A DNA stretch of 64,000 nt. Origin: Tuwongella immobilis. GTDB lineage: Bacteria > Planctomycetota > Planctomycetia > Gemmatales > Gemmataceae. The translations under genes were made by a program, and so were the position numbers. Positions within the stretch are counted from its first letter, which is position 1, and each line of letters begins with the position of its first letter. A model generated the notes under the pieces. That model was not told the DNA's origin and searched no databases. It saw only the letters and a program-made list of their open reading frames with translations. This document shows, piece by piece, positions 1 through 64,000 of the stretch. The DNA lies in the NCBI RefSeq assembly GCF_901538355.1, contig NZ_LR593887.1, positions 1,588,920-1,652,919 of the forward strand, in the 5' to 3' direction.

Positions 1-573
1 AATGCCCCAGACGCGCATGAGCAATTCTTCGCGAGAGACGGCCCGATTGCGATGTTGCAGCAAAAATTGCAAGACGGCCGATTCCGTTTCGGAGAGTTCC
101 ACGCGGTCGGTTTCGTCCCAGAGAATCTCGCGGCGGTTCAGGTCGATGCGGCCTCGACCGAGCATGGCCGCGTAGATTGGCACCGGGCGGGAGACGGTGC
201 GTCGCAGCACGGCTTCCACGCGAGCCAGCAGTTCGCGGGCGGAAAATGGTTTGACCACGTAATCGTCGGCACCCAATTTCAGTCCGCGAACGCGGTCTTC
301 TTCCGTGCCGCGCGCGGTAAGGATAATCACCGGCCGCTCGGGGCAAGCGCGACGAATTTCCGCCAGCACTTCCAACCCGTCGCGCTTGGGCAGCAGCAGA
401 TCCAGCAGCACCAAATCGACTCCCGGTTGCACCCCGGCGACAATTCCAGCAAGCCCATCGCCGGCTTCCAGCACTTCGTAACCGGTCAAGCGCAGCGCAT
501 CCACCACCCCGCGACGAATGGCTGGTTCATCTTCCACCACGGCCACGCGATGCACAATTGCTGCCGTTGTCAT
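1..573 (-). CDS. OmpR-family response regulator (partial, C-terminus off left edge)
   Basis: A two-component response regulator that would bind DNA when phosphorylated by a partner kinase. 191 codons are visible. The receiver domain covers about residues 8-122: acidic pair E14-D15, phospho-acceptor D58 in the strand VLLDLLLP, the ILTA threonine strand, and the conserved Lys in VVKPF. A winged-helix (Trans_reg_C) domain follows, with the usual LSETESAVLQFLL and SREELLMRVWG motifs, and runs off the window. The ATG at 573 is in place for a receiver domain. The cognate kinase is not in view and may lie beyond the left edge. Family is certain; the regulon is unknown. Confidence 0.93.
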   Translation of the reverse strand, partial: MTTAAIVHRVAVVEDEPAIRRGVVDALRLTGYEVLEAGDGLAGIVAGVQPGVDLVLLDLLLPKRDGLEVLAEIRRACPERPVIILTARGTEEDRVRGLKLGADDYVVKPFSARELLARVEAVLRRTVSRPVPIYAAMLGRGRIDLNRREILWDETDRVELSETESAVLQFLLQHRNRAVSREELLMRVWGI

Positions 574-671
574 GCTTTGCACTCCCGGGTCAGTTCACGC
601 AGGCATCCCCATGGGCATTCGTAAGGAACCCCACGGGGAAAGACGGGTTTCGCCAGCCAATCGTTTGTCAA

Positions 672-2459
672 TTACCGCGATTGGAATGACCCAATCGACA
701 CATTCAACGCCATTTCTAATCGATAAGTGTAATCGATGACCAATGGTTTGTCGGTATTTTGGCCCGGCTGCACGTTCACATCCCACCGCAGAAGGTTCTT
801 CGGAAGTTCATCCCGAACATACACCGGATCTTTCGACAATTCTGGTTTTTGCGTCATCATGGTCACGGCGATGGCGTTGCCATCCGCATACGGCACCCGG
901 TCCCACACTTGCAGCGTCACCGGCGTGGACTTGAAGGATTGCACCATGATTCGGTAGTCGAACTTAATGAGCTGATTGCCGCCCTGGGTGGTTCGGGTGC
1001 GATCGACCAGTTGCCGCGTCACCTGAATCTGCGGATCGACTCCGAATCCGACCGTGAATTGCTTGCCGATTGCCACCAACGGCAGTTGCAGCCGACCGAC
1101 GAAATCGGTGCCCATGTACATCGTCGATTCGCCAGGCAGAAGCACATATTCGCTCTTGTTCACCAGCGTGGCTTGACGGTAGACATGCGGCGACAGCACC
1201 GGAATGGCCTTGTAGTAAAATTCCGGGGTCAGTTCCAATCGGGTGATCTCGACAACTTGTTCATCCGATCGAGAGGGGAGCGAGACGCGGCCTTTCAGGG
1301 TGTAGGTCACACTGGGGCCATCTTCGACGCGGCTGCTCGTGTCGCGGGTCAGGGCATCCTTGGGCGTCAGCAATTCGCGGAAGGAATCGAGCGCGGCGGC
1401 CGAGTTGGCCAATCGGCTGCCATCTTCCGTCTTCAGATTGTTGTAGTTCATCTGGGCGGCGGCCCGTTGCTGACGCGATTGATCCGTTAATTGCTTGAGT
1501 TGCTCATCGGCCACTTTGCCACCCGGGAAATAAGCCCCCGGCGGCATTCCATTTTGGCCACCCGGCCCGGTCGGCCCCAACGGAACCGCCGCGACATCCA
1601 GCACTTTCAAATCGGGCGGGGCCGCATTCAGCATCGGTTGAGCGGTGGAGAGCTTGATTTCCACACCCGTCCAGTCTTCGCCGGTCATCTGCGTGAGCAT
1701 TGCCAGATATTCCACCGTGACCGGTTCTTTGTCTTTGCCGCTGCGGATCTTGTACTGCGGACGCCAGGCGACATTGTTGACCAGATAGTTCAGTTGGATT
1801 TTTCCCGGGGCGGCGTTCCCTTTATCCAGCGTGATGATGGCATCGCGTTCGGTGCGGCTGCTGCCGGCGGCTTTCTCGCTCCGTTGGCGTTGCAACAGCG
1901 ATAAATCCACCTTGCTGGCTTCGATCGATTGCGCCAGCGTGAGTTGCTCTTTGGCCATTTTCCCGCGGGTTTCCAGCACAAAATTCGCCAGTTCCAGCGT
2001 GCCTGCGCTGTTGAGTTGTCCCTTCTCGCTGAGCGTCGCCAGGGTGGCATTTGTGAACACTTCCATCTTGGTCAGCAGGGCGAGATTTTGCTCCAACGTT
2101 TTCAGTTCGCTTTCCAACTTTTGCTGGTTGAGCTGGTTGGTTTTGATCTGTGCGTCGAGCTTTCGCACTTCTTCGCGGGTATCTTCGGCAACGGCGGTGG
2201 CCCGGTAGCGGGTGCTCAGCACGCGAAGCCCTTCGCCGCCAGTGGCATACAACGATGACGATTCCGTCTGTTCCGGCAGTGGCGAGACGAGAATTTCCAT
2301 CGTCCCCGCACCTTCGGGAACCGAGACTTCTCGACTGACCAGCGCGGTGCCCGGATACACCGTCACCGATATGATTTTGCTGGCGGCGGCTTTCGGGGCT
2401 TGGGCAAATCCCAACGGCGCCATGGCCAGCATCAACAGGCAAACTCCAAGCGTTCGCAT
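672..2459 (-). CDS. DUF4139 (mucoidy inhibitor MuiA-like) secreted protein
   Basis: 595-residue exported protein of the MuiA/DUF4139 family, whose molecular role is not established. The chosen ATG (2459) starts a clear signal peptide (MRTLGVCLLMLAMAPLGFAQ) and has AAGGA eight bases upstream; an in-frame start at 2513 only adds a non-signal extension. After the signal come a DUF4140-type strand region (VTVYPGTALVSREV), a coiled-coil of about 100 residues, and the DUF4139 domain (VNNVAWRPQYKIR through LVIDYTYRLEM). A Pro/Gly-rich insert lies near residues 310-330. It follows the VWA gene at 2567-3718 on the same strand with a 107-bp gap, so the two may be cotranscribed. Confidence 0.88.
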   Translation of the reverse strand: MRTLGVCLLMLAMAPLGFAQAPKAAASKIISVTVYPGTALVSREVSVPEGAGTMEILVSPLPEQTESSSLYATGGEGLRVLSTRYRATAVAEDTREEVRKLDAQIKTNQLNQQKLESELKTLEQNLALLTKMEVFTNATLATLSEKGQLNSAGTLELANFVLETRGKMAKEQLTLAQSIEASKVDLSLLQRQRSEKAAGSSRTERDAIITLDKGNAAPGKIQLNYLVNNVAWRPQYKIRSGKDKEPVTVEYLAMLTQMTGEDWTGVEIKLSTAQPMLNAAPPDLKVLDVAAVPLGPTGPGGQNGMPPGAYFPGGKVADEQLKQLTDQSRQQRAAAQMNYNNLKTEDGSRLANSAAALDSFRELLTPKDALTRDTSSRVEDGPSVTYTLKGRVSLPSRSDEQVVEITRLELTPEFYYKAIPVLSPHVYRQATLVNKSEYVLLPGESTMYMGTDFVGRLQLPLVAIGKQFTVGFGVDPQIQVTRQLVDRTRTTQGGNQLIKFDYRIMVQSFKSTPVTLQVWDRVPYADGNAIAVTMMTQKPELSKDPVYVRDELPKNLLRWDVNVQPGQNTDKPLVIDYTYRLEMALNVSIGSFQSR

Positions 2460-2566
2460 CGAATCGATCCTTGTTCGAGAATGGAGAGGATGAATCCGTC
2501 GCACTCGGCCCATCGTGCCGAACCCACGGCGGATTCGGGAGATGCGGCCGAGGCGGCGGCACCGAA

Positions 2567-3718
2567 TTATTGGGGAATCACCAGTTCGCGTGTGGCGGCT
2601 TGTTCGCGGATGAGTTCTCGCAGGGCTTCATCGAACGCCTTTTCCGCGGACTTCTTCGGTTCCTTGGCGCGAGCGTCTCGCAGAAATGCTTCCCGTTTGG
2701 CGGCCAAGTCTTGAATGCGGGCTTGCAGTGCTTCGCGTTCTTTGCACTTGGCTTGGATGGCCGCTTCGCGTTTCTCGGGAGACAATTTGCGAAGTTCTTC
2801 CGGGAGTTGATCTTCGGGCAGATCCTTCAGTTGGAATTTGCTGTCGTTCTTGAGCCGATCGACCAGATCCCAGGCATCATTGCGATACAGTGCGGATGCC
2901 TTCGATGCCGATCGTGCGGCCCCAGCTGCGGGCGCGGCGGCTTCGGCGGCCTTGTCTTGGTCCATCTGCTTCTTGGCGGCTTCGAGTCGATCGTTGCCGT
3001 AGGCCAGATACGTCTTGTTCAATTCGCCGGAAAGTTTCCGCAAATCATCATCATGCGGCGTGGGGATTGGCTTATCCAACACGTTGCGATTTTGATCGAT
3101 GTTGACCCCCTTGCCGCCAGCAAGTCGGGCCAATTCCTTCCACAGCGGATCATCTCCCGATTCCGCCGAGGCACAATGGATGGTGTTGATGAGAATGTCC
3201 ATTCGGCGGGCCTGCCGCGCGACATCGGCAATCTTGAAGCGGGGATCTTGGTCCGCTCGTTCGTTGCCACACACAAACAGCAGCCGCAACGCCTTGGGAT
3301 TGGCCGACCACTTCAATTCGTCGAGTGCGGCCTTGGCCACTCCTGCGACATATTCTTCGCCGCCATAGGTGCGAAGGGCGTTGAGCCGTTTGTACACTTC
3401 GTCCAAATCGTTGGTGAGGTCCAATTCGCAGCGAATGAACCCGGCCCCCGCGGAATAGCGCGGGCTGCCGTAGGAGTATAACGCGACGCGAAGTTCCGGT
3501 GTCGGTTTGATCTTGCTGAAATCGTTGACAATGTCCCACAGCTTGATTTTGGCCGAATCAATCAAGCCATCCATGCTGTTGGATACATCCAGGCAAAGGA
3601 CCAAGTCCACGGGTTTGCCCACGACAATCGGCTTGGCCGATGCGGGGATGCTGCTGGCCAAGAGCAGGGCCAGCCCGGCCACGAAACGAATTCGCCACGA
3701 GGTTGCGTGCTTCGACAT
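2567..3718 (-). CDS. Secreted VWA (von Willebrand factor A) domain protein
   Basis: 383 residues. A signal peptide (LALLLASSIPASA) is followed by a VWA domain that begins VDLVLCLDVSNSMDG, giving an intact DxSxS metal-ion-dependent adhesion site. The C-terminal third is charged and coiled-coil-like, rich in Lys/Glu/Arg/Ala. The start at 3718 is chosen because GGAGGA sits seven bases upstream. The GTG at 3733 would lie within that ribosome-binding region. Likely periplasmic or surface-exposed; the ligand is unknown. Its neighbour downstream is the DUF4139 protein. No MoxR ATPase is adjacent, so a classical MoxR/VWA pair is not evident here. Confidence 0.85.
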   Translation of the reverse strand: MSKHATSWRIRFVAGLALLLASSIPASAKPIVVGKPVDLVLCLDVSNSMDGLIDSAKIKLWDIVNDFSKIKPTPELRVALYSYGSPRYSAGAGFIRCELDLTNDLDEVYKRLNALRTYGGEEYVAGVAKAALDELKWSANPKALRLLFVCGNERADQDPRFKIADVARQARRMDILINTIHCASAESGDDPLWKELARLAGGKGVNIDQNRNVLDKPIPTPHDDDLRKLSGELNKTYLAYGNDRLEAAKKQMDQDKAAEAAAPAAGAARSASKASALYRNDAWDLVDRLKNDSKFQLKDLPEDQLPEELRKLSPEKREAAIQAKCKEREALQARIQDLAAKREAFLRDARAKEPKKSAEKAFDEALRELIREQAATRELVIPQ

Positions 3719-3907
3719 GAGTTTATCCTCCACTCCGTTCGGATGAGGAACGCCTGATGGGAGAGTTCTCCGACGCAGGGCATTCTACCTAACTCGACGA
3801 GAAACCACGGTAACAAGATGGTAACGGTCGGAAATGGTCATCCCGCACGCGGTCGGATATCATGTCGAGTAGTCCCTGGAATGACTCTCGACGCAAGGAC
3901 ATCGACC

Positions 3908-4816
3908 ATGACAATCGCAATTTCGGAACCGGGCAAAACGCGGATCGGCTGGATTGGCACCGGGGTGATGGGCCGCTGGATGTGCCAGCACGCCATGAGC
4001 CACGGCTACAGCGCAACGGTCTACACGCGCTCCAAAGAGAAGGCGCAACCGCTGCTGGATCTCGGTGCCCAGTATGCAGATACGCCGAAAGCCGTGGCCG
4101 AACAATCCGATGTGATTTTCTCGATTGTCGGGTTCCCCAAGGATGTCCGGGAAGTGATGATCGGCGAGCATGGCGCGCTGGCCGGTGCCAAGCCCGGTGC
4201 CGTGCTCGTGGATATGACCACCAGCGATCCGAGTCTGGCCATCGAAATTTACCAAGCGGCCAAAGCCAAAGGCGTTCACAGCCTGGATGCCCCGGTTTCG
4301 GGAGGCGATGTCGGCGCGAAGAATGCCGCTCTTTCGATCATGATCGGCGGCGATCTCCACGTTGTGGAAGCGGTGAAACCGATCTTTCAGACCATGGGCA
4401 AAACCATTGTCCATCAGGGGCTTCCCGGCGCGGGCCAGCACACCAAGATGGTCAATCAGATCCTCATTTCCGCGAATATGATCGCGCTGTGTGAGGCTCT
4501 GCTGTACGGCTACAAAGCTGGGCTGAATCTCGAAACCGTGTTCCAATCCGTGAGCGTTGGCGCGGCTGGAAGCAAAGCCTTGGAAGTGTTGGGACCGCGA
4601 ATCCTGGCCCGGAATTTCGAGCCGGGATTCTACGTCGAGCATTTCATCAAAGATATGGGCATCGCCTTGGCCGAGGCGGAGAAGATGAATCTGGCCCTGC
4701 CCGGACTCGCACTCGCCAAGCAACTGTACGAGGCACTGCGGGCCCAAGGTTACGGCCGCAAGGGAACCCACGCACTCATGCTGGCCTTGGAAACCCTCAA
4801 CGGCATCCAGCGCTAA
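3908..4816 (+). CDS. NAD(P)-dependent beta-hydroxyacid dehydrogenase (3-hydroxyisobutyrate dehydrogenase family)
   Basis: 302 residues. An N-terminal Rossmann fold ([13 protein letters not shown]), the substrate-binding signature [12 protein letters not shown] and the catalytic Lys in TKMVNQ are all present, as in 3-hydroxyisobutyrate dehydrogenases and tartronate semialdehyde reductases. These enzymes oxidise or reduce small beta-hydroxyacids with NAD(P). The exact substrate cannot be read from the sequence. Start 3908 has AAGGA upstream; the longer frame back to 3818 reads as non-coding. The gene is alone on the plus strand, transcribed away from the VWA gene and towards the NHL-repeat gene, with a long hairpin in the shared 3' space. 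Confidence 0.9.
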
Positions 4817-4848
4817 GCGGATTGCGGATTATCAATCGCATCCGATCG

Positions 4849-4890
4849 CGGATCATTCGATGGTGTGGGAATCGCCTGTCGAATGATCCG
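4849..4890. terminator. Perfect 12-bp inverted repeat between convergent genes
   Basis: CGGATCATTCGA (4849-4860) pairs exactly with TCGAATGATCCG (4879-4890) across an 18-base loop and is followed by TTTCTGTTTC. It lies in the gap between the 3' ends of the dehydrogenase and the NHL-repeat gene, so a bidirectional transcription terminator is the simplest reading. The T-tract is imperfect. Confidence 0.6.
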
Positions 4891-4932
4891 TTTCTGTTTC
4901 GCAATCGCATCATGTTTCGGTGATTTCGGCGA

Positions 4933-6018
4933 TCATTTGGTTTTCAGCGGCAACCGGCGAATGCGATGATTTTCGCTATCGCTAATCAGCAAACTGCCAT
5001 CGCGATCGATGAACACACCATGCGGGCGGGCCAACCGACACGATTTCGGATCGCCGTCGGGGCCATCTCCTTTTTGGCCGGTGCCGACGATCAATTCCAG
5101 CGTTCCCGTGCGGATGTCGATCATGCGCACCGAGTGCGATTCGGTATCGGCGAGGTAGATATTGCCAGAAGCATCGAGCGCGACGCCTTTCGGGCCGGAA
5201 AGCGTGGCCTTCAATGCCGGGCCGCCGTTGCCGGTGAATCCGGATTTCCCGGTGCCCGCAACTCGGGTAATGGTGCCGGTTTTGGCATCGAGCCGCAGCA
5301 CCGCGTTGCCTTCTCGCAATGCCAGCCACAACGTGCCATCGGGTGCAAACGCCAACGCACGCGGCCCATGCAGCGGCGAACCGTGAATGGGTGAGCCATC
5401 CGGGGCCGTCTTCTTTTCGCCGGTTCCGGAGAATGTCGAAATCGTGCCCGATTTCAGATCAATTTTGCGAATGCGATGATTGAGAATATCGCACACCAAC
5501 AGATTGCCCATCGGATCGAACGCAAGCGAATGCGGCTGATTGAGTTGCGCTCGCACCGCCAGCCCATCATCGCCCGAATAGCCCGCTTTGCCGGTGCCAG
5601 CGACCGTGGAGATGATCCCAGTTTTGGCATCGACTCGACGCACGACATGATTGCCGATTTCGACAAAATAGAGGTGCCCATCTCGGTCCCAAGCGACTTC
5701 ATACGGCTGATTCAACCCCGCCGCCGTGGCCGGACCACCATCGCCGCTGTAGCTGCGTTTGCCATTCCCGGCGACGGTTTGGATGATGCCCTCGGGCGAG
5801 ATTTTGCGAACGCGATTGTTATCGACATCGCAGAAGTACAACGCCCCATCCGGCCCTCGCCCCAGCGCAAAGGGATTATTCACCAGGGCTTGCGTCGCCG
5901 GGCCGTGATCGCCGGCGAAGCCTTTTTTCCCGGTGCCGGCGATTGTGGTGACTTCGCTTGCCAGTCCCGCCATGCTGCTGCCCAAGAGCATGGCCATGCC
6001 GATCATCCACCGCATCAT
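4933..6018 (-). CDS. Secreted NHL-repeat beta-propeller protein
   Basis: 361 residues: a signal peptide (MIGMAMLLGSSMAGLAS) followed by about six NHL repeats of the type AGTGKxGFxGDxGPAxxAxLxxPxxVAxDxxG, which form a six-bladed propeller. Such proteins are common in planctomycetes and probably bind ligands or proteins outside the cytoplasm. No enzymatic motif is seen. Start 6018 has GGAG six bases upstream; a longer frame upstream reads as Arg-rich non-coding sequence. The gene sits 134 bp downstream of the membrane protein at 6153-8390, on the same strand. Confidence 0.87.
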   Translation of the reverse strand: MMRWMIGMAMLLGSSMAGLASEVTTIAGTGKKGFAGDHGPATQALVNNPFALGRGPDGALYFCDVDNNRVRKISPEGIIQTVAGNGKRSYSGDGGPATAAGLNQPYEVAWDRDGHLYFVEIGNHVVRRVDAKTGIISTVAGTGKAGYSGDDGLAVRAQLNQPHSLAFDPMGNLLVCDILNHRIRKIDLKSGTISTFSGTGEKKTAPDGSPIHGSPLHGPRALAFAPDGTLWLALREGNAVLRLDAKTGTITRVAGTGKSGFTGNGGPALKATLSGPKGVALDASGNIYLADTESHSVRMIDIRTGTLELIVGTGQKGDGPDGDPKSCRLARPHGVFIDRDGSLLISDSENHRIRRLPLKTK

Positions 6019-6152
6019 GGTGTCTCCTCGAAATCTGCGGAATCGCTGGCCGCGCCGCGTGAGCGAACCCGCGACGGTTGCAATTCTTGCCGCCGATTGT
6101 ACTGCACCTCGGCGATGGGTTCCGCCAGCGATTTCGGCCACCGCAGCGATTC

Positions 6153-8390
6153 TCAACGAATCTTCTCAAACGGATCTTCCATTGGCGGTAACGGAGTCGG
6201 CTTCACCGATCCAGCTTTGGACTTCGGGGCATCGGAAGTCGGCGATTTGGACTTATCTCCCGACTTGTCCGACTTGGGATCCGACTTGGTGGGTTTGGGA
6301 TCACCGCTTCCCGGGCCACGGAAGTCTTTCAACGGATCGAATTTGGGCATATCGTCGAAGTTGGGAACGCCGATTGGCGGAAGCATCGGCATCTCGGGGA
6401 CTTTGAACGGGGGCACTTCCGGCATCTGGAATTTCGGCATGAAATCATTCTTGGGTCCAAATTTCGGCAGATCCTTCAGCGGATCCCAGTTTGGCATTCC
6501 CGGCAGCGGCACGCCGCCTGGCATTCCCGGCATTCCCGGAATCCCGCCGGGCGGATTCGCGGCTTGGTTGCTGGCCACGGCGGAGAAGCTGAACGAATTC
6601 GGGGCGGTGCCGGGATTCAGCGCAAAGCCACGGATCAAGCGTGCGGACATATCGTAAAAGCTGGAGTAGAGAATGACCGCATACGGTGCCCAGGCCGGGT
6701 CGCTGGGGTTGGCATCGTATTTGAGTTCGCGGAGCGGTTCGGATTGAATCTTCTTGGTGAATTCGCGTTTGTCACCATCGGGGCGAATGCGGATGGTCCA
6801 GGCGATATCGTAGCCACGCAACAAGCCTTTGATGGAATTGTTGTCGGAGTCCGTGTACAAATACAGCCGACCGCTGGGGAAGATGCGGTACGCCACCTGG
6901 AATGTCGGAATTGCGCCCGCTTCGGCGAGGTCAAATTCCAGCACGTCTTGCTGGATGGCCTGTTGAAACGCGGCCCGAATTCGCTCGAAAATCACTTTTT
7001 CGCGGATGGCGATTTGTTCTTCCAGGAAGGTGTCGCCCAGCGGCAAAATCGGCGAACCGCCTGGCAGAGTGGCGGCGACATCCTTCAATCGCGGCTCCGC
7101 TTGCATGCGAATGTCCTGAATTTGTTGCTCGGTTGCCTTCTGTTCGGCCGTCTTAGGCAGCGGCTCGGCTTCGTGTTGGAAGCCGATTGTGATGACCGGG
7201 CTGGAGGCATTCTTCAGCGATTCCAACACCGCAACCATGGCTTGCAGCAATTCCGGCGAGACATCATCGTCTTTGGAATTGTCGGCCCGTTTCTTGAGGT
7301 CGGCAATCGCCCGATCATAATACACGCCAATGGCTTGTGATGCTTCGGCACGGTGTCGCGTGTTGCGGTTATCGGCGAGATAATCCCGCAGCGACGATGG
7401 CGAATCATTCGCATCCGCAGACAATTGCGCTCTGCGGAACATCTGATCGTCGCGCATTTCCAGCACGGCGGTCAAATGTCGGCCCTCGGGGTACCGCTTC
7501 AAATAGTCATCATGCGGCGTGGAATTGCCGGTGATCGGTTCGGGAATCGCGGCAAACAGGCGCTCATCTTCCAAAAACCGATCCAGAATTCCGCAGCCCT
7601 GCCACGCAAGTGCCCCAATTCCGCAGGCGATGGCCAACCGTGGGAACCATCCCATGGAACGATGGGCGTTTTCGGGATGCGGATCGCTGGTGACCAGCTG
7701 CAACATGGGAGGATTGGGAATCGATTCGGGCAAGACGAAATCGCCGCCGCCGGTCCGCACATAACTGGCCGCCCACGCCGTGGCCCGACCCGGATTCACC
7801 CGCACGGATAGCCGCACGGATTCATCTTCCGAATTCCGCAGGGCGATTTGCAGATCGAGAAAATTCATCAACTGCTCGGCGGTGGTTTTGGCCGCCAGCA
7901 CAATTGGCACCTGGCGATCGGTGAACACCAGTTGCAGCGTGGTATACAGGTACGCGTATCCGGTGCTGGTGTGGGTGCCGGTGGTGCTGCGAAGGTTGTC
8001 CAGAGGATAGGCGGTAATGGAATTGCCACGAACTTCCCACAGATGCAGGGCATCGGCATACAAAAACGACTGAAATTCGGCTGTCGGTTTCGGTCGGCGG
8101 AATTTGCTGATCGCGGCGAACAGCCCGACACAGCCGATGGTGGCGAGCAAACCTTGCACGATCGGCAGCCACCCATAATCGCTGATGGAGCCATTGAGCG
8201 TGATGGCGACCACCCCCGCGAGCGCGACGATGCCGAGCAGCAGCATCCAGGTCGCACCGGCGCGCGGGTTGGGAAGGCTCTCGGCCGAGCGGCGGATGAA
8301 TAGGCCGGGAGCGTTGCGGCCCGAAGTGGCGTCGAGTTCGGACAGATACTGCCGAACCTCGGGATCGAGCTGATGCGGTGCGTAAGTCAT
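6153..8390 (-). CDS. Unknown multidomain membrane protein with Pro/Lys-rich tail
   Basis: 745 residues, not assigned to a family. Two transmembrane segments lie near residues 48-95 (WMLLLGIVALAGVVAITL and LLATIGCVGLFAAI), and a third hydrophobic stretch (LAIACGIGALAWQGCGIL) lies near residue 260. Between and after them are soluble alpha/beta-like regions. The last roughly 130 residues are low-complexity: repeated Pro-Gly-Met turns (GGIPGMPGMPGGVPLPGM), FDPLKDF/WDPLKDL repeats, and a Lys/Asp/Ser stretch. Start 8390 is preferred because the sequence upstream to 8453 lacks coding character. The tail suggests an envelope-spanning or protein-binding linker; this is inference only. Confidence 0.75.
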   Translation of the reverse strand: MTYAPHQLDPEVRQYLSELDATSGRNAPGLFIRRSAESLPNPRAGATWMLLLGIVALAGVVAITLNGSISDYGWLPIVQGLLATIGCVGLFAAISKFRRPKPTAEFQSFLYADALHLWEVRGNSITAYPLDNLRSTTGTHTSTGYAYLYTTLQLVFTDRQVPIVLAAKTTAEQLMNFLDLQIALRNSEDESVRLSVRVNPGRATAWAASYVRTGGGDFVLPESIPNPPMLQLVTSDPHPENAHRSMGWFPRLAIACGIGALAWQGCGILDRFLEDERLFAAIPEPITGNSTPHDDYLKRYPEGRHLTAVLEMRDDQMFRRAQLSADANDSPSSLRDYLADNRNTRHRAEASQAIGVYYDRAIADLKKRADNSKDDDVSPELLQAMVAVLESLKNASSPVITIGFQHEAEPLPKTAEQKATEQQIQDIRMQAEPRLKDVAATLPGGSPILPLGDTFLEEQIAIREKVIFERIRAAFQQAIQQDVLEFDLAEAGAIPTFQVAYRIFPSGRLYLYTDSDNNSIKGLLRGYDIAWTIRIRPDGDKREFTKKIQSEPLRELKYDANPSDPAWAPYAVILYSSFYDMSARLIRGFALNPGTAPNSFSFSAVASNQAANPPGGIPGMPGMPGGVPLPGMPNWDPLKDLPKFGPKNDFMPKFQMPEVPPFKVPEMPMLPPIGVPNFDDMPKFDPLKDFRGPGSGDPKPTKSDPKSDKSGDKSKSPTSDAPKSKAGSVKPTPLPPMEDPFEKIR

Positions 8391-8509
8391 TGAAATTCTC
8401 GTCGAGGTCGCCGAATTTGGTTGAATTGCAATCGCATCCGATCGGCGTGTCAACTAAATTCGTTGGATATTCATGCAAATTTTACCGCTCGTCTGGACCG
8501 TTATCCCGG

Positions 8510-10114
8510 TTATTCACGGTGACGGAGTCCCAGGCGGATGTCTGCAATGGATAACGTCGGGCGACCGGAAAGGTGACGGAATTGTTCGGATTCGCGATCG
8601 TTGACATAGCGATCGAATCCGAGGCGGGCCAATTGTGGAAGCGCGGTCGTTGGCGGCATCTGGTTGAGCCAATCCAGCGAAAATTCGCTTCCGGTTTGCA
8701 GCGATTGCAACTGCGGCAGTTCCAAGTGATCAAACACCATGGGCTTCCATTGGTCGCGCGGCGCATCCCAGATGATGTTCAGACTGGCCAGCGAGGGGAT
8801 GCGCGACAGAATTGGCCCCCAGGGACGATCGGGAATCGACCGGGTGCCAATCTTGAGATGGGCGAGTCGGGGTAATTCGGCGGCAGCAATGGTTCGCAAG
8901 AGGCTGGAGCTGGTTTCGTTGGATGGGGTGGGACGATCGGTTGCCAGCAGATCGATCGATTCGAGCGATTCGGCAAAATCCGCCAGATTCAACGGGCGAA
9001 ATGCCTCTTCGGTCAGCCCGCATTCGCCGATTTCCAAATGCCGCAGGTGGGGCCAGTGGCCGAACAAAATCAGATGGTGGAATCCTTCATCGCGGATGCG
9101 ATTTTGATCGAGAAGCAGTCGTCGCAATTGCGGGAAGCTGCCGCGTCGGGTGAGCAATCGCAGATCATCCGCATTCAGTTGGCAATGGGTGAATCCGAGT
9201 TCGCGGAGATTGGGAAAATCGTCGCGGTTGGCCAAGAGCCGCAAGGCCGCGCCGCTGCACTGCATGCGCGCGCAGAGCAGGGATTCCAATCGTTGCGAGA
9301 TGCCATGGTCGATCAGTTGTCGCAAGGTTAGCTCGCCAAGTTGGCCACTGCCGCGCAGTTGCAAGTGCGTCAGCTGTCGAAATGGGCCGTATCGGAAGTA
9401 TTCGGCGAGTGTTGCATCGTTCACCTGCGCTTCCATTTTCAGGCGCTGGATGGCCGATTCGCCCAGCCAGCGTGCGAAGGTTTCTCGGGCACTCGTTTCG
9501 AACTCGACGAATCCGGTTTCGAGCCGTTGCAACCGATGGGCAGGCATCATGCGTTGCAGCAAGTGCATTGCGGTGTCATCGAAATGAATGGCGACCAGGA
9601 ACAAATCGGGGTAATCGCTCCATCCATCGGGAAATCGGGTGAAGTTGACGTATTCCTGCCAAGCCTTTTCGGCGATTCCCAATCGGGAGAAGGTGAACTG
9701 CCGCATCATCTCATTGGGAAAGGGGTTGCGTGAGAATTGCGGGAAATGCGGCACATTCCCACTCACTTCCCCCAACCAGACCGTATCGAGCGATCCGTTG
9801 CGAAACGGTGGGCAACCGGAGTATCGAGGCGAGTAGAGATCGAAATCGCTATACGACTCGAAGTCGGTTTTGGGATAGTCTGCGATGTGCCAGCGGCGGT
9901 AATGTTGGTCGAGAAGTTGTTCGATGCGAATGAGGCGATTGAGCCGATCGGGGAAGGGCAGGTCGGGATTGGCACTCAGTTGGCATTGCAGGCGAATGAG
10001 TTCCGCCCGCTCGAATTGGCCGGTTTCTTCGAGATAATCCGCGAAAATCAACCGCGGGGCCAGTTCCAGTCGGTTGGCACCAATCGCTTGCAGCAGCGCA
10101 TCGCGGGGATTCAT
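8510..10114 (-). CDS. TIGR02996 repeat-companion domain protein with leucine-rich repeats
   Basis: 534 residues. The N-terminus (MNPRDALLQAIGANRLELA, then RLIFADYLEETGQ and RAELIRLQCQL) matches the planctomycete TIGR02996 domain, which typically sits in front of leucine-rich repeats. From about residue 200 there are irregular LRR-like units (LTHLQLRGSGQLGELTLRQL; NLRELGFTHCQLNADDLRLL; HLRHLEIGECGLTEEAF). Start 10114 has GGGAG upstream and the canonical domain start; the open frame extends much further upstream but reads as Pro/Arg-rich antisense sequence. Function unknown, probably protein interaction. A second member of the family lies at 63286. Confidence 0.86.
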   Translation of the reverse strand: MNPRDALLQAIGANRLELAPRLIFADYLEETGQFERAELIRLQCQLSANPDLPFPDRLNRLIRIEQLLDQHYRRWHIADYPKTDFESYSDFDLYSPRYSGCPPFRNGSLDTVWLGEVSGNVPHFPQFSRNPFPNEMMRQFTFSRLGIAEKAWQEYVNFTRFPDGWSDYPDLFLVAIHFDDTAMHLLQRMMPAHRLQRLETGFVEFETSARETFARWLGESAIQRLKMEAQVNDATLAEYFRYGPFRQLTHLQLRGSGQLGELTLRQLIDHGISQRLESLLCARMQCSGAALRLLANRDDFPNLRELGFTHCQLNADDLRLLTRRGSFPQLRRLLLDQNRIRDEGFHHLILFGHWPHLRHLEIGECGLTEEAFRPLNLADFAESLESIDLLATDRPTPSNETSSSLLRTIAAAELPRLAHLKIGTRSIPDRPWGPILSRIPSLASLNIIWDAPRDQWKPMVFDHLELPQLQSLQTGSEFSLDWLNQMPPTTALPQLARLGFDRYVNDRESEQFRHLSGRPTLSIADIRLGLRHRE

Positions 10115-10242
10115 CTCGCGCTCCCAATCCAAGACGGTCTGCGGATTCCTGGTGTGTGGATGCTCGGAGTGGGAACGGGCCGCGCTGTGCGGTTCCGTTC
10201 CCGAGAAAGTCGCCACCGGCGGATTGGGCCACGCGGCCGAGA

Positions 10243-11268
10243 TTAGGCATCGCCCAGGAGCGTCGGCACTTTTTCGCGCAGGTGCTCGATTTCTTGGATG
10301 GTTTCGCCCAGGTAGGCGAGCAATCGCAGGTCGTCGCGGCTGACGGTACCCCCCGTGAACAGCCATGCCCGCACCCGGAACAATTTGTACAGTTTCACCA
10401 GTTTGCGATCGCTGATGAAAATGCGGTCTTCGCGGACGAGGGTTTTCACCAATCGCTGGAATTCGCGGAAGACATCTGGCGGGAAGAACAGCGCGCGGTC
10501 GTTTTGTTCCTCGCCACGGCCATCGCCTTGTTTGCGGGCGAACAGGTGCGTGAGATATCGGTTGGCTTTCAGGAAATCTTCCAGCGAGCAGAGTCCTTCG
10601 ACCCACGGCTTCTGATTCAGATTCTTATACGCTTCGGATTGAAGCCCAGCATCGATGAGTTCCTGGAAATGCTCATCCTGCACGGGCCGCGATTGAATCT
10701 TGAGCACAAAGCGGTCTTTGAGCGCGGCCAGCTCCCCTTGTTCGGGAACTTCGTTGGTGGCGGCAAACAGCACCCGCAGCGGCACCGGCTCGGGGACACC
10801 GTCTTGGTAGAATTTCTTTTCGTTAATAATCGTCAGAAGAATGTTCAGAATCGCGGAGTTCGATTTGAAAATTTCGTCTAAAAACGCCAGGCGCGCGGTG
10901 GGGAGTTTCCCTTGCTTGCGGCGGATGTAGTGCCCTTCGCGCAATTCGCGGATGTCGATGGCCCCGATGATTTCGGATGGCTCGGTAAACCGCGTCAGCA
11001 TGTATTCGAAGTAATCTTCTTCGCGCAACCCCAAGGCATCTTTGAACTTCAGCACCAAGTCGGATTTGGCCGTTCCCGGTGGGCCGACGATCAACAGCGG
11101 CTCTTGAGCAATGGCGGCCACCACCATCAGGTCGATGATTTCTTGCTTTTGCACGAAAAATCGACCCAGCGATGTCCGAAACCGATTGATCCGTTGACGG
11201 ATATTCTCGGCGTCGGCCTGGAGTTCTTGAAGATTCATCAATTCCGGTTCGGTGGCGGCCGTGACCAT
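10243..11268 (-). CDS. MoxR/RavA-type AAA+ ATPase
   Basis: 341 residues. Walker A is GPPGTAKSD (K68), Walker B is LAFLDEIFKSN, sensor 1 lies in LFAATNEVPEQ, and an Arg finger candidate sits in LKDRFVLK. The order and the C-terminal lid resemble RavA-type MoxR ATPases, chaperone-like proteins usually paired with a VWA partner. No VWA gene is adjacent; the nearest is at 2567-3718. Start 11268 has AAGGA about ten bases upstream. The TIGR02996/LRR gene lies 128 bp downstream on the same strand, so a functional link between them is possible but unproven. Confidence 0.92.
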   Translation of the reverse strand: MVTAATEPELMNLQELQADAENIRQRINRFRTSLGRFFVQKQEIIDLMVVAAIAQEPLLIVGPPGTAKSDLVLKFKDALGLREEDYFEYMLTRFTEPSEIIGAIDIRELREGHYIRRKQGKLPTARLAFLDEIFKSNSAILNILLTIINEKKFYQDGVPEPVPLRVLFAATNEVPEQGELAALKDRFVLKIQSRPVQDEHFQELIDAGLQSEAYKNLNQKPWVEGLCSLEDFLKANRYLTHLFARKQGDGRGEEQNDRALFFPPDVFREFQRLVKTLVREDRIFISDRKLVKLYKLFRVRAWLFTGGTVSRDDLRLLAYLGETIQEIEHLREKVPTLLGDA

Positions 11269-11368
11269 CGGTATCCATCCTTCAGCGACGAACGTACAAC
11301 ACGATTGGGGATATTGTAGTCACCGAACCGGAACATGCAAACGACGCAGCCGATTCGGGGGGACGGAA

Positions 11369-12664
11369 TTACGCGTCGGCCTCGGTGGAAGCGCGGGCAA
11401 GGCTCAGCAACACCACCAATCCCAACAGCAGGAATCCGCCCATGGTCAACAGGCTGACGCGGGCATCTCCCGTGGCGTCGAGCAGGGCACCAAACAGAAA
11501 CGGGGCGACGAATCCGCCCAGGTTGCCCACCGAGTTCACCAGTGCGATCCCGCCCGCCGGCGCGGATTTCAGCATCGGCGTGGCCAATGCCCAGAAAATT
11601 CCCAGCGAGCCATAAATTCCCACGGGAATCAGCGCCAGACAGGCCACCGCCCCCCATCCGCTGGGATTCTGCACCAGCAATTGCGTTTGCAGCAGCGACC
11701 ACGCGAAGAGAGCGACCAGGTGCAATCGGCGTTCGCGCAGACGATCCGAGTGCTGACCGATCAGCCACATGCTGGCCGTCGCCAGTACCCATGGCAGAAT
11801 CGCCAGCAGACTCACATGGAAATCGCTGAACTCCGGCAAGGCTTGTCGCAATAATTTCGGCAGCCAGAACGTGAAGCCGTACATGCCGCAGGTGGTGCAA
11901 AAATACAACAGCGATAGTTGGAAAATCTGCGGCAATTGCAGCAGCCGATACCACGGCAGCGACGTGTGCGCGGTAGCGGCTCCGTCTTGTTTCAGGCGAT
12001 TTTCGAGCAGTTCCACCTCGGCAGCAGTCAGCCAGCGCACCTCACGCGGATGATTTGGCAGGCAGAATAGCACCAGAATGCCGAGAATCACCGACGGGAT
12101 TCCTTCGAGCAAAAACATCCATTGCCAGCCGTGCAGCCCGGCGATGCCATCCAATCGCAGCAGTTGCCCGGAGAGCGGCGACCCGATCACCCCGGCAATG
12201 GGCACCGCCATCATGAAGCGACTCACCGCCGCTCCGCGCCGCGCAGCCGGGAACCAATACGTGAGATACAGAATGATGCCCGGAAAGAAGCCCGCTTCGG
12301 CAACGCCCAGCAGGAATCGCAGGATGTAAAATGTGAGTGGATCGTTCACCACCATCATGAGCGAAGAAAGAATGCCCCAGCTAATCATGATGCGAGCAAT
12401 CCAGCGTCGCGGGCCGACTCGTTCCAGTAGCAGATTGCTGGGCACCTCGAACAGGAAGTAACCCAGGAAGAAAATCCCCATGCCGAAACCGAGGATGCGA
12501 GAATCGAAGCCAAGATCGGCTCCCATGCTTTTCTCGGCAAAGCTGATATTCACGCGATCCAGGAACGCGGCAATGTACAACACAAACAGAAACGGGATCA
12601 GCCGCCAGGTGATGCGTCGATCGATCGATCGTTCATCTGCCGAAACTGCGGGGGCCGTTGACAT
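11369..12664 (-). CDS. MFS transporter, anion:cation symporter (ACS) family
   Basis: 431 residues with about twelve hydrophobic segments in two halves. The N-terminus (RLIPFLFVLYIAAFLDRVNISFA) and the loop with LLERVGPRRWIARIM are typical of the ACS branch of the major facilitator superfamily, which imports organic anions such as hexuronates, galactonate, tartrate or phthalate. The substrate cannot be fixed from sequence. No catabolic gene is adjacent, although KDG kinase and KDPG aldolase (54.9-56.6 kb) would fit an acid sugar. The ribosome-binding site is weak. The oxygenase gene ends 36 bp upstream on the same strand. Confidence 0.92.
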   Translation of the reverse strand: MSTAPAVSADERSIDRRITWRLIPFLFVLYIAAFLDRVNISFAEKSMGADLGFDSRILGFGMGIFFLGYFLFEVPSNLLLERVGPRRWIARIMISWGILSSLMMVVNDPLTFYILRFLLGVAEAGFFPGIILYLTYWFPAARRGAAVSRFMMAVPIAGVIGSPLSGQLLRLDGIAGLHGWQWMFLLEGIPSVILGILVLFCLPNHPREVRWLTAAEVELLENRLKQDGAATAHTSLPWYRLLQLPQIFQLSLLYFCTTCGMYGFTFWLPKLLRQALPEFSDFHVSLLAILPWVLATASMWLIGQHSDRLRERRLHLVALFAWSLLQTQLLVQNPSGWGAVACLALIPVGIYGSLGIFWALATPMLKSAPAGGIALVNSVGNLGGFVAPFLFGALLDATGDARVSLLTMGGFLLLGLVVLLSLARASTEADA

Positions 12665-12700
12665 GCGAGACTCACAACTGGGAGAGAGAAGCGGGACCGT

Positions 12701-13315
12701 TCACAGCCACCGCACGGCAAGGTTGAAACTCAGACAAATGCGATCAACTTGGGAGAGATTCGGCTCCACGCCGTGCTGCAACCATGACGGGAACAGCAGC
12801 ATCCGACCGACTCGCGGGGCATAGGTGATGCGCGAAAACGTCAATCGGCTGGGCTGAGTTTGTGGCAGCGACATCATATGCACCATCGGACGCGGATCGA
12901 GAAAGAAGAGATTGCCGCAATCGGGGGGCGTTTGCAGGTAATAGACCCCGCTCCAGAAGCTGTTGCCATGCACATGTACGACGTTGCTACAATATTGCGA
13001 ATTCACGATCGCCCAGCAGTTGCTCAATCGCGGCTCAATTTTGGTGCTGTCGAGTCCGAAATCGGCGAAGACCTGCCCGATTCCCTGGCGGATGCGCTGC
13101 ACCAACCCGGCAAAGATCGGCTCCTCGTGCAGGGTGTCCCGACTGTGCCAGCCCAGGACGTTCGAGCGCCCCGACATGCCCGCCTCGTCGCGCTGCCGTT
13201 CGGCTTTCAGCCAGTCGAGCCATTGTTGAACGCTTGGTTGCGGCTGCGGATCGTCGAAGTACCAGATTGATGTCGGGAACCACTCTTCCCGGAATCCCTG
13301 CAAAGGTTGCAACAT
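12701..13315 (-). CDS. TIGR02466-family 2OG-Fe(II) oxygenase-like protein
   Basis: 204 residues. The family hallmarks are visible: HVHGNSFWSGVYYLQTP, which carries the first metal His, FFLDPRP with the Asp/Arg pair, and LLFPSWLQHGVEPN followed by RICLSFN, which carries the distal His and the 2-oxoglutarate Arg. The fold is a double-stranded beta-helix dioxygenase; substrates of this family are unknown. Start 13315 is taken because the upstream TTG at 13369 has its purine tract too close. It is divergently oriented to the large surface-protein gene at 13494. Confidence 0.85.
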   Translation of the reverse strand: MLQPLQGFREEWFPTSIWYFDDPQPQPSVQQWLDWLKAERQRDEAGMSGRSNVLGWHSRDTLHEEPIFAGLVQRIRQGIGQVFADFGLDSTKIEPRLSNCWAIVNSQYCSNVVHVHGNSFWSGVYYLQTPPDCGNLFFLDPRPMVHMMSLPQTQPSRLTFSRITYAPRVGRMLLFPSWLQHGVEPNLSQVDRICLSFNLAVRWL

Positions 13316-13493
13316 TCGACTATCTCGACACTTGGGAAGATTTTGATATTTCGACGGTATCTTACCCAATCTCCTTAAATTCGTTCAATGTCGATGCCGA
13401 TGCAAGGAAGAAGTGTTAGCATCATCTGGGGAAGTTGGCCCAAATCGGGGTATCCCCCAAGCCTTGCCGATGACCTACCGGAACGATCCGCCC

Positions 13494-16322
13494 ATGAAAA
13501 CAACCCATCAACCCAATCTGCCTGTTTCCCGAAAAATCGAACAACTGGAAGATCGTGCCGTCCCAGCGACATTCACCGTGACCACGGCCGATGATGTTGT
13601 GGATAGCGGCGATGGTGTGCTGAGTTTCCGGGAGGCCGTGATTGCGGCTGAAGGAAGCGAAGGTGCGGACGTGATTGACTTTGCGCCGAGTTTGGCCGGG
13701 GCCGATATCCCGCTTCAGTTTGCCGACACCCGCACCAATGCGAATATCGCTGGACCAACCGCACTGTATGTGAACACTTCGATTGATGTCCAAGGGAGCG
13801 GCCAACGACTGTTCATCCAGCCGATTCCGGCACGACAAATCCAAGGTGCGAATCTTCGGCTGTTTACGGTCGATCAATCCGGGCAACTGACGCTCAACGG
13901 GCTGACGTTGGAAGGCGGCGTCGCGGCAGGGACCAGCGGTGGGCCGAATGGCGGTGCCTCTGCCGGGATGGGTGGCGCGATCTTCATCAATCGTGGCGAT
14001 GTGGTCATCCGCAATTCGCTGCTGCTGAATAACACCGCTATCGGTGGTTCGGGGCAACCATCGCAATCGGGTCAATCGGTGGGCGGCGGCGGTGGCGGAT
14101 TTGGCTCCCCGGGTGGTACCGGATTTACCGGATACGGTGGTGGTCCCAATCTCGACGGCAATCCGTTCACCGCAGGATTGGGCGATGGCGGCTACGGGGC
14201 AGATTTCTTCTCCGAAGGAAGTTCTGCCGGGCCTGGCGGATTTGGCGGCGGTGGCGGTGGCTCATTCTCGGGCTCTCCCGCTGGCGATGGCGGATTCGGG
14301 GGCGGCGGCGGCCTCAGCACGTATGGATCACTCGGCGAAAGCGGGTTCGGCGCAAGTGCTCCTCAGCGAACGGGTTACGGTGCAGGATATGGCGTCACCG
14401 GAGCAGGCGCGGGCATGGGCGGCGCCATCTTCAATCTGCTGGGCAATCTGCGTGTGGTCAATTCCACGTTCGCATCCAATATCGCTGTCGGTGGATCGAT
14501 CAACTTTCAAGAAGGTGGCCGGGCCGATGGATTGGGTGGGGCCATTTTCAATCTCAATGGCTCGGTTGATCTGATTCAAGTGACCGCGTCGGAGAATCAG
14601 GCCGATCGCGGCTCGGCGCTCTACACGGTGGCGGCGGTGGAACCCACAGTCCCTGAGGGAAGTGCGTTTGCGCGAATCTCGAACTCGCTGCTGGCGGGGA
14701 ATTTCGATAACGATGAAGGCGATGCCGTCTCCGATGTCGTCGTGGATCTGCTCACCGAAGCGACTTCGGAAATCGAGTTCCTCGGCGTCAATCAATTGGG
14801 AACGCCGCTTTCGGATTCCGAAGGCACCGTCGTCACGCAACCCGACGGTTCGGTGATTGTCGCCGATTTCGAAAGTGTTCTCCAGGATAATGGTGGGTTA
14901 TCGCAAACGTATGCCGTGACGGTGCAAGACGTTGCGTATCGTGCGGGTGATCCCGACGAGGCATTTGACCCCATCTTGGAAGAAACCTTACAATTCGATC
15001 AACGGGGAACGCCGTTCGCCCGATTCGCCGGATCGCTGGTGGATATCGGCGCGTTCCAAAGCCAAGGCACCCCGCCAACCATCACCAGCCCCAACACGGT
15101 GACGTTCACCGAAGGCGAAGCAGGCACCTTCCAGGTGACCAGCGATGGGGCCGACCCGGACACAGTGACCTATGGCTTCCAGATTGTCGGCGGAGCCTTG
15201 CCAGATGGATTGTCGTTTGATCCCCAGACTGGAATCCTCTCCGGCACTCCGGCATCGGGGACCGCGGGAACGTATTCGCTGACCTTCACGGCAACCAATG
15301 GCGTGCAACCCGATGCAACACAAGCCTTTACGCTGATCATTGATGCTGTGCCACCGCCGCCGACTCCGCCAGCTCCGCCGACTCCGCCGACTCCGCCCGC
15401 GCCACCGACTCCGCCCGCGCTCATCCAGCCGATCAACGCCAGCCCCGCGCAGAATTCCGTGCCGACGCAGTTGATTGATCCAGTGACTCGGGAATTGACC
15501 CCGGTTCAACCCCCGTACATCGATTACGATGGCCCTGTCTCGTCGCTTTCCGGCGATTTCGATGGCGATGGGGTGATGGATATTGCCTACGCCGCAGGGG
15601 TTACAGGCGCACCGCATATCATCGTCGTGTCCGGGGCGACCGGCGAACGGCTGCTCAACTTCTTCGCCTTCGATGGAAATTCTCGCATCGGGGCGAGTAT
15701 CGCATCGGGCGATTTCAACAATGATGGCCAACTGGATCTCATCGTCGGGGCCGGGCCGGGAGGCGGGCCGCATGTCCGCGTCTTTGATGGCAAGACTGGC
15801 GCGATGCTGTTCGAAACCTTCGCATTCGATCCCAACCAGCGGAACGGCGTGACCGTGGCGTTGGGCGATATCGATGGCGATGGCTTTGATGAGATGATTG
15901 TCGGCAGCGGCAATGGCGATTCCGGCGTGGTTGTCATCGACCGCAACGGCGCGATTCTCACCCGATTCCAGGCATTTGAACCGAGCTTCACCGGCGGCGT
16001 CTCCGTGGCTGCGGGGGATCTGGATGGCAATGGCAAAGCCGAAATCATCGTCGGGGCCGGACCCGGCGGCGGGCCGCGCGTGCAGATTTTCCGCGATTCC
16101 ACCTTCGAGCCGACGGTCTCATTCTTCGCCTTCGAGTTGGAGTTTACCGGCGGCGTGACGGTGGCCGTCAACGATGTCAACAACGACGAAATCGCCGACA
16201 TTATCGTCGGGGCCGGGCCGGGTGGCGGGCCGCGCGTCCGGGCGTTCAGCGTCAACGGCGACGAGACGTTGAATCTGTTCGTGACCGAAATTGATTTCGA
16301 TCGTGGTGTGTTCGTTGGGTAA
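13494..16322 (+). CDS. Large planctomycete surface protein (LEDRAVPA motif, Gly-rich region, Ig-like, FG-GAP/VCBS repeats)
   Basis: 942 residues. The N-terminus has the planctomycetal exported-protein motif KIEQLEDRAVPATF in place of a classical signal peptide. A right-handed beta-helix-like segment (VVDSGDGVLSFREAV) follows, then a long Gly-rich stretch near residues 185-330, a putative Ig (He_PIG-like) domain (LPDGLSFDPQTGILSGTPASG), a PPTPPAPPTPP linker, and FG-GAP/VCBS-type repeats (DFNNDGQLDLIVGAGPGGGPHV). These repeats carry Asp-rich Ca2+-binding loops, and the protein ends in another DIIVGAGPGGGP unit. Likely an adhesin or cell-wall component. ATG 13494 begins the motif-bearing segment; 13470 is an alternative. 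Confidence 0.9.
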   Translation: MKTTHQPNLPVSRKIEQLEDRAVPATFTVTTADDVVDSGDGVLSFREAVIAAEGSEGADVIDFAPSLAGADIPLQFADTRTNANIAGPTALYVNTSIDVQGSGQRLFIQPIPARQIQGANLRLFTVDQSGQLTLNGLTLEGGVAAGTSGGPNGGASAGMGGAIFINRGDVVIRNSLLLNNTAIGGSGQPSQSGQSVGGGGGGFGSPGGTGFTGYGGGPNLDGNPFTAGLGDGGYGADFFSEGSSAGPGGFGGGGGGSFSGSPAGDGGFGGGGGLSTYGSLGESGFGASAPQRTGYGAGYGVTGAGAGMGGAIFNLLGNLRVVNSTFASNIAVGGSINFQEGGRADGLGGAIFNLNGSVDLIQVTASENQADRGSALYTVAAVEPTVPEGSAFARISNSLLAGNFDNDEGDAVSDVVVDLLTEATSEIEFLGVNQLGTPLSDSEGTVVTQPDGSVIVADFESVLQDNGGLSQTYAVTVQDVAYRAGDPDEAFDPILEETLQFDQRGTPFARFAGSLVDIGAFQSQGTPPTITSPNTVTFTEGEAGTFQVTSDGADPDTVTYGFQIVGGALPDGLSFDPQTGILSGTPASGTAGTYSLTFTATNGVQPDATQAFTLIIDAVPPPPTPPAPPTPPTPPAPPTPPALIQPINASPAQNSVPTQLIDPVTRELTPVQPPYIDYDGPVSSLSGDFDGDGVMDIAYAAGVTGAPHIIVVSGATGERLLNFFAFDGNSRIGASIASGDFNNDGQLDLIVGAGPGGGPHVRVFDGKTGAMLFETFAFDPNQRNGVTVALGDIDGDGFDEMIVGSGNGDSGVVVIDRNGAILTRFQAFEPSFTGGVSVAAGDLDGNGKAEIIVGAGPGGGPRVQIFRDSTFEPTVSFFAFELEFTGGVTVAVNDVNNDEIADIIVGAGPGGGPRVRAFSVNGDETLNLFVTEIDFDRGVFVG

Positions 16323-16352
16323 TCACCCATCGAATCGGAAAGGATTTTCCGA

Positions 16353-17552
16353 ATGGCTCGTTCCCGCATGATCTTGCTGGCCAACGAGTTAGGGCACGGG
16401 TTGGGGCATCTGGCCCCTCTGCGCTCGCTCGTCGGCCCATTGCAAACGGCGGGGTACGATGCTCGGATCGCCATTTGGGATATTCATGAGACGGCGGCAC
16501 TGGTGCGAGACACGAATTGCCCAGTGCTGATTGCCCCGCATCTGCCGCGTGCCGAGAATTCGTTGAAGCCCCGCAGCCCGGCCGCGTCATTTGGCGATAT
16601 TCTCTTCGCCAACGGGTACGATTCCGTCACTCGGATTCGTTCCTTGGTGCGAGCGTGGCGGGATCTGCTGATGGTCACGCAGACGGAATTGCTAATTGCC
16701 GATCATGCGCCGACTGCGTGTCTGGTGGCGCGGTGGTGTCTGCCGCAACCCATTCCCATTCTTCAAGTTGGGGTCGGGTTCTGTGTGCCGCCCACGCATC
16801 AGGCGACCTTCCCGCGCTATCTGATTTCGCATCCCGAACAGTCGGATCAATCGCAGATTCTGGCGAATATCTGCGAAGCGATCGGCGAGTGGACCTCGCA
16901 TTTGCCGCCGACCTTGCCCGCCGCGTTTGCCGCCGATTGGGCCATGCCAACGGTTCTGCCGATGCTCGATCCCTACGCGGAATTCCGTGCGGAACCCGCG
17001 CTTGGCCCGCTGATGCCGTTGCCGAAGCCGATGCCGCCGCCGCCCAACGATGCGCGGAGTTTTGTGTACGTGAATGCCGACAATCCGGCGATGGTTGGCG
17101 TGTTGGAGTCCATGTTGCGTGCCGGAATTCCGCTGGAAGGGTATTTCCGAAATCCGGAACCGCAGCGGTTGGCTCGCCTTCGGGAACTGGGCATGCTGGT
17201 TCACGACCAGCCGCAACCGATTCACGAGGCCGTCGCTCGCAGTCGGGTGGTGATCTCGCACGCGAGTACCGGCTTGTCCCAAATCGCGATGGCCATTGGC
17301 CGCCCGACGTTGGGATTCCCCGAGCATTTCGAGCATCTGTTTACCGCGTCGCTGCTGCATCGTCTGGGAGTGGCCCACTATCAATTTCCGCCATTGCAGC
17401 CCAGCGATGCGATTGCCGCGTGGCAAGCCCTGGCGAAATCCCCGCAGCATCAGCACGCCTGTCGCAGTCTGGCGGAGCAGATTGCCCAACGCACCCCAGG
17501 CCACAGTCTGCCGCGACTGCTGAGCGAGGTGGCCCAGCGGCTGCCGGTGTAA
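16353..17552 (+). CDS. GT-B fold glycosyltransferase-like protein
   Basis: 399 residues. The N-terminal glycine-rich start (ILLANELGHGLGHLAPLRSL) and the C-terminal signature region (VVISHASTGLSQIAMAIGRPTLGFPEHFEHLFTA) match UDP-glycosyltransferase (GT1/MGT-like) enzymes, where the latter binds the nucleotide sugar. The His of SHAST and the E/H of PEHFEH are the expected contacts. Start 16353 has GGAAAGG upstream. It lies 30 bp after the surface-protein gene on the same strand, so it may glycosylate that protein or a lipid acceptor; this is inferred from position only. Confidence 0.78.
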   Translation: MARSRMILLANELGHGLGHLAPLRSLVGPLQTAGYDARIAIWDIHETAALVRDTNCPVLIAPHLPRAENSLKPRSPAASFGDILFANGYDSVTRIRSLVRAWRDLLMVTQTELLIADHAPTACLVARWCLPQPIPILQVGVGFCVPPTHQATFPRYLISHPEQSDQSQILANICEAIGEWTSHLPPTLPAAFAADWAMPTVLPMLDPYAEFRAEPALGPLMPLPKPMPPPPNDARSFVYVNADNPAMVGVLESMLRAGIPLEGYFRNPEPQRLARLRELGMLVHDQPQPIHEAVARSRVVISHASTGLSQIAMAIGRPTLGFPEHFEHLFTASLLHRLGVAHYQFPPLQPSDAIAAWQALAKSPQHQHACRSLAEQIAQRTPGHSLPRLLSEVAQRLPV

Positions 17553-17572
17553 AAATTCCCCCCGAAGCGACC

Positions 17573-17601
17573 TTGTCGAGCCTCGAACCAGCCGATATAG
17601 T
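17573..17601 (+). promoter_or_regulatory. Sigma-70-type promoter of tRNA-Ser
   Basis: TTGTCG (17573-17578) and TATAGT (17596-17601) are separated by 17 bases, and the tRNA begins 11 bases after the -10 box. Spacing and position fit a housekeeping promoter. Confidence 0.65.
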
Positions 17602-17611
17602 CATTGCTGTT

Positions 17612-17698
17612 GGAGAGGTGGCAGAGCGGTTGAATGCGTCGGTCTCGAAAACCGATTTATCCGAAAGGATAACGAGGGTTCGAATCCCTCCCTCTCCG
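17612..17698 (+). tRNA. tRNA-Ser (anticodon CGA)
   Basis: Cloverleaf read directly: acceptor GGAGAGG pairs with CCTCTCC (17691-17697), discriminator G at 17698, D-loop GCAGAGCGGTTGAATGC, anticodon stem/loop TCGGT-CTCGAAA-ACCGA with anticodon CGA at 17646-17648, a long class II variable arm (TATCC/GGATA), and T-arm GAGGGTTCGAATCCCTC. It decodes UCG. The terminal CCA is not encoded, since the genome continues CAT. Confidence 0.97.
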
Positions 17699-17743
17699 CA
17701 TGGTGGCCCGTTGGGATCATCCCCAACGGGCTTTTTCGTTGCC
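17694..17743 (+). repeat. Left att-like copy: tRNA-Ser 3' end plus terminator
   Basis: This copy contains CTCCGCA, the terminator hairpin and TTTTTCGTTGCC. It aligns without gaps to 20348-20397. Only about five tRNA bases are included, fewer than in typical tRNA attachment sites. Confidence 0.55.
17706..17736 (+). terminator. Rho-independent terminator of tRNA-Ser
   Basis: GCCCGTTGGG (17706-17715) pairs perfectly with CCCAACGGGC (17722-17731) across a six-base loop and is followed by five T residues. It directly follows the tRNA. Confidence 0.93.
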
Positions 17744-18006
17744 CATTCTTCGACCCACGCCTGGCAGTCGAGTTTGGGCATGCGCCATCTCCATCCGCTG
17801 TTCGCGGCATCCAACTGGTCAAACGGCTTCATCCATCGATTGATGATGCGTTGTACAATTTGCTCCATCCATTCACGCATCCGAAATTCACCGGAACGCT
17901 CGGCAAAAAAAGCAAGCATACGAATTGACGGGCCTGCCGCTTCGAATTATGATCACACGAAGTTTGGTATCGAATGAAACGTGCGGCTGTGAAGGAGGGC
18001 GAGGGG
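17741..18006. other. Gap after the tRNA terminator, no clear gene
   Basis: A minus-strand frame of about 60 codons (17741-17919, ending in a Trp-rich segment) is open here. It has no ribosome-binding site and runs into the antisense of the terminator and tRNA, so it is not called. No other feature is evident. Confidence 0.4.
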
Positions 18007-18494
18007 ATGATCCGCTTTTGCCCGACCCTGTTCACCGCTTCGGATGTGGCCGCGATGCTGGCCTTGCTCAATGCGGCCACACCCTACTTGAACCGCGAGA
18101 TGGGACGGTACTACGTTCAACTATCGGACCTAAATTCTGGCCTGTTCCCAGATCTCTTCGTCGCCGAGTGCGGTGAAGGCGAGGCCTTCGCACGCCAGGC
18201 CGCGGCGGAAGCCGTGATCGCGCTTCCGCATCTTCATGCATATGTAGTCGGCTTGCCGGACGACCTGGATTCCAGTGACGAGTACTGTGTCAGCCATCTG
18301 GACGTGAGCCGTGGGAGATCGACGTTGTCGACATCGGGTCGGTCAACGCACTCTGGCACAACGTCTTCCGCAAGGACAACGCCGGGCGTTGGCGGCCGGT
18401 GGGAGATGATTCGTCGGCCATCGAAGTTTCAGGCAGTTATGCGGGTATCCAAAGTGCCGAACCAGATGCCACAGCAGACGGCGGCGGAGCGTGA
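18007..18494 (+). pseudogene. Unknown gene with an apparent 1-nt frameshift
   Basis: Start 18007 has AAGGAGG eight bases upstream. The first frame encodes a protein-like sequence (MIRFCPTLFTASDVAAMLALL to DDLDSSDEYCVSHLDV, about 100 residues), then turns into Ser/Arg/Thr-rich low-complexity sequence up to a stop at 18507. In another frame, open from 18279, the same DNA reads WEIDVVDIGSVNALWHNVF and RKDNAGRWRPVGDD, which is clearly more protein-like, and stops at 18494. The switch falls between about 18279 and 18312 and equals loss of one base. Either this is a decayed gene or there is a sequencing error. I do not recognise the family. The 3' end overlaps the first 52-bp repeat. Confidence 0.6.
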
Positions 18495-18509
18495 TGTGGG
18501 TTCGTGAGT
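18458..18509. repeat. 52-bp repeat, copy 1
   Basis: It begins CGAACC and ends GGTTCGTGAGT, so the ends are inverted repeats, with an inner CCACA/TGTGG pairing possible. It is 51/52 identical to 19316-19367. The copy overlaps the 3' end of the frameshifted gene and supplies both candidate stop codons. Confidence 0.9.
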
Positions 18510-18572
18510 GTTCAAGCTCACCGATGCTCCGTCAGCAGGTGAGCTGGGTCGCTCGGCGGAGGAGGGCGTGCG

Positions 18573-19304
18573 ATGGGTGCAGGCGTTCAGTTCGACACTT
18601 GGGGTGTGACTCGCTACCCGACTCGTGACGGCCGAGCGCTGGAGGTGTCGGCCGGCGAGGTGCGCGGCGTCATATCGCTCCGGTACGAGTACCGCGATCC
18701 GAACCAACAGCCGACCGACGCGATCGCGTGTGAGTTCCGCACGGCCGACAGTGAGGGCCGACTGTGGGCCGTTACCTCCCGGTTCACCACCCAACTGTTC
18801 GTCACCCACATGTTCGACTTCGCCCAGAATCGGGAGATGGATTTGTTCCGGTTCCCGTCCGAAGGCCGGCGGTTCAAGGACCATTTCAAGAACAACACGC
18901 TGGACCGCTACCGGGTGGCGTTTCGGGATCATCTGCTCTTGGCCGATGCGAGGTACTTCAGTGATGACCGCAGTTACCGGAACCTGGCGGTCGCCGGGCG
19001 GCTGGTCCAAATCAAGTTCAAGTACCTGCACCTGAGCTTTGACGTGGCTGGGAGCGACGAGGATGCCTTTGTGGAGTCGCTTTCGGTGCGGATCGCCAAC
19101 CACTGTTTCTGGGACGAGGAACGAGACTACGCCCTTGGGCCAATGGCGTTCGACATCCAACCGGTTCACTTCCTGCGGCACAACACTGGGGTTTGGGACG
19201 CAGTGTACAACGGCTGGCGGGACAGTCCGTTCCCAATGCCGCTCGTGTTCTCCCCGGTGGAGGGCGAGGGCAAGCCGCAAGGGAACGTGCGGCTGGTGGG
19301 GTGA
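18573..19304 (+). CDS. Unknown protein of accessory patch
   Basis: 243 residues, no family recognised. It has a strong ribosome-binding site (GGAGGAGGG, seven bases before the ATG) and balanced protein-like composition with many aromatics (FDFAQNREMDLFRFPSEGRRF; FKYLHLSFDVAG; HCFWDEERDYALG). No signal peptide or membrane segment is seen, so it is probably cytoplasmic. Codon use (GAC, GAG, AAC, GTC) differs from the genes flanking the patch. The second 52-bp repeat starts 11 bp after its stop codon, which gives a gene-plus-repeat unit like the preceding one. Confidence 0.72.
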   Translation: MGAGVQFDTWGVTRYPTRDGRALEVSAGEVRGVISLRYEYRDPNQQPTDAIACEFRTADSEGRLWAVTSRFTTQLFVTHMFDFAQNREMDLFRFPSEGRRFKDHFKNNTLDRYRVAFRDHLLLADARYFSDDRSYRNLAVAGRLVQIKFKYLHLSFDVAGSDEDAFVESLSVRIANHCFWDEERDYALGPMAFDIQPVHFLRHNTGVWDAVYNGWRDSPFPMPLVFSPVEGEGKPQGNVRLVG

Positions 19305-19315
19305 GGCGGTCGCGA

Positions 19316-19367
19316 CGAACCAGATGCCACAGCAGACGGCGGCCGAGCGTGATGTGGGTTCGTGAGT
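19316..19367. repeat. 52-bp repeat, copy 2
   Basis: One mismatch to copy 1, exactly 858 bp downstream of it. Same CGAACC...GGTTCG terminal inverted repeats. It lies just after the stop of the 18573 gene. Confidence 0.9.
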
Positions 19368-19463
19368 TCTAGGTTCCATGGGCCAGCCGCTGTTCAACTG
19401 AGTGATTCGGCGGCCGAGTGCTCTTTCAACTGGCAGCGCGTCAGCCGTACAAGACGCATCCAC

Positions 19464-19760
19464 ATGGGTGTTCGGGTTGAGATTCGCGACGGCGAGTCTG
19501 TCGAGCAGGCGTTGAAGCGGTTCCGAGAGTTGGTCTGGCGATACGGGCCTCCAGGGGCCGGACGCAAGCGACCGAAGTGGCACAAGCGGCCGCTGGACTA
19601 TCATTTGAAGCCGAGCGAACTGGCCCGCCGCGACGAGCTGCGGGACGCGTGGGTGCAGTACGAGGCCGAGTGCAGTCGTCGCCGGTTAGTCGCGGTCCTG
19701 CGCCGCCAAACCAAGCGGCGCAAGCAGCACTTCGGGGACGCCCCGGTGGTGTACCAGTAG
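19464..19760 (+). CDS. rpsU: bS21-family ribosomal protein homologue
   Basis: 98 residues. The N-terminus MGVRVEIRDGESVEQALKRF matches the bS21 core (V-x-V-R-D-x-E-S-x-x-x-A-L-x-R-F), and the rest is highly basic with KRPLDYHLKPSELARR and a C-terminal RRQTKRRKQHFG. bS21 binds the 30S platform near the anti-Shine-Dalgarno region. It is longer than the usual roughly 70 residues and diverged in the middle (a Gly-Pro-rich insert replaces the usual basic helix). Its place in an accessory patch suggests a second copy rather than the housekeeping gene. Start 19464 is taken because homology begins there. Confidence 0.72.
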   Translation: MGVRVEIRDGESVEQALKRFRELVWRYGPPGAGRKRPKWHKRPLDYHLKPSELARRDELRDAWVQYEAECSRRRLVAVLRRQTKRRKQHFGDAPVVYQ

Positions 19761-19908
19761 CTGCGGCTACTCTCGAGATGCATGAACCAAGCGACGATCC
19801 ACGCGTTTTACTTTCCTGGCGAAGGTTGGGGGCATTCTGGCGTTCATCGCTCCCGTGCCCCCGTCGGGCCGCTGACCGATGGCGCTCTGCGGCAGGAGGG
19901 GTTGCGGA

Positions 19909-20238
19909 ATGTGGATGCCCTTTGACAATGGGGCGACGGTTGGTCAGCCCGGCTACGAGGGGGGCGTCATCGTGCGCGACGAGGAGCACCAAGCCGGCGC
20001 GCGAGCCACGCTGGAGCGGGACTGCAAGCACTGCCCTTGGTCGGTCACCTGCGGAATCTACGGATGGTTCTTCCACACCCGATTCCTCGGGTCGGAGGCG
20101 GAGTCCGAGTTCCCAACCATGTTGGACGGGCTGGCCGCGATCCTCGACATTGGTTCGCGGGTGGATGATCCCGAATGCGACTCACAAATGGAGGCGGTCG
20201 CCAGGGCTATCGAGCAGTTCGTGGGACGCTTCCCGTGA
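19909..20238 (+). CDS. Small conserved-looking hypothetical protein
   Basis: 109 residues. The ATG at 19909 follows CAGGAGGGG with good spacing, which decides it over an upstream start at 19879. The sequence MWMPFDNGATVGQPGYEGG, then VIVRDEEHQAGARATLE and CGIYGWFFHTRF, looks like a compact globular protein; I believe similar hypotheticals exist in other bacteria, but I cannot name the family. Cys residues in CKHCPWSVTC could form a metal or disulfide site. It is the last gene of the accessory patch. Confidence 0.68.
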   Translation: MWMPFDNGATVGQPGYEGGVIVRDEEHQAGARATLERDCKHCPWSVTCGIYGWFFHTRFLGSEAESEFPTMLDGLAAILDIGSRVDDPECDSQMEAVARAIEQFVGRFP

Positions 20239-20347
20239 GCAACTCAGGCATCTGATAGTCCATCCCACGAGATGGAGAGCGATCGCCGAAGTTCAGCGAT
20301 TCAACCCCTCACGCCGGTAATAAAAAGTTTAATCACCGTTTTGTCCA

Positions 20348-20397
20348 CTCCGCAGGGGGGCTCGTTGGGAGCATTGGCAACGAGTTTTTTCGTTGCC
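20348..20397 (+). repeat. Right att-like copy: tRNA-tail/terminator-like sequence
   Basis: It starts CTCCGCA and ends TTTTTTCGTTGCC, and about 41/50 positions match 17694-17743 with no gaps. The rest of the tRNA is not recognisable upstream of it. Confidence 0.55.
20361..20390 (+). terminator. Hairpin plus T-tract at right edge of accessory patch
   Basis: CTCGTTG (20361-20367) pairs with CAACGAG (20378-20384), followed by six T residues. It could terminate the patch genes from the left. Confidence 0.8.
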
Positions 20398-20516
20398 TGC
20401 GCATTCACCCGATCGTATGTCCCACCGCCGCATCGCGGATCATCCTGTCTCGAGTCGGAGCCCGTCGATTGCGGGGGCGTTCGGGTGTGCGTGGGGGGGG
20501 GCTGGGGTGTCGCGGG

Positions 20517-20975
20517 TTATGCGTGCGATTTTTGCCGGGTGGTGAGGACGGGGCAGGGGGCTTTGCGGACGACCTTTTCGGCGACGCTGCCCATGAGCAT
20601 GTGCATGATGGCGCTGCGGCCGTGTGCGCCCATGACGATGAGATCGACTTGTTCTTCGGTGGCGGCGCTGATGATCTCGGCAAATGGGGTGCCGAGGCGG
20701 ACGAGTTTGCGGTAGCGGAGTCCTTCGGGCAGGACTTCGCTGGCGAGAAATTGGCCCAGCAGGGCGTCGGCCTGTTCGGTGAGTGTCTCATCCGAGGGCA
20801 TGACCATGGGCGTTGGCATCATGGCATCGGGCAGGACCAGTGTCAGGTCTTGAACGATGTGCAGTGCCAGCAGTTCGGCACCGTACTTGTCGGCGAGGCT
20901 GACCGCGTAATGAAATGCAGTCCGCGAATTATCGCTGAAATCGACGGGTGCCAAAATTTTTGCAATCGTGACCAT
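20517..20975 (-). CDS. Universal stress protein (UspA family)
   Basis: 152 residues, a single Usp domain: N-terminal KILAPVDFSDNS, then the ATP-binding signature VMGAHGRSAIMHMLMGS (G-x2-G-x9-G-S) and VVRKAPCPVL. This is the nucleotide-binding class of UspA proteins, which act in stress survival. The ATG at 20975 has AGGATGG nine bases upstream, while 20987 has its purines too close. The gene begins 35 bp after the pseudokinase gene on the same strand, so the two are probably cotranscribed. Confidence 0.92.
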   Translation of the reverse strand: MVTIAKILAPVDFSDNSRTAFHYAVSLADKYGAELLALHIVQDLTLVLPDAMMPTPMVMPSDETLTEQADALLGQFLASEVLPEGLRYRKLVRLGTPFAEIISAATEEQVDLIVMGAHGRSAIMHMLMGSVAEKVVRKAPCPVLTTRQKSHA

Positions 20976-21010
20976 GAGCGTATCCATCCTGCCGCGAATT
21001 GAAATCGGTC

Positions 21011-22435
21011 TCAGGCGGATTCGTCTGCGTCGTCTGGGGTGCGTCCGAATCGTTCCGGGAGTGATTTCCACTGGATCGCCGGGGTCGCCAGGTTTCCGGG
21101 CTGGGGTGAATCCGCGGCCGGAGCTTGGCGACCTCGTTCGGATGATCCCAAATCGGGCAGGTCGAAGCTGTCTGAGGACACTAGCAGGATATTCGGTTTC
21201 GAGCCGCTCCGCAATTCATTTCGCGCTTGGAGTTGTTCGTCAATCTCTTGGATACGCCGTTGCAGTTGGGCGGCATCGGGGAATCGATCCGAAATTCGGG
21301 GCGTGAGCAGGCGTTGCAACAGCGCGGTGAGTTCCAACACTTCCGGGGTGCGCTGACTGCTAATCACGATGGGGCGGAATGGCTCGTGCGGGTTGCCGGT
21401 GAGTGCCTGATACATGCACAATCCCAGGCTGTACAGATCGTCGGCGGGTGTCCATGGCCCGGATTGGCCGGGGGAGCGTTCGGTCTGGGGCAGGCTGATT
21501 CCCGGGAAGCGTTCGCGCAGGAGCATGAGTCCGGCATGGGACAGTTTGGCGTGCCCTTCGCGCGTCACCAAAATGCTGCTGGAATCGAGCATGCCGTGCA
21601 CCATCCCATGCTGGTGCAGATGCTTGAGCGTGTCGGCAATTTGGTTCATCAACCGCAGCGCACGATTGGCAATCATGCGACCCGATTGGCGGATGAGTTC
21701 CGCCAGGGTGATCCCTTCGACATATTCCAGAATCAGATAATTCAATTGACCTTCGATGACATCCCAGACGCGAATCAGATTCGGGTGCTGATGCTGGGAG
21801 ATTTTGAGCAGCCCGTCTCGGAAATCGCGGCGGGCATGAGCCGGCAGCAGGGGATATTCCGGGGGCAGCAAGTAGAGCGTGACCGGCAAGTTGAGCGTGC
21901 GATGCAAGGCACGGAAGCCGACCGAGCCAAAGCTATCGAATCGCTCGGTAATCAGGCAATCGCCCAGTTGCGTGCCGGGCATTGGGAGTGTCGCCGGGTC
22001 GAGCCGCATCGACGGAACCGTCACGGGCATAATGATTTGCGGCTGAGTCTCGGCTGATGCCGAAATCGCAGGCGTGGTCGCGGAAATGGAGGTTGGCGGC
22101 GGCACGACCACCGACTGCAACTCTTCGCGCAGCATCGCTAAGCCATGCACGGTGAACAAATTGGAGTTCGAGTGGATGGAGCTGGCGCTGGTGAGTGCCG
22201 CGTTCAACATGCGTTCGCAAGATCGCAGCAGGATTTGATTGCTGGTCAGGAATTGGACCAACGATTGATTCGGTTCGCGCATTGTCCACCACCAATACGC
22301 GGTGGCGCGAACTTCCACGTCGCTGAGGAAATGATCCAGCAGCAGTTGCAGCAGAATGACATCGCGATCATCGAGCTGGGTGCTGATTAACCCATCGATG
22401 TCTTCTGGGACGGAATGTGGAGAGTGTGCGTTCAT
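21011..22435 (-). CDS. Ser/Thr kinase-like protein lacking catalytic residues (pseudokinase)
   Basis: 474 residues. Residues about 170-400 follow a Pkn2-type kinase domain: glycine loop remnant DSFGSVGFRAL, hinge LNYLILEYVEGITLAEL, a catalytic-loop equivalent, and DDLYSLGLCMYQALTG. The key residues are gone. The VAIK Lys position reads VTLYLL, HRD reads HGM in MVHGMLDSSSILV, and DFG reads SHAG. Phosphotransfer is therefore unlikely, and a scaffold or sensor role is inferred. An alpha-helical N-terminal region of about 120 residues precedes the kinase-like part, and a disordered Pro/Ser tail follows. It is upstream of the UspA gene in an apparent two-gene unit. Confidence 0.85.
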   Translation of the reverse strand: MNAHSPHSVPEDIDGLISTQLDDRDVILLQLLLDHFLSDVEVRATAYWWWTMREPNQSLVQFLTSNQILLRSCERMLNAALTSASSIHSNSNLFTVHGLAMLREELQSVVVPPPTSISATTPAISASAETQPQIIMPVTVPSMRLDPATLPMPGTQLGDCLITERFDSFGSVGFRALHRTLNLPVTLYLLPPEYPLLPAHARRDFRDGLLKISQHQHPNLIRVWDVIEGQLNYLILEYVEGITLAELIRQSGRMIANRALRLMNQIADTLKHLHQHGMVHGMLDSSSILVTREGHAKLSHAGLMLLRERFPGISLPQTERSPGQSGPWTPADDLYSLGLCMYQALTGNPHEPFRPIVISSQRTPEVLELTALLQRLLTPRISDRFPDAAQLQRRIQEIDEQLQARNELRSGSKPNILLVSSDSFDLPDLGSSERGRQAPAADSPQPGNLATPAIQWKSLPERFGRTPDDADESA

Positions 22436-22786
22436 GCAACCTACTCGGTGTCTGACGCTGCAAGTCAACTCGGGGGGTGAGTTGTATTCAGATCTTATTT
22501 CCCATTTCGAGAGTCGGTCAACCAAGATTGAAGCAATTTTCCAAAACAAATCGACAGAAAATCATGCGTGGCGCAATAAATCACCTGATAGCGAAACGAA
22601 GTTGAGAATTCAGGTGACAACATGATGAAATTTCATGCGAATGCTGAATTTTTCGGATACTTCGGACCTTGCTGGTAAACGGGTTTCCGGTTGGAAAATC
22701 GATTCGTCGCTTGCGAAGCCAGACGACACACCATACCTTTGGGAGACTCCTTTTTCCAGGCGTGTTGCTCCCGAAAGGTCGCGGCC
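22436..22786. other. 351-bp divergent intergenic region
   Basis: This gap separates the pseudokinase and the membrane-protein gene, which are transcribed away from each other, and should hold both promoters. It is AT-richer than its surroundings. I see no tRNA, riboswitch or convincing small gene. Confidence 0.5.
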
Positions 22787-23347
22787 ATGAAGTCGGTTTA
22801 TTTGTTGATGACAGTCCTCTTTGGGATCAGCGCCGTATGGATGTTCCTGCGGCTCTTGACTGCGGAGTCTCGGGAGACCATCCAGCGAATTGTCGGCAAT
22901 CTGATTCTGCTGATGGCCAGCTATGCCGCCTGGGGCTTGACCATCGCCTTGGCCGTTGAGACGGTAGTCTATGCGACTTCGGATGATCTGACGGTGGATT
23001 GGCTCCAGATTCCGCCTTGGGCGAGTCCGAAATCGAGTTGGGAACGCCAACTGCTGATGGGGGTGCTGAAGCGGGCAATGCTCGGGATGCTGCTGCTCGG
23101 CAATGCGATTTTATTGGGGCGAATGTCGAACGATTTATTCGGAAGCGATGGATCGGCTGGTAATCGTCCCGATTCTGAAGATTCGTCGGATGATTCCGAT
23201 TGGGCGGAGCCGAGTCTTTCGAGCGAGTCGATTGGGAAGGGCGCAGAAACACCGGCGAGCCCGGCGGTGCCCCCGACGCCGCCAAAGGCATCGGGGACGA
23301 CCGAGCGAACGAACCACAAACCGAATCCACCCCGCAAACGGAAGTAA
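22787..23347 (+). CDS. Small unknown integral membrane protein with acidic tail
   Basis: 186 residues. Three hydrophobic segments are visible: SVYLLMTVLFGISAVWMFL at the N-terminus, NLILLMASYAAWGLTIALAV in the middle, and LLMGVLKRAMLGMLLLGNAI. The last 65 residues are disordered and rich in Ser/Asp/Glu, then Pro/Lys. ATG 22787 lies after GAAAGG. No family recognised. It converges on gnd with 31 bp between the stop codons. Confidence 0.72.
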   Translation: MKSVYLLMTVLFGISAVWMFLRLLTAESRETIQRIVGNLILLMASYAAWGLTIALAVETVVYATSDDLTVDWLQIPPWASPKSSWERQLLMGVLKRAMLGMLLLGNAILLGRMSNDLFGSDGSAGNRPDSEDSSDDSDWAEPSLSSESIGKGAETPASPAVPPTPPKASGTTERTNHKPNPPRKRK

Positions 23348-23378
23348 ACCGGGCGGATTCGATGGGATGCCGGTGCGA

Positions 23379-24794
23379 TTATTCCGGCGTCCAGGAGCTA
23401 TGGAAGGTGCCCGGCATATCGATGCGCTCATACGTGTGGGCACCGAAATAATCGCGTTGCGCTTGAATGATGTTCAGCGGCAAGCGATTGCTGCGATAGT
23501 TGTCGAAGTATGCCAGGGCTGTGCCGAGGGCGGGGGCGCCGATGCCCGCGTCGATGGCATGCTTCAGGATGGTGCGCAGGGCCGGCACTTTGCGGCTGAC
23601 CAATCCGCCGATGGTGGGGTCCAGCAGCAGGTTCGGCAGTCCGTTGTTGGCCGAGTACGCCTTGCGCATGTCTTCCAGCAGCTTCGAGCGAATGATGCAC
23701 CCGCCGCGCCAGATTCGGGCGACCGCTTCCATATTCAGGCCAAATCCCGCCGCTTTATCGGCTTGATGCAGCATGGCCATGCCCTGAGCATAGGCGACAA
23801 TCATGCCCACATGAAAGGCATCGTGCAGCAGTTGCACGGCGGCTTGCTTGTCGCCGGTAAACGGCATGGGCGAGGGGCCGGTGAGGATCTTGCTGGCTTC
23901 GCTGCGCTCGGCGTCATAGCTGGAGAGGTAACGGCTGGCCACGGCGCTATCAATCGTCGAGAGCGGCACACCCAGATCCAGCGCGGCTTGCGAAGTCCAC
24001 TTGCCGGTCCCTTTTTGCCGGGCAACATCGCGGACCATATCCAGCAGGCGATTGCCGGTCTTGTCGTCCACCTTCAGGAAGACGTCGGCCGTGATTTCGA
24101 CCAGGAACGACGCGAGTTCGCCTTGGTTCCACGCCTTGAACGCAGCGTGCATTTCGTCGTTGGTCAGACCGATGACTTGCCGCATGACATCATACGTTTC
24201 GGCGATCATTTGCATAATGGCGTATTCGATGCCATTGTGCACCATCTTCACGTAGTGGCCGGCGGCTCCGGTCCCCATGTAATCGACGCACGGTTCGCCG
24301 TTGACCTTGGCGGAGATCGCTTCCAGGATCGGCTTGACGCGTTCGTAGGCTTGGCGATCACCACCGGGCATGATGCTGGGGCCGTAGCGGGCACCAGATT
24401 CCCCGCCAGAGACGCCCATTCCGAAGAAGTGAATTCCCTTGGCTTTGAGTTCTTCGAATCGGCGGTTGGTATCGTTGAAGTGGCTGTTCCCGCCGTCGAT
24501 AATCAGGTCGCCCGGTTCGATGAGCGGGAGCAGTTGTTGAATGACGGCATCAACGGCCGCGCCGGCTTGCACCAGCAGAATCATGGCACGGGGTTTCTTG
24601 ATGACTTCGACAAACGCTTTCATGTCGCTGGTGCCGAAGACCGTGCGGCCTTTGCCTTCTTCCAAAAAGGCCGCAACTTTGGACGGATCGCGATTAAATC
24701 CCGCGCTGGCAAAGCCATGATCGGCAATGTTCAGCAGCAGATTCCGCCCCATGACACCCAGTCCAATCAAGCCAATATCGTACTGTTGACTCAT
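23379..24794 (-). CDS. gnd: 6-phosphogluconate dehydrogenase, decarboxylating
   Basis: 471 residues, the full length of the long-chain enzyme. It oxidatively decarboxylates 6-phosphogluconate to ribulose 5-phosphate with NADP+ in the pentose phosphate pathway. Visible are the Rossmann motif IGLGVMGRNLLLNI, the substrate-binding GMGVSGGESGARYGPSIMPGG, the catalytic Lys in YVKMVHNGIEYAIMQ, and the C-terminal IIQAQRDYFGAHTYERID tail that reaches into the partner subunit. Start 24794 has GGAG upstream; the GTG at 24815 is less likely. A second NADP/6-phosphogluconate branch is implied by the KDPG aldolase at 55.9 kb. Confidence 0.97.
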   Translation of the reverse strand: MSQQYDIGLIGLGVMGRNLLLNIADHGFASAGFNRDPSKVAAFLEEGKGRTVFGTSDMKAFVEVIKKPRAMILLVQAGAAVDAVIQQLLPLIEPGDLIIDGGNSHFNDTNRRFEELKAKGIHFFGMGVSGGESGARYGPSIMPGGDRQAYERVKPILEAISAKVNGEPCVDYMGTGAAGHYVKMVHNGIEYAIMQMIAETYDVMRQVIGLTNDEMHAAFKAWNQGELASFLVEITADVFLKVDDKTGNRLLDMVRDVARQKGTGKWTSQAALDLGVPLSTIDSAVASRYLSSYDAERSEASKILTGPSPMPFTGDKQAAVQLLHDAFHVGMIVAYAQGMAMLHQADKAAGFGLNMEAVARIWRGGCIIRSKLLEDMRKAYSANNGLPNLLLDPTIGGLVSRKVPALRTILKHAIDAGIGAPALGTALAYFDNYRSNRLPLNIIQAQRDYFGAHTYERIDMPGTFHSSWTPE

Positions 24795-25100
24795 TCCAAT
24801 GCTCTCCGCATCCACCTGGGGTGGCCTGCCAACGGTCTGCGACCACGAATTTCCATCAATGTAGGAATTCCGAGCGTACTCGCCAGCAGGTCAAGCGAAT
24901 TCTTCTCGTGCCCAATTGGGTCGTTGGGTTCCGAATCTCGGAGTTGAGCGAACGCTTGCAACGCCCGTTCAACTTCGACAATCGCCGCCATGTTCAGCAA
25001 ACCGCTTCCCGAGTTGACCCGCAACGACTCACGGAGTCGCGTTGCGGAGCGAGCGGGCGGGGATGAATGTTTCTGCGTGAGATTGATCGGCATGCCGCGT
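24795..25100. other. 306-bp gap with an imperfect hairpin
   Basis: The gap separates the HEAT-repeat gene stop from the gnd start. CCGCAACGACTC (25020-25031) can pair with GAGTCGCGTTGCGG (25035-25048) with a small bulge. A minus-strand frame of up to 130 codons crosses the gap, but it has no good ribosome-binding site, overlaps the HEAT gene and looks non-coding. Confidence 0.45.
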
Positions 25101-26468
25101 TCAGCGTCCACTTCGTTCGCTGATGGCACGAGCGACAAGTGAGGATCTTGCAGCGAGTCGAACTTGGTGAGCGGGGTCATCAATCAACTTGAGCAAGATC
25201 GGATCCAGTGTCACAAATCCATCGCGAGCCGATGCGCTGAGTGCCACCAAGCTACGAATGGCGCTCGCGCGGGATTCGGGATCGTATTTGCCGAAAATAA
25301 TGTGCTCAAGAACCGATCGCGCCTGGCTGAGGTCGGCACCCAGACGCGGCAAAAACGAAAGGTAACCCGTGATCTTTTGATCGCTGATCCGGCTGATGAG
25401 TGGCTGGATGACTTGCTTAGCCTCCTCGACGATTTCGGAAGGATGGCACGATGTCGAACTGGAAGATCGCCCGAATTCCCGTTGGAAAGATGGCATCTCA
25501 GCTCCATGCCTTTGGACAATCTCACCGAGAGTCGCGAGAAACCAAAAGCCGTGAACCGGATTCGCGCAACGCAGGAATCCATCCACCAGTAATTTGATTT
25601 GCGATTTGTTCCACATTGCGATGCACGCCAAAGCAATACTCAGCTCTACCGTCCAATCGCAGTCCTGTGTCAGCAATTGAAGCAGTGAAGGGAATGCTTC
25701 TTCAGCAACCTCACCGAAATGGCTCAGTGTTATCGCAGTTCGTGCACATTGATGATGATCCGATTCGCGAAGGTCCAGAACCAGTTCAGAAACCAACTTC
25801 TTGCCGGATTCGTTTGGATTCACGCCGAATTGTTGGAATGCATTCCATGCTTCTGCGCGGACGCACCGATCGGGATCCTCCATCCGATCAGACAAAGTCG
25901 GAATCACGTCGGCATCAGCAACGCGACTCCGTCCAAGTCCGAAGCAGGATTGAGCACGGATCCACGCATCTGGGTCTCGGGTCATTCGGATCAGACTTGG
26001 AGTGACAGATCGCGATTGTTCTCCAATGGCTCCGAGTGCCCGTGCCGCATTGAGCCGCAACCAAACATTCCGGGTGCTTATCAGCGGCTCGATGGCACTC
26101 GCCGAGACGTCACCGAGAGTCACCAGACCCCGCATTGCAACACGCGTGATCGGGAAAGTCAGTGTCTGCCACCGAAGATAAGACGATGGCTTTTTCGCAA
26201 GAATCCGAATCAACCACGGCATGGCGGTACTCGCCGACTCGTTGACAGTGCCGATTTTTTCAAAGGATTCTTCGAGGACACCCCAGTATGGCCAGTCGAA
26301 TTCTGGAATCGTCTCAAATTCTCTTGAAAACGTATGGATCGCGTCTGTGGGATTGGCAAATGGGATCGTTCTCAAAACGAATGCGGCCCACTCGCGCAAT
26401 CCAGGATCGTTCCCCTTGAGGGCAGCGATTACTTGCTGCAACGCTGTGGAAGTTAACTGAATTGTCAT
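25101..26468 (-). CDS. HEAT-repeat protein
   Basis: 455 residues, mostly alpha-helical repeats of about 35-40 residues with HEAT/PBS-lyase-like character: LRLNAARALGAIGEQSRSVTP, then IRAQSCFGLGRSRVADADVIP and VRAEAWNAFQQFGVNPNE. No signal peptide or catalytic motif, so it is probably a cytoplasmic protein-binding scaffold. Codon use is more even and GC lower than in the core genes around it, which fits an acquired or fast-evolving gene. The ATG at 26468 starts the helical repeat region. The neighbours give no functional hint. Confidence 0.8.
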   Translation of the reverse strand: MTIQLTSTALQQVIAALKGNDPGLREWAAFVLRTIPFANPTDAIHTFSREFETIPEFDWPYWGVLEESFEKIGTVNESASTAMPWLIRILAKKPSSYLRWQTLTFPITRVAMRGLVTLGDVSASAIEPLISTRNVWLRLNAARALGAIGEQSRSVTPSLIRMTRDPDAWIRAQSCFGLGRSRVADADVIPTLSDRMEDPDRCVRAEAWNAFQQFGVNPNESGKKLVSELVLDLRESDHHQCARTAITLSHFGEVAEEAFPSLLQLLTQDCDWTVELSIALACIAMWNKSQIKLLVDGFLRCANPVHGFWFLATLGEIVQRHGAEMPSFQREFGRSSSSTSCHPSEIVEEAKQVIQPLISRISDQKITGYLSFLPRLGADLSQARSVLEHIIFGKYDPESRASAIRSLVALSASARDGFVTLDPILLKLIDDPAHQVRLAARSSLVARAISERSGR

Positions 26469-26629
26469 CTGGTACAGTCTTTCGCTGTTGATGCAATTGT
26501 TGCTCGGTTTCCGAACGGTTCCATGACGGTTGTGATGAACTGGGGGGAATCACCTGATCGTCGCAGCGTCACGTTCCCGAAGGCGATTGTCGCGTTTGGT
26601 GCCCCGACTGCGAGCGCTCGCCAGACCGA

Positions 26630-27010
26630 TTAGCGAGTCAAATTCTCGGTTTGGTTGTCAAGCCGGCGGATTTGTGCCCAGTCGTATGGTTGAATTGGCG
26701 AAGCATCCAAGTCGAACAGCTTCACGATAACGCTGGTGCGGCCTTCGCAGAGGCGATGCACTTCTGCTTTCTTCCCCTGAAAGGGATCCGTTAAGATCTC
26801 CACTCGGTCTCCAACGTGGAACGGAGCACCATGGAAGAGACGCATGAACAGATGCCATGCGATCGACACGAAACCATCGGAAAACACCACACCCATTCCT
26901 GCTCCGATCAGTGTGCTCTCGGTCCAATTCCGACCCGTTTCTTGAAGCCAGAACGCGATGGTCGCGGCGGCAGTCAATGCCATGAGGAAAAACGCGATGA
27001 GCCAGCTCAC
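26630..27010 (-). CDS. Small membrane protein with KOW/SH3-like soluble domain
   Basis: 126 residues. An N-terminal transmembrane segment (MSWLIAFFLMALTAAATIAFWL) and a second hydrophobic stretch (LIGAGMGVVFSDGFVSIAWHLF) are followed by a KOW-like barrel (HVGDRVEILTDPFQGKKAEVH), a sequence type seen in NusG-like domains. It starts at GTG 27010, supported by GAGGGGG eight bases upstream. Function unknown; the KOW-like match is by eye. Confidence 0.65.
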   Translation of the reverse strand: MSWLIAFFLMALTAAATIAFWLQETGRNWTESTLIGAGMGVVFSDGFVSIAWHLFMRLFHGAPFHVGDRVEILTDPFQGKKAEVHRLCEGRTSVIVKLFDLDASPIQPYDWAQIRRLDNQTENLTR

Positions 27011-27199
27011 AATGCACCCCCTCGCGACTGGAGAAAGTGGACAAGATCAGAAGCAGTAGCGATCGCTGAAAGTTCCCACCCGACGTGACCGAACCAACGA
27101 AGCCGCCTGCCGAGATCTGAACTCCCCCAGTCGCGTCACGCTTCTCGGCCAGGGGTATCTGGTTGGGGTGGTCGTCACTGTCGCTCCGACTGTCGTCAG

Positions 27200-27616
27200 T
27201 CACAAGATGCGTCTTGCCGATGCGGATGCCTTGTCGGACGTTTCATTGTGATGACAACTTGCGTCTGGATTGTCAGGAGCCTCGAATACGATCAACGTGT
27301 TGTCGTCTGGATCACGAAGAACGACCAATTGCATCGGCCAACTCGGGCTGTTGCAAATCAGATCGACCATGCTTACCCACTGGCTCCATTCGTTGATGTG
27401 CTCAAAAATGCTATTGCATAATAATGCTGCGGATTGGGGGCTTACGGGAGGATCACTTTGAATGAGGGTGAAATTGGATTTCCCTCCGACAGCGTAGCTC
27501 ACCGACCTTCCTTCGCGATATTGTGGTTGCTCACCGAGAACGATTCCGTAGAAGGCAACCGATCGATCGAGATCGGTCACAAAGAACACAATGGGATCTA
27601 CGATTCGAAGCATCAT
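27200..27616 (-). CDS. VOC-superfamily (glyoxalase/bleomycin-resistance-like) protein
   Basis: 138 residues. The start LRIVDPIVFFVTDLDRSVAFYGIVLG is typical of vicinal-oxygen-chelate proteins, and MQLVVLRDPDDNTLIVFEAP gives the second beta-alpha-beta-beta-beta module with the metal-binding Glu. One domain is present; a dimer would be needed for an active site. It could be a dioxygenase, lyase or binding protein. ATG 27616 or 27613 follows GGTGAG. The 27.2-28.1 kb surroundings look accessory. Confidence 0.8.
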   Translation of the reverse strand: MMLRIVDPIVFFVTDLDRSVAFYGIVLGEQPQYREGRSVSYAVGGKSNFTLIQSDPPVSPQSAALLCNSIFEHINEWSQWVSMVDLICNSPSWPMQLVVLRDPDDNTLIVFEAPDNPDASCHHNETSDKASASARRIL

Positions 27617-28178
27617 CTCACCAGATTGGTTGTTTGGGACGCTTGCACTCGCATGATTGCCCGTTCGGCAGATTCGGTTCGACATCCTCGCCGGTGTTTC
27701 TTCCCTGGATTTGCTGGAATGCGTTGCGAATATTCTCGATTGTTTGACGATGTTAGTCTGATCGTCTGGTAGACGATCGAGCCGCTTGACCGTCAGTGGC
27801 ACGCACGCTGGGGCCGTGTCGTGGGGCTGGACAATCGCGTCGTTCCAACGGTTCCAGGGGCAGCGAGCGGGGGTTGCGAGTTGGATTCGATGTTGTGGCA
27901 CGACGCATGGCAATCCCTCTCAAGATGCCGTTCTCGAGGTGAACCTTGCGGTATCGAAGATAATCGGTCGCTGGGCGTATCGTCAAGAACCACGTGCGAG
28001 AATCCTCGGGACGATTGAGTTGTATCGATTGTGCGGAATGGGTGGCGTGGGCGGGAATCGTGCCCGTCGAAACGGTGAGTTCGCGGCGAAGCGATTCTGA
28101 CTGGCAATCCGATAACTCCGGCAGATCCCGAGATTCCGAACGATTCGGAACATCATCTCCCAGGAAAGGATGCCAGCC
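27617..28178. other. 562-bp region with only a 51-codon surface-protein remnant
   Basis: Apart from the short minus-strand reading frame at 27753-27908, no gene, RNA or terminator is supported. The right part should carry the promoter of the BBP7 gene. Confidence 0.5.
27753..27908 (-). CDS. Short ORF with planctomycete surface-protein motif (probable remnant)
   Basis: 51 codons with a good ribosome-binding site (GAGAGG eight bases before the ATG). The N-terminal half contains PLEPLERRDCPAP, the LExLExR-xxPA motif that starts many exported planctomycete proteins. After the motif the frame continues only about 23 residues before a stop, with Arg/Ser-rich sequence. This is probably the 5' end of a deleted or decayed large surface-protein gene. 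A functional small exported peptide is possible but less likely. Confidence 0.5.
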   Translation of the reverse strand: MRRATTSNPTRNPRSLPLEPLERRDCPAPRHGPSVRATDGQAARSSTRRSD

Positions 28179-29681
28179 ATGTGGCGTGGAATGTGGCGGA
28201 CGTGGGGCGGCCGAGCGGTCGCCGTTGGTACATGGCTGGGCGCGGGCCTGGCCACGAGCTTCGCGCAAGCGCCGATGCCGACTCCTTCGGTCATCATTGA
28301 TGCGAATTCGTTCCTGACAAATTCGGATGCCCCGCGATTTCTTCCCCCGTCAACGGGCACCGTCCCGGCCACACCGACCAGCAATGCGCTGGAACCGCAA
28401 GCCCCCGTGGCACCGGCGGCTCCGGTTGCTCCAGCAGCTCCGGCGGTTCCGGCCAAGCCTGCGGATGCGGCACCGGCCAAGCCTGCGGATAGCAAGCCGG
28501 TGGATCTCAGCCCGCTGACCGCCAAGCCGACGGTTGCGGAGAGTGTGCTGGGTTGCGGCGATGCCTGTGCCCCCGCGTGTGTGATTCCCTGCGAAGAACC
28601 GCCTTGCGGTCCGCCGGGTGAAATCTGGTTCGGTGCGGAATACATCGGCTGGGTGGTGCAAGGTTCGAGCACGCCGCCGCTGGTGTCGTTCAGCCCAACG
28701 GGCACCGCACGGCAGAATGCCGGGGTGCTGGGGACTCCCGGAGCGCGGACCGTCTACGGCGGCGATCTCAACGACGAATGGCGCAGCGGGATCCGCATCA
28801 GCTTCGGCGGCTGGCTGGATGAAGATCACACCATCGGTTTCGATCATACGCTGTGGTATCTGCCGCAAAGCAACGAAAACTTCGTGGCCGGTGGCAGCGG
28901 TCCGGGTGCGTTCCCGATCTTCTCGCGGCCGTTCTTCAATGTGAACACGGGCCGAAATGACGCCGAATTGGTGTCGTTGCCGAATGTCGTTTCGGGCACT
29001 GTCGCTACCGCATCCGAAAGTGATTTCTGGGGCAGCGATGGCAACTTGGTGGCCTTGCTGGATTGCGGCTGCGATTGGCGGCTCAACGGCTTACTCGGTT
29101 GGCGCTATCAGCGTTTGGACGAGAAGTTGACCATCCGCGAAAATCTGATCGCGCTGGATAACTCGTCTCGCGTGCCGCTGGGTGCGAATCTGCAAGTGAC
29201 GGATCAATTCCGCACGGAAAATCGCTTCTACGGTGGCCAACTCGGGATGTCGTATTGGAGCCGTCACGGTCGAGTGACGCTGGATCTGCGAGCGCTTGCC
29301 TCCATCGGCTTGATGCAGCAAGTGGTCGAAATCAACGGCACCACGCAAGTTGTTGCCAACGGCCAAGTTGCGCGAAACACGGGCGGTCTACTCGCCCAGC
29401 GTACCAACATCGGCCGCTACGAACGCGACCAATTCGGATTCATCCCCGAAGTCGGTGCCCGCGTGGGATATTTCCTGACCGATTCGCTGTTGGCCACCGT
29501 GGGGTATAACTTCATGTGGATCAACAACGTCGTTCGCCCCGGCGATCAGATCGATACTGGCATCAACCCGACGCAGATTCCGCCGGGCACGCTGGTCGGT
29601 CAACCCCGCCCGCGATTCGAATTCAACGATAGCGGCGTCTGGGTGCAAGGCATCAGCCTGGGATTCGAATATCGCTATTGA
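28179..29681 (+). CDS. BBP7-family outer-membrane beta-barrel protein
   Basis: 500 residues. A signal peptide (VGTWLGAGLATSFAQA) is followed by a Pro/Ala-rich linker (APVAPAAPVAPAAPAVPAKP) and a Cys-rich patch (CGDACAPACVIPCEEPPCGPP). The barrel domain characteristic of BBP7 porin-like proteins runs from IWFGAEYIGWVVQG to the C-terminal GISLGFEYRY, with an aromatic last residue as in outer-membrane barrels. The ATG at 28179 has AGGAAAGG at proper spacing, whereas 28170 abuts it. The Cys-rich patch may cross-link the protein in the envelope. Confidence 0.9.
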   Translation: MWRGMWRTWGGRAVAVGTWLGAGLATSFAQAPMPTPSVIIDANSFLTNSDAPRFLPPSTGTVPATPTSNALEPQAPVAPAAPVAPAAPAVPAKPADAAPAKPADSKPVDLSPLTAKPTVAESVLGCGDACAPACVIPCEEPPCGPPGEIWFGAEYIGWVVQGSSTPPLVSFSPTGTARQNAGVLGTPGARTVYGGDLNDEWRSGIRISFGGWLDEDHTIGFDHTLWYLPQSNENFVAGGSGPGAFPIFSRPFFNVNTGRNDAELVSLPNVVSGTVATASESDFWGSDGNLVALLDCGCDWRLNGLLGWRYQRLDEKLTIRENLIALDNSSRVPLGANLQVTDQFRTENRFYGGQLGMSYWSRHGRVTLDLRALASIGLMQQVVEINGTTQVVANGQVARNTGGLLAQRTNIGRYERDQFGFIPEVGARVGYFLTDSLLATVGYNFMWINNVVRPGDQIDTGINPTQIPPGTLVGQPRPRFEFNDSGVWVQGISLGFEYRY

Positions 29682-29965
29682 TTCGTGTTCCCCCACACGG
29701 ATCATCGCCCCCCGAATGTCGGAATTTCCCCCTCGCGTCAGTTGCAAGGTCGCCCGCCGGCGGACTTGGAACTGACGGTGTTCCGGTTCTATGGTCGCAA
29801 GCCGGAATGTTCGCATGGAATTTGGGGGATTATCCTTGTCCGATTGGGCAAACTAAACAGAATATGCGGTGTAGTGCGGCCTTGCATGAGCCATGATGAC
29901 GCGAGGCCCGTTGGGTGACCAGGACGGCTCTCGCGCTTGCCACCGACTCTCAAAGGGAAGACGCA

Positions 29966-32566
29966 ATGACCTTGCGACAACTGCTGGATCGTCTCTCACG
30001 CAAGTGGACTCATTCGATGAATCCTGCTCCGCGCAATCCTCGTCGAAATCACGGGTTGCGGCTGGAGAACCTTGAATCGCGGGAAACGCCTACCGCAGAC
30101 ATCGCTGCCATTGGTGATTTCACCAGCCCCAGCAATCGCGATCTGCTCGTGCCGTTGGATCTCAACGGTGCATCGGCCTCCACGGTCACGTATTCTGCCG
30201 AAAGTAGCAACTCGGCCGTCAGTGTCTCGATTCTTCCCACGGGGCGGACTTGGGTGCTGAATGTCAGCGGGGTGGATTCCACCAACACCGCGTTCAGCGG
30301 CACGCTCACCTTCAAATTGTTTGAAGATGTCGCCCCCATTGCCACCCAGCGCATCATCAGCCTCACGCAGTCCGGCTTCTACAACGGCCTGACCTTCCAC
30401 CGCGTGCTGCAAAACTTCGTCGCGCAGGGTGGTGATCCGCTTGGCAACGGCACGGGTGGCTCGACGCAGCCGGACTTCCGCGATGAATTCAACCCCGGAT
30501 ACACCTTCAACAGCCCCGGCTTGCTGGCGATGGCGAATTCCGGCGATGATACGAATAATTCGCAATTCTTCATCACCGACACCGACTTGACCTTGGCCCA
30601 ACAGCCGCAACACCTCAACTTCAACCACACCATTTTCGGGCAGTTGGTCGAAGGGCAGGAATTGTTTACCAAGTTGATCAGCACACCGGTGAATTCTGCA
30701 GGGCGTCCCACCACCAATGTGTTGATTAACTCCGCCACGATTGTTGAAGACAACACCAAAGCGGTGCTCCGCGTGCGGCCCAATGCGGGCTTCACCGGCA
30801 ACACGACCATCACTGTGACCGCCAACGATGGCAGCGGCGTCTCGAATCCCGAGACGTTCAGCGTCAATGTCGTGTCGCAATCCCAAAATTCGCGGGCCTA
30901 TCTGCAGCCGGTCAGCAATCAAACCGCCCCAGTCGGAACCGGCGTCACCTTCCAACTGCGTGGCGTGGATGTGGATGGCGACACGCTGACCTATGCGGTG
31001 CGCGATGCGGCCAATCCCAATAATCAACCGCAGAATGTCACCGTCACCATCGATCAAGCCACCGGGCTGGTCACGGTCGTTCCGAATGCCGGATTCAGCG
31101 GCACGGTCAATCTGTTGGTCGGCGTCTGGGATTCGCAATCCCGCGAACTGAGCCCCACCGGGTTGGCGGAATATGACACCGATGAAATGACGCTGACCTT
31201 CTCCGGCGTCTTGGATTTGGACGCGGATAGCGACACGGGTACGCTCAACAACGACAATGTCACCGATGACGCCACGCCGACCTTCACGATTCGCACCACA
31301 CCGGGTAGCACGGTGCGCATCTCCGTCGCGGGGCGGCCCAACAGCGTCGTCACCGCCACGGAATCCAGCCCCGGATTGTTCGTCGCCTCGCTGGCCGCGG
31401 GCAATCTCCGAGTGGGGGCCAATTCGATCGTTGCCGAATCGATTCCCCCGCAAGGCTTGGCCTTCGGGCAAATCGGCGAACTGAGCATCACCTACGCCCC
31501 GGCCATCAACCGCATCTACACCGTGCCCGGTGAACTCGGCGTCAGCAGCAGCTTGACCTTCGATTTCAACTACCGCGAATCGGGATTCCGCAACGAAGTT
31601 GGCATCGTCCTGGTGGATGATGACACTGGCGCGATCAACGGTGTGGCACCGAACGACCCCAATTACATTCGCACCATGCTGCAATCCAGCAATCGGCAAG
31701 TGATCTTCACGCCGGAGCAGGATCCAGGAGCGGCCCGCACGATTTCCTTGCTGGGCGGTCAACGCTTCATCATGTATGTCGTGTCGAATGATACGGGTGC
31801 GAACGTGTTGGCATCCGCACTCACCGGCGGGGATGTCTCCAACAAAGTCTTCTTCACGCTGCTGGGGGCCAACCGCGACTCCTTTGACCATGTCGTGGCC
31901 ACCGAAGATCGATTGCTCAGTCAAGTTGTCTATGCATTCGAGGATCTCCCCGATGGCGGCGATCAAGATTTTAACGACAATGTGATTATTGTCCGTTCGA
32001 CCAGCACGCCGTTGACGCAAGCCCTGCAGGTGGCAGCGAATGCGACGCGGGCCGTGCAAACCAGCTTCACCCTGCAACCGGCGGTGACGGGGGCCAATCC
32101 GAACGGGACAGCCGCAGCGACTGCCGGTGGCGAAATCGGCTTCTTCCCCGTGGATGATGTCAACGGCCGCATCGGATCGCTGAATCCGGGTGATGCCGGG
32201 TATGCCCAAGCGGCGCTGAATCGGGCCCGACTCATCTTCGCGGCCACGGCCACACCCGATACCACCACGGCGACGCTGCTCACCGGTGGCACGTTCCTGG
32301 GCTTCTATTACATCCCCGGAGCAACGGCCGCTCAGGTGCTTGCGGATAACCCCACCAATAGCACTGGTGTTTCGAATCGGCTGGCGTTCTTCTCGTTCCA
32401 AGCGGCCAACCCGGATAATCTGGTCCATTTCCGCAACTTCAGCCCGGAAATGGTGTCGCTGGACGATAACGACCCGACCACGACTCGCTTCCACGTCATG
32501 GGCCAACTCAACGGCACCGCCCAAGACTTTGACGATGCCGTGTTCACGGTCAAATTCGGGTCATAA
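29966..32566 (+). CDS. Exported cyclophilin-type peptidyl-prolyl isomerase fused to Ig-like and DUF4114-like domains
   Basis: 866 residues. It carries an N-terminal planctomycete export motif (LRLENLESRETPTA). The cyclophilin domain lies at about residues 115-285, with the catalytic Arg in LTFHRVLQNFVAQGGDP and the FINITSQFF-type core SQFFITDTD. Cadherin/Ig-like modules follow, with VDVDGDTLTYAVRD and FTGNTTITVTAND. Two C-terminal repeats of DUF4114-like form follow; the first has AFEDLPDGGDQDFNDNVI and the second TAQDFDDAVFTVK. It would catalyse proline isomerisation outside the cell while anchored by adhesive modules. Start 29966 has AAAGGGAAG upstream. Confidence 0.9.
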   Translation: MTLRQLLDRLSRKWTHSMNPAPRNPRRNHGLRLENLESRETPTADIAAIGDFTSPSNRDLLVPLDLNGASASTVTYSAESSNSAVSVSILPTGRTWVLNVSGVDSTNTAFSGTLTFKLFEDVAPIATQRIISLTQSGFYNGLTFHRVLQNFVAQGGDPLGNGTGGSTQPDFRDEFNPGYTFNSPGLLAMANSGDDTNNSQFFITDTDLTLAQQPQHLNFNHTIFGQLVEGQELFTKLISTPVNSAGRPTTNVLINSATIVEDNTKAVLRVRPNAGFTGNTTITVTANDGSGVSNPETFSVNVVSQSQNSRAYLQPVSNQTAPVGTGVTFQLRGVDVDGDTLTYAVRDAANPNNQPQNVTVTIDQATGLVTVVPNAGFSGTVNLLVGVWDSQSRELSPTGLAEYDTDEMTLTFSGVLDLDADSDTGTLNNDNVTDDATPTFTIRTTPGSTVRISVAGRPNSVVTATESSPGLFVASLAAGNLRVGANSIVAESIPPQGLAFGQIGELSITYAPAINRIYTVPGELGVSSSLTFDFNYRESGFRNEVGIVLVDDDTGAINGVAPNDPNYIRTMLQSSNRQVIFTPEQDPGAARTISLLGGQRFIMYVVSNDTGANVLASALTGGDVSNKVFFTLLGANRDSFDHVVATEDRLLSQVVYAFEDLPDGGDQDFNDNVIIVRSTSTPLTQALQVAANATRAVQTSFTLQPAVTGANPNGTAAATAGGEIGFFPVDDVNGRIGSLNPGDAGYAQAALNRARLIFAATATPDTTTATLLTGGTFLGFYYIPGATAAQVLADNPTNSTGVSNRLAFFSFQAANPDNLVHFRNFSPEMVSLDDNDPTTTRFHVMGQLNGTAQDFDDAVFTVKFGS

Positions 32567-32593
32567 TCCTGAATCGTTCAAACTCGGTGGAGT

Positions 32594-32616
32594 GTCTCCG
32601 ATTCGCACCCGGAGAC
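32594..32616. terminator. Hairpin 1 in convergent gap
   Basis: GTCTCCG (32594-32600) pairs with CGGAGAC (32610-32616) across nine bases, 28 bp after the cyclophilin stop. No T-tract follows on either strand, so it is only a candidate. Confidence 0.4.
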
Positions 32617-32651
32617 CTTCTGCTGAGTCGATTCCGGTGGGCGAAACGCAG

Positions 32652-32679
32652 CACGCCTTGGGGAAGTTCACAAGGCGTG
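32652..32679. terminator. Hairpin 2 in convergent gap
   Basis: CACGCCTTG (32652-32660) pairs perfectly with CAAGGCGTG (32671-32679) across ten bases, between the 3' ends of the cyclophilin and kinase genes. It is GC-rich, with only a loose T-rich stretch afterwards. Confidence 0.5.
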
Positions 32680-32718
32680 TCGGTGTTTGTGGGTGAATCA
32701 TCCCAGCGTGGATGCGAA

Positions 32719-34476
32719 TCAGGCGAACTGCGATTGATTTTCGCGGCGGACAGTCTCCAGCCGTTGACGGTAGTATTTCAGTCCCGGAATGAAGAAGCAG
32801 ATCGCCAGCACCAATCCGAAGAACGCAATATTCCATTCCGGACAGAATGGCATCAGAACCGCGGTCAGAAACATGCTCGCCGCCGCCAGGTAGAATTCGC
32901 CGGAGAGAATCCCCGCTTTGAAGACGAAGACCATCCCCGCCGCCACCGCAATCACCGGCGACAGCTTCAAGGCGGGCAGATCGAGCAGCACTTCGATGAC
33001 GAACATGGCGATACTCGCGCACACCCCCGCTGCCCAGGCATGGGCAATCTGCCGCTCGACAAACAACACCGGCCCCGCGCGGCGTCGCAGTCGCCACAAA
33101 ATCACCCCCCAGGTGATGAGGCCGACGCTCCACAGCACCAGAAACGCCCAGTGATTCTTCACACCGGAATTGTCGAGCATTTGTGTGAACAAGCAGAGCA
33201 AAAAGACCTGCAAGCTATGCCACATCCACAGCACACCCCAGTTTTGCAGCACGGTAGCATGATGGGTTGGCCGCAGCAGGCGCGACACCAGATGCCGAAG
33301 TCCGCTGGGCTGAGTTGAGAGCGTCTCCCCCTTGGCAAAGGCTTCCAGATCGTTGGCCAAGTCGCTGGCCGTGGGGTAACGCATCTCGCTGGGCTTTTGC
33401 AGGCACTTGAGACAAATCAGCTCTAAGTCCCGATCCACCTTGGGGTTCAGCCATCGGGGCGGTACCGGTTCCTGCTCCAACACCATCAGCAGCGTATCGA
33501 CTGGCGTGGCCGCTTGAAACGGCGGACGACCCGTGAGACATTCGTACAAAATTGCGCCCAACGCATAAACATCCGCCGTCGGCCCGAGAATGCCGCGATT
33601 GCCCGCCTGTTCGGGGGGCATGTAGCCGGGGGTGCCGACAATCGCACCGGTTTGCGTGCGCCATTCATTCGGACTGCTGGATGCGTTTTCCACCCGTTTG
33701 GCCAGCCCGAAATCGGTGACATACGGGACACAGTGCGCGGTGATCGACGCCGGTTGGCTGTCACCATTGCGGGCGATTTTCTTTTCCAGGCCAAGCAAGA
33801 TATTCGACGGCTTGAGATCGCGGTGGAGAATCCCTTGCTCGTGCGCATGTTGGACGGCACGGGCGATGGTGGCCACCAATGTGGCGGCTTCTCCAGGCGG
33901 AAGTGGATGCCGGGCAATGCGTTGCGCTAACGTCTCGCCTTCGATCAACTCCATGGCAAAGAAGGCGTGCCCATCGCATTCGCCCACTTCGAAGACGGTC
34001 ACGATATTGGGGTGTTTCAATCGGGCGACCGATTGCGCTTCCCCCAAGAAGCGGGCCTGATCGATTGGCGAGGCGAGATCGGCATCGCGGACCATCTTCA
34101 GCGCAACGAAACGATTGAGGCTCTTTTGCCGGGCTTTGTAAACCACCCCCATGCCGCCACGTCCGAGTTCTTCCAGCAGTTGATAATCGCCGAAATCACG
34201 CGGCAAGACATTCCGCACGCCGGAATCGGTGAAGGGTTCCGTGGGGGAACTGGCGGGGGATGGCGTGAGTGGACGAACAAACGCTTGTGCGAATTGTGCC
34301 GTGGCCCAAAGTTCGCGGACTTCCTGGGCCAAATCGGGGAAATCGCGGTCGATCACCGCCAAATCCGGAATCTCGCCCCGTTGTTGGATTTGCAGAAGAT
34401 CTTGCAAGATGTCGGCGAGTTGGGAGTCACGATCCCGAGTCGGGATCACAGAACCCATTGGCAGGGGGGGATTCAT
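32719..34476 (-). CDS. Transmembrane Ser/Thr protein kinase
   Basis: 585 residues. An intact Pkn-type kinase domain spans about residues 95-370: LGRGGMGVVYKARQ, VALKMV with the ATP-binding Lys, HRDLKPSNILL, DFGLA, and GTPGYMPPEQ. The C-terminal 180 residues hold four or more membrane helices (LQVFLLCLFTQML; FLVLWSVGLITWGVIL; AWAAGVCASIAMFVIEVL; LAAASMFLTAVLM). It starts 36 bp after the sigma-factor stop, with GGGAGG upstream of ATG 34476, so the pair is almost certainly one transcript. Phosphorylation-dependent control of or by the sigma factor is plausible. Confidence 0.93.
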   Translation of the reverse strand: MNPPLPMGSVIPTRDRDSQLADILQDLLQIQQRGEIPDLAVIDRDFPDLAQEVRELWATAQFAQAFVRPLTPSPASSPTEPFTDSGVRNVLPRDFGDYQLLEELGRGGMGVVYKARQKSLNRFVALKMVRDADLASPIDQARFLGEAQSVARLKHPNIVTVFEVGECDGHAFFAMELIEGETLAQRIARHPLPPGEAATLVATIARAVQHAHEQGILHRDLKPSNILLGLEKKIARNGDSQPASITAHCVPYVTDFGLAKRVENASSSPNEWRTQTGAIVGTPGYMPPEQAGNRGILGPTADVYALGAILYECLTGRPPFQAATPVDTLLMVLEQEPVPPRWLNPKVDRDLELICLKCLQKPSEMRYPTASDLANDLEAFAKGETLSTQPSGLRHLVSRLLRPTHHATVLQNWGVLWMWHSLQVFLLCLFTQMLDNSGVKNHWAFLVLWSVGLITWGVILWRLRRRAGPVLFVERQIAHAWAAGVCASIAMFVIEVLLDLPALKLSPVIAVAAGMVFVFKAGILSGEFYLAAASMFLTAVLMPFCPEWNIAFFGLVLAICFFIPGLKYYRQRLETVRRENQSQFA

Positions 34477-34512
34477 CGGCAAACTGCCTCCCGCAGATTG
34501 CAAAGCAATCAA

Positions 34513-35130
34513 TCAGCCGGGAACCAGCAGCGCTCGCAGTTTGCGAATGGCTCGCAGATAACGCATGGACGCTGCGGCTTCCGTGAGACTTAAGATCGTT
34601 GCAACTTCCTGGTTGGAAAGCTGCTCGTGATGCCGCATCTGAATAATGTCTCGATCCGAATCTTCCAAGCGGAGAATCGCCAGATCCAACCGACGCTGCA
34701 ACTCTTGCTGGATCACCGCGGATGCGGGCGTCTGCTCCGGATCAATCAACTGGGCGACCAACTGCAGCGAGGATTCATCGGCCCACGCCGGACGCTGAAT
34801 CGGTTGCTCGCGGTCGATGCTCCGCCGTTGGGCTTGGCGATGCTGGCGGTGCGTGTCGATAATGCGGTCTTGGGCGAGATGCCGTAACCATAGGTGGAAC
34901 GGCATGTTCGGTGAACGCAGATAGTCGGTTAATCGTTGATTCGCTTCCAGGAGTACGTCTTGGACGATGTCACTGGCATCGACTCGCCGCGCCAGGGCCG
35001 GATCTAACCGCAGATCGATCACGCGGCGCAACGGCTCCCGATATTCGGCCAATAACCGAGCCACCGCCGCGGGATCACCTTGGCGGGCCTGTTCGAGCAA
35101 TGCTTGGGTTTGTTCCGGTGTTGGCCACAT
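34513..35130 (-). CDS. ECF-type RNA polymerase sigma factor (planctomycete kinase-linked group)
   Basis: 205 residues. Region 2 reads RVDASDIVQDVLLEANQRLTDYL and FHLWLRHLAQDRIIDTHRQH; region 4 reads DSDRDIIQMRHHEQLSNQEVATILSLTE then AAASMRYLRAIRKLRALL. The group with the DASDIVQDVLLEA signature is common beside Ser/Thr kinases in planctomycetes. ATG 35130 follows no strong ribosome-binding site; an upstream start at 35184 is possible. No zinc-finger anti-sigma gene is directly adjacent, and the kinase downstream probably serves as the partner. Confidence 0.93.
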   Translation of the reverse strand: MWPTPEQTQALLEQARQGDPAAVARLLAEYREPLRRVIDLRLDPALARRVDASDIVQDVLLEANQRLTDYLRSPNMPFHLWLRHLAQDRIIDTHRQHRQAQRRSIDREQPIQRPAWADESSLQLVAQLIDPEQTPASAVIQQELQRRLDLAILRLEDSDRDIIQMRHHEQLSNQEVATILSLTEAAASMRYLRAIRKLRALLVPG

Positions 35131-35205
35131 GTGGGTATTATAAGGGCGCACGAATGCCTTGGTGAAGAAAAATTCTCCTACCAACGCGATTCTCGGACCG
35201 GATGA

Positions 35206-35730
35206 TCAGAACCCGCTCGCTTTGCGGATTTGATTCTGAGCGTCTTGCAATAGTTGACGCAATTCGGAGAGTTCGCGTCCCTGCCCAGAACGCGAGTTCG
35301 CCGGGATTGCCGATTCGATTGGTGCAACCGATTGCAAAATCTGATCGCGGACTTCGATGAATTTTCGCTCATCCTGCGATCCGCGAGTAATCCGCCCACG
35401 TGCCCGTTGGACATTCGGGGTAACGCCATCGAGCAGCAGTTTGTCCAGATGCTTCCCCAGTTCGATGACGCGGGGAAGATCATTTGCTTCGGAAGCGATA
35501 CGAATCTCATCCGTCAGTTTGGCGACAATCGGCTGACACGAGCCGAGTTTGGCCAACGGATCAGTCGATTTCGCAAGCTCCAAGCTCCGTCCCACCAATT
35601 CGCGGAGCAGTTCCCGATTCCGTTGCAGCAATCGATTCTGATCCAGCACGCTCAATTGCGGCGGCGACTGGGCACCGACCACCGCACAAATCAACGCTAA
35701 ACCACTGATTGTCAGGAGGTTCCGAATCAT
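35206..35730 (-). CDS. Small secreted protein resembling the anti-sigma ectodomain
   Basis: 174 residues with a signal peptide (IRNLLTISGLALICAVVGAQ). The mature part is helical. Its LAKSTDPLAKLGSCQPIVAK, then ASEANDLPRVIELGKHLDKLLLDGV, lines up by eye with LAAAETPQRRFDQLVQLSEL, then EAADIAAIAEMYEKVLLDGV of the upstream anti-sigma protein. The ATG at 35730 shares its A with the TGA of that gene (TGATG), so translation is coupled. It has GAGG seven bases upstream. A role in modulating the anti-sigma factor is inferred from coupling and similarity. No known family. Confidence 0.75.
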   Translation of the reverse strand: MIRNLLTISGLALICAVVGAQSPPQLSVLDQNRLLQRNRELLRELVGRSLELAKSTDPLAKLGSCQPIVAKLTDEIRIASEANDLPRVIELGKHLDKLLLDGVTPNVQRARGRITRGSQDERKFIEVRDQILQSVAPIESAIPANSRSGQGRELSELRQLLQDAQNQIRKASGF

Positions 35731-36728
35731 CACACATCCTCCCGAACCATGGCTCGCAATGCCTTGTCCGCCGTGCTGGCAGCGCGGGCAATCGCGCGAA
35801 GCGGTTCCACCGAAGAGGGCTTCACCTGCCCGGCCAGTTGCTCCGCGACCTTGGAGGATTCCGACAATTGGGTAGCGACCCGCCGAATCAGATGGCGATC
35901 CGGTTCGGGCAGTTCGCGGGCCTGGGTCAGCACGCCGTCGAGCAGGACTTTTTCGTACATCTCGGCAATCGCCGCAATGTCTGCCGCTTCCGCCACTTGC
36001 GCCAATTGTCGGCCTTCGCCCCAGAGCAGTTCTGACAATTGGACCAGTTGGTCAAACCGACGTTGCGGAGTTTCGGCAGCCGCCAGTGCGACATTTCGCT
36101 CGAAGATTCGTGCCAGGAAGAGATCCGGAGACGCAATCGTTCGATTGGCAGTCGTGGTGGGCCGCTGTTGAATCAGGAACACCGTCGCGCCGACGGCGAC
36201 AATCAGACTCGCCGCCAGTCCGCCCATCAGCACCGCACGTTCTTTGCGATGATTGGTTCGCGGCTGATGCCGAGATGCCGACGAAATGGGCGACATCGGC
36301 GGAAGTTCGCTGGGCATATCCACTTGCGCGACGGCCCGCTTGGATTTCTTCGCCGGGGATGCCTGGGGCGATTTCGGAAGCGGTGCGGGCGGAATCGTCG
36401 CGGGGTGTATCGTCGCTGGGGCCGGTGATTTTGTCTCAACCGGAATTGGCAGCGTGACTTGCGGCTCGAATGTGACCGCTGCGGGGCTCGCGGATGGAGC
36501 GGCCTCAGCCGTCATCGCCTCCGCTTCAAACTGCGCGATCAGTCGGGCCTTGGCACCGGACGGGCCACGCGGGACCGGAAGTTCTGGAATGGCGGCATCG
36601 AGCTTGAGCAGTCCTTGCCAAAACGCTCGGCAGCTTGAACAGTGATCCAGATGAACACGCAATGACTCGGACGGCTCGCGGGGATGCGAGGTCATCAGCA
36701 AGCGATTGCGAACGCTGGTACATTTCAT
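35730..36728 (-). CDS. Putative zinc-finger (zf-HC2-like) anti-sigma factor, membrane-bound
   Basis: 332 residues. The N-terminus has HLDHCSSCRAFW, the H-x3-C-x2-C anti-sigma zinc finger. A Pro/Ala-rich linker follows, then one transmembrane helix (AVLMGGLAASLIVAVGATVFLI), then a helical extracytoplasmic domain of about 130 residues ending LRAMVREDV. It lies 20 bp after the ECF sigma gene at 36749-37354, the usual order for a sigma/anti-sigma pair. Start 36728 is taken; a TTG at 36752 overlapping the sigma stop is also possible. Its stop overlaps the next start by one base. Confidence 0.85.
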   Translation of the reverse strand: MKCTSVRNRLLMTSHPREPSESLRVHLDHCSSCRAFWQGLLKLDAAIPELPVPRGPSGAKARLIAQFEAEAMTAEAAPSASPAAVTFEPQVTLPIPVETKSPAPATIHPATIPPAPLPKSPQASPAKKSKRAVAQVDMPSELPPMSPISSASRHQPRTNHRKERAVLMGGLAASLIVAVGATVFLIQQRPTTTANRTIASPDLFLARIFERNVALAAAETPQRRFDQLVQLSELLWGEGRQLAQVAEAADIAAIAEMYEKVLLDGVLTQARELPEPDRHLIRRVATQLSESSKVAEQLAGQVKPSSVEPLRAIARAASTADKALRAMVREDV

Positions 36729-36748
36729 GAGCGTGCGACCGTTCCCGT

Positions 36749-37354
36749 TCAATCCGACGTTGGTGATGCGCCGGGGAGTGACTCAATCGATGGAACCAAT
36801 TCCGGGGAAAGCACTTGCATCAATTTTTGCCGTGCTTTGAACACCCGCCATCGAGCGGTTTCTTCCGTGATCGACAAAATCGTGGCAATCTCTTTGAACG
36901 ACAATTCCTCTTCGATACGAAGAAGTAATGCCGCTCGAAAGTCCGTCGGAAGTTTGTGAATGGCTTCGACCAGCTTGGTAACGCCTTCGCGGGAGAGCAG
37001 TTCTCCCAACGGGCCATCTCCGGGCTGGGTCAATTCCATGGGAAGCGTGAATTGCTTCCGCTTCTGTTCCCGACGGTGATTGACAAAATTATTCTGACCA
37101 ATTCGGAAGAGCCACGCGCGAAAGTGGCTGCCAGGTCGGAACGATTCCAAGGCTGCGAATGCCTTGAGGAAGGTTTCCTGGGTTAAATCTTCGGCGGTTG
37201 TTGGATCGTGCGAGAGATAGCAGAGCCAGCGATACAGTGGCTCCCAATACCGATCCACCAACGCCGCGAATGCCCGGCGATCGCCCGCTTGAGCGTCCCG
37301 AATCAAACCGGTTTCCTCAATGAGGAGTTGCTCTTGCGGGGATGGCACACGCAT
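36749..37354 (-). CDS. ECF RNA polymerase sigma factor
   Basis: 201 residues. Region 2: RYWEPLYRWLCYLSHDPTTAEDLTQETFLKAF, spaced by the usual hydrophobics, then FRAWLFRIGQNNFVNHRREQ. Region 4: LPTDFRAALLLRIEEELSFKEIA then TILSITEETARWRVFKARQKL. This is the SigW/RpoE-like ECF layout. It is followed by its presumed anti-sigma gene and then by the coupled secreted protein. Start 37354 gives the canonical length; longer in-frame starts lack coding character. Confidence 0.94.
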   Translation of the reverse strand: MRVPSPQEQLLIEETGLIRDAQAGDRRAFAALVDRYWEPLYRWLCYLSHDPTTAEDLTQETFLKAFAALESFRPGSHFRAWLFRIGQNNFVNHRREQKRKQFTLPMELTQPGDGPLGELLSREGVTKLVEAIHKLPTDFRAALLLRIEEELSFKEIATILSITEETARWRVFKARQKLMQVLSPELVPSIESLPGASPTSD

Positions 37355-37521
37355 ACTCGGATTCAACGCACAGGATTTGGAGCGGTCAACACACCCACTC
37401 GCATTCACGATACCCGCAACGCGAGTGGATTGTCCAGCACTCACCATCCACTTCCAGCAGAAACCGTCCGACACCTCACCAAACGAGGTTCGAACCCGAT
37501 TGTTGGTGCCGGGTTGGGAAA

Positions 37522-37788
37522 TCATCCGAATTTTTTGGAATCGCCCGGCGAGTCTGTCGATTCCGGTGAGTCTTCGATTCGGGCAAATCGGGGGACGCGA
37601 ACGCCCTGATGCTCGACCGATTCCAGAAACATGGCTCGTGGCCGAACCCAAAGCCCGCCTTCACCATACAGTGCGCGATACACCACCAGCCATTCTTGGG
37701 TTTCGCTATGTCGCGCGTGATCGACCACCTCATACAGCCCGCCTTTGAAGTGGCGATAGCGTCCGGGTCGCGGTTCTGCATCAATCAT
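37522..37788 (-). CDS. DUF1653 domain protein
   Basis: 88 residues. The core GRYRHFKGGLYEVVDHARHS, then WLVVYRALYGEGGLWVRP and FLESVE, is the DUF1653 signature, a small SH3-like domain of unknown function found in many bacteria. ATG 37788 has GGAAAGG upstream. It lies 167 bp upstream of the ECF sigma gene on the same strand; a shared transcript is possible. Confidence 0.93.
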   Translation of the reverse strand: MIDAEPRPGRYRHFKGGLYEVVDHARHSETQEWLVVYRALYGEGGLWVRPRAMFLESVEHQGVRVPRFARIEDSPESTDSPGDSKKFG

Positions 37789-37870
37789 GAGAAATACACC
37801 TTTCCCGGGAATGAAGATCCGTACAATAGCGTCAATCTGTACCGGACTTTAGCCAAGGCTGACTCGATCT

Positions 37871-40800
37871 ATGATGGACTTATCACCGTCGCCCGCACAC
37901 CCCGCACTTTCGGATGTTGTCCGGTTGCACCGTCAAGGGGCGTACCAGGCGGCATTGGATGCAGTGCCGTTGGCCCGCCAAGCATTGGCGGAGGCGGGGT
38001 TGGCCGAGAGCACGGTTCAAGCCGAACTCGATCGCCTGCAAGGGGAACTGCATCGGGATCTGACCCAATTTCCGCAAGCCGAAGCGGCGCTTCTGGATGC
38101 GCTGCGCCGCGAACAACAATTGCACGGGAAATCGCACCCCGCTTACGCCACCGCCCTGCATGCCTTGGCCCGATTGTACGAGGCGATGGGGCAATATGCG
38201 ACGGCGGAATCGTTGGCCAAACAAACCCTCCGCATTCGCCAAGAAACATTCGGATTGTCGCACCCGGATGTGGCCAATAGCCTGCATCTGCTGGCCGGAA
38301 TTGCCCAATCTCGCGGCAATCTGACCGAAGCCGAACAATTGGCCGAACAATCAATGGCGATTCGGCAAACCACCTTGCCCATCCAGCATGCGGATCAAGG
38401 CGCTTCCCGCATGTTGCTCGCACGTTTGTACGGCGAACGCGGCCAACTCGAACTCGCGGCCTTGAACGCCTCGCAAGCCTTGGCCCATCGACAGGCTGCC
38501 TGCGGAGATTCCCACCCGGAAACGATCGCCTCGCTGGCATTTGTCGGGGCGATTGCGGCCTATCGTGGCGATGTCGAAACAGGCTCCGAATTGCTCCGAC
38601 AAGCCGAAGAGTCCGCGCGGAAGTCCCAAGGGGATCACAGTTTACTGCGTGCGGATCTGTTGGGCCGAATCGCCGAACAAGCCGTCACGCGCGGCCAACT
38701 CGCCGATGCCGAAACCATGGGCCGCGAATCCTTGCGAATCCGGTTGGACTTGCTCGGACCCAAGCATGTGGCGGTGGCCCATACCCAACTGATGCTCGCT
38801 TGGGTGTTACGGCATCGCGAGCGGTTCGAGGAGTCCGAATCGTTGATCCGCGACGCTTACCAGTTGCAGCGGGAGTGGCTCGGCGAGTCGCATCCCGATT
38901 TGGCAGAAACACTTGCGGATCTCGGCAGCCTGTTGTTGCAGCAAGAACGACTCGACGAATGTGAGCCGGTCCTGCAGCGTGCGTTGTTGGGGCTTCGGGC
39001 GGCATACGGGGTATCGCATCCGCGAATCGCATCGGTATTGGTCGATCTCTCGTGGTGCCGATGTCTGATGGAACAGCCGGATCTCGGCGTCTCCGCAGCC
39101 CGTGAAGCGGTCACCATTTACGAGGAAACCCTCGGTGGCAGTCACCCCGAAACCGGACGAGCGTTGGACAATCTGGCGACCGTATTGCGACAAGCCGAAC
39201 GACTCGAAGAAGCCGAAGCCTTGTTCCCGCGTTTGACCGAATTGGTCCGCGTCGTCTGGGGCGATGAGCACGATATCACCCTGGAAACGCAGGAACGGCA
39301 TGCCGAGTTGCTGCTGGCATTGGATCGGGTCGAAGCGGCGGAAGCACTGTTTCGGTCTGTGCATGACAAGCTGCACGCCTCCGCCGGGCCGGATGATCCA
39401 CGTTCGGTGGATAGCGTGCTGGCGCTGGCCGAATTCTATCATCGGGTGGGGCGGTATCGGGATGCCGAGCCGCTGTATCGGGATGCCCTGATTCGACTTC
39501 GGACGCCGGATCAGGAACCGACGATCGAGTATACTTCTGCGCTGCACAACCTAGCGCGATTGTATCATTCGATGGGGGATCTTTCCGCAGCCGAAGTGCG
39601 ATTTCGGGAAGTGCTGGGGCTGCGGGAACGACTCGACGGCACCGATAGCGAACCGTTTGCCTCCGCGTTGGGCGACTTGGCGCAAGTGTATTTGGATGCC
39701 CGGCAGTATGCCGCATCCGAAGCATTGTTTGAGCATGCGTTGGAACTGCGCCGACAATTGCACGGGGACCGTCATCCGGAAACGGCCCGGATGCAGCATG
39801 GCTTGGGGCAAGTGCTGGTGCGGCTGGGCCGGTATCATGCGGCGGAACCGCTGCTGCGAGTCGCGGCGGGGACACTCGCCGATTCCTTGGGCACCGCGCA
39901 CGCCGAAACGCTTCGCGTGACCCATTCGCGTGGCGTGCTGTCGCTGGCGTTGGGTAAGCCGATGGAAGCCGAACGATTGCTTCGGCGTTTGATCGAGCAG
40001 CTTCGTCAGCAGGTGGGACCGGAAAATCCCTGGGTGGCGGAAGCAATCTTCGATCGCGCGAAAGTCCATGCCACGCTTGGAGATGCGATCAGCACGGAGC
40101 CGATGCTGCGGGAGGCGCGACGGATTCATCAGCGGGCGTTTCCGGCCGATCATCCGATCCACACCAGCGATCGGTATCAGCTGGCGCAGTTTTATCTGCA
40201 AATTGGCGAACCGGAGCAGGCGTTTCCGTTGGCCGATGCGATCGAAACCGATGTGCGGCAACGACATGGGGACGAACATCCCGAAATGGGCGAAGTGCGC
40301 GCCTTCCGGGGGACGCTGTTCCAGGCAATTGGTGATCATCGTTCGGCCTTGCGAGAATTAGAGGCCGCACTGCAATCGCATCGCGCAGCGGCGGGAAACT
40401 ACGCCCCCGCGATGATGGATGTGCTGACTTCGTTAAGTATGTCGAAGTTTTTGATTGGCGATGATGATGGAGCGGAAACTGCGCAGCGGCAAGCTGTTGA
40501 GATTGCGCGGCGGCATCCGAATGATCCGGCATCGCGGTCAGTTTGGGATAGCATGGCGGCATTGCTTCAGATGATGGGGCGGCCGTTGGAGGCTGAGCCG
40601 TTTCTGCGGGAATTGCTGGAGCATACCGAACGCACCGTCAGTCCGAACAACCCGGTGTTGGCGGTGTTGAATCTGCGCATCGCCGAAGTGCTTCGGGAAT
40701 CCGGCCAACTGCGGGCGACATTCACCCCCATTCGCATGGCCTTGGAAATCCTCGATGGCAGCGATGAGGCCCAGCCGTTACTCGATGCCCTGGCACGACT

Positions 40801-42418
40801 TGCGGCGTTGCATACCGAATTGGGCGAATTGGGCCATGCCGAGCGGCTGCTCCGCCAATGGCGAAGTTTGGAGCGTGGCCCGCGTGGGTGCGAGGCTCCC
40901 GGCCGCGCGGAAGTAACCTCGTTGCTGGCAATGATTTGCGCGAGCACGGGCCGCGAAGCCGAGGCGATGACGCTGCTGGATGAGGTGAATCTGCTGCTGG
41001 ATCGACAAGTTCCGTTGTTGGTGGCTCTCCCATCGGCGCGAGAACGATTGTTGACCGTTCGGAATCTTTCAGATGCGACGCGGCGCACGCTCACGATTGT
41101 CTTGCGAGACTTTGACCGATCGGACGCGGCCCATCGTTTGGCTTGCGAATTGGTGCTGCGGCGGAAACTGTCGGAAATGGAATTGTTGGTAGGCGATCGG
41201 TTGGCGTATCTGCCGAATATCGGGATCGAGGGGACCGCTCGAACCAAATTGCGGCGGTTGCGTCGGCAAATTGCCCGCCGAACCATCAGTGGCCCAGGTT
41301 CCGAAGGCGGAGCGACGCATCGACGGCTGTTGGATGGTTGGTGGGATGACGCCGAACGACTCACTGCGCGGATTGCCGTGCAGCGATTGGATCTGGCCGT
41401 CTCGCCGCTGAATCTCCCGTCGTTGTCAGAACTTGCGGCGGCGATGCCTGCGAATTGCGTTGGAATCGAATGGCTGCGCTGGCGGCCTGTGACGCTACCC
41501 ACGCTGGGGGCGGCCGCGCCAGAGCATGTCGGCGATCGCTACCTCGCCGTGATCGTCCCGGCGAATCGGCCCCAGGATGTGGCGATGGTCGATTTTGGTG
41601 ATGCGAATGAATTGGATTGTGTGATTGATCGTTGGATTGCGGAGCCGAATGCGGAATCGCTCGCGGAGTTGCGGCAACGGGTGATCGAGCCGCTGCTGCC
41701 GTCGGTGGTCGGGGCAACGCGGTGGATTTGGTCGCCTGCCGATCGAATGACGCGGCTGCCGATCGAGCGATTGTTGACCCAACTGTCGTTGGAATCAGAA
41801 GTTGCGACGAATTCGATTGCCGTACAATGGACGGCGTGTCTGCGGGATTTCCTCCGACCTCGTCGGGATACTCGGAATGCGACTGTCGCCGAAGGGTTGG
41901 AGTGTTTGCGGACTCCGGCATCGGGCGGCTCGCCGATGGTCTGGCTGTTGCCGGATGCGACCTTGGTGTCGGGCCGCGAATCGACATGGTGGTCGTTGAC
42001 GCCACCATTGGAAGCACGGGCGACCTTGAGCGAGACCGAATCCGCCCGCGAACGGCCGATGCCGTTGGATCGGTTGCGGTTGACGGATACGCTCAGCGGC
42101 GAACAGATGAATTTGCTGCAATTCGCCCGCACCGATTTGGCCGGCATGGAACTGTTGGCATTGGGACATCTGCCCGCGACGGAAGTCTCGGTGCTGCAAT
42201 TGGTTCGGATCGCCAGCATCGCCGGTGTGCGAATGGTGATGGTGCCGATTCGCCCGGTGGATGCAACGATGCGAGCTTGGATGTTCGAGCGACTGCGGAC
42301 CGCGGCGCTTTCGGGGGGCGATTGGAAAGCGTTCCCGCAACGCATCGAAGACGAATATGCAGCCGAGCATCCGAATGCGGTGGAACCGTGGCCCTGGCGG
42401 TTTTATCGCAATGCCTGA
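37871..42418 (+). CDS. Giant TPR protein with degenerate CHAT-like C-terminal domain
   Basis: 1515 residues, no signal peptide. From about residue 15 to 1000 it is an array of 42-residue tetratricopeptide repeats of the kinesin-light-chain type, for example HPAYATALHALARLYEAMGQ, HPDVANSLHLLAG, and YTSALHNLARLYHSMGDLSAAE. After a helical linker, residues about 1170-1510 follow CHAT-domain order: VVGATRWIWSPADRMTRLPIE as the LP-x-E motif, then LLQFARTDLAGMELLALGHL, then LVRIASIAGVRMVMVPI. The positions where active CHAT proteases have the catalytic His and the SAC cysteine carry no His/Cys. It may be a scaffold or an inactive protease-like sensor. ATG 37871 or 37874. Confidence 0.8.
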   Translation: MMDLSPSPAHPALSDVVRLHRQGAYQAALDAVPLARQALAEAGLAESTVQAELDRLQGELHRDLTQFPQAEAALLDALRREQQLHGKSHPAYATALHALARLYEAMGQYATAESLAKQTLRIRQETFGLSHPDVANSLHLLAGIAQSRGNLTEAEQLAEQSMAIRQTTLPIQHADQGASRMLLARLYGERGQLELAALNASQALAHRQAACGDSHPETIASLAFVGAIAAYRGDVETGSELLRQAEESARKSQGDHSLLRADLLGRIAEQAVTRGQLADAETMGRESLRIRLDLLGPKHVAVAHTQLMLAWVLRHRERFEESESLIRDAYQLQREWLGESHPDLAETLADLGSLLLQQERLDECEPVLQRALLGLRAAYGVSHPRIASVLVDLSWCRCLMEQPDLGVSAAREAVTIYEETLGGSHPETGRALDNLATVLRQAERLEEAEALFPRLTELVRVVWGDEHDITLETQERHAELLLALDRVEAAEALFRSVHDKLHASAGPDDPRSVDSVLALAEFYHRVGRYRDAEPLYRDALIRLRTPDQEPTIEYTSALHNLARLYHSMGDLSAAEVRFREVLGLRERLDGTDSEPFASALGDLAQVYLDARQYAASEALFEHALELRRQLHGDRHPETARMQHGLGQVLVRLGRYHAAEPLLRVAAGTLADSLGTAHAETLRVTHSRGVLSLALGKPMEAERLLRRLIEQLRQQVGPENPWVAEAIFDRAKVHATLGDAISTEPMLREARRIHQRAFPADHPIHTSDRYQLAQFYLQIGEPEQAFPLADAIETDVRQRHGDEHPEMGEVRAFRGTLFQAIGDHRSALRELEAALQSHRAAAGNYAPAMMDVLTSLSMSKFLIGDDDGAETAQRQAVEIARRHPNDPASRSVWDSMAALLQMMGRPLEAEPFLRELLEHTERTVSPNNPVLAVLNLRIAEVLRESGQLRATFTPIRMALEILDGSDEAQPLLDALARLAALHTELGELGHAERLLRQWRSLERGPRGCEAPGRAEVTSLLAMICASTGREAEAMTLLDEVNLLLDRQVPLLVALPSARERLLTVRNLSDATRRTLTIVLRDFDRSDAAHRLACELVLRRKLSEMELLVGDRLAYLPNIGIEGTARTKLRRLRRQIARRTISGPGSEGGATHRRLLDGWWDDAERLTARIAVQRLDLAVSPLNLPSLSELAAAMPANCVGIEWLRWRPVTLPTLGAAAPEHVGDRYLAVIVPANRPQDVAMVDFGDANELDCVIDRWIAEPNAESLAELRQRVIEPLLPSVVGATRWIWSPADRMTRLPIERLLTQLSLESEVATNSIAVQWTACLRDFLRPRRDTRNATVAEGLECLRTPASGGSPMVWLLPDATLVSGRESTWWSLTPPLEARATLSETESARERPMPLDRLRLTDTLSGEQMNLLQFARTDLAGMELLALGHLPATEVSVLQLVRIASIAGVRMVMVPIRPVDATMRAWMFERLRTAALSGGDWKAFPQRIEDEYAAEHPNAVEPWPWRFYRNA

Positions 42419-42551
42419 ATTCCCTTGCGATGCCTGAATCCGATCGCAACGGCAGTGCGGTGATCGCGGATGCAATCCGTCGCGGTTGGGGGAGACAATC
42501 GACCCAACCGCGCGAATGACGTTGCGAAAATCCTGCCGAGTCGGGGACCAA

Positions 42552-43361
42552 TCACTCCGATCGGAGCGCTTCGCGGATCAACACGGGGCGATTGGTGGTG
42601 ATGGAATCGACGCCTAACCCCTTGAGTGCCTTGGCAGTTGCGGCATCGTCCACGGTCCAGGTGTGGAATTCGAGTTTGGCCTTGCGGAGTGCCGCGACGA
42701 ATTCGGGGGTAAGAACCTTCAAGTTGGCGTTGGAATCAATTCCATCGGCGCGAATGCTCATAGCCCGCTTCAGCACGGCATCCAAAGTCGGTGTCCATTG
42801 ACCGGATTTGTCTGCCTTGTAACTCACCAACCAATGCGCGGGCACCTTCGGCAGTTGCTTCTTGCATTCCGCCACAACTTGATGGTTGAATGAGATAATC
42901 ATCGTCTGCTCGACTGGGAACTTTTGTTCTTCCAGGGTGCGGACCAATGCGGGGACAATTTCCGGCCCGCATTTGATTTCGATGACGCACAGTTTGCCAC
43001 TGGGCACGGTGCGAAGGACTTCTTCCAGGGTGGGCATGCGTTCGCCGGCGAATTTGGGGTGTTTCCAGCGGCCAACGTCGAGTTGGCGGAGTTGATCCAA
43101 GGTCGATTCGGCGATTTTCAGCGACGTTCCGGCGGTGCGTTTGGTGTCGGCGTCGTGGCAGCAGACGATTTTTCCGTCGGCGGTGAGGTAAAAATCGCCC
43201 TCAATCGCGTCGGATTGTTGTTCCCACGCCAATCGGAACGCGGCCAACGTGTTCTCGGGGGCATCGAACGAGGCACCTCGATGCGCGACAATCTTTTGGG
43301 CGTGTGCTACACTGGGAAGCATCGCCAGCACTCCAATCATGCCAAACGCCAGAATTCGCAT
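42552..43361 (-). CDS. Exported glycerophosphodiester phosphodiesterase
   Basis: 269 residues. A signal peptide (ILAFGMIGVLAMLPSVAHA) is followed by the GDPD TIM-barrel. Catalytic motifs are intact: HRGASFDAPENT (first His and metal Glu), the EGD-x-YLT metal site, CHD with the second His, and VIEIK. It hydrolyses glycerophosphodiesters to glycerol 3-phosphate and an alcohol in the periplasm, supplying carbon and phosphate. It is divergent from the VWA gene at 43537 and convergent with the TPR gene. Confidence 0.94.
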   Translation of the reverse strand: MRILAFGMIGVLAMLPSVAHAQKIVAHRGASFDAPENTLAAFRLAWEQQSDAIEGDFYLTADGKIVCCHDADTKRTAGTSLKIAESTLDQLRQLDVGRWKHPKFAGERMPTLEEVLRTVPSGKLCVIEIKCGPEIVPALVRTLEEQKFPVEQTMIISFNHQVVAECKKQLPKVPAHWLVSYKADKSGQWTPTLDAVLKRAMSIRADGIDSNANLKVLTPEFVAALRKAKLEFHTWTVDDAATAKALKGLGVDSITTNRPVLIREALRSE

Positions 43362-43536
43362 CGACTATTCTCCAGCATCGCCAGGGTGTTCGCAAGCGCG
43401 GATCGGCGGTCGATTCCGACTCGGATGATTCGCTTGCGAACCGAATGGTCGATCTACGGTTCCGGCGACAGGTTGGAAAGGTCGGGCGGCGTCTGCATGA
43501 AATCTTCACTTGAGGCGTGAATTCAAGGGATCGGCC

Positions 43537-44601
43537 ATGGGATGCTTCGCCGTGCAATTTGCGAATCCGGGCTGGCTTGCGGGTGGATTCGCGCTGGTTG
43601 TGTTTGTCTTGGGCTGTCTGTTGTGGCAACGCCGGCTCTGTGCCGATGCAAAGCGCTGGGCCGGTGCAAGCCGACCGATCTCCCAGGCCCGCAGCATCGG
43701 ATTCGGCGGCGCGACATTGGCACTGTTGATTCTGGCCTTGGCGGGACCGCGATGGGGCAAGGTCGTCGATCCGGGGTGGTTGCGCGGCCGCGATTTGGTG
43801 ATCGTCTTGGATTTGAGCGCATCCATGGCGGCGGATGATCCGAAAATTCCGCAACGTGGAACTGTGACGCGATTCCAGGTCGCTCAAGTGGCGGTCGGCG
43901 AGATGCTTCAACGGATGGAAGAGCGAGGCGGGCATCGCGTGGGGTTGGTGGCGTTTGCTTCGCGGGCGGTGGTGCTCTGTCCATTGACGGCGGATCTCGC
44001 GCATGTGCGGCAGCGGGTGGAGCAGTTATCGGTGGAGTTTCCGCCGGATGGAACGCTGTTCGATTCGGAGCAACCGACGCCATCGGGCACACGAATCGGG
44101 GCGGGGATCGCGGCGGCGGTCGATTTGCTCGATCCGCAGTTTCGCGGGTATCGCGATGTGCTGCTGCTCAGCGATGGGGACGATCCCGCGCGCGATTCGG
44201 AGGAACAAGCCGGGATTGCGGCAGCGCGGGGGGCGGATGTCCCGGTACATGTGGTGGCGTTGGGCGATGCCGAGGCCGGGGCGACGCTGCGACAACGGGA
44301 CGGTTCACCGCGATTGCAAGACGGGAAGCCGGTAGTCAGCCGGATGAAACCCGAATCACTGCGGGCGATTGCCGAACAGACTGGCGGGGAGTGGCTCGAA
44401 ATCGGTATCCGCGAGCCACAATTGGGACAATGGTTTGTGCAAACGCTGGAGAATCGCCCCAGTCGGACGCTCGCGGCGGAGGATCTGCCGCAACCACGCG
44501 ATCAATCGCCATGGTTTTTGGGCGGCGCGATTATGACCGCGATTCTGGCTCAATGGCCCCATCGTACTGATCCGAAGCCGCCGATTGCAGCACCTGCGTG
44601 A
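43537..44601 (+). CDS. BatB-like membrane VWA protein
   Basis: 354 residues. Two N-terminal helices (GGFALVVFVLGCLLW; GFGGATLALLILALAG) precede a VWA domain with intact MIDAS residues (VIVLDLSASMAADD, then the conserved Thr/Asp in LLLSDGDDP). A C-terminal helix (WFLGGAIMTAILAQW) is also present. The domain order is that of BatA/BatB in aerotolerance operons. ATG 43537 has AAGGGA upstream. Its 3' end overlaps the hybrid histidine-kinase gene on the opposite strand by 71 bp. The remaining Bat-like genes resume at 47834. Confidence 0.88.
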   Translation: MGCFAVQFANPGWLAGGFALVVFVLGCLLWQRRLCADAKRWAGASRPISQARSIGFGGATLALLILALAGPRWGKVVDPGWLRGRDLVIVLDLSASMAADDPKIPQRGTVTRFQVAQVAVGEMLQRMEERGGHRVGLVAFASRAVVLCPLTADLAHVRQRVEQLSVEFPPDGTLFDSEQPTPSGTRIGAGIAAAVDLLDPQFRGYRDVLLLSDGDDPARDSEEQAGIAAARGADVPVHVVALGDAEAGATLRQRDGSPRLQDGKPVVSRMKPESLRAIAEQTGGEWLEIGIREPQLGQWFVQTLENRPSRTLAAEDLPQPRDQSPWFLGGAIMTAILAQWPHRTDPKPPIAAPA

Positions 44602-47600
44602 GTTGGTGGGCGAGTGTGGCGCGGGTGAACGGCTTTTGCAGGAATCCCGTGCAGGGGTCGGTGATGAAGTATTCATCGAATTCCAACTCGGTATACCCGC
44701 TCATCATCAGAATTGGCAATCGCGGGAATCGAGCGCGAATCAGATCGTAGACTTCGCGGCCGTTGCGCTGCGGCATCAAGAGATCGAGCAACACCACGCG
44801 AACGCGATCCTGATTCGCGTCAAAGAGTGTCATGGCCTCATCGCCATCGCTGGCTTCCAGCACCTCCCACCCCAGCGATTTCGTGACCAGACTGGCGAGT
44901 TTGCGAATGCTCTCTTCGTCTTCGGCCAAGAGTAGGCACCCGCTGACGGGGGTTGCTGCCGGTGGCGGAGCAATGCTGGGAGCGGGGCTGGGGGGCAGTG
45001 CGGTGCGTTCGCTCGGCGGGAAGATCAGCCGAAAGGTGGTGCCTTCGCCGGGAGTGCTTTGCACTTCCATGGCCCCGCCGTGTGCCCGCAAAATCCCCAC
45101 GACGGCGGCCAATCCCAAGCCACGGCCGGTGAATTTGGTGGTGAAAAATGGCTCGAAAATTTTCGCTCGGGTCTCGGCATCCATCCCGCAGCCGTTGTCT
45201 CGCACTTCGAGTTGCACATACGCACCGGGATAACGCAATTCGCCCAGCACCATTTGATGCAGATCGTCTTGGCGGATCATGGCCAATTTTGTGGTGATTT
45301 GAATTTCCCCGGCACGGTCGCCGAGCGCATCCGAGGCGTTCATCACCAGATTCATCACCACTTGCCGCAACTGGTTGGGGTCGGCCTGAATCGCGGGGAT
45401 TCCGGATGCGAGATTGAGCGTCAAATTGGCCTGTTTCGAGATGGAAAGCCGCAATAACTGGACCGATTCACGCACCAGTTTACTCAAATCCCGCGGGCCG
45501 ACTTCGTAGCGGCCTTTGCCGGCGTAGGCGAGCATCTGTTTGCAGAGATCGGCGGCCCGATTTGCGGATTTCTCGATTTCTTCAAGCCACTCCAACAGCG
45601 GGGAATGTTTCGGCAAATCGGCGCGAATCAGATTCGCATATCCCAGCATGGTCGTGAGCAGATTATTGAAATCGTGGGCAATTCCGCCGGCCATCACGCC
45701 GAGGCTTTCCAATTTCTGGGTTTCGCGGATATTTTGATCGAATCGGAACCGCATTTCAGCGGCAATCTTGCGATCGGTAATGTCTTCCATCACCCCCATA
45801 ATTCGGGCCGGATGGTCGGCGGATGCGGGCAGATATGCCCCTTGCGAATCGACCCATCGAACCTCGCCATCGGGCCGGATGATTCGATATTGCTGGAAAT
45901 AGCGACTTTGCGAATTGACCGCAATTTGCAGCGCATCGTTGACTTGATCGCGGTCTTCTGGATGCACCCGTTCCATGAATTGATCGTAGGAAATCACGTT
46001 TTCATCCGGCGGCATCCCCATGATTTGCGATTGCAAACTCGACCAAAGCTGCGTATCCGCGTCCAGATTCCAATCCCAGGTGCCCAAGCCACTGCTAATC
46101 AGCACCATTTGCAGGCGTTCTTCGCTTTCTCGCAGGGATTGCTCGGTGCGCTGCCGGTCGGCAATTTCCTGCTGCAATTCCAGGTTGCGCTCGTGGACCT
46201 CGGAGCTAATCATCACGGTTTCGCCGGTCATCACCAACAATTGGAAGGTGACCAAACCGATAATCACCATGCCCATGAGGATCACCAAATTGGCCGATGC
46301 ATCTCGGGGGCGTCGGAACGAATCCAACGGCATTCGGATCTCAAGGACGCCGGGACAGTCGATCTGCCGCAACGGAATCTCGGAAATCACCTCGCGATTG
46401 GTCCAGCGTTGCACCCGAGCCGGTGCCGGGAGTTGGCCGGGGGAGCGTAGGGAGAAGCGCATTTCGACCGTCGATTGCGAATCCAGAATGCGCACGGCCT
46501 CTTGAGCGGTTTGCAGCAGCGGTTGAAGTTGGAACAACCCCATGGCGTAAAACGGAAATTCGGGTTGGTCTTCCCGGACTGGTTGACCCACCGGCACGAC
46601 AATCAAGAGTTCATCTTCTTGAGCGCTGGGGAGCAACCACTGCAGCGGGATTCCGACCAGTTGTGTCGGATCGGTATGCGCCATCAACGCCGATTCCACC
46701 AGCGGGAACGCCGCGAAATCAAGCCCCAATGGCAGCGACATCCCTGACCGAGTCTCCCAGACTTCCAGCACCAGATGCCGATTCCGATTCGCTGCCGGAA
46801 TGGGCGACTGATTCGCATCCCAATCCAGAATCGGTTGTTTATTCTGGTCGTTCATCAACGGATCGGGCAACTCGTAACTTTTGCGCTCACGGGCGGGCAC
46901 CATGCGCAGTAACGCCAAACCGTCCAACGATGGGTGGTTTGTGAGGATCTGCGACTGAGATTCCATCAGGTCGAGCCGAGGATTGCGGAGGTATCGATCA
47001 ACCTCATCTTGCCAATCCCAGACGCCGGCCAGTTGCTCCCGACATCGATCCACAACCGAATTGGCAATGCCATCCGAAATTCGGCTGACGCGATCGGATA
47101 ATCGCTGTTGGTCGTCCCAAGTTAATTTGACAAACAGCAACACAATGCCAGAAAATGTCAGCAGCAGCGGCATGACGATCACCCGCAGTCGAGGCCGCCA
47201 GATTTCGCGAGGTTCTCCCCAAATGGGTAGGGCAATGCAGCTGACCGTCAACACGCCGACCGTGTCGCCCACCCACCAGGTGAGCCAGGTGTTCAGGAAC
47301 GCCGACCACGGGAGTTCCCCGCCCAGCGTCAGCAGCGTGACATTCAAGGTGGAACTGGTCAAACAACTCAGGGGGCCGACAATGAGCAGAAAGGTGGCAA
47401 TCTCCCACTGATTCACCAGCGGGCGGGGAAATCCGACCAATTTGCGAACCAGCCATCCTGCCAAGTAGCTTTGCAAGACAATATGAACGAACACCATCCA
47501 GATTAAGGCGATGGTGCGCGAGTCGATCGGCTGTTCGGTCAGAATCGAGTGGATCACCACTTCGATGCCGCTACCGATGATCCAAGCGATGCGATGCGAG

Positions 47601-47764
47601 CGATTGCCCAACAGCATGACCATCGCCCCGATTCCGGCGGGCAGCCAGATGGGGGAGCCATTTCCCGGCGGCGGGGAGAGGCAATAGCCCAGAAACCCCG
47701 TTAGGATAACGCTGAGAATAATTCCAAGATGGGCGGCCCAAGCCTGCATCCGACCAATCCCCAT
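44531..47764 (-). CDS. Hybrid sensor histidine kinase (MASE1-CHASE-PAS-HisKA-HATPase-REC)
   Basis: 1077 residues. An N-terminal MASE1-like membrane domain (residues about 8-215, several helices) is followed by a CHASE-like extracellular sensor (about 235-445), a second membrane helix (about 490-512), and a coiled-coil. A PAS domain then spans about 545-665, with HPEDRDQV and VRWVDSQGAYLP. HisKA has GGIAHDFNNLLTTMLGYANL with phospho-His H697; HATPase has the DNGCGMD and GRGLGLAAV boxes. A C-terminal receiver has phospho-Asp D994 in VVLLDLLMP. It senses an extracytoplasmic ligand and phosphorylates its own receiver. No output regulator is adjacent. Confidence 0.93.
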   Translation of the reverse strand: MGIGRMQAWAAHLGIILSVILTGFLGYCLSPPPGNGSPIWLPAGIGAMVMLLGNRSHRIAWIIGSGIEVVIHSILTEQPIDSRTIALIWMVFVHIVLQSYLAGWLVRKLVGFPRPLVNQWEIATFLLIVGPLSCLTSSTLNVTLLTLGGELPWSAFLNTWLTWWVGDTVGVLTVSCIALPIWGEPREIWRPRLRVIVMPLLLTFSGIVLLFVKLTWDDQQRLSDRVSRISDGIANSVVDRCREQLAGVWDWQDEVDRYLRNPRLDLMESQSQILTNHPSLDGLALLRMVPARERKSYELPDPLMNDQNKQPILDWDANQSPIPAANRNRHLVLEVWETRSGMSLPLGLDFAAFPLVESALMAHTDPTQLVGIPLQWLLPSAQEDELLIVVPVGQPVREDQPEFPFYAMGLFQLQPLLQTAQEAVRILDSQSTVEMRFSLRSPGQLPAPARVQRWTNREVISEIPLRQIDCPGVLEIRMPLDSFRRPRDASANLVILMGMVIIGLVTFQLLVMTGETVMISSEVHERNLELQQEIADRQRTEQSLRESEERLQMVLISSGLGTWDWNLDADTQLWSSLQSQIMGMPPDENVISYDQFMERVHPEDRDQVNDALQIAVNSQSRYFQQYRIIRPDGEVRWVDSQGAYLPASADHPARIMGVMEDITDRKIAAEMRFRFDQNIRETQKLESLGVMAGGIAHDFNNLLTTMLGYANLIRADLPKHSPLLEWLEEIEKSANRAADLCKQMLAYAGKGRYEVGPRDLSKLVRESVQLLRLSISKQANLTLNLASGIPAIQADPNQLRQVVMNLVMNASDALGDRAGEIQITTKLAMIRQDDLHQMVLGELRYPGAYVQLEVRDNGCGMDAETRAKIFEPFFTTKFTGRGLGLAAVVGILRAHGGAMEVQSTPGEGTTFRLIFPPSERTALPPSPAPSIAPPPAATPVSGCLLLAEDEESIRKLASLVTKSLGWEVLEASDGDEAMTLFDANQDRVRVVLLDLLMPQRNGREVYDLIRARFPRLPILMMSGYTELEFDEYFITDPCTGFLQKPFTRATLAHQLTQVLQSAASDQYDGAIEPESRS

Positions 47765-47833
47765 TCTGGGTTGTGGTGATTGCGTGAATCGAACGATGAC
47801 GAGATGACCATTATCTTATAACGAGGATTAAGA

Positions 47834-48676
47834 ATGGGACACCACGAATCTCAAAATCGTCGGCAATATCGCAGGATCATCTTGGGCGGAATCATCCTTG
47901 GTGGTGTGTCGGTCGGTTCGCATGCCATTCGTGCGGATGCGGTGGCGCAAATGCCCCAACACTCCTTCGATTGGTCGGCTCGGCTGGCGGCGACGGATGA
48001 TCCCGGTGCGGTCGCCGAGCATCGCGCGGCGGAAGCCATGAGTCGTTCCGATTGGTGGAATGCGGAGGCCGATTATCGCCGCGTGTTGGCCGATGCCGCG
48101 CTCCCGGCCGATCGTCGGCGGCGGGCCTGGTTCAATCTCGGCGTTGCGCTCACCCGACGCAGCGAAGGCAAGCAGTCCGATCCGCTCCGCGCTGCAATCA
48201 CCTGCTTTCAGAATGTCCGCGATGATCCCGCAACCCCACCCGAATGGCGCGAGGCGGCCAAACTCAATCTCGAACTCAGCAAACGGCTGTGGAACCAGGC
48301 CCAAATCGACGCCGCCCAGTCGGCTCCGCCGGATGCCGGATCGCCAACGGCCAATGGGCTGCCCGAAGTGCAATCCGGTCAGCCGAATGGAGACGCCGCC
48401 AACGATCCGCCACCAGGCAACGATCCGCAAATGCCGCAGAATGATCCGCAATCGACCGGCCCGCGTGCCGAGGGGCCGGGGACGGAATTGCCGAAAGCCC
48501 CCACGCCCGGTGCCGGAAATCTGCCCGTGCTGCCGGATACCGATGCGCTGCTGCCGATTTCCCCGGAGCAACTCGCCGGATATTTGCAGGCCGATGCCCG
48601 CCGGTTGACCGAGCAACGTCGGCAGCAATCGCGTTTGGCCGCCGAATCGGAGAAGTCGCATGCCAACGGGTGGTAA
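47834..48676 (+). CDS. BatC-like TPR protein, exported
   Basis: 280 residues. An N-terminal hydrophobic segment (RRIILGGIILGGVSVGSHAI) is followed by TPR-like helices (WWNAEADYRRVLADAALPADR; RRAWFNLGVALTRRSEG; AAITCFQNVRDDP) and a long Pro/Asn/Gln-rich disordered part. The tail (LLPISPEQLAGYLQADARRL) resembles the C-terminus of planctomycete BatC-type proteins. ATG 47834 has GAGGA upstream. It overlaps the next gene by 17 bases, so the three downstream genes form an operon. Confidence 0.75.
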   Translation: MGHHESQNRRQYRRIILGGIILGGVSVGSHAIRADAVAQMPQHSFDWSARLAATDDPGAVAEHRAAEAMSRSDWWNAEADYRRVLADAALPADRRRRAWFNLGVALTRRSEGKQSDPLRAAITCFQNVRDDPATPPEWREAAKLNLELSKRLWNQAQIDAAQSAPPDAGSPTANGLPEVQSGQPNGDAANDPPPGNDPQMPQNDPQSTGPRAEGPGTELPKAPTPGAGNLPVLPDTDALLPISPEQLAGYLQADARRLTEQRRQQSRLAAESEKSHANGW

Positions 48677-49691
48677 TCGAACGCAAACAATTCGCATTCA
48701 ACGAGTTACGATTTTGCTTGTCGTGCTGATGCTGGGCACTTCGGAAGTGGGGTCGATGCTGCGAGCCGCCCCACCGACCATCCCCAGTGTCGGCCGCCCC
48801 AGCCGCGATTTTTACAACGGCATCGCCTCGCCAGCGGTGCTGTCTTGGGTCGTGTCGCCGAAGGTGGTGGCCGTGGGCGATCCGATCGGCGTGGAATTGA
48901 TCGTGCGGAACGTCCTGAATGGCCCGCAAATCATCCGCCCCGATCTGCGGAAACTCCCCGATTTCGCGGATGCGTTTCAAATCGACGATGTGGCCGATGA
49001 TCCGATTCCGCCCGGCGTCGTCAATGAGCGCATCTTCCGCTACACGCTCCGGCCTCGCAGTGAGGAGGTGACTGAAGTGCCGGAGTTTCGCTTCGCCTAT
49101 TTCGATCCATCGCTGAAGGGGAAGGCGACGAATCCCGCGCAAGCATTTCGCGTGGCGTATGCCGATCCGGTGCCGTTGACCATCAAGCCGCCGCCGCCGC
49201 CGCCCGAATCAGCGGTGCCGACCTTGCCGCAAGCCGCGTGGTTGCAGACGCCGTTGGCCGCGAGCGAAATTCCGCAGTCCTCCCCGATTTGGCTGGGCTG
49301 GCTGCTCGCGCCATTGGTCGGATTCGGCTGGTGGCTGTGCGATCGATGGCGCAACCCGTCTGCGGTGCGGTTGGCGCGGCGACGTCGCAGTCGGGCTGCG
49401 TGGTTGGCCGTACGAGCGATTCCCCGTCTGGATTCCGTGATTGCCATCGAACGCGAGATCCGTCGTTACCTGGTGCAGCGATTGGACTTACCCGAATCCG
49501 CGACGACGCTGCCCGAAATGCTCCCCGAATTGCAGCGGCGGAATTGGTCCGATGCGGCAATCCGGGCCGTGGAACAGTGGTTGAACGCGGTCGATGCGTT
49601 GCGATTCGCTCCCGAATCCCCGCTGTCCGATCGAGCATTCCGCGATCAATCCATCGCATTGATTGAGACAATCGAAGGGGCCAGCGAATGA
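48660..49691 (+). CDS. BatD-like membrane protein
   Basis: 343 residues. A signal peptide or anchor (ILLVVLMLGTSEVGSML) is followed by Ig-like beta sandwiches typical of BatD (VVAVGDPIGVELIVRNVLNG; FRYTLRPRSEEVTEVPEFRFAYFD), a poly-Pro linker, and a membrane helix (IWLGWLLAPLVGFGWWL). A cytoplasmic helical domain completes the protein. It is shorter than classical BatD, which has about 500-600 residues. ATG 48660 has GGAG eight bases upstream, inside the end of the previous gene. It overlaps the next gene by four bases. Confidence 0.75.
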   Translation: MPTGGNRTQTIRIQRVTILLVVLMLGTSEVGSMLRAAPPTIPSVGRPSRDFYNGIASPAVLSWVVSPKVVAVGDPIGVELIVRNVLNGPQIIRPDLRKLPDFADAFQIDDVADDPIPPGVVNERIFRYTLRPRSEEVTEVPEFRFAYFDPSLKGKATNPAQAFRVAYADPVPLTIKPPPPPPESAVPTLPQAAWLQTPLAASEIPQSSPIWLGWLLAPLVGFGWWLCDRWRNPSAVRLARRRRSRAAWLAVRAIPRLDSVIAIEREIRRYLVQRLDLPESATTLPEMLPELQRRNWSDAAIRAVEQWLNAVDALRFAPESPLSDRAFRDQSIALIETIEGASE

Positions 49692-50476
49692 TCGGATTCG
49701 GAATGCTCTGGATTCTCGGTACGTTCATCGCTGCGCCGCAAGAGTGGATTCAACGCTGGCAATCGGCGAGTGATTCCGCTCGGCCACCGGCGAATGCCCG
49801 CGCCGAATTGCAGGCATTGGCCCACGAGTTGGCGGAAGCATGGGACGCCGGTCCACGCCTGCCGGTAATCGCCGATTTGCAAGCCCGCATCGCCTGGCAG
49901 TTGGACCAACTTCCGCAGGCAATCGCCGCCGTCCGCGCGGGACTCGCCGAGTTCCCGCACGATCGCACCTTGGCCGAGACGTTGCACGCCCTTCGCCAAT
50001 CGCGCGCCATCCCGGAAGATCCGCAGTTGCGGGCCGCGTTGCAAATGCCGGAACTCGATTCCTGGCACGGGTGGCTGCCGATCGAGTGGCAAGCGGGGAC
50101 ATTTGTGGCCTTGATTTGGCTGGCGGTGTTCTGCTGCATTCGCGGCTGGAGTCGGCAGCGGGGTGGATGGTTCATCGCGGCTGGGGTGTTGTGCGTTCTC
50201 GCCGGTGTGGGCGAATGGCGCCGCCAAGCCGATTGCGTGGTTCGGGAACGGTTTTGGCGACAACCTGCCGCCGTGATCCAACGCGATGGGGTATTGTTGC
50301 GAGAAGGAAACGCCGCCGCATACCCCGCGCTCTTCCGCCAACCGTTGCCAAACGGCTGCGAAATGCAATTGCTGGGTGAACGCGGCGGATGGTGCTGGGT
50401 GGAATTACCCGATGGGGGCCGCGGGTGGGTGCCCCGGGAATCGCTGCAAATGATCGCCACACGCCGCGAATCGTAA
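49688..50476 (+). CDS. BatE-like TPR/SH3 membrane protein
   Basis: 262 residues. TPR-like helices (IADLQARIAWQLDQLPQAIAA; VRAGLAEFPHDRTLAETLHAL) are followed by two membrane helices (GTFVALIWLAVFCCI; GWFIAAGVLCVLAGVG) and a small SH3-like module (GGWCWVELPDGGRGWVPRESL), the arrangement of BatE in Bacteroides-type aerotolerance operons. ATGA overlap with the previous gene indicates coupled translation. It converges on the ABC exporter with 22 bp between the stop codons. Confidence 0.75.
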   Translation: MIGFGMLWILGTFIAAPQEWIQRWQSASDSARPPANARAELQALAHELAEAWDAGPRLPVIADLQARIAWQLDQLPQAIAAVRAGLAEFPHDRTLAETLHALRQSRAIPEDPQLRAALQMPELDSWHGWLPIEWQAGTFVALIWLAVFCCIRGWSRQRGGWFIAAGVLCVLAGVGEWRRQADCVVRERFWRQPAAVIQRDGVLLREGNAAAYPALFRQPLPNGCEMQLLGERGGWCWVELPDGGRGWVPRESLQMIATRRES

Positions 50477-50498
50477 TCCGACGAGGAACGGGAAACGA

Positions 50499-52637
50499 TC
50501 AAATTTCGCCGATCATCTCCCGATATGGCCCATCATCAAGTAGCAGTTGCGCGTGTGGCCCCATTTGCACAATCGCACCGTTTTGCATCACGCAGATGCG
50601 GTCGCAATCGCGGATGGTGCTGAGCCGATGGGCGACGATCACCAGCGAAATCCCGCGATGGTGCAGGGCGGTGGCAATGCGTTGCTCGCTGAGCGTGTCG
50701 AGTGCGGACGTGGCTTCATCGAGAATCAGCAAGCGGGGCTGATGCACCAAGGCGCGGGCCAATGCCAGCCGTTGCCGTTGACCGCCGCTGAGATTGGCAC
50801 CATTTTCCAACAGCGGCGCATCCAATCCGCCGGGCAGGGATTGCAACACGTCGGCAAAATCCGCATCTCGAATCGCGGCATCGAGTTGCGCACGCGGAAT
50901 CGAGTCATCCCACAGCGTCAGATTGTCTCGAATGGTCCCTTCAAATAGATGAATTTCCTGATCGACAAACGCCAGTCGGCGGCCGCGATTGATGCGTGGA
51001 AGCCGATTCGGGGCAACGCCGTCGATGCGGATCGTCCCTTCGCGCGGCTCCAGCAGTCCAGCCATCAGGCGGGCCAAGGTCGATTTCCCGCATCCGGTTC
51101 GGCCGATGAGTGCGATGCGTTCGCCGGCAGAAAGTTGGAGCGTAACCCCTTGCAGAATCACGGGTTCCAGTGGACCATACGCGAACGAGACGCCCTCGAG
51201 TTCGATTTGTCCCGATGCGGGGGCGACGGCGGATTCCGCGAGTGGTTCCGGCTCGACGGGCGATTGTTCGACATCGTCCAAGCGTTCGAGTGCGGCCCGA
51301 AGCGACGGCAGGGTTGCGGAGAGCGAAATCAGACTGCCCACGGATTGCAGAAATCGGATCATCAGCAGTTGAAATCCGATGAGCATGCCGAGCGTCATCG
51401 TCCCGGCAATCACCTGCAAGCCGCCGAGAATGAGTGCGAGAACCACCGCGAGATTGTCCAGCAGCATGGGGATGAGACCGAGCAGCACATTCTGCGTCTG
51501 CACGCGTTGATCGGCGGCGATGGTTTTGCTCATCTGCCCGGCCCAGCGTGCGAAAAACGCATCATCCATGCCCGATGCTTGCAGCGATTCAATCGATTGG
51601 ATTCCTTGCAATCCCAGCGATGCGGTGCGGCCGGATTCGTGCGAATGTCGCAGATTCGCCTCCGCGCGTCGGCCCGCGAGCGCGGCCAACAGGATGCCGT
51701 TGCCCACCGCCAAACCGACCGCCACCAGTGTCAACGGCAGATCGTGGCTGGCCATCACCGCGCCCAACAGCAACAGCGAACCCACGGCGATGCTGCCTTG
51801 CATCAGCAGATCGCCGATTTGACGGGTGATTTGTCGGTTGAGAATCATCCGCGAGGCGATTTCGCCGGGGGAGCGCTGGGCGAAAAAATTGGGCGGCAAT
51901 CGCAGCAGATGCCGGGCGAAGCGACTGCTCAGCCGGCCGGTCATCACCGCGAAGAAGCGCCGCATGGCCAGCCGTTCGACGAGTACCAATACGAACATGG
52001 CCGCAGTGATGCCACCCAAGAGCAGTAGCAGCGGGCGAATCCACCCAAATCGGCCCGGCACCAGCACTTCATCCACGAACACCCGCGTCAGAATCGGCAC
52101 CAACAATTGCGGCACCACCAGCAGCATGCCGATCATCAGGCAGAATCCGAGGACGCCCCACGCCCCAGCCAAGCGATTGCGCAGAAACGCCCGGAGCGGC
52201 GTCACGGCCCCGCCAGGACGGAATTCTGGCCCTTTTTCAAACAGCAACGCCACGCCGGTGAATCCGGCACGGAATTCATCGTTGGAAATTGTGCGGTGGC
52301 CAAAAGCGGGGTCGTTCACCCGGACGCCGTTGGCGGTAAAACCCTCGACGACGATGAAGTGATTGAACTGCCAGAAAATGATCATCGGCGTGCATTCGTT
52401 GCGGATGCTTTCCAGCGTGCGCGTGACGCCTTTGGCCGTAAGCCCATATTGACGAGCGACTTGCACGATGCGTGATGCTCGGGTGCCATCACGTGACACG
52501 CCGCATTCCACTCGGAGAGTCGCCAGCGGCACGGTGCGGCCAAAGTAGCCCAGGATCATCCCCAGTGCGGCGGCTCCGCATTCCACGGCATCCATTTGCA
52601 GCACCGTCGGCGTGCTGACGACTCGCTTGCGGAACAT
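50499..52637 (-). CDS. Peptidase-containing ABC exporter (C39 peptidase-permease-ATPase, NHLP bacteriocin type)
   Basis: 712 residues. An N-terminal C39 protease domain has QMDAVECGAAALGMI with catalytic C20, His in FNHFIVVEGF and Asp in VNDPAFG, which cleave double-glycine leaders. A membrane domain with about six helices comes next. The nucleotide-binding domain has Walker A IGRTGCGKSTL, signature LSGGQRQRLALARAL and Walker B LLILDEATSALD. Start 52637 lies 9 bp after the adaptor stop. The pair matches NHLP-type bacteriocin export systems. No leader-peptide gene is seen nearby. Confidence 0.93.
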   Translation of the reverse strand: MFRKRVVSTPTVLQMDAVECGAAALGMILGYFGRTVPLATLRVECGVSRDGTRASRIVQVARQYGLTAKGVTRTLESIRNECTPMIIFWQFNHFIVVEGFTANGVRVNDPAFGHRTISNDEFRAGFTGVALLFEKGPEFRPGGAVTPLRAFLRNRLAGAWGVLGFCLMIGMLLVVPQLLVPILTRVFVDEVLVPGRFGWIRPLLLLLGGITAAMFVLVLVERLAMRRFFAVMTGRLSSRFARHLLRLPPNFFAQRSPGEIASRMILNRQITRQIGDLLMQGSIAVGSLLLLGAVMASHDLPLTLVAVGLAVGNGILLAALAGRRAEANLRHSHESGRTASLGLQGIQSIESLQASGMDDAFFARWAGQMSKTIAADQRVQTQNVLLGLIPMLLDNLAVVLALILGGLQVIAGTMTLGMLIGFQLLMIRFLQSVGSLISLSATLPSLRAALERLDDVEQSPVEPEPLAESAVAPASGQIELEGVSFAYGPLEPVILQGVTLQLSAGERIALIGRTGCGKSTLARLMAGLLEPREGTIRIDGVAPNRLPRINRGRRLAFVDQEIHLFEGTIRDNLTLWDDSIPRAQLDAAIRDADFADVLQSLPGGLDAPLLENGANLSGGQRQRLALARALVHQPRLLILDEATSALDTLSEQRIATALHHRGISLVIVAHRLSTIRDCDRICVMQNGAIVQMGPHAQLLLDDGPYREMIGEI

Positions 52638-52646
52638 GCGGCGGCC

Positions 52647-54152
52647 TCACTCGGGGCGGTTGGTGCTAGGGCGATTGTCGGGTCGCTGCGGCGGGTCGAT
52701 TCGCGGATTGGGAGCGGTGTCGCCGTCCAGCCAGCGACGCACGCCCGGCAGCACATAACTCAGCGGCGAGCGCTCCTCCACGGCAATGCGAACGCGAGCG
52801 GTGGTGCCTGCAGAAAAGCTCTCATCCGGCCCTTGCGAGGTCCATTCGTACCCGCTGGGCGAATCCGCACGATTCAGGGTGATTTCCACTTCGATCATGC
52901 CGCCGGGATGCTGCAACCCCTGGAGCAGTTCGGGGTTACCGATGCCGACGATGGCCGCCTGCTGCGTGACTGGGAACGGGGCGACTCGGGTGACACGGCC
53001 ACGAATGCTGCCGTAGCGTTCGCGTTGCACGGTCGTTGGGGTGACGAGTGCTTCCATCCCTTCGCGGACGCGCTTACCCGCAGCCACCGGAAAATAGGTC
53101 AGCACCACCAGCGATGCGGCGGATTCGGACTCGGTGGCGGGGAGTTCCAGCGTGCCCAAGCGCGCGCCGGGCAGTGCGGTTTGGCCCGGTTGCATGGCCA
53201 CTTCCAAGATGCGGCCCGCGAATGGACTGCGGATTTTGGACCGTTCTTCCAGCCGACTTTCGAGCAATTTCACCAGGTCGATTTGTTCCCGCAAGCGATT
53301 TTCCCGTTCGATGCGCATCCGGGTCAATTCTTGCTTCAAACTGGTGGCTTGCACCTCCAATTCGGTAATCTGCACGGTCAAATCGGCAATGCGGTGGCGT
53401 TGTTGCAGCGTGGTTTGTCGCATCTCGATGCTGCGCAGTTCGAAATCGGTGCGGCGAAGGTCCAAATCGGCGAGTCGCTGCTCGTTTTCCAGCAGACTTG
53501 TCTCGGCGGCGAGGAGCGCCTCGGCGGTGATCAAATTTTTCTCGCGCAGGCGTCGCAGGCTGTCCAATCGGTCCCGCAACGCACTGCCCAGCAACCGCGA
53601 TTGTTCCTGACTGGCGAGCACGGTTTCACGCCGCGTTTTGATGGCAGAATCGCTCAATGTATCGAAATCCTTGCTGAGCGATTGCAATTCGGCAATCGAG
53701 CGTTCGAGCAATTCCTTGCGACGGATTCGCAGTTCGGCTTCGCCCCGATCGCGGGCCAATTCCAACGCTTGCTGGGATGCGTCCAGCGTGCGATATTCCT
53801 GGAGTCGATCGCGGGCCAACTGCAACTGCTGCGGCACCTCGGGCGGGACCAGCTCGGCCAGCAAATCACCCGCTTGCACCGATTGCCCGCCCCGAATGGG
53901 GAGCCGCAGAATTTGCCCGCCAAACGGCGTATCCAGCACCCGCACCCGCCCCGGAGTGACCAGCACCCCGGCGCCTTCCGCGTTCTCGGGCACCCGCCCG
54001 AGAATCCCCCAGGCCAACAGCACCGCCAGCAACGCGATGGCGGTCAGCAGCGTCAGCCATGCCGGCGCTCGCACCAGCCGAAACGGTCGCTCCAATTCCT
54101 CGGGGGAGAGGATTTCTCGCAGGGCTTCTTCGCGGAATATCGGCGAGGGCAT
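52647..54152 (-). CDS. HlyD-family membrane-fusion adaptor (NHLP bacteriocin system)
   Basis: 501 residues. One N-terminal membrane helix (AWLTLLTAIALLAVLLAWGIL) is followed by a biotinyl-lipoyl-like strand (VLDTPFGGQILRLPIRGGQSVQAGD). A long coiled-coil hairpin follows at about residues 105-310, then the returning lipoyl half (IRSPFAGRILEVAMQPGQTALPGA) and a beta-barrel. It would bridge the ABC exporter to the outer membrane. The N-terminal FREEALREILSPEELERP resembles NHLP secretion proteins. It begins 18 bp after the secreted-protein gene and is followed by the exporter 9 bp downstream. Confidence 0.9.
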   Translation of the reverse strand: MPSPIFREEALREILSPEELERPFRLVRAPAWLTLLTAIALLAVLLAWGILGRVPENAEGAGVLVTPGRVRVLDTPFGGQILRLPIRGGQSVQAGDLLAELVPPEVPQQLQLARDRLQEYRTLDASQQALELARDRGEAELRIRRKELLERSIAELQSLSKDFDTLSDSAIKTRRETVLASQEQSRLLGSALRDRLDSLRRLREKNLITAEALLAAETSLLENEQRLADLDLRRTDFELRSIEMRQTTLQQRHRIADLTVQITELEVQATSLKQELTRMRIERENRLREQIDLVKLLESRLEERSKIRSPFAGRILEVAMQPGQTALPGARLGTLELPATESESAASLVVLTYFPVAAGKRVREGMEALVTPTTVQRERYGSIRGRVTRVAPFPVTQQAAIVGIGNPELLQGLQHPGGMIEVEITLNRADSPSGYEWTSQGPDESFSAGTTARVRIAVEERSPLSYVLPGVRRWLDGDTAPNPRIDPPQRPDNRPSTNRPE

Positions 54153-54170
54153 CGCGGTCTCCTGGTCGAA

Positions 54171-54848
54171 TCAGACCGCTTTCGTGGCCCCGGTGACGAC
54201 GATGCCGATGCCGAATGGGAATTTCTTCTCGCCGACGGTCGCCTGTGTTTTGATGCGGATGACCTGGATGCCGTCGTCCTCCGAAGTGATGCTGGCGGCA
54301 TCTTTGGGGGAGAAGTTCGGGAATAATAGCACCACGCCCGGATGCACGCCGCCGGTGGTGCTCATGCTGCGTTGATGCAATGTGCGAACATCGATGCGAT
54401 CTGCGGAGGTGTCTTTCGCAATCGGCGTCAGCAGTGCGAAATCGGTGTACGGGGCGGTGCCTTCGTGTTCGCCGGTCTTGGGCTGCACGGCAATTCGCAA
54501 CGTGTAGATGCCGGCGGTCATCAGTTGCTTGCGGAAATCGGTCCACGGCTTGTGAATTTTCACCAAGCCAATCAACGTCGTGGCGGGGATTTCTTCGTAG
54601 GTCAGCCCGTTGGCGGCTTGCTCGGCGGTGCCGGAACTCGCCAATTCGGGCCGCATCCAAAAGGTCATCCACGCTTCGCCCGCGTTGTCCAGCAGCGTGA
54701 CTGCATCTTTGGTGAGAACATTGCGGATGCTTTCTGGGGCATCCGCGGGCAGATCCAGCGATTCGCTGCGAATTTTCAGCGGCTCCGCAGCCGGAATGCA
54801 CCCCAGAGGAATTCCCACCAGCGCCAACACGATCGCCACGCGCAGCAT
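54171..54848 (-). CDS. Unknown secreted protein in the exporter operon
   Basis: 225 residues. A signal peptide (MLRVAIVLALVGIPLGCIPA) is present; the Cys could be lipidated, but the lipobox is not canonical. The mature region is mixed alpha/beta (EAWMTFWMRPELASSG; ATTLIGLVKIHKPWTDF; AGIYTLRIAVQPKTGEHEG) and ends with FGIGIVVTGATKAV. I do not recognise the family; the AGIYTLRIAVQP strand pattern suggests a beta sandwich that might bind something. GAGGGGG lies upstream of the ATG. It lies 24 bp after the KDG kinase gene and 18 bp before the adaptor gene. Confidence 0.75.
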   Translation of the reverse strand: MLRVAIVLALVGIPLGCIPAAEPLKIRSESLDLPADAPESIRNVLTKDAVTLLDNAGEAWMTFWMRPELASSGTAEQAANGLTYEEIPATTLIGLVKIHKPWTDFRKQLMTAGIYTLRIAVQPKTGEHEGTAPYTDFALLTPIAKDTSADRIDVRTLHQRSMSTTGGVHPGVVLLFPNFSPKDAASITSEDDGIQVIRIKTQATVGEKKFPFGIGIVVTGATKAV

Positions 54849-54872
54849 GCGTCAACCCCCTCACCAGAGCAT

Positions 54873-55868
54873 TTAGCGTCGAATTCGGTAGCCACCCTCG
54901 GCCACAATCGACTGAATTTCGTGGGGCGTAATCCACGGGAAATCGCCCGGAATCGAGTGCTTCACCGCCCCCATTGCCGTGCCCCAATCCAAACCGCGCT
55001 GGATGTCGCCGGCCAACACGCCGTCAATGAATCCCGCAATCAAGGCATCGCCCGCACCAATGCGATCGACAATTTCCACCTCGTAACTGCGGGTTCGGTA
55101 GACCGTACCATTGGCAACCGCGATTGCCGTGAAGCGATTTTTCCAAACGCTGACATTTTCCCGCAGGCTCATCGCCACCGCCTGCACCTGATATCGCTCA
55201 GCAACTTGTTGCAGCACCACTTCAGGCTCGCCGGGCGGAATATCGAGAAATACGGTCGCATCTTCCATGCTGGTGGTAACGACATCCGCCATTTCGACCG
55301 CTTCGCGCATCCAGGGCTTGGCCTCATCAATTGACCAGAGCGTCGAGCGATAGTTCGGATCGAAACTGATTCGCAGGCCCATTCGTTTGGCCGTCTGCAT
55401 GGCTTCTCGGGTGACGGCGGCGGTGGCGGCACTCAATGCCGGGGTGATTCCCGTGACATGGAACCAATCCGCGTTGGCCATCAACGATTCCCAGGGGACA
55501 CTTCCCGGCGTGATGCGGGCAATGGCCGAATCTTTGCGATCGTACACCAGCGCACTGGGTCGCGGGGCCGCGCCGAACTCCAAAAAGTAAAGGCCGACAC
55601 GGGCTTGCGGATCATTCTCTGGCACAAATTGGACCGCATCCGTCCGAACGCCGGCTTCTCGTGCCCGATTCGCCACCAATCGTCCGAGCGCATGTCCGGG
55701 CAGCCGCGACACCCACGAGACATCGTGACCCAATCGCGCAAGTCCCACGCTGGTATTGAGTTCCGCCCCGCCGGCGTGCAAATTCAGCGCGTGCGCCTGC
55801 TCCAACCGGAGAAAATCCGGCGGAGTCAATCGGAGCATCGCTTCGCCGAAGGTGAGAATGCGGGCCAT
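54873..55868 (-). CDS. kdgK: PfkB-family sugar kinase, probably 2-keto-3-deoxygluconate kinase
   Basis: 331 residues. The PfkB N-terminal glycine patch (HAGGAELNTSVGLARLG) and the C-terminal catalytic motif (VDRIGAGDALIAGFIDG, with the base Asp) are intact. The best match within PfkB is KDG kinase, because the gene sits 13 bp after KDPG aldolase: KDG is phosphorylated to KDPG, which the aldolase then splits. The starting ILTFGEAMLRLTPP is typical of KdgK. Ribokinase-like alternatives cannot be excluded by sequence alone. Confidence 0.87.
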   Translation of the reverse strand: MARILTFGEAMLRLTPPDFLRLEQAHALNLHAGGAELNTSVGLARLGHDVSWVSRLPGHALGRLVANRAREAGVRTDAVQFVPENDPQARVGLYFLEFGAAPRPSALVYDRKDSAIARITPGSVPWESLMANADWFHVTGITPALSAATAAVTREAMQTAKRMGLRISFDPNYRSTLWSIDEAKPWMREAVEMADVVTTSMEDATVFLDIPPGEPEVVLQQVAERYQVQAVAMSLRENVSVWKNRFTAIAVANGTVYRTRSYEVEIVDRIGAGDALIAGFIDGVLAGDIQRGLDWGTAMGAVKHSIPGDFPWITPHEIQSIVAEGGYRIRR

Positions 55869-55881
55869 GCCATCCCTTTCA

Positions 55882-56556
55882 TCAGCCAGCGACTGGTTTC
55901 GACCGAGCGGAATCGGCCTGGAATTGCGTCACAATGCTGCGATATTGTCGGGCCAAGTCGGTAAGCTGGGCAAAGTCGCGGCTGGCAATCGCCTTGGGAT
56001 TGACAAGCTGGCTGCCAACCCCTAAACAACAAGCCCCCGCATCCAGAAATTGGCGGGCCGTGGAAAGATCGACCCCGCCCGTGGGCATGATGCGCACCTG
56101 GGGAAGCGGGCCACGCATCGCCTTAAAGAATGCCGGGCCAAGGACTTCCGCCGGGAAGACTTTGACAATGTCGGCTCCGGCTTCCCAGGCGGTGAGAATC
56201 TCGGTGGGGGTGAACGCACCGGGCATCACCAGCGTGGAATAGCGGCGACACAACGAAATGAGGTCGCGGTTACAGACCGGCGAGACGATGAAATCGGCCC
56301 CGGCCAGGATTGCCGCGCGGGCCGTCTCGGCGTCAAGGACCGTCCCCGCACCGACCAGCACACGATCGCCCAACTGCTTCCGCACAGCGGCGATGGCCGC
56401 GAGCGCGTTGGGAATCGTGAACGTCAGCTCGGCGACGGTCACACCACCATCGGCCAGCGCCCCGACGACGTCCACCAGATCGTCAGGATTCGGCGTGCGG
56501 ATGACGGCAATAATGCCACTGGACAGAATTTCGGTCAGCGGGGTTGTTCGGTTCAT
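55882..56556 (-). CDS. eda: KDPG aldolase (2-keto-3-deoxy-6-phosphogluconate aldolase)
   Basis: 224 residues. Class I aldolase with the Schiff-base Lys in ADIVKVFPAE, the catalytic Glu in VAELTFTIPNA, the phosphate-binding PTGGVDLSTA, and VLVGAGTVLD. It cleaves KDPG to pyruvate and glyceraldehyde 3-phosphate, the last step of the Entner-Doudoroff pathway and of uronate degradation. Start 56556; the longer frame back to 56595 adds residues not seen in the family. It is the first gene of the packed minus-strand run and is divergent from the glycosyltransferase at 56676. Confidence 0.95.
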   Translation of the reverse strand: MNRTTPLTEILSSGIIAVIRTPNPDDLVDVVGALADGGVTVAELTFTIPNALAAIAAVRKQLGDRVLVGAGTVLDAETARAAILAGADFIVSPVCNRDLISLCRRYSTLVMPGAFTPTEILTAWEAGADIVKVFPAEVLGPAFFKAMRGPLPQVRIMPTGGVDLSTARQFLDAGACCLGVGSQLVNPKAIASRDFAQLTDLARQYRSIVTQFQADSARSKPVAG

Positions 56557-56675
56557 GCGGTGATTGTCGCAGGTGATGCCCGCAACGGCAACCAATTTGC
56601 GGGCGGTTGGGCAAATTCCAGCAGGGATGCGAATTTGGCCTAGGGTTGCCCAGTGTTCCCCCGAGGAGTCTCTCC

Positions 56676-59567
56676 ATGCGTGTCAGTGTGGTCATCCACC
56701 CAATCGGGGATACCGCTGCCTTGCAAGCCACGCTGCAAGGGCTGGCGCTGCAAACCGAACTGGATTTTGAGGTGCTTTTGGCCGGGGATGAGCCGGATCC
56801 GGCCGCGCGCCAAGCGTTGCATCCGCACGCGAATCGTCTGCGATGGATCGGGGCGGTGCCGAATTCCTGGGGACAGACGCGCAATCGAGCCGTGCAGCAT
56901 TCCCACGGCGACTGGGTCGCGTTTCTGGAAGCGGGGGCGATTCCCGCGCCGCAATGGTTGGAAGAATTGCTGGCGCTGAGTGCGGAAGCCCATGCCCAGG
57001 ATTTGGTGGCTGTCGGTGGGCCGATTCGTGGCGATGCTGCCGATTCCGGGATTGCGGTCGATCGCATCACGGGCGAGATCGTCGATTGCCCGGCCGCGCA
57101 TGTGGCCCAGACGCTGCCCTATGGCGATGCGCGGCTGCATCTGCCCGCTGGAAATTGCGCCGTTCGCCGCGAGGCGTTTCGGCTTGCCGGTGGGTATCAT
57201 CCGATTTTTCAGGGCGAAACCGCACACGCGGATTGGCTGCGTCGCACGCTCGATGCGGGCGGGCGGCTGCGTCGCTGCGAATTGGCCTGGGTGCTTCGTC
57301 ATCAGCGAATCGAGATGGATGCTCGCCGCACGGCGTGGGCGGCGGATCTGATCCCGGCGACGCTCGCTGCCCGTCGTCCGCATGACCGGGAAGCGGACCT
57401 GCTTGCCTGGTGTGTACAAGCGATTCAGCAGATCATCGCTTACGCGTCAGAAAGCATGGTGCAGCATGCCTTGCATCAATCGCTTAGTCACGGATTGAAT
57501 TGTCGATTGGCGGCTTGCGAGAATCCACCCGAATTGCCGTCGGTTGTTGAGAAAACGATCGGAGTTCGCTGGGTTCCAACCAACGAAGCGGCCACTCGAA
57601 TCAACGTCGCGGTGATCGGGCATCCGACCCCAGCGGATCAGCCGCATGATGGGTGGAAGTTGGCCGAATCGCTCCGAGATGCTGGGCATCGCGTGACGTT
57701 GATTGTGCCCTCGATCGCGATCCAGGATCGCTGGTCGTTTCGTCGCGGCATCTGGATTCAGCAGGTGGCGGTGACTGCGGAAATGCCCCCGATTCGGCAA
57801 TCGGAAGCATTGCATGCCGCGGTGGAAACCCTGCATTGGGAGCAGTTTTTGGATGCGGTGATGGTCCCGCCGGATGAGTGGGGCTACGCGACCGCAATCG
57901 ACGGCGGATTGGTGCGATTTGCTCGCACGACGAACGTCTCGCTGGCGGCACCGGAATCCGAGTTGGTGACGAAATTCCGGGCCGAAGCGGAGGCTGTGCT
58001 GCAACCGCGTCCCCGTGATTGGGGGGCCGAATTGGTCGCGGCCGTGCGGGCGTCAATTGATCCGGCCATGCGTGAGCTGCCACCGCCGACGATGCGCCGA
58101 ATGCGATTCAGCCTGATTTGCGGGGGAATCGCCCATCGCGATGCCACCTCAAATGTGACACGCTCGCAGTTCCAAGCCATCACGGATTATTGCAGAGCGA
58201 AGCGCATCCGCACGCGCATTCGCGCGTTTATGCCCGCGTGTGCGGTGCCCGATTCGCGGGTCATCATCACCCATCCCGAAGCGTGCGAAGTGGTGACGCA
58301 TCCGCACGTTCAAGCCTCGGATTTGATCCTGATTCACTTTGGTTTCTACGCGCCGGGGAATCAGGCGATTCACTTTCTGCCACGCTCCGCGAAGGTGGTG
58401 TTGTGCTACCACGGGATCACGCCGCCGCGATTTGAATCACCCGCCAATCGCGTCATGCTGCACCGATCGTATGAGCAGTTGGATTACCTGCTGCACGTCA
58501 ATCAGATTCTAGTCCAAAGCGAATATCTGGCAAAAGAATTACTTGCGCAAGGCATCGCTCGCGAATCGATTGTTCGCCTGCCGCTGCCGTTGGCGGTCCC
58601 ACAGACGAGCGAACTCGCCGAGTTACCCGAAACTGGTACGCCGCTGCGGTTGATTTACTTGGGCCGAGTCGTGCCCAGCAAGGGCTTGTTGGATCTGTTT
58701 GCCGCGATGAGTCGGGTGCGGGAGCAGGGCGGGCCGGAACTGCGTCTGTCGATTTATAGCAACTCGAAAATGGCCAATCCGGAGCATCGAGCGGAACTGG
58801 AATCGTGGGTTCAAGCGCATCACCTGGAGCACGCGATTGAATTTTGCTTTGATTGCGAAAATGCTGAGGTTGCGGCGGCGTTTCGGTCGGCAGATGTGCT
58901 GGTGATGCCGTCGTATCACGAGGGATTTTGTGTGCCGGTGATCGAAGCACTGGCCAACGGTTGCCGGGTGCTGACGACTCAAGCGGCCGCGCTGCCGGAG
59001 ACTAGCGGCGGGCTGGGGCAGACGATTCCGCCGGGGGATGTCGAGGCGATGGCGGCTTGTCTCTCGGCGATGCCCGCGGATCGCGATGCGGGGATGGTTC
59101 GCACGGATTCGCAGCTGCTGAGCCGTGCCGACTGGTGGCAGCGGGTGCAGGCATATTTGCCGCGATTTGAGCCGAAACGCTACACGCACGATTTCTTGGC
59201 GGCGGTGTTTGATGGCTGGAATCCGCCGCCGTTGGAAGTGCGGGAGTATCTGGCGCGGGAGCAGGGCCGGATTTGGCGGGAGGCGGTGGCGGGGCAGGCG
59301 AGTCGGCCGCACGGCTGGATCTCGCAGCGGATTTTGGAGTTGGAGTTGACCCAACCCGCCAAGCCCACATCCGTCCCGGTTCAACCGCCGGTGAGTGGCT
59401 GGAAGTCCCGAATTCGCCAGGGGTTGCAGCCGATTGCTCGACGGGTACCGATGCTGGCGATGGTCGTGCGATACTGCAAGCGGGCCATTTTGTTGCCATG
59501 GAATTTCCATATTTTGTTCACGGAATTGCAGCAGCGAATGCGAGATGGATCGACGAAATCGTCGTGA
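56676..59567 (+). CDS. Bifunctional GT2-GT4 glycosyltransferase
   Basis: 963 residues. The N-terminal roughly 280 residues form a GT2 (GT-A) domain: MRVSVVIHPIGDTAALQATL, then FEVLLAGDEPD and GDWVAFLEAGAIPAP. A middle part (INVAVIGHPTPADQPHDGWK, LAESLRDAGHRVTLIV) looks like a GT-B N-lobe. The C-terminal part is GT4, with RLIYLGRVVPSKGLLDLFAA and the nucleotide-sugar motif VLVMPSYHEGFCVPVIEALA, where the Glu residues are typical. The DxD equivalent in GT2 is weak. ATG 56676 has GAGGAG upstream. It is homologous over its C-terminal half to the next gene; both probably build a surface polysaccharide. Confidence 0.88.
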   Translation: MRVSVVIHPIGDTAALQATLQGLALQTELDFEVLLAGDEPDPAARQALHPHANRLRWIGAVPNSWGQTRNRAVQHSHGDWVAFLEAGAIPAPQWLEELLALSAEAHAQDLVAVGGPIRGDAADSGIAVDRITGEIVDCPAAHVAQTLPYGDARLHLPAGNCAVRREAFRLAGGYHPIFQGETAHADWLRRTLDAGGRLRRCELAWVLRHQRIEMDARRTAWAADLIPATLAARRPHDREADLLAWCVQAIQQIIAYASESMVQHALHQSLSHGLNCRLAACENPPELPSVVEKTIGVRWVPTNEAATRINVAVIGHPTPADQPHDGWKLAESLRDAGHRVTLIVPSIAIQDRWSFRRGIWIQQVAVTAEMPPIRQSEALHAAVETLHWEQFLDAVMVPPDEWGYATAIDGGLVRFARTTNVSLAAPESELVTKFRAEAEAVLQPRPRDWGAELVAAVRASIDPAMRELPPPTMRRMRFSLICGGIAHRDATSNVTRSQFQAITDYCRAKRIRTRIRAFMPACAVPDSRVIITHPEACEVVTHPHVQASDLILIHFGFYAPGNQAIHFLPRSAKVVLCYHGITPPRFESPANRVMLHRSYEQLDYLLHVNQILVQSEYLAKELLAQGIARESIVRLPLPLAVPQTSELAELPETGTPLRLIYLGRVVPSKGLLDLFAAMSRVREQGGPELRLSIYSNSKMANPEHRAELESWVQAHHLEHAIEFCFDCENAEVAAAFRSADVLVMPSYHEGFCVPVIEALANGCRVLTTQAAALPETSGGLGQTIPPGDVEAMAACLSAMPADRDAGMVRTDSQLLSRADWWQRVQAYLPRFEPKRYTHDFLAAVFDGWNPPPLEVREYLAREQGRIWREAVAGQASRPHGWISQRILELELTQPAKPTSVPVQPPVSGWKSRIRQGLQPIARRVPMLAMVVRYCKRAILLPWNFHILFTELQQRMRDGSTKSS

Positions 59568-59603
59568 TTGTCCCGCATTGGCGGATCATCAGGGAGAAAC
59601 CGC

Positions 59604-61601
59604 ATGGCCGTGCCACGTCCATTGTCGCTGGGGATGGTTGCTCCGGACTGGCCGCCGCGATCGGCGGTGCGGTTGGCCGAGCAGGGGCACACGGTGCATC
59701 TGTTCGTGCGAGCGGGAACCCCCGCACCAGGTGTCAATTTCCCGCGAATTCACCTGCATCCGTACCAACCGGAGACCGATGGCACCTGGAATCGTCCGGG
59801 GTTGGGGCGGCTTGCCCGGCAGATGCTTGGCACCTCGATGGGCGTCTATCGGGCGATTACCCGCATGCGAGCCGAGGCTCCATTGGATCTGGTGCGAATT
59901 CCCGTCTTCGGCGCGATGGCGTTTTTCACGCTGCATGATCCCAATTTCCGGGTGGTTCTGCTCGATGGGCCGGGCCACGCGGGCGGGATGCAAGCGGATA
60001 ATCCCGAGGCGGTGCAGCTTTGTGCCATGGAGCGCTGGTGTCGTGAAGCGGCCTGGGCGATTGAGCCGCAAGTGCCGATTTCCGATGGGCCATTGCAGGC
60101 GGCGGATGCCCGCGAACGGCTGGAAGTTTTTGGCGATCGCATTCATGATCCCGATGATTCGACTTGGCCGCAAACCTCGTGGCGCACACGGAAGCGGCTG
60201 CGAGTTGCGGTGATCTGTCGGGATTTGGTGCCACGCGATGCCACCACCAATGTCACGCTCCAGCAGATCGAAGCGATCGATCGCTACGCGCGGCGGTATC
60301 AAATTCCCCTGGATTTGCGGATCTTTGCGACATGCAGCCGAATCGATGATAGTCGCGTGATTCTGCTGGATGATCCACGGATGCTGATGCGTCAATCGTT
60401 CCTGCTGACTGCGGATGTCGTGCTGGTGCAATACGGGTTTGTGAATCCTTTGGCGGATCTGCTGCCGATGCTCCCGGCGACCACTCGCGTGGTGACGAGC
60501 TTCGTGGGCATCACCCCGGCAGAAGTGCTGCGGCCCGAGCAGCGACCGGATATCGTCGCCACCCGCCAACAGGCCGTTGTCTTGAATCGCGCCAATCGCA
60601 TCCTGACCATCTCGAATTATCTGATTTCTGACTTGGAATCGCTGGGAATCGATCGGACGAAGATTCAGGTGGCTAAATTGCCGCATGCCGTGCCGAGTGT
60701 TCCGTCAGATCATCTGCCGAGTGAAAATAATGACGGTCGTGATAGTAATTCGTCGAAGAATCATGTGCAGATGATTTATTTGGGGCGGTTCGTGGCGTCC
60801 AAGGGGGTGCATGATCTGCTGGATGCGTTCGCGGCGGTGCATCGGCAGTCGCCCCAAGTCCGGCTCGATTTGTGCGGAAGCAAGGGGATTTCCGACGGGG
60901 TGTATCTGGGCGATCTCCAGGCGAAGGTGAACAAGCATCGCTTGGGCGATGCGGTTCGCTTTCGCTTTGATTTATCCGATGCGGAATTGTCGGCGGCGTT
61001 GCATGCGGCGGATCTGTTCGTCATGCCGTCTTATCACGAAGGATTCTGCGTGCCGGTGATCGAGGCATTGGCGAATCGCTGCCCGGTGTTGGCGTCGGAT
61101 GCGGGGGCGATTCCCGAGACGCTCGCGGGGCTGGGACGCACGTTTGCGACCGGGAAAAGCAGCGAATTGGCGTCGGCAATCGCGGACTGTTTGGCGATTC
61201 TGGCACGCGGCGAAATCCCAATCGCGAACGGGGCGATGCCGCGAATTGAGTGGCAAGCGGCGGTCGAGCGATACTTGGCGACGCTGTCGCGGGAAACGTA
61301 TCGCTCGGCGGTTATCCATGCGTTATTTGGCGACGAACCGCCGGTGAGCGAAGCGGTGCATGCACAGATTGTGCAGCGAATTTCCCGATTTGCGGATGCG
61401 CCGGAAACGTGCCTGGCGAGTGATGTGAGCGGAATTGTGGAGCGATTTTTGCAGCGTACCGGAACCGCGATTCCGGAGCCGGAGGGCACGCCGGTCAGTC
61501 CGCCGCCGATGCGTCAGCGCTTGCGAGAGCGAATCAAGACGATGCCCGTGGTGGGGAATCTGCTGCGATCCGTGCGAAATTGGTGGCGTCGCCGGGGGTA
61601 A
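59604..61601 (+). CDS. GT4-family glycosyltransferase
   Basis: 665 residues. The N-lobe (PLSLGMVAPDWPPRSAVRLAEQG) is followed by a second Rossmann-like segment (LRVAVICRDLVPRDATTNVT). The GT4 C-lobe has MIYLGRFVASKGVHDLLDAFAA and LFVMPSYHEGFCVPVIEALANR. The segments around RDATTNVT and the C-lobe are closely similar to the upstream gene (RDATSNVT), so the two are tandem paralogues with different N-termini. ATG 59604 has AGGGAG seven bases upstream, which decides it over 59568. A basic tail ends SVRNWWRRRG. Confidence 0.9.
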   Translation: MAVPRPLSLGMVAPDWPPRSAVRLAEQGHTVHLFVRAGTPAPGVNFPRIHLHPYQPETDGTWNRPGLGRLARQMLGTSMGVYRAITRMRAEAPLDLVRIPVFGAMAFFTLHDPNFRVVLLDGPGHAGGMQADNPEAVQLCAMERWCREAAWAIEPQVPISDGPLQAADARERLEVFGDRIHDPDDSTWPQTSWRTRKRLRVAVICRDLVPRDATTNVTLQQIEAIDRYARRYQIPLDLRIFATCSRIDDSRVILLDDPRMLMRQSFLLTADVVLVQYGFVNPLADLLPMLPATTRVVTSFVGITPAEVLRPEQRPDIVATRQQAVVLNRANRILTISNYLISDLESLGIDRTKIQVAKLPHAVPSVPSDHLPSENNDGRDSNSSKNHVQMIYLGRFVASKGVHDLLDAFAAVHRQSPQVRLDLCGSKGISDGVYLGDLQAKVNKHRLGDAVRFRFDLSDAELSAALHAADLFVMPSYHEGFCVPVIEALANRCPVLASDAGAIPETLAGLGRTFATGKSSELASAIADCLAILARGEIPIANGAMPRIEWQAAVERYLATLSRETYRSAVIHALFGDEPPVSEAVHAQIVQRISRFADAPETCLASDVSGIVERFLQRTGTAIPEPEGTPVSPPPMRQRLRERIKTMPVVGNLLRSVRNWWRRRG

Positions 61602-61795
61602 AGGCGAATCATGGCGCGGCGAATCGAGCGAGAGAATTCCCGAAACACGCATCGGCGAATCCGGGGAATGACGCGATCGCGGGCCGAAGTGGGCTTTCCT
61701 GGTTGGATTGGGCGTGATCGTGCGGTAAACTGGAGTGATTGAGATGGTGCAGGACTTGCGATTGCGATGATGGGTGGCTGGATAAGGGGACGCCG

Positions 61796-63250
61796 ATGCA
61801 GCGAATGATCCGGGATGGGGTGCCCATGAATCGGCGGCACTTTCTGGGCGATTGTGGCGTGGGGCTGGGGAAAATTGCGGCGGCGGGGTTGCTGACCGGA
61901 GCCTGGACCGGCGGCGCGACATCGGCGATGGCCGCTCCCACGAAACCGCAAGGCCCGTTGGCACCCAAAGCTCCGCATTTTCCCGGCAAGGCCAAGCGGG
62001 TCATCCACCTGTTTATGGCCGGTGCCCCCAGTCACCTGGATCTGTTTGATCCCAAGCCGACGCTCGCCAAACTCGAAGGCAAGCCGATTCCGCCCGATGT
62101 CATTGGTGGGCAACGCTATGCGTTTATTCGCAGCGATGCCAATGTCATGGGGCCGCGATTCAAATTCCAGCCGTATGGCAAGACCGGCACGCAGTTGGCC
62201 GAGGTGTTGCCGCACATCGGCGGCATCGCGGACGAGATTTGTCTGATTCGGTCGATGAAGACGGACCAATTCAATCACGCACCAGCGCAAATCTTTCTGA
62301 ATACGGGTTTTTCGCAACCGGGTCGCCCCAGCATTGGCTCGTGGGTGCTTTACGGGTTAGGTGCGGAGACGCAAGAACTCCCCGCGTATGTCGTGCTTTC
62401 CACCGGCGCAGGAATCAGCGGCGGCTCGGCCAATTGGAGCAGCGGCTTTTTGCCCACGTTGTACACCGGCGTGCGGTTCCGAAATCAGGGCGATCCGATT
62501 CTGAATGTCTCGTCGCCGGCGGGAATTACTCCGCAAATGCAGCGGGATTCGCTGGATCTGATTGGCTCGATGAATCGGCAGCGATTGCAGACCGTGGGCG
62601 ATCCCGAAATCGCCACCCGAATCGCCAGTTATGAAATGGCATTTCAACTGCAAACCAGTGCCCCAGAATTGATGAATCTGCGAAGCGAATCCAAGGAGAC
62701 GCTGCAACTGTATGGGGCGGACCCGGATGCGCCGTCGTTCGCACGGGCGTGTTTGCTGGCGCGGCGGATGATCGAACGCGGTGTCCGATTCGTGAATATC
62801 TATCACGAAGGTTGGGATGCCCATTCGGACGTGGTGGGCAATCACCGGAATATGGCCAAAGCGGTCGATCAGGCGTCGGCTGCACTGGTGATGGATCTCA
62901 AACGGCGGGGATTACTCGACGATACCTTGGTGATCTGGGGCGGTGAGTTTGGCCGCACGCCGATGGTGGAGACGAACCCCGCGCTGGGCCGCAGTCAAGG
63001 GCGGGATCACCATCCGCAGGCGTTTAGCATGTGGGTCGCTGGAGGCGGATTCAAGGCTGGACTCACCTACGGCAAGACCGACGAATTGGGATTCCATGTG
63101 GTGGAAAATGGCGTGCATGTTCACGATCTGCAAGCGACGCTCTTGCACTGTTTGGGGCTGGATCACGAGCGGCTGACCTATCGCTTTGCGGGCCGTGATT
63201 TCCGACTGACGGATGTGCATGGCCACGTCATGACCGATTTGCTGGCCTAA
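61796..63250 (+). CDS. DUF1501 protein, Tat-exported
   Basis: 484 residues. A twin-Arg signal (NRRHFLGDCGVGLGKIAAAG) is followed by the DUF1501 domain, a sulfatase/phosphatase-like fold. Motifs visible: FMAGAPSHLDLFDPKP, IRSMKTDQFNHAPAQ, GRPSIGSWVLYGLG, FVNIYHEGWDAHSD, and IWGGEFGRTPMVE with GRDHHPQAFSMWVAGGG. This is the planctomycete set of metal-site residues. In most planctomycetes the gene follows a DUF1549/DUF1553 cytochrome-like gene; none is here. Start 61796 has AAGGGG six bases upstream; 61826 (directly at the Tat motif) is an alternative. Confidence 0.93.
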   Translation: MQRMIRDGVPMNRRHFLGDCGVGLGKIAAAGLLTGAWTGGATSAMAAPTKPQGPLAPKAPHFPGKAKRVIHLFMAGAPSHLDLFDPKPTLAKLEGKPIPPDVIGGQRYAFIRSDANVMGPRFKFQPYGKTGTQLAEVLPHIGGIADEICLIRSMKTDQFNHAPAQIFLNTGFSQPGRPSIGSWVLYGLGAETQELPAYVVLSTGAGISGGSANWSSGFLPTLYTGVRFRNQGDPILNVSSPAGITPQMQRDSLDLIGSMNRQRLQTVGDPEIATRIASYEMAFQLQTSAPELMNLRSESKETLQLYGADPDAPSFARACLLARRMIERGVRFVNIYHEGWDAHSDVVGNHRNMAKAVDQASAALVMDLKRRGLLDDTLVIWGGEFGRTPMVETNPALGRSQGRDHHPQAFSMWVAGGGFKAGLTYGKTDELGFHVVENGVHVHDLQATLLHCLGLDHERLTYRFAGRDFRLTDVHGHVMTDLLA

Positions 63251-63285
63251 TTCGGCACGCCACCATCGGTGGGGCGGGGGACAGT

Positions 63286-64000
63286 GTGGACGCAGCATTG
63301 CAGGGGTTTTTGCAGGCGATCGCGGATGCGGAATCCACGGATGAACTGCCGTGGATGGCCTTCGCGGATTGGCTGGAAGAGCAACATGATCCTGCGAGTG
63401 GGCTGTTGCGGCAAATGTGGGAACATCCGTTGGCCCATTCGCTGCGGGTGTTGCGATCCATGCGGGATCATCGCATCATTGGTCGAACGCAACCACCAAC
63501 GCCCGACGATGGCTTTCAGCGGCTCGGCTGGGTGGAATGGTCGTTGAAACCGGGCGATTTTCTCCGCTGGTTAGCTTCCGGGCAGACCACGCAATGGCCG
63601 TTGTGGGTGTCGCTGGATGTTCGGCAGCCGCGGCAATTGTTGGAAATGCGGCAGATTTTGCAGCGCCCATTGCCCGCCGGAATTCGACTGGGAATGTCGA
63701 TCGAAGCCGCGTTAGCAGATACCGAACTGCTCGCCCCGCTGGTGGCCGATCCCCGGATGATGGGCCTGGAAATCGAAGGGGATCTGCGTGCGCCGTTGCC
63801 GTCCATGCCGAATATTCGCTATCTCGATCTCACCGTCACCAGCTCCAGCACGTTGTCTGAAATTCTCGCCATGCCGAATTTGGAGCGGTTGCGCGTGCGG
63901 ATGGACGGGCGGTTCTTGGGAGGCATTCGCACGCTGGAATCGCTGCCCAAGCTGCAAGAATTGGTGCTGCACACACTGGGGAACATGCCTGCTGAGTTGA
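63286..64000 (+). CDS. TIGR02996 repeat-companion protein (partial, runs off right edge)
   Basis: 238 codons are visible without a stop. The N-terminus (ALQGFLQAIADAESTDELPW then MAFADWLEEQHDPASGLLR) is a TIGR02996 domain like the one at 8510-10114. Downstream, MPNIRYLDLTVTSSSTLSEIL then MPNLERLRVRM and LPKLQELVLHTLG are LRR-like. The most plausible start is GTG 63286 with a G-rich tract just upstream. It begins 35 bp after the DUF1501 stop. Function unknown. Confidence 0.8.
   Translation, partial: MDAALQGFLQAIADAESTDELPWMAFADWLEEQHDPASGLLRQMWEHPLAHSLRVLRSMRDHRIIGRTQPPTPDDGFQRLGWVEWSLKPGDFLRWLASGQTTQWPLWVSLDVRQPRQLLEMRQILQRPLPAGIRLGMSIEAALADTELLAPLVADPRMMGLEIEGDLRAPLPSMPNIRYLDLTVTSSSTLSEILAMPNLERLRVRMDGRFLGGIRTLESLPKLQELVLHTLGNMPAEL

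What the first reader, a model, noticed from the sequence alone, without database searches (positions are those of the whole stretch)
18458..19367. Cassette-like 52-bp repeats with inverted-repeat ends at the 3' ends of successive genes
Two copies (18458-18509, 19316-19367) differ at one base, begin CGAACC and end GGTTCG, and each sits at the stop codon of an unrelated unknown gene. Gene-plus-palindromic-repeat units recall integron cassettes (attC), but the ends do not match the canonical RYYYAAC/GTTRRRY cores. The reading frame of the repeat gives tails such as NQMPQQTAAERD. I recall similar NQALHLTAA-type protein tails in planctomycete genomes, which would suggest a dispersed, undescribed recombination or repeat family.
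Basis: partly seen in the sequence, partly recalled or inferred. Interest (0 to 1): 0.75.

Follow-up and report, generated by a model that had tools for sequence, protein, structure and literature searches.

The report
Decayed integron cassettes beside a tRNA
The two repeats are the front halves of worn-out integron recombination sites behind captured genes in a planctomycete chromosome, a gene-capture system known elsewhere that here uses slightly different site ends and seems to have lost its enzyme.

Summary
The repeat pair is real (51 of 52 bases alike) but is only the 5' half of two ~100-bp sites, 18456-18557 and 19314-19411. Aligning 31 other sites of the genome gives integron attC architecture: arms GCCGAAC...GTTCGGC, unpaired spacer, L boxes, two extrahelical bases, covarying stem. 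A covariance model built without the window copies finds just these two in the window (E 1.1e-10, 1.5e-5; next 0.23) and 50 in the genome, 31 of them its own training sites, all in six clusters. Four other clusters have attI-type sites, two have integron-integrase remnants; relatives have full-length integron integrases. The window block is thus a CALIN, a cassette cluster without integrase. Its sites fold no better than shuffles and gene 1 looks frameshifted. Unexplained: the 5' halves are 98% alike, the 3' halves about 59%; and a near-duplicate of the tRNA-Ser end with terminator brackets the block.

The parts
17612..17699 (+). tRNA-Ser (anticodon CGA) upstream of the cassette block
   Evidence: ARAGORN; Rfam tRNA 62.5 bits
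17691..17743 (+). left flanking repeat: last 9 bases of tRNA-Ser plus its terminator hairpin
   Evidence: D6; of 13 hits in the genome only this and 20345-20397 are significant, next best E 0.7
17974..18494 (+). cassette gene 1, apparently frameshifted near 18300-18311; natural C-terminus 18312-18494 (P0003) runs into the site
   Evidence: as-encoded ORF has no Pfam family over cut-off
18456..18557 (+). attC-type site 1 (R'' GCCGAAC 18456-18462; R' decayed to GCTCGGC 18551-18557)
   Evidence: model R1 54.4 bits, E 1.1e-10; weak fold
18458..18509 (+). 52-mer copy 1 = 5' half of site 1
18573..19304 (+). cassette gene 2 (243 aa, no Pfam family)
   Evidence: relatives in 4 of 100 other genomes drawn from the order
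19314..19411 (+). attC-type site 2 (R'' GACGAAC; R' decayed to ATTCGGC)
   Evidence: model R1 32.6 bits, E 1.5e-5; weak fold
19316..19367 (+). 52-mer copy 2 = 5' half of site 2
19362..19760 (+). ORF 3 (132 aa from the first GTG; start uncertain), possible third cassette gene without a detectable site
   Evidence: no site found by R1
19879..20238 (+). ORF 4 (119 aa), relative of genes that sit between two attC-type sites in G008 and G025; no site of its own detected
20345..20397 (+). right flanking repeat, 81% like 17691-17743

Best explanation
The block ~17974-20340 is a small, decayed integron cassette cluster without its own integrase (a CALIN) in a Gemmataceae-type planctomycete chromosome. 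Each 52-mer is the R''-L''-loop half of an attC-type site that follows a captured gene. Shown: site architecture, covariation, clustering with one orientation per array, sites following genes, integron-integrase remnants and attI-type sites elsewhere in the genome, full-length integron integrases in relatives. Inferred: an integron integrase once folded the bottom strand of such sites and moved the cassettes; since then the integrase was lost and the window's sites and gene 1 decayed, so the block is now probably immobile. Also inferred: a short copying event (gene conversion or template switching at the hairpin) made the two 5' halves nearly identical.
For: Model R1, built from 31 sites that exclude the window's two, hits only these two places in the window below E 0.2. 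Covariation: 91.6% of cells paired (81.6 shuffled), covariation score 0.241 against 0.091 shuffled and at most 0.081 slid. Two extrahelical columns: T in 29 of 31, C in 27 of 31. The 50 own-genome hits at E<=0.01 (31 of them training sites, 19 independent) all lie in six clusters, with one orientation per array. A sense ORF ends at the site in 37 of 49 own and 54 of 92 relative sites, against 6% at shifted positions. Integrase remnants: one 0.9 kb before the first site of the 5.817-Mb cluster, one between two sites at 5.361 Mb. Eight attI-type sites in the 429 kb of own sequence held, in four of the five other clusters. Integrases over the cut-off in 6 of 21 genomes; sites in 19 of 21. ORF 4's relatives in 2 of 7 other genomes lie between two such sites. 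Patchy occurrence of the genes: gene 2 in 5 and ORF 4 in 8 of 101 genomes, own included.
Against: The window's own sites fold no better than shuffles (bottom strand z -1.0 and +0.6, against -4.5 to -6.5 for three other sites that I chose). Their R' boxes lack GTT. No integrase match in the window and no significant attI. None of the 50 own sites fits RYYYAAC or GTTRRRY strictly. The number of pairs with a change on both sides (8) does not exceed shuffles (7.0; 99 of 500 reach it). None of the 4 relatives of gene 2, and 5 of the 7 of ORF 4, had a detectable site within the flank held. Antisense ORFs also end at 16 of 49 and 11 of 92 sites.
Confidence: 0.92

Rival explanations
1. The block is a remnant of a tRNA-Ser-targeted genomic island that happened to carry cassettes; the 53-bp repeats on both sides are its attL and attR.
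For: Repeats 17691-17743 and 20345-20397 are 81% alike, have no other significant copy in the genome and bracket the block; the left one contains the tRNA 3' end.
Against: No Pfam family over cut-off among the block's ORFs, so no phage or island gene recognised; 81% is low for att cores; the repeat includes the terminator; the only tRNA found in 12 stretches around the other clusters lies 5.9 kb from its cluster; no empty site could be found, since none of the 18 other family genomes searched has the upstream gene. It concerns how the block arrived, not what the repeats are.
Confidence: 0.25
2. The cassettes were inserted outside an array by an integrase acting in trans on a secondary chromosomal site (attG-type insertion) and are still mobile.
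For: Off-target insertion is one proposed origin of clusters without integrase (passage of PMC8618304), and attG insertion is described (passage of PMC12901181); the genome has integrase remnants.
Against: The sites fold poorly and lack GTT in R'; the genome has no TIGR02249 match over the cut-off; gene 1 looks broken. Past insertion by this route is not excluded; present mobility is what these results speak against.
Confidence: 0.12
3. A simple local duplication of 52 bp between two neighbouring genes, with no recombination system behind it.
For: The 52-mer exists only twice in the genome. The 5' halves are 98% alike while the 3' halves are about 59% alike; of 7 within-genome pairs (among 2544) with 5' halves at least 95% alike it is the only one with unlike 3' halves.
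Against: Both copies match a 103-position model from other places over its full length, and such sites follow genes. A copying event occurred, but between two attC-type sites.
Confidence: 0.04
4. An undescribed repeat or recombination family unrelated to integrons.
For: Cores deviate from RYYYAAC/GTTRRRY at one position in the intact sites.
Against: Integrase identity, attI-type sites, extrahelical bases, unpaired spacer, cassette anatomy.
Confidence: 0.02

Closest known systems
attC sites of chromosomal integrons (Planctomycetes set of PMC8352920; general description in PMC12901181 and PMC11641012)
   Same: R''/R' inverted boxes with AAC/GTT, L boxes, unpaired spacer, extrahelical bases, variable loop, position behind a gene, arrays
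   Different: core GCCGAAC/GTTCGGC, with G/C at the fourth position instead of RYYYAAC/GTTRRRY (0 of 50 own sites fit strictly); the window's two sites are decayed. Whether the published Planctomycetes set has this core could not be checked (supplements not readable here).
[quoted passage not shown] IntegronFinder 2.0, PMC9024848)
   Same: two sites in line, a gene between them, no integrase nearby
   Different: sites degenerate; two further ORFs of the block have no detectable site
Vibrio IntI4 integrase (PDB 2a3v)
   Same: match of the G009 integrase over 314 residues, including the region between the catalytic blocks
   Different: G009 has Gln where 2a3v has Arg at position 135 (my count on the alignment; catalytic role recalled); in the own genome only C-terminal remnants were found
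delta-attI-type cassettes of mobile integrons (PMC12901181, passages)
   Same: attI-type sequence appearing inside cassette arrays
   Different: here whole ~67-bp attI-type sites recur, eight in the own stretches examined

Membership tests
integron attC site | Inverted R''/R' boxes with conserved AAC / GTT | tested here: inconclusive
   Own sites, read at fixed offsets: 38 of 50 have AAC in R'', 34 of 50 GTT in R'; the window sites keep AAC but have GCT and ATT in R'. Met by the family, half met by the window copies.
integron attC site | Strict core consensus RYYYAAC / GTTRRRY (as stated in PMC12901181) | tested here: not met
   0 of 50 own sites; 5 of 103 relative sites for each box. Hence filed as a variant.
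integron attC site | L boxes, unpaired spacer, 2-3 extrahelical bases on one arm | tested here: met
   Alignment of 31 sites, (extrahelical T 29 of 31, C 27 of 31)
integron attC site | Bottom strand folds into a hairpin | tested here: inconclusive
   z -4.5, -6.5, -4.7 for three own sites; -1.0 and +0.6 for the window's two
integron attC site | Sits at the 3' end of a gene | tested here: met
   37 of 49 own, 54 of 92 relatives, control 6%
integron attC site | Recombined by an integron integrase | not testable with these tools
   needs a recombination assay
complete integron | intI gene with attI next to the array | tested here: not met
   No TIGR02249 match in the window, no significant attI; elsewhere in the genome no match over the cut-off
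CALIN | At least two attC sites in a cluster, no integron integrase nearby | tested here: met
   Two sites about 0.75 kb apart, no integrase match in the 64 kb; the sites were found with a custom model, not with IntegronFinder
integron integrase (relatives) | TIGR02249 over cut-off; relation to a solved IntI | tested here: met
   6 of 21 genomes over the cut-off; G009 aligned to 2a3v

The most novel reading that the evidence does not exclude
Gemmatales planctomycetes carry a distinct integron lineage: integrase read towards the array with attI behind it (G009, G016, probably G011, and the remnants in the own genome), core GCCGAAC/GTTCGGC, attI-type sites that recur within arrays, and dispersed integrase-less clusters; the window pair records exchange of half an attC site, that is, copying of one hairpin arm between neighbouring sites, a route of attC change that ordinary R-box crossover would not give.
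Probability: 0.3. Interest if true: 0.5.

Novelty: new variant of a known kind. Interest (0 to 1): 0.33.

Why it matters
It offers an explanation for recurring protein tails and repeats in planctomycete genomes (integron cassettes whose genes run into the site), gives a covariance model for a core variant that a strict RYYYAAC/GTTRRRY search would miss, and shows cassette sites in 19 of 21 genomes searched although 10 of those 19 have no integron-integrase match at E<=1e-30 (most are draft genomes, so some absences may be gaps). The integron as such is well known, so the surprise is moderate.

Tried and rejected
Rfam on 17500-20500 and on four array stretches: nothing fitting the sites. The left end of the block resembles the attI end (ATCGAAT..CGGC), but the score is not above chance (0.115 to 0.7425 of 400 random segments do as well for five attI queries), so I do not claim an attI there. 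No empty insertion site: the upstream gene has no counterpart at E<=1e-10 in the family or order genomes tried; the only two other genomes with a match are of the same class and match at 26-34% identity. Plasmids: no match to the block. Viral contigs: no exact match to a 23-base stretch. NCBIfam was not run on the cassette proteins (one search failed on wrong coordinates and was not repeated). Pfam gives no family over cut-off for ORFs 1-4 (for ORF 1 the as-encoded frame only).

Row selection: of 177 model hits I kept 153 for (50 own, 103 relatives); the 24 dropped are 13 reverse-strand hits of kept sites and 11 weak or end-cut hits. One search evaluated 144 of 153 (the rest touch runs of N), one search used 145 (length filter), one search used 49 own and 92 relative sites. 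itself searched only 21 of the stretches held. Whole-genome model searches score at most 150 of the first-look candidates per genome (26 in the phylum search), so counts are lower bounds. Alignment A1 used 31 hand-picked sites; weaker sites and the window's were left out, and core statistics lean towards the model's own core. Cores were read at fixed offsets, so some weak sites may be out of register.

Papers: passages only of PMC8352920, PMC2426708, PMC3108266, PMC9176274, PMC9024848, PMC8618304, PMC11641012, PMC11023631 (a reference entry) and PMC12901181; listings only for the rest. By title and start of abstract, searches listed no paper on Gemmataceae integron arrays; the library lacks most subscription journals, and supplements could not be read.

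Full report
Observation. The two 52-base repeats are present as described and differ at one base. Their first 28 bases occur only twice in the 6.69-Mb genome with up to 3 mismatches. Weaker BLAST matches, however, led to diverged relatives in clusters elsewhere, and reading those showed that the repeat is the first half of a ~100-bp imperfect palindrome.

What the element is. I aligned 31 such sites from other places of the genome, leaving out the two in the window. Written on the bottom strand, the arms GCCGAAC and GTTCGGC pair; then follows an unpaired stretch of about 6 bases on one side and 5 on the other; then a longer stem (CTCAGCAG... against CTGCTGCAG...) with one extra base at two fixed places on one arm (T in 29 of 31, C in 27 of 31); then a variable loop. 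Stem positions covary: 91.6% of cells paired against 81.6 in shuffles, 68 cells changed on both sides against 33.6, covariation score 0.241 against 0.091 shuffled and at most 0.081 when slid; only the number of pairs with a double change (8 against 7.0) does not exceed the shuffles. This is the layout of integron attC sites: R boxes, L boxes, unpaired central spacer, extrahelical bases and variable terminal structure (passages of PMC11641012 and PMC12901181).

Test on the window. The covariance model from these 31 sites finds two places in the 64-kb window: 18453-18560 (54.4 bits, E 1.1e-10) and 19311-19414 (32.6 bits, E 1.5e-5); the next best of 55 hits up to E 10 is at E 0.23. In the genome it finds 50 places at E<=0.01, of which 31 built the model and 19 are independent, the window's two included; all lie in six clusters: 1.511-1.526 Mb (25, two arrays of opposite direction), the window (2), 4.837-4.838 (2), 5.361-5.364 (5), 5.817-5.826 (13) and 6.166-6.170 Mb (3) (orientations).

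Cassette anatomy. The longest sense ORF ends between 30 bases before and 48 bases after the site start in 37 of 49 own and 54 of 92 relative sites, against 6% at shifted positions in both sets. Antisense ORFs do so at 16 of 49 and 11 of 92, so the signal is not purely strand-specific. In the window, gene 1 reads naturally into the commonest frame, after an apparent frameshift near 18300-18311; gene 2 stops 9 bases before its site.

Recombinase and attI. Searching TIGR02249 in the own genome gives 13 matches at E<=0.001, none over the cut-off and none in the window; all 14 control genomes also give matches at that level, presumably Xer-type recombinases. At E<=1e-30 none of the controls matches. 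The best own match (218 bits) covers only model positions 160-314 and lies 0.9 kb before the first site of the 5.817-Mb cluster; a second remnant, with a stop codon, lies between two sites at 5.361 Mb. Both are followed by the same ~67-bp site ending AATCGAATC/TAAGAGTTCGGC, which I read as attI; eight such copies exist in the 429 kb of own sequence held, in four of the five other clusters; the 6.17-Mb cluster has only short variants. Among 21 genomes, 9 have a TIGR02249 match at E<=1e-30, 6 of them over the cut-off; full-length matches are in G003 (two), G009, G016 and G011, the last with one stop inside. 19 of the 21 have sites at E<=0.01. The G009 integrase matches Vibrio IntI4 (2a3v) over 314 residues.

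Distribution. In 149 genomes drawn from the phylum, 17 (own included) have sites at E<=1e-4 under stricter filters. A strict DNA pattern for intact sites found 54 stretches in the 84,980 species genomes; 48 of 54 bear planctomycete titles, among them Zavarzinella formosa, Limnoglobus roseus, Fimbriiglobus, Gemmata and Isosphaera; L169, L184, L185, L201 and L204 bear titles of other phyla (metagenome bins, not followed up) and L193 is an unclassified bin. The host is of the family of G009, whose contig of 164,171 bases has the length of a Zavarzinella formosa contig, hence Gemmataceae (family placement recalled); Tuwongella immobilis would fit by size (recalled, not verified).

State of the window block. 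As single-stranded DNA the two window sites fold no better than shuffles on the bottom strand (z -1.0 and +0.6; top strand -0.9 and -0.4), while three other sites of the genome, chosen by me, give -4.5 to -6.5. Their R' boxes are GCTCGGC and ATTCGGC. Together with the apparently broken gene 1 and the absence of an integrase match and of a significant attI, this points to a decayed, probably immobile cluster: a CALIN. ORF 4 is 71-73% identical to genes in G008 and G025 that sit between two such sites, so the block probably had at least one more cassette whose site is gone; the other five relatives of ORF 4 and all four of gene 2 have no detectable site within the flank held.

Two things remain unexplained. 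First, the 5' halves of the two sites are 98% alike while the 3' halves are about 59% alike; of seven within-genome pairs with 5' halves at least 95% alike (among 2544 pairs of 145 sites) it is the only one with unlike 3' halves; a milder mirror case, 3' halves identical and 5' halves 80% alike, is the pair at 1.5117 and 6.1700 Mb. Ordinary crossover in the R' box (between its first and second base, passage of PMC12901181) exchanges only the last bases of a site, so I infer a local copying event, for example gene conversion or template switching at the hairpin. Second, the block lies between two 53-bp stretches, 81% alike, that hold the tRNA-Ser 3' end with its terminator and have no other significant copy in the genome. 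This suggests entry through a tRNA-targeted island or a duplication; no empty site was found to test it.

Known versus new. Integrons in Planctomycetes are in print (passages of PMC2426708, PMC8618304; attC sites of Planctomycetes modelled in PMC8352920), and CALINs are a defined class (passages of PMC9024848). The variant part is the core: none of 50 own sites fits RYYYAAC/GTTRRRY strictly, since the fourth base of intact cores is G/C. I could not check whether the published planctomycete set already has this core. I therefore file it as a variant of a known kind, with modest interest.

Noticed in passing
window 17691-17743 and 20345-20397: Near-duplicate (81% over 53 bp) of the tRNA-Ser 3' end plus terminator brackets the cassette block and has no other significant copy in the genome.
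   Followed up: partly
L122 14540-16910 and L123 2420-3000 (G009): Cassettes about 240 bp long without an ORF of 60 aa recur in the array with a shared interior that holds, by eye, an inverted repeat (GGGCGAAAGACAAAGCACTTCGCCC): possibly a repeated non-coding cassette; no Rfam match.
   Followed up: partly
L122 13202-14398, L127 7989-9108, L125 2632-3780, L029 8101-8788: In these the integrase gene or remnant has attI downstream of it, and in L122, L127 and L029 cassettes follow in the same direction; in G003 (L128, L129) integrase and cassettes are divergent.
   Followed up: partly
own genome: 1511418, 1522398, 1526639, 4838778, 5360573, 5361545, 5816721, 5821559: Eight attI-type sites, and four short variants (5823386, 5824475, 6166105, 6168186), stand at the start of or inside cassette clusters: attI may itself have been copied or mobilised.
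   Followed up: partly
L122 13202-14200: The G009 integrase has Gln at the place of Arg135 of 2a3v (my count on the alignment; catalytic role of that Arg recalled), so it may be inactive despite a full-length frame.
   Followed up: no
L169, L184, L185, L201, L204: Strict matches to the planctomycete attC pattern in bins titled Methylomirabilis, Acidobacteria, Betaproteobacteria, Anaerolineae and Bacteroidales: mis-binning or transfer between phyla.
   Followed up: no
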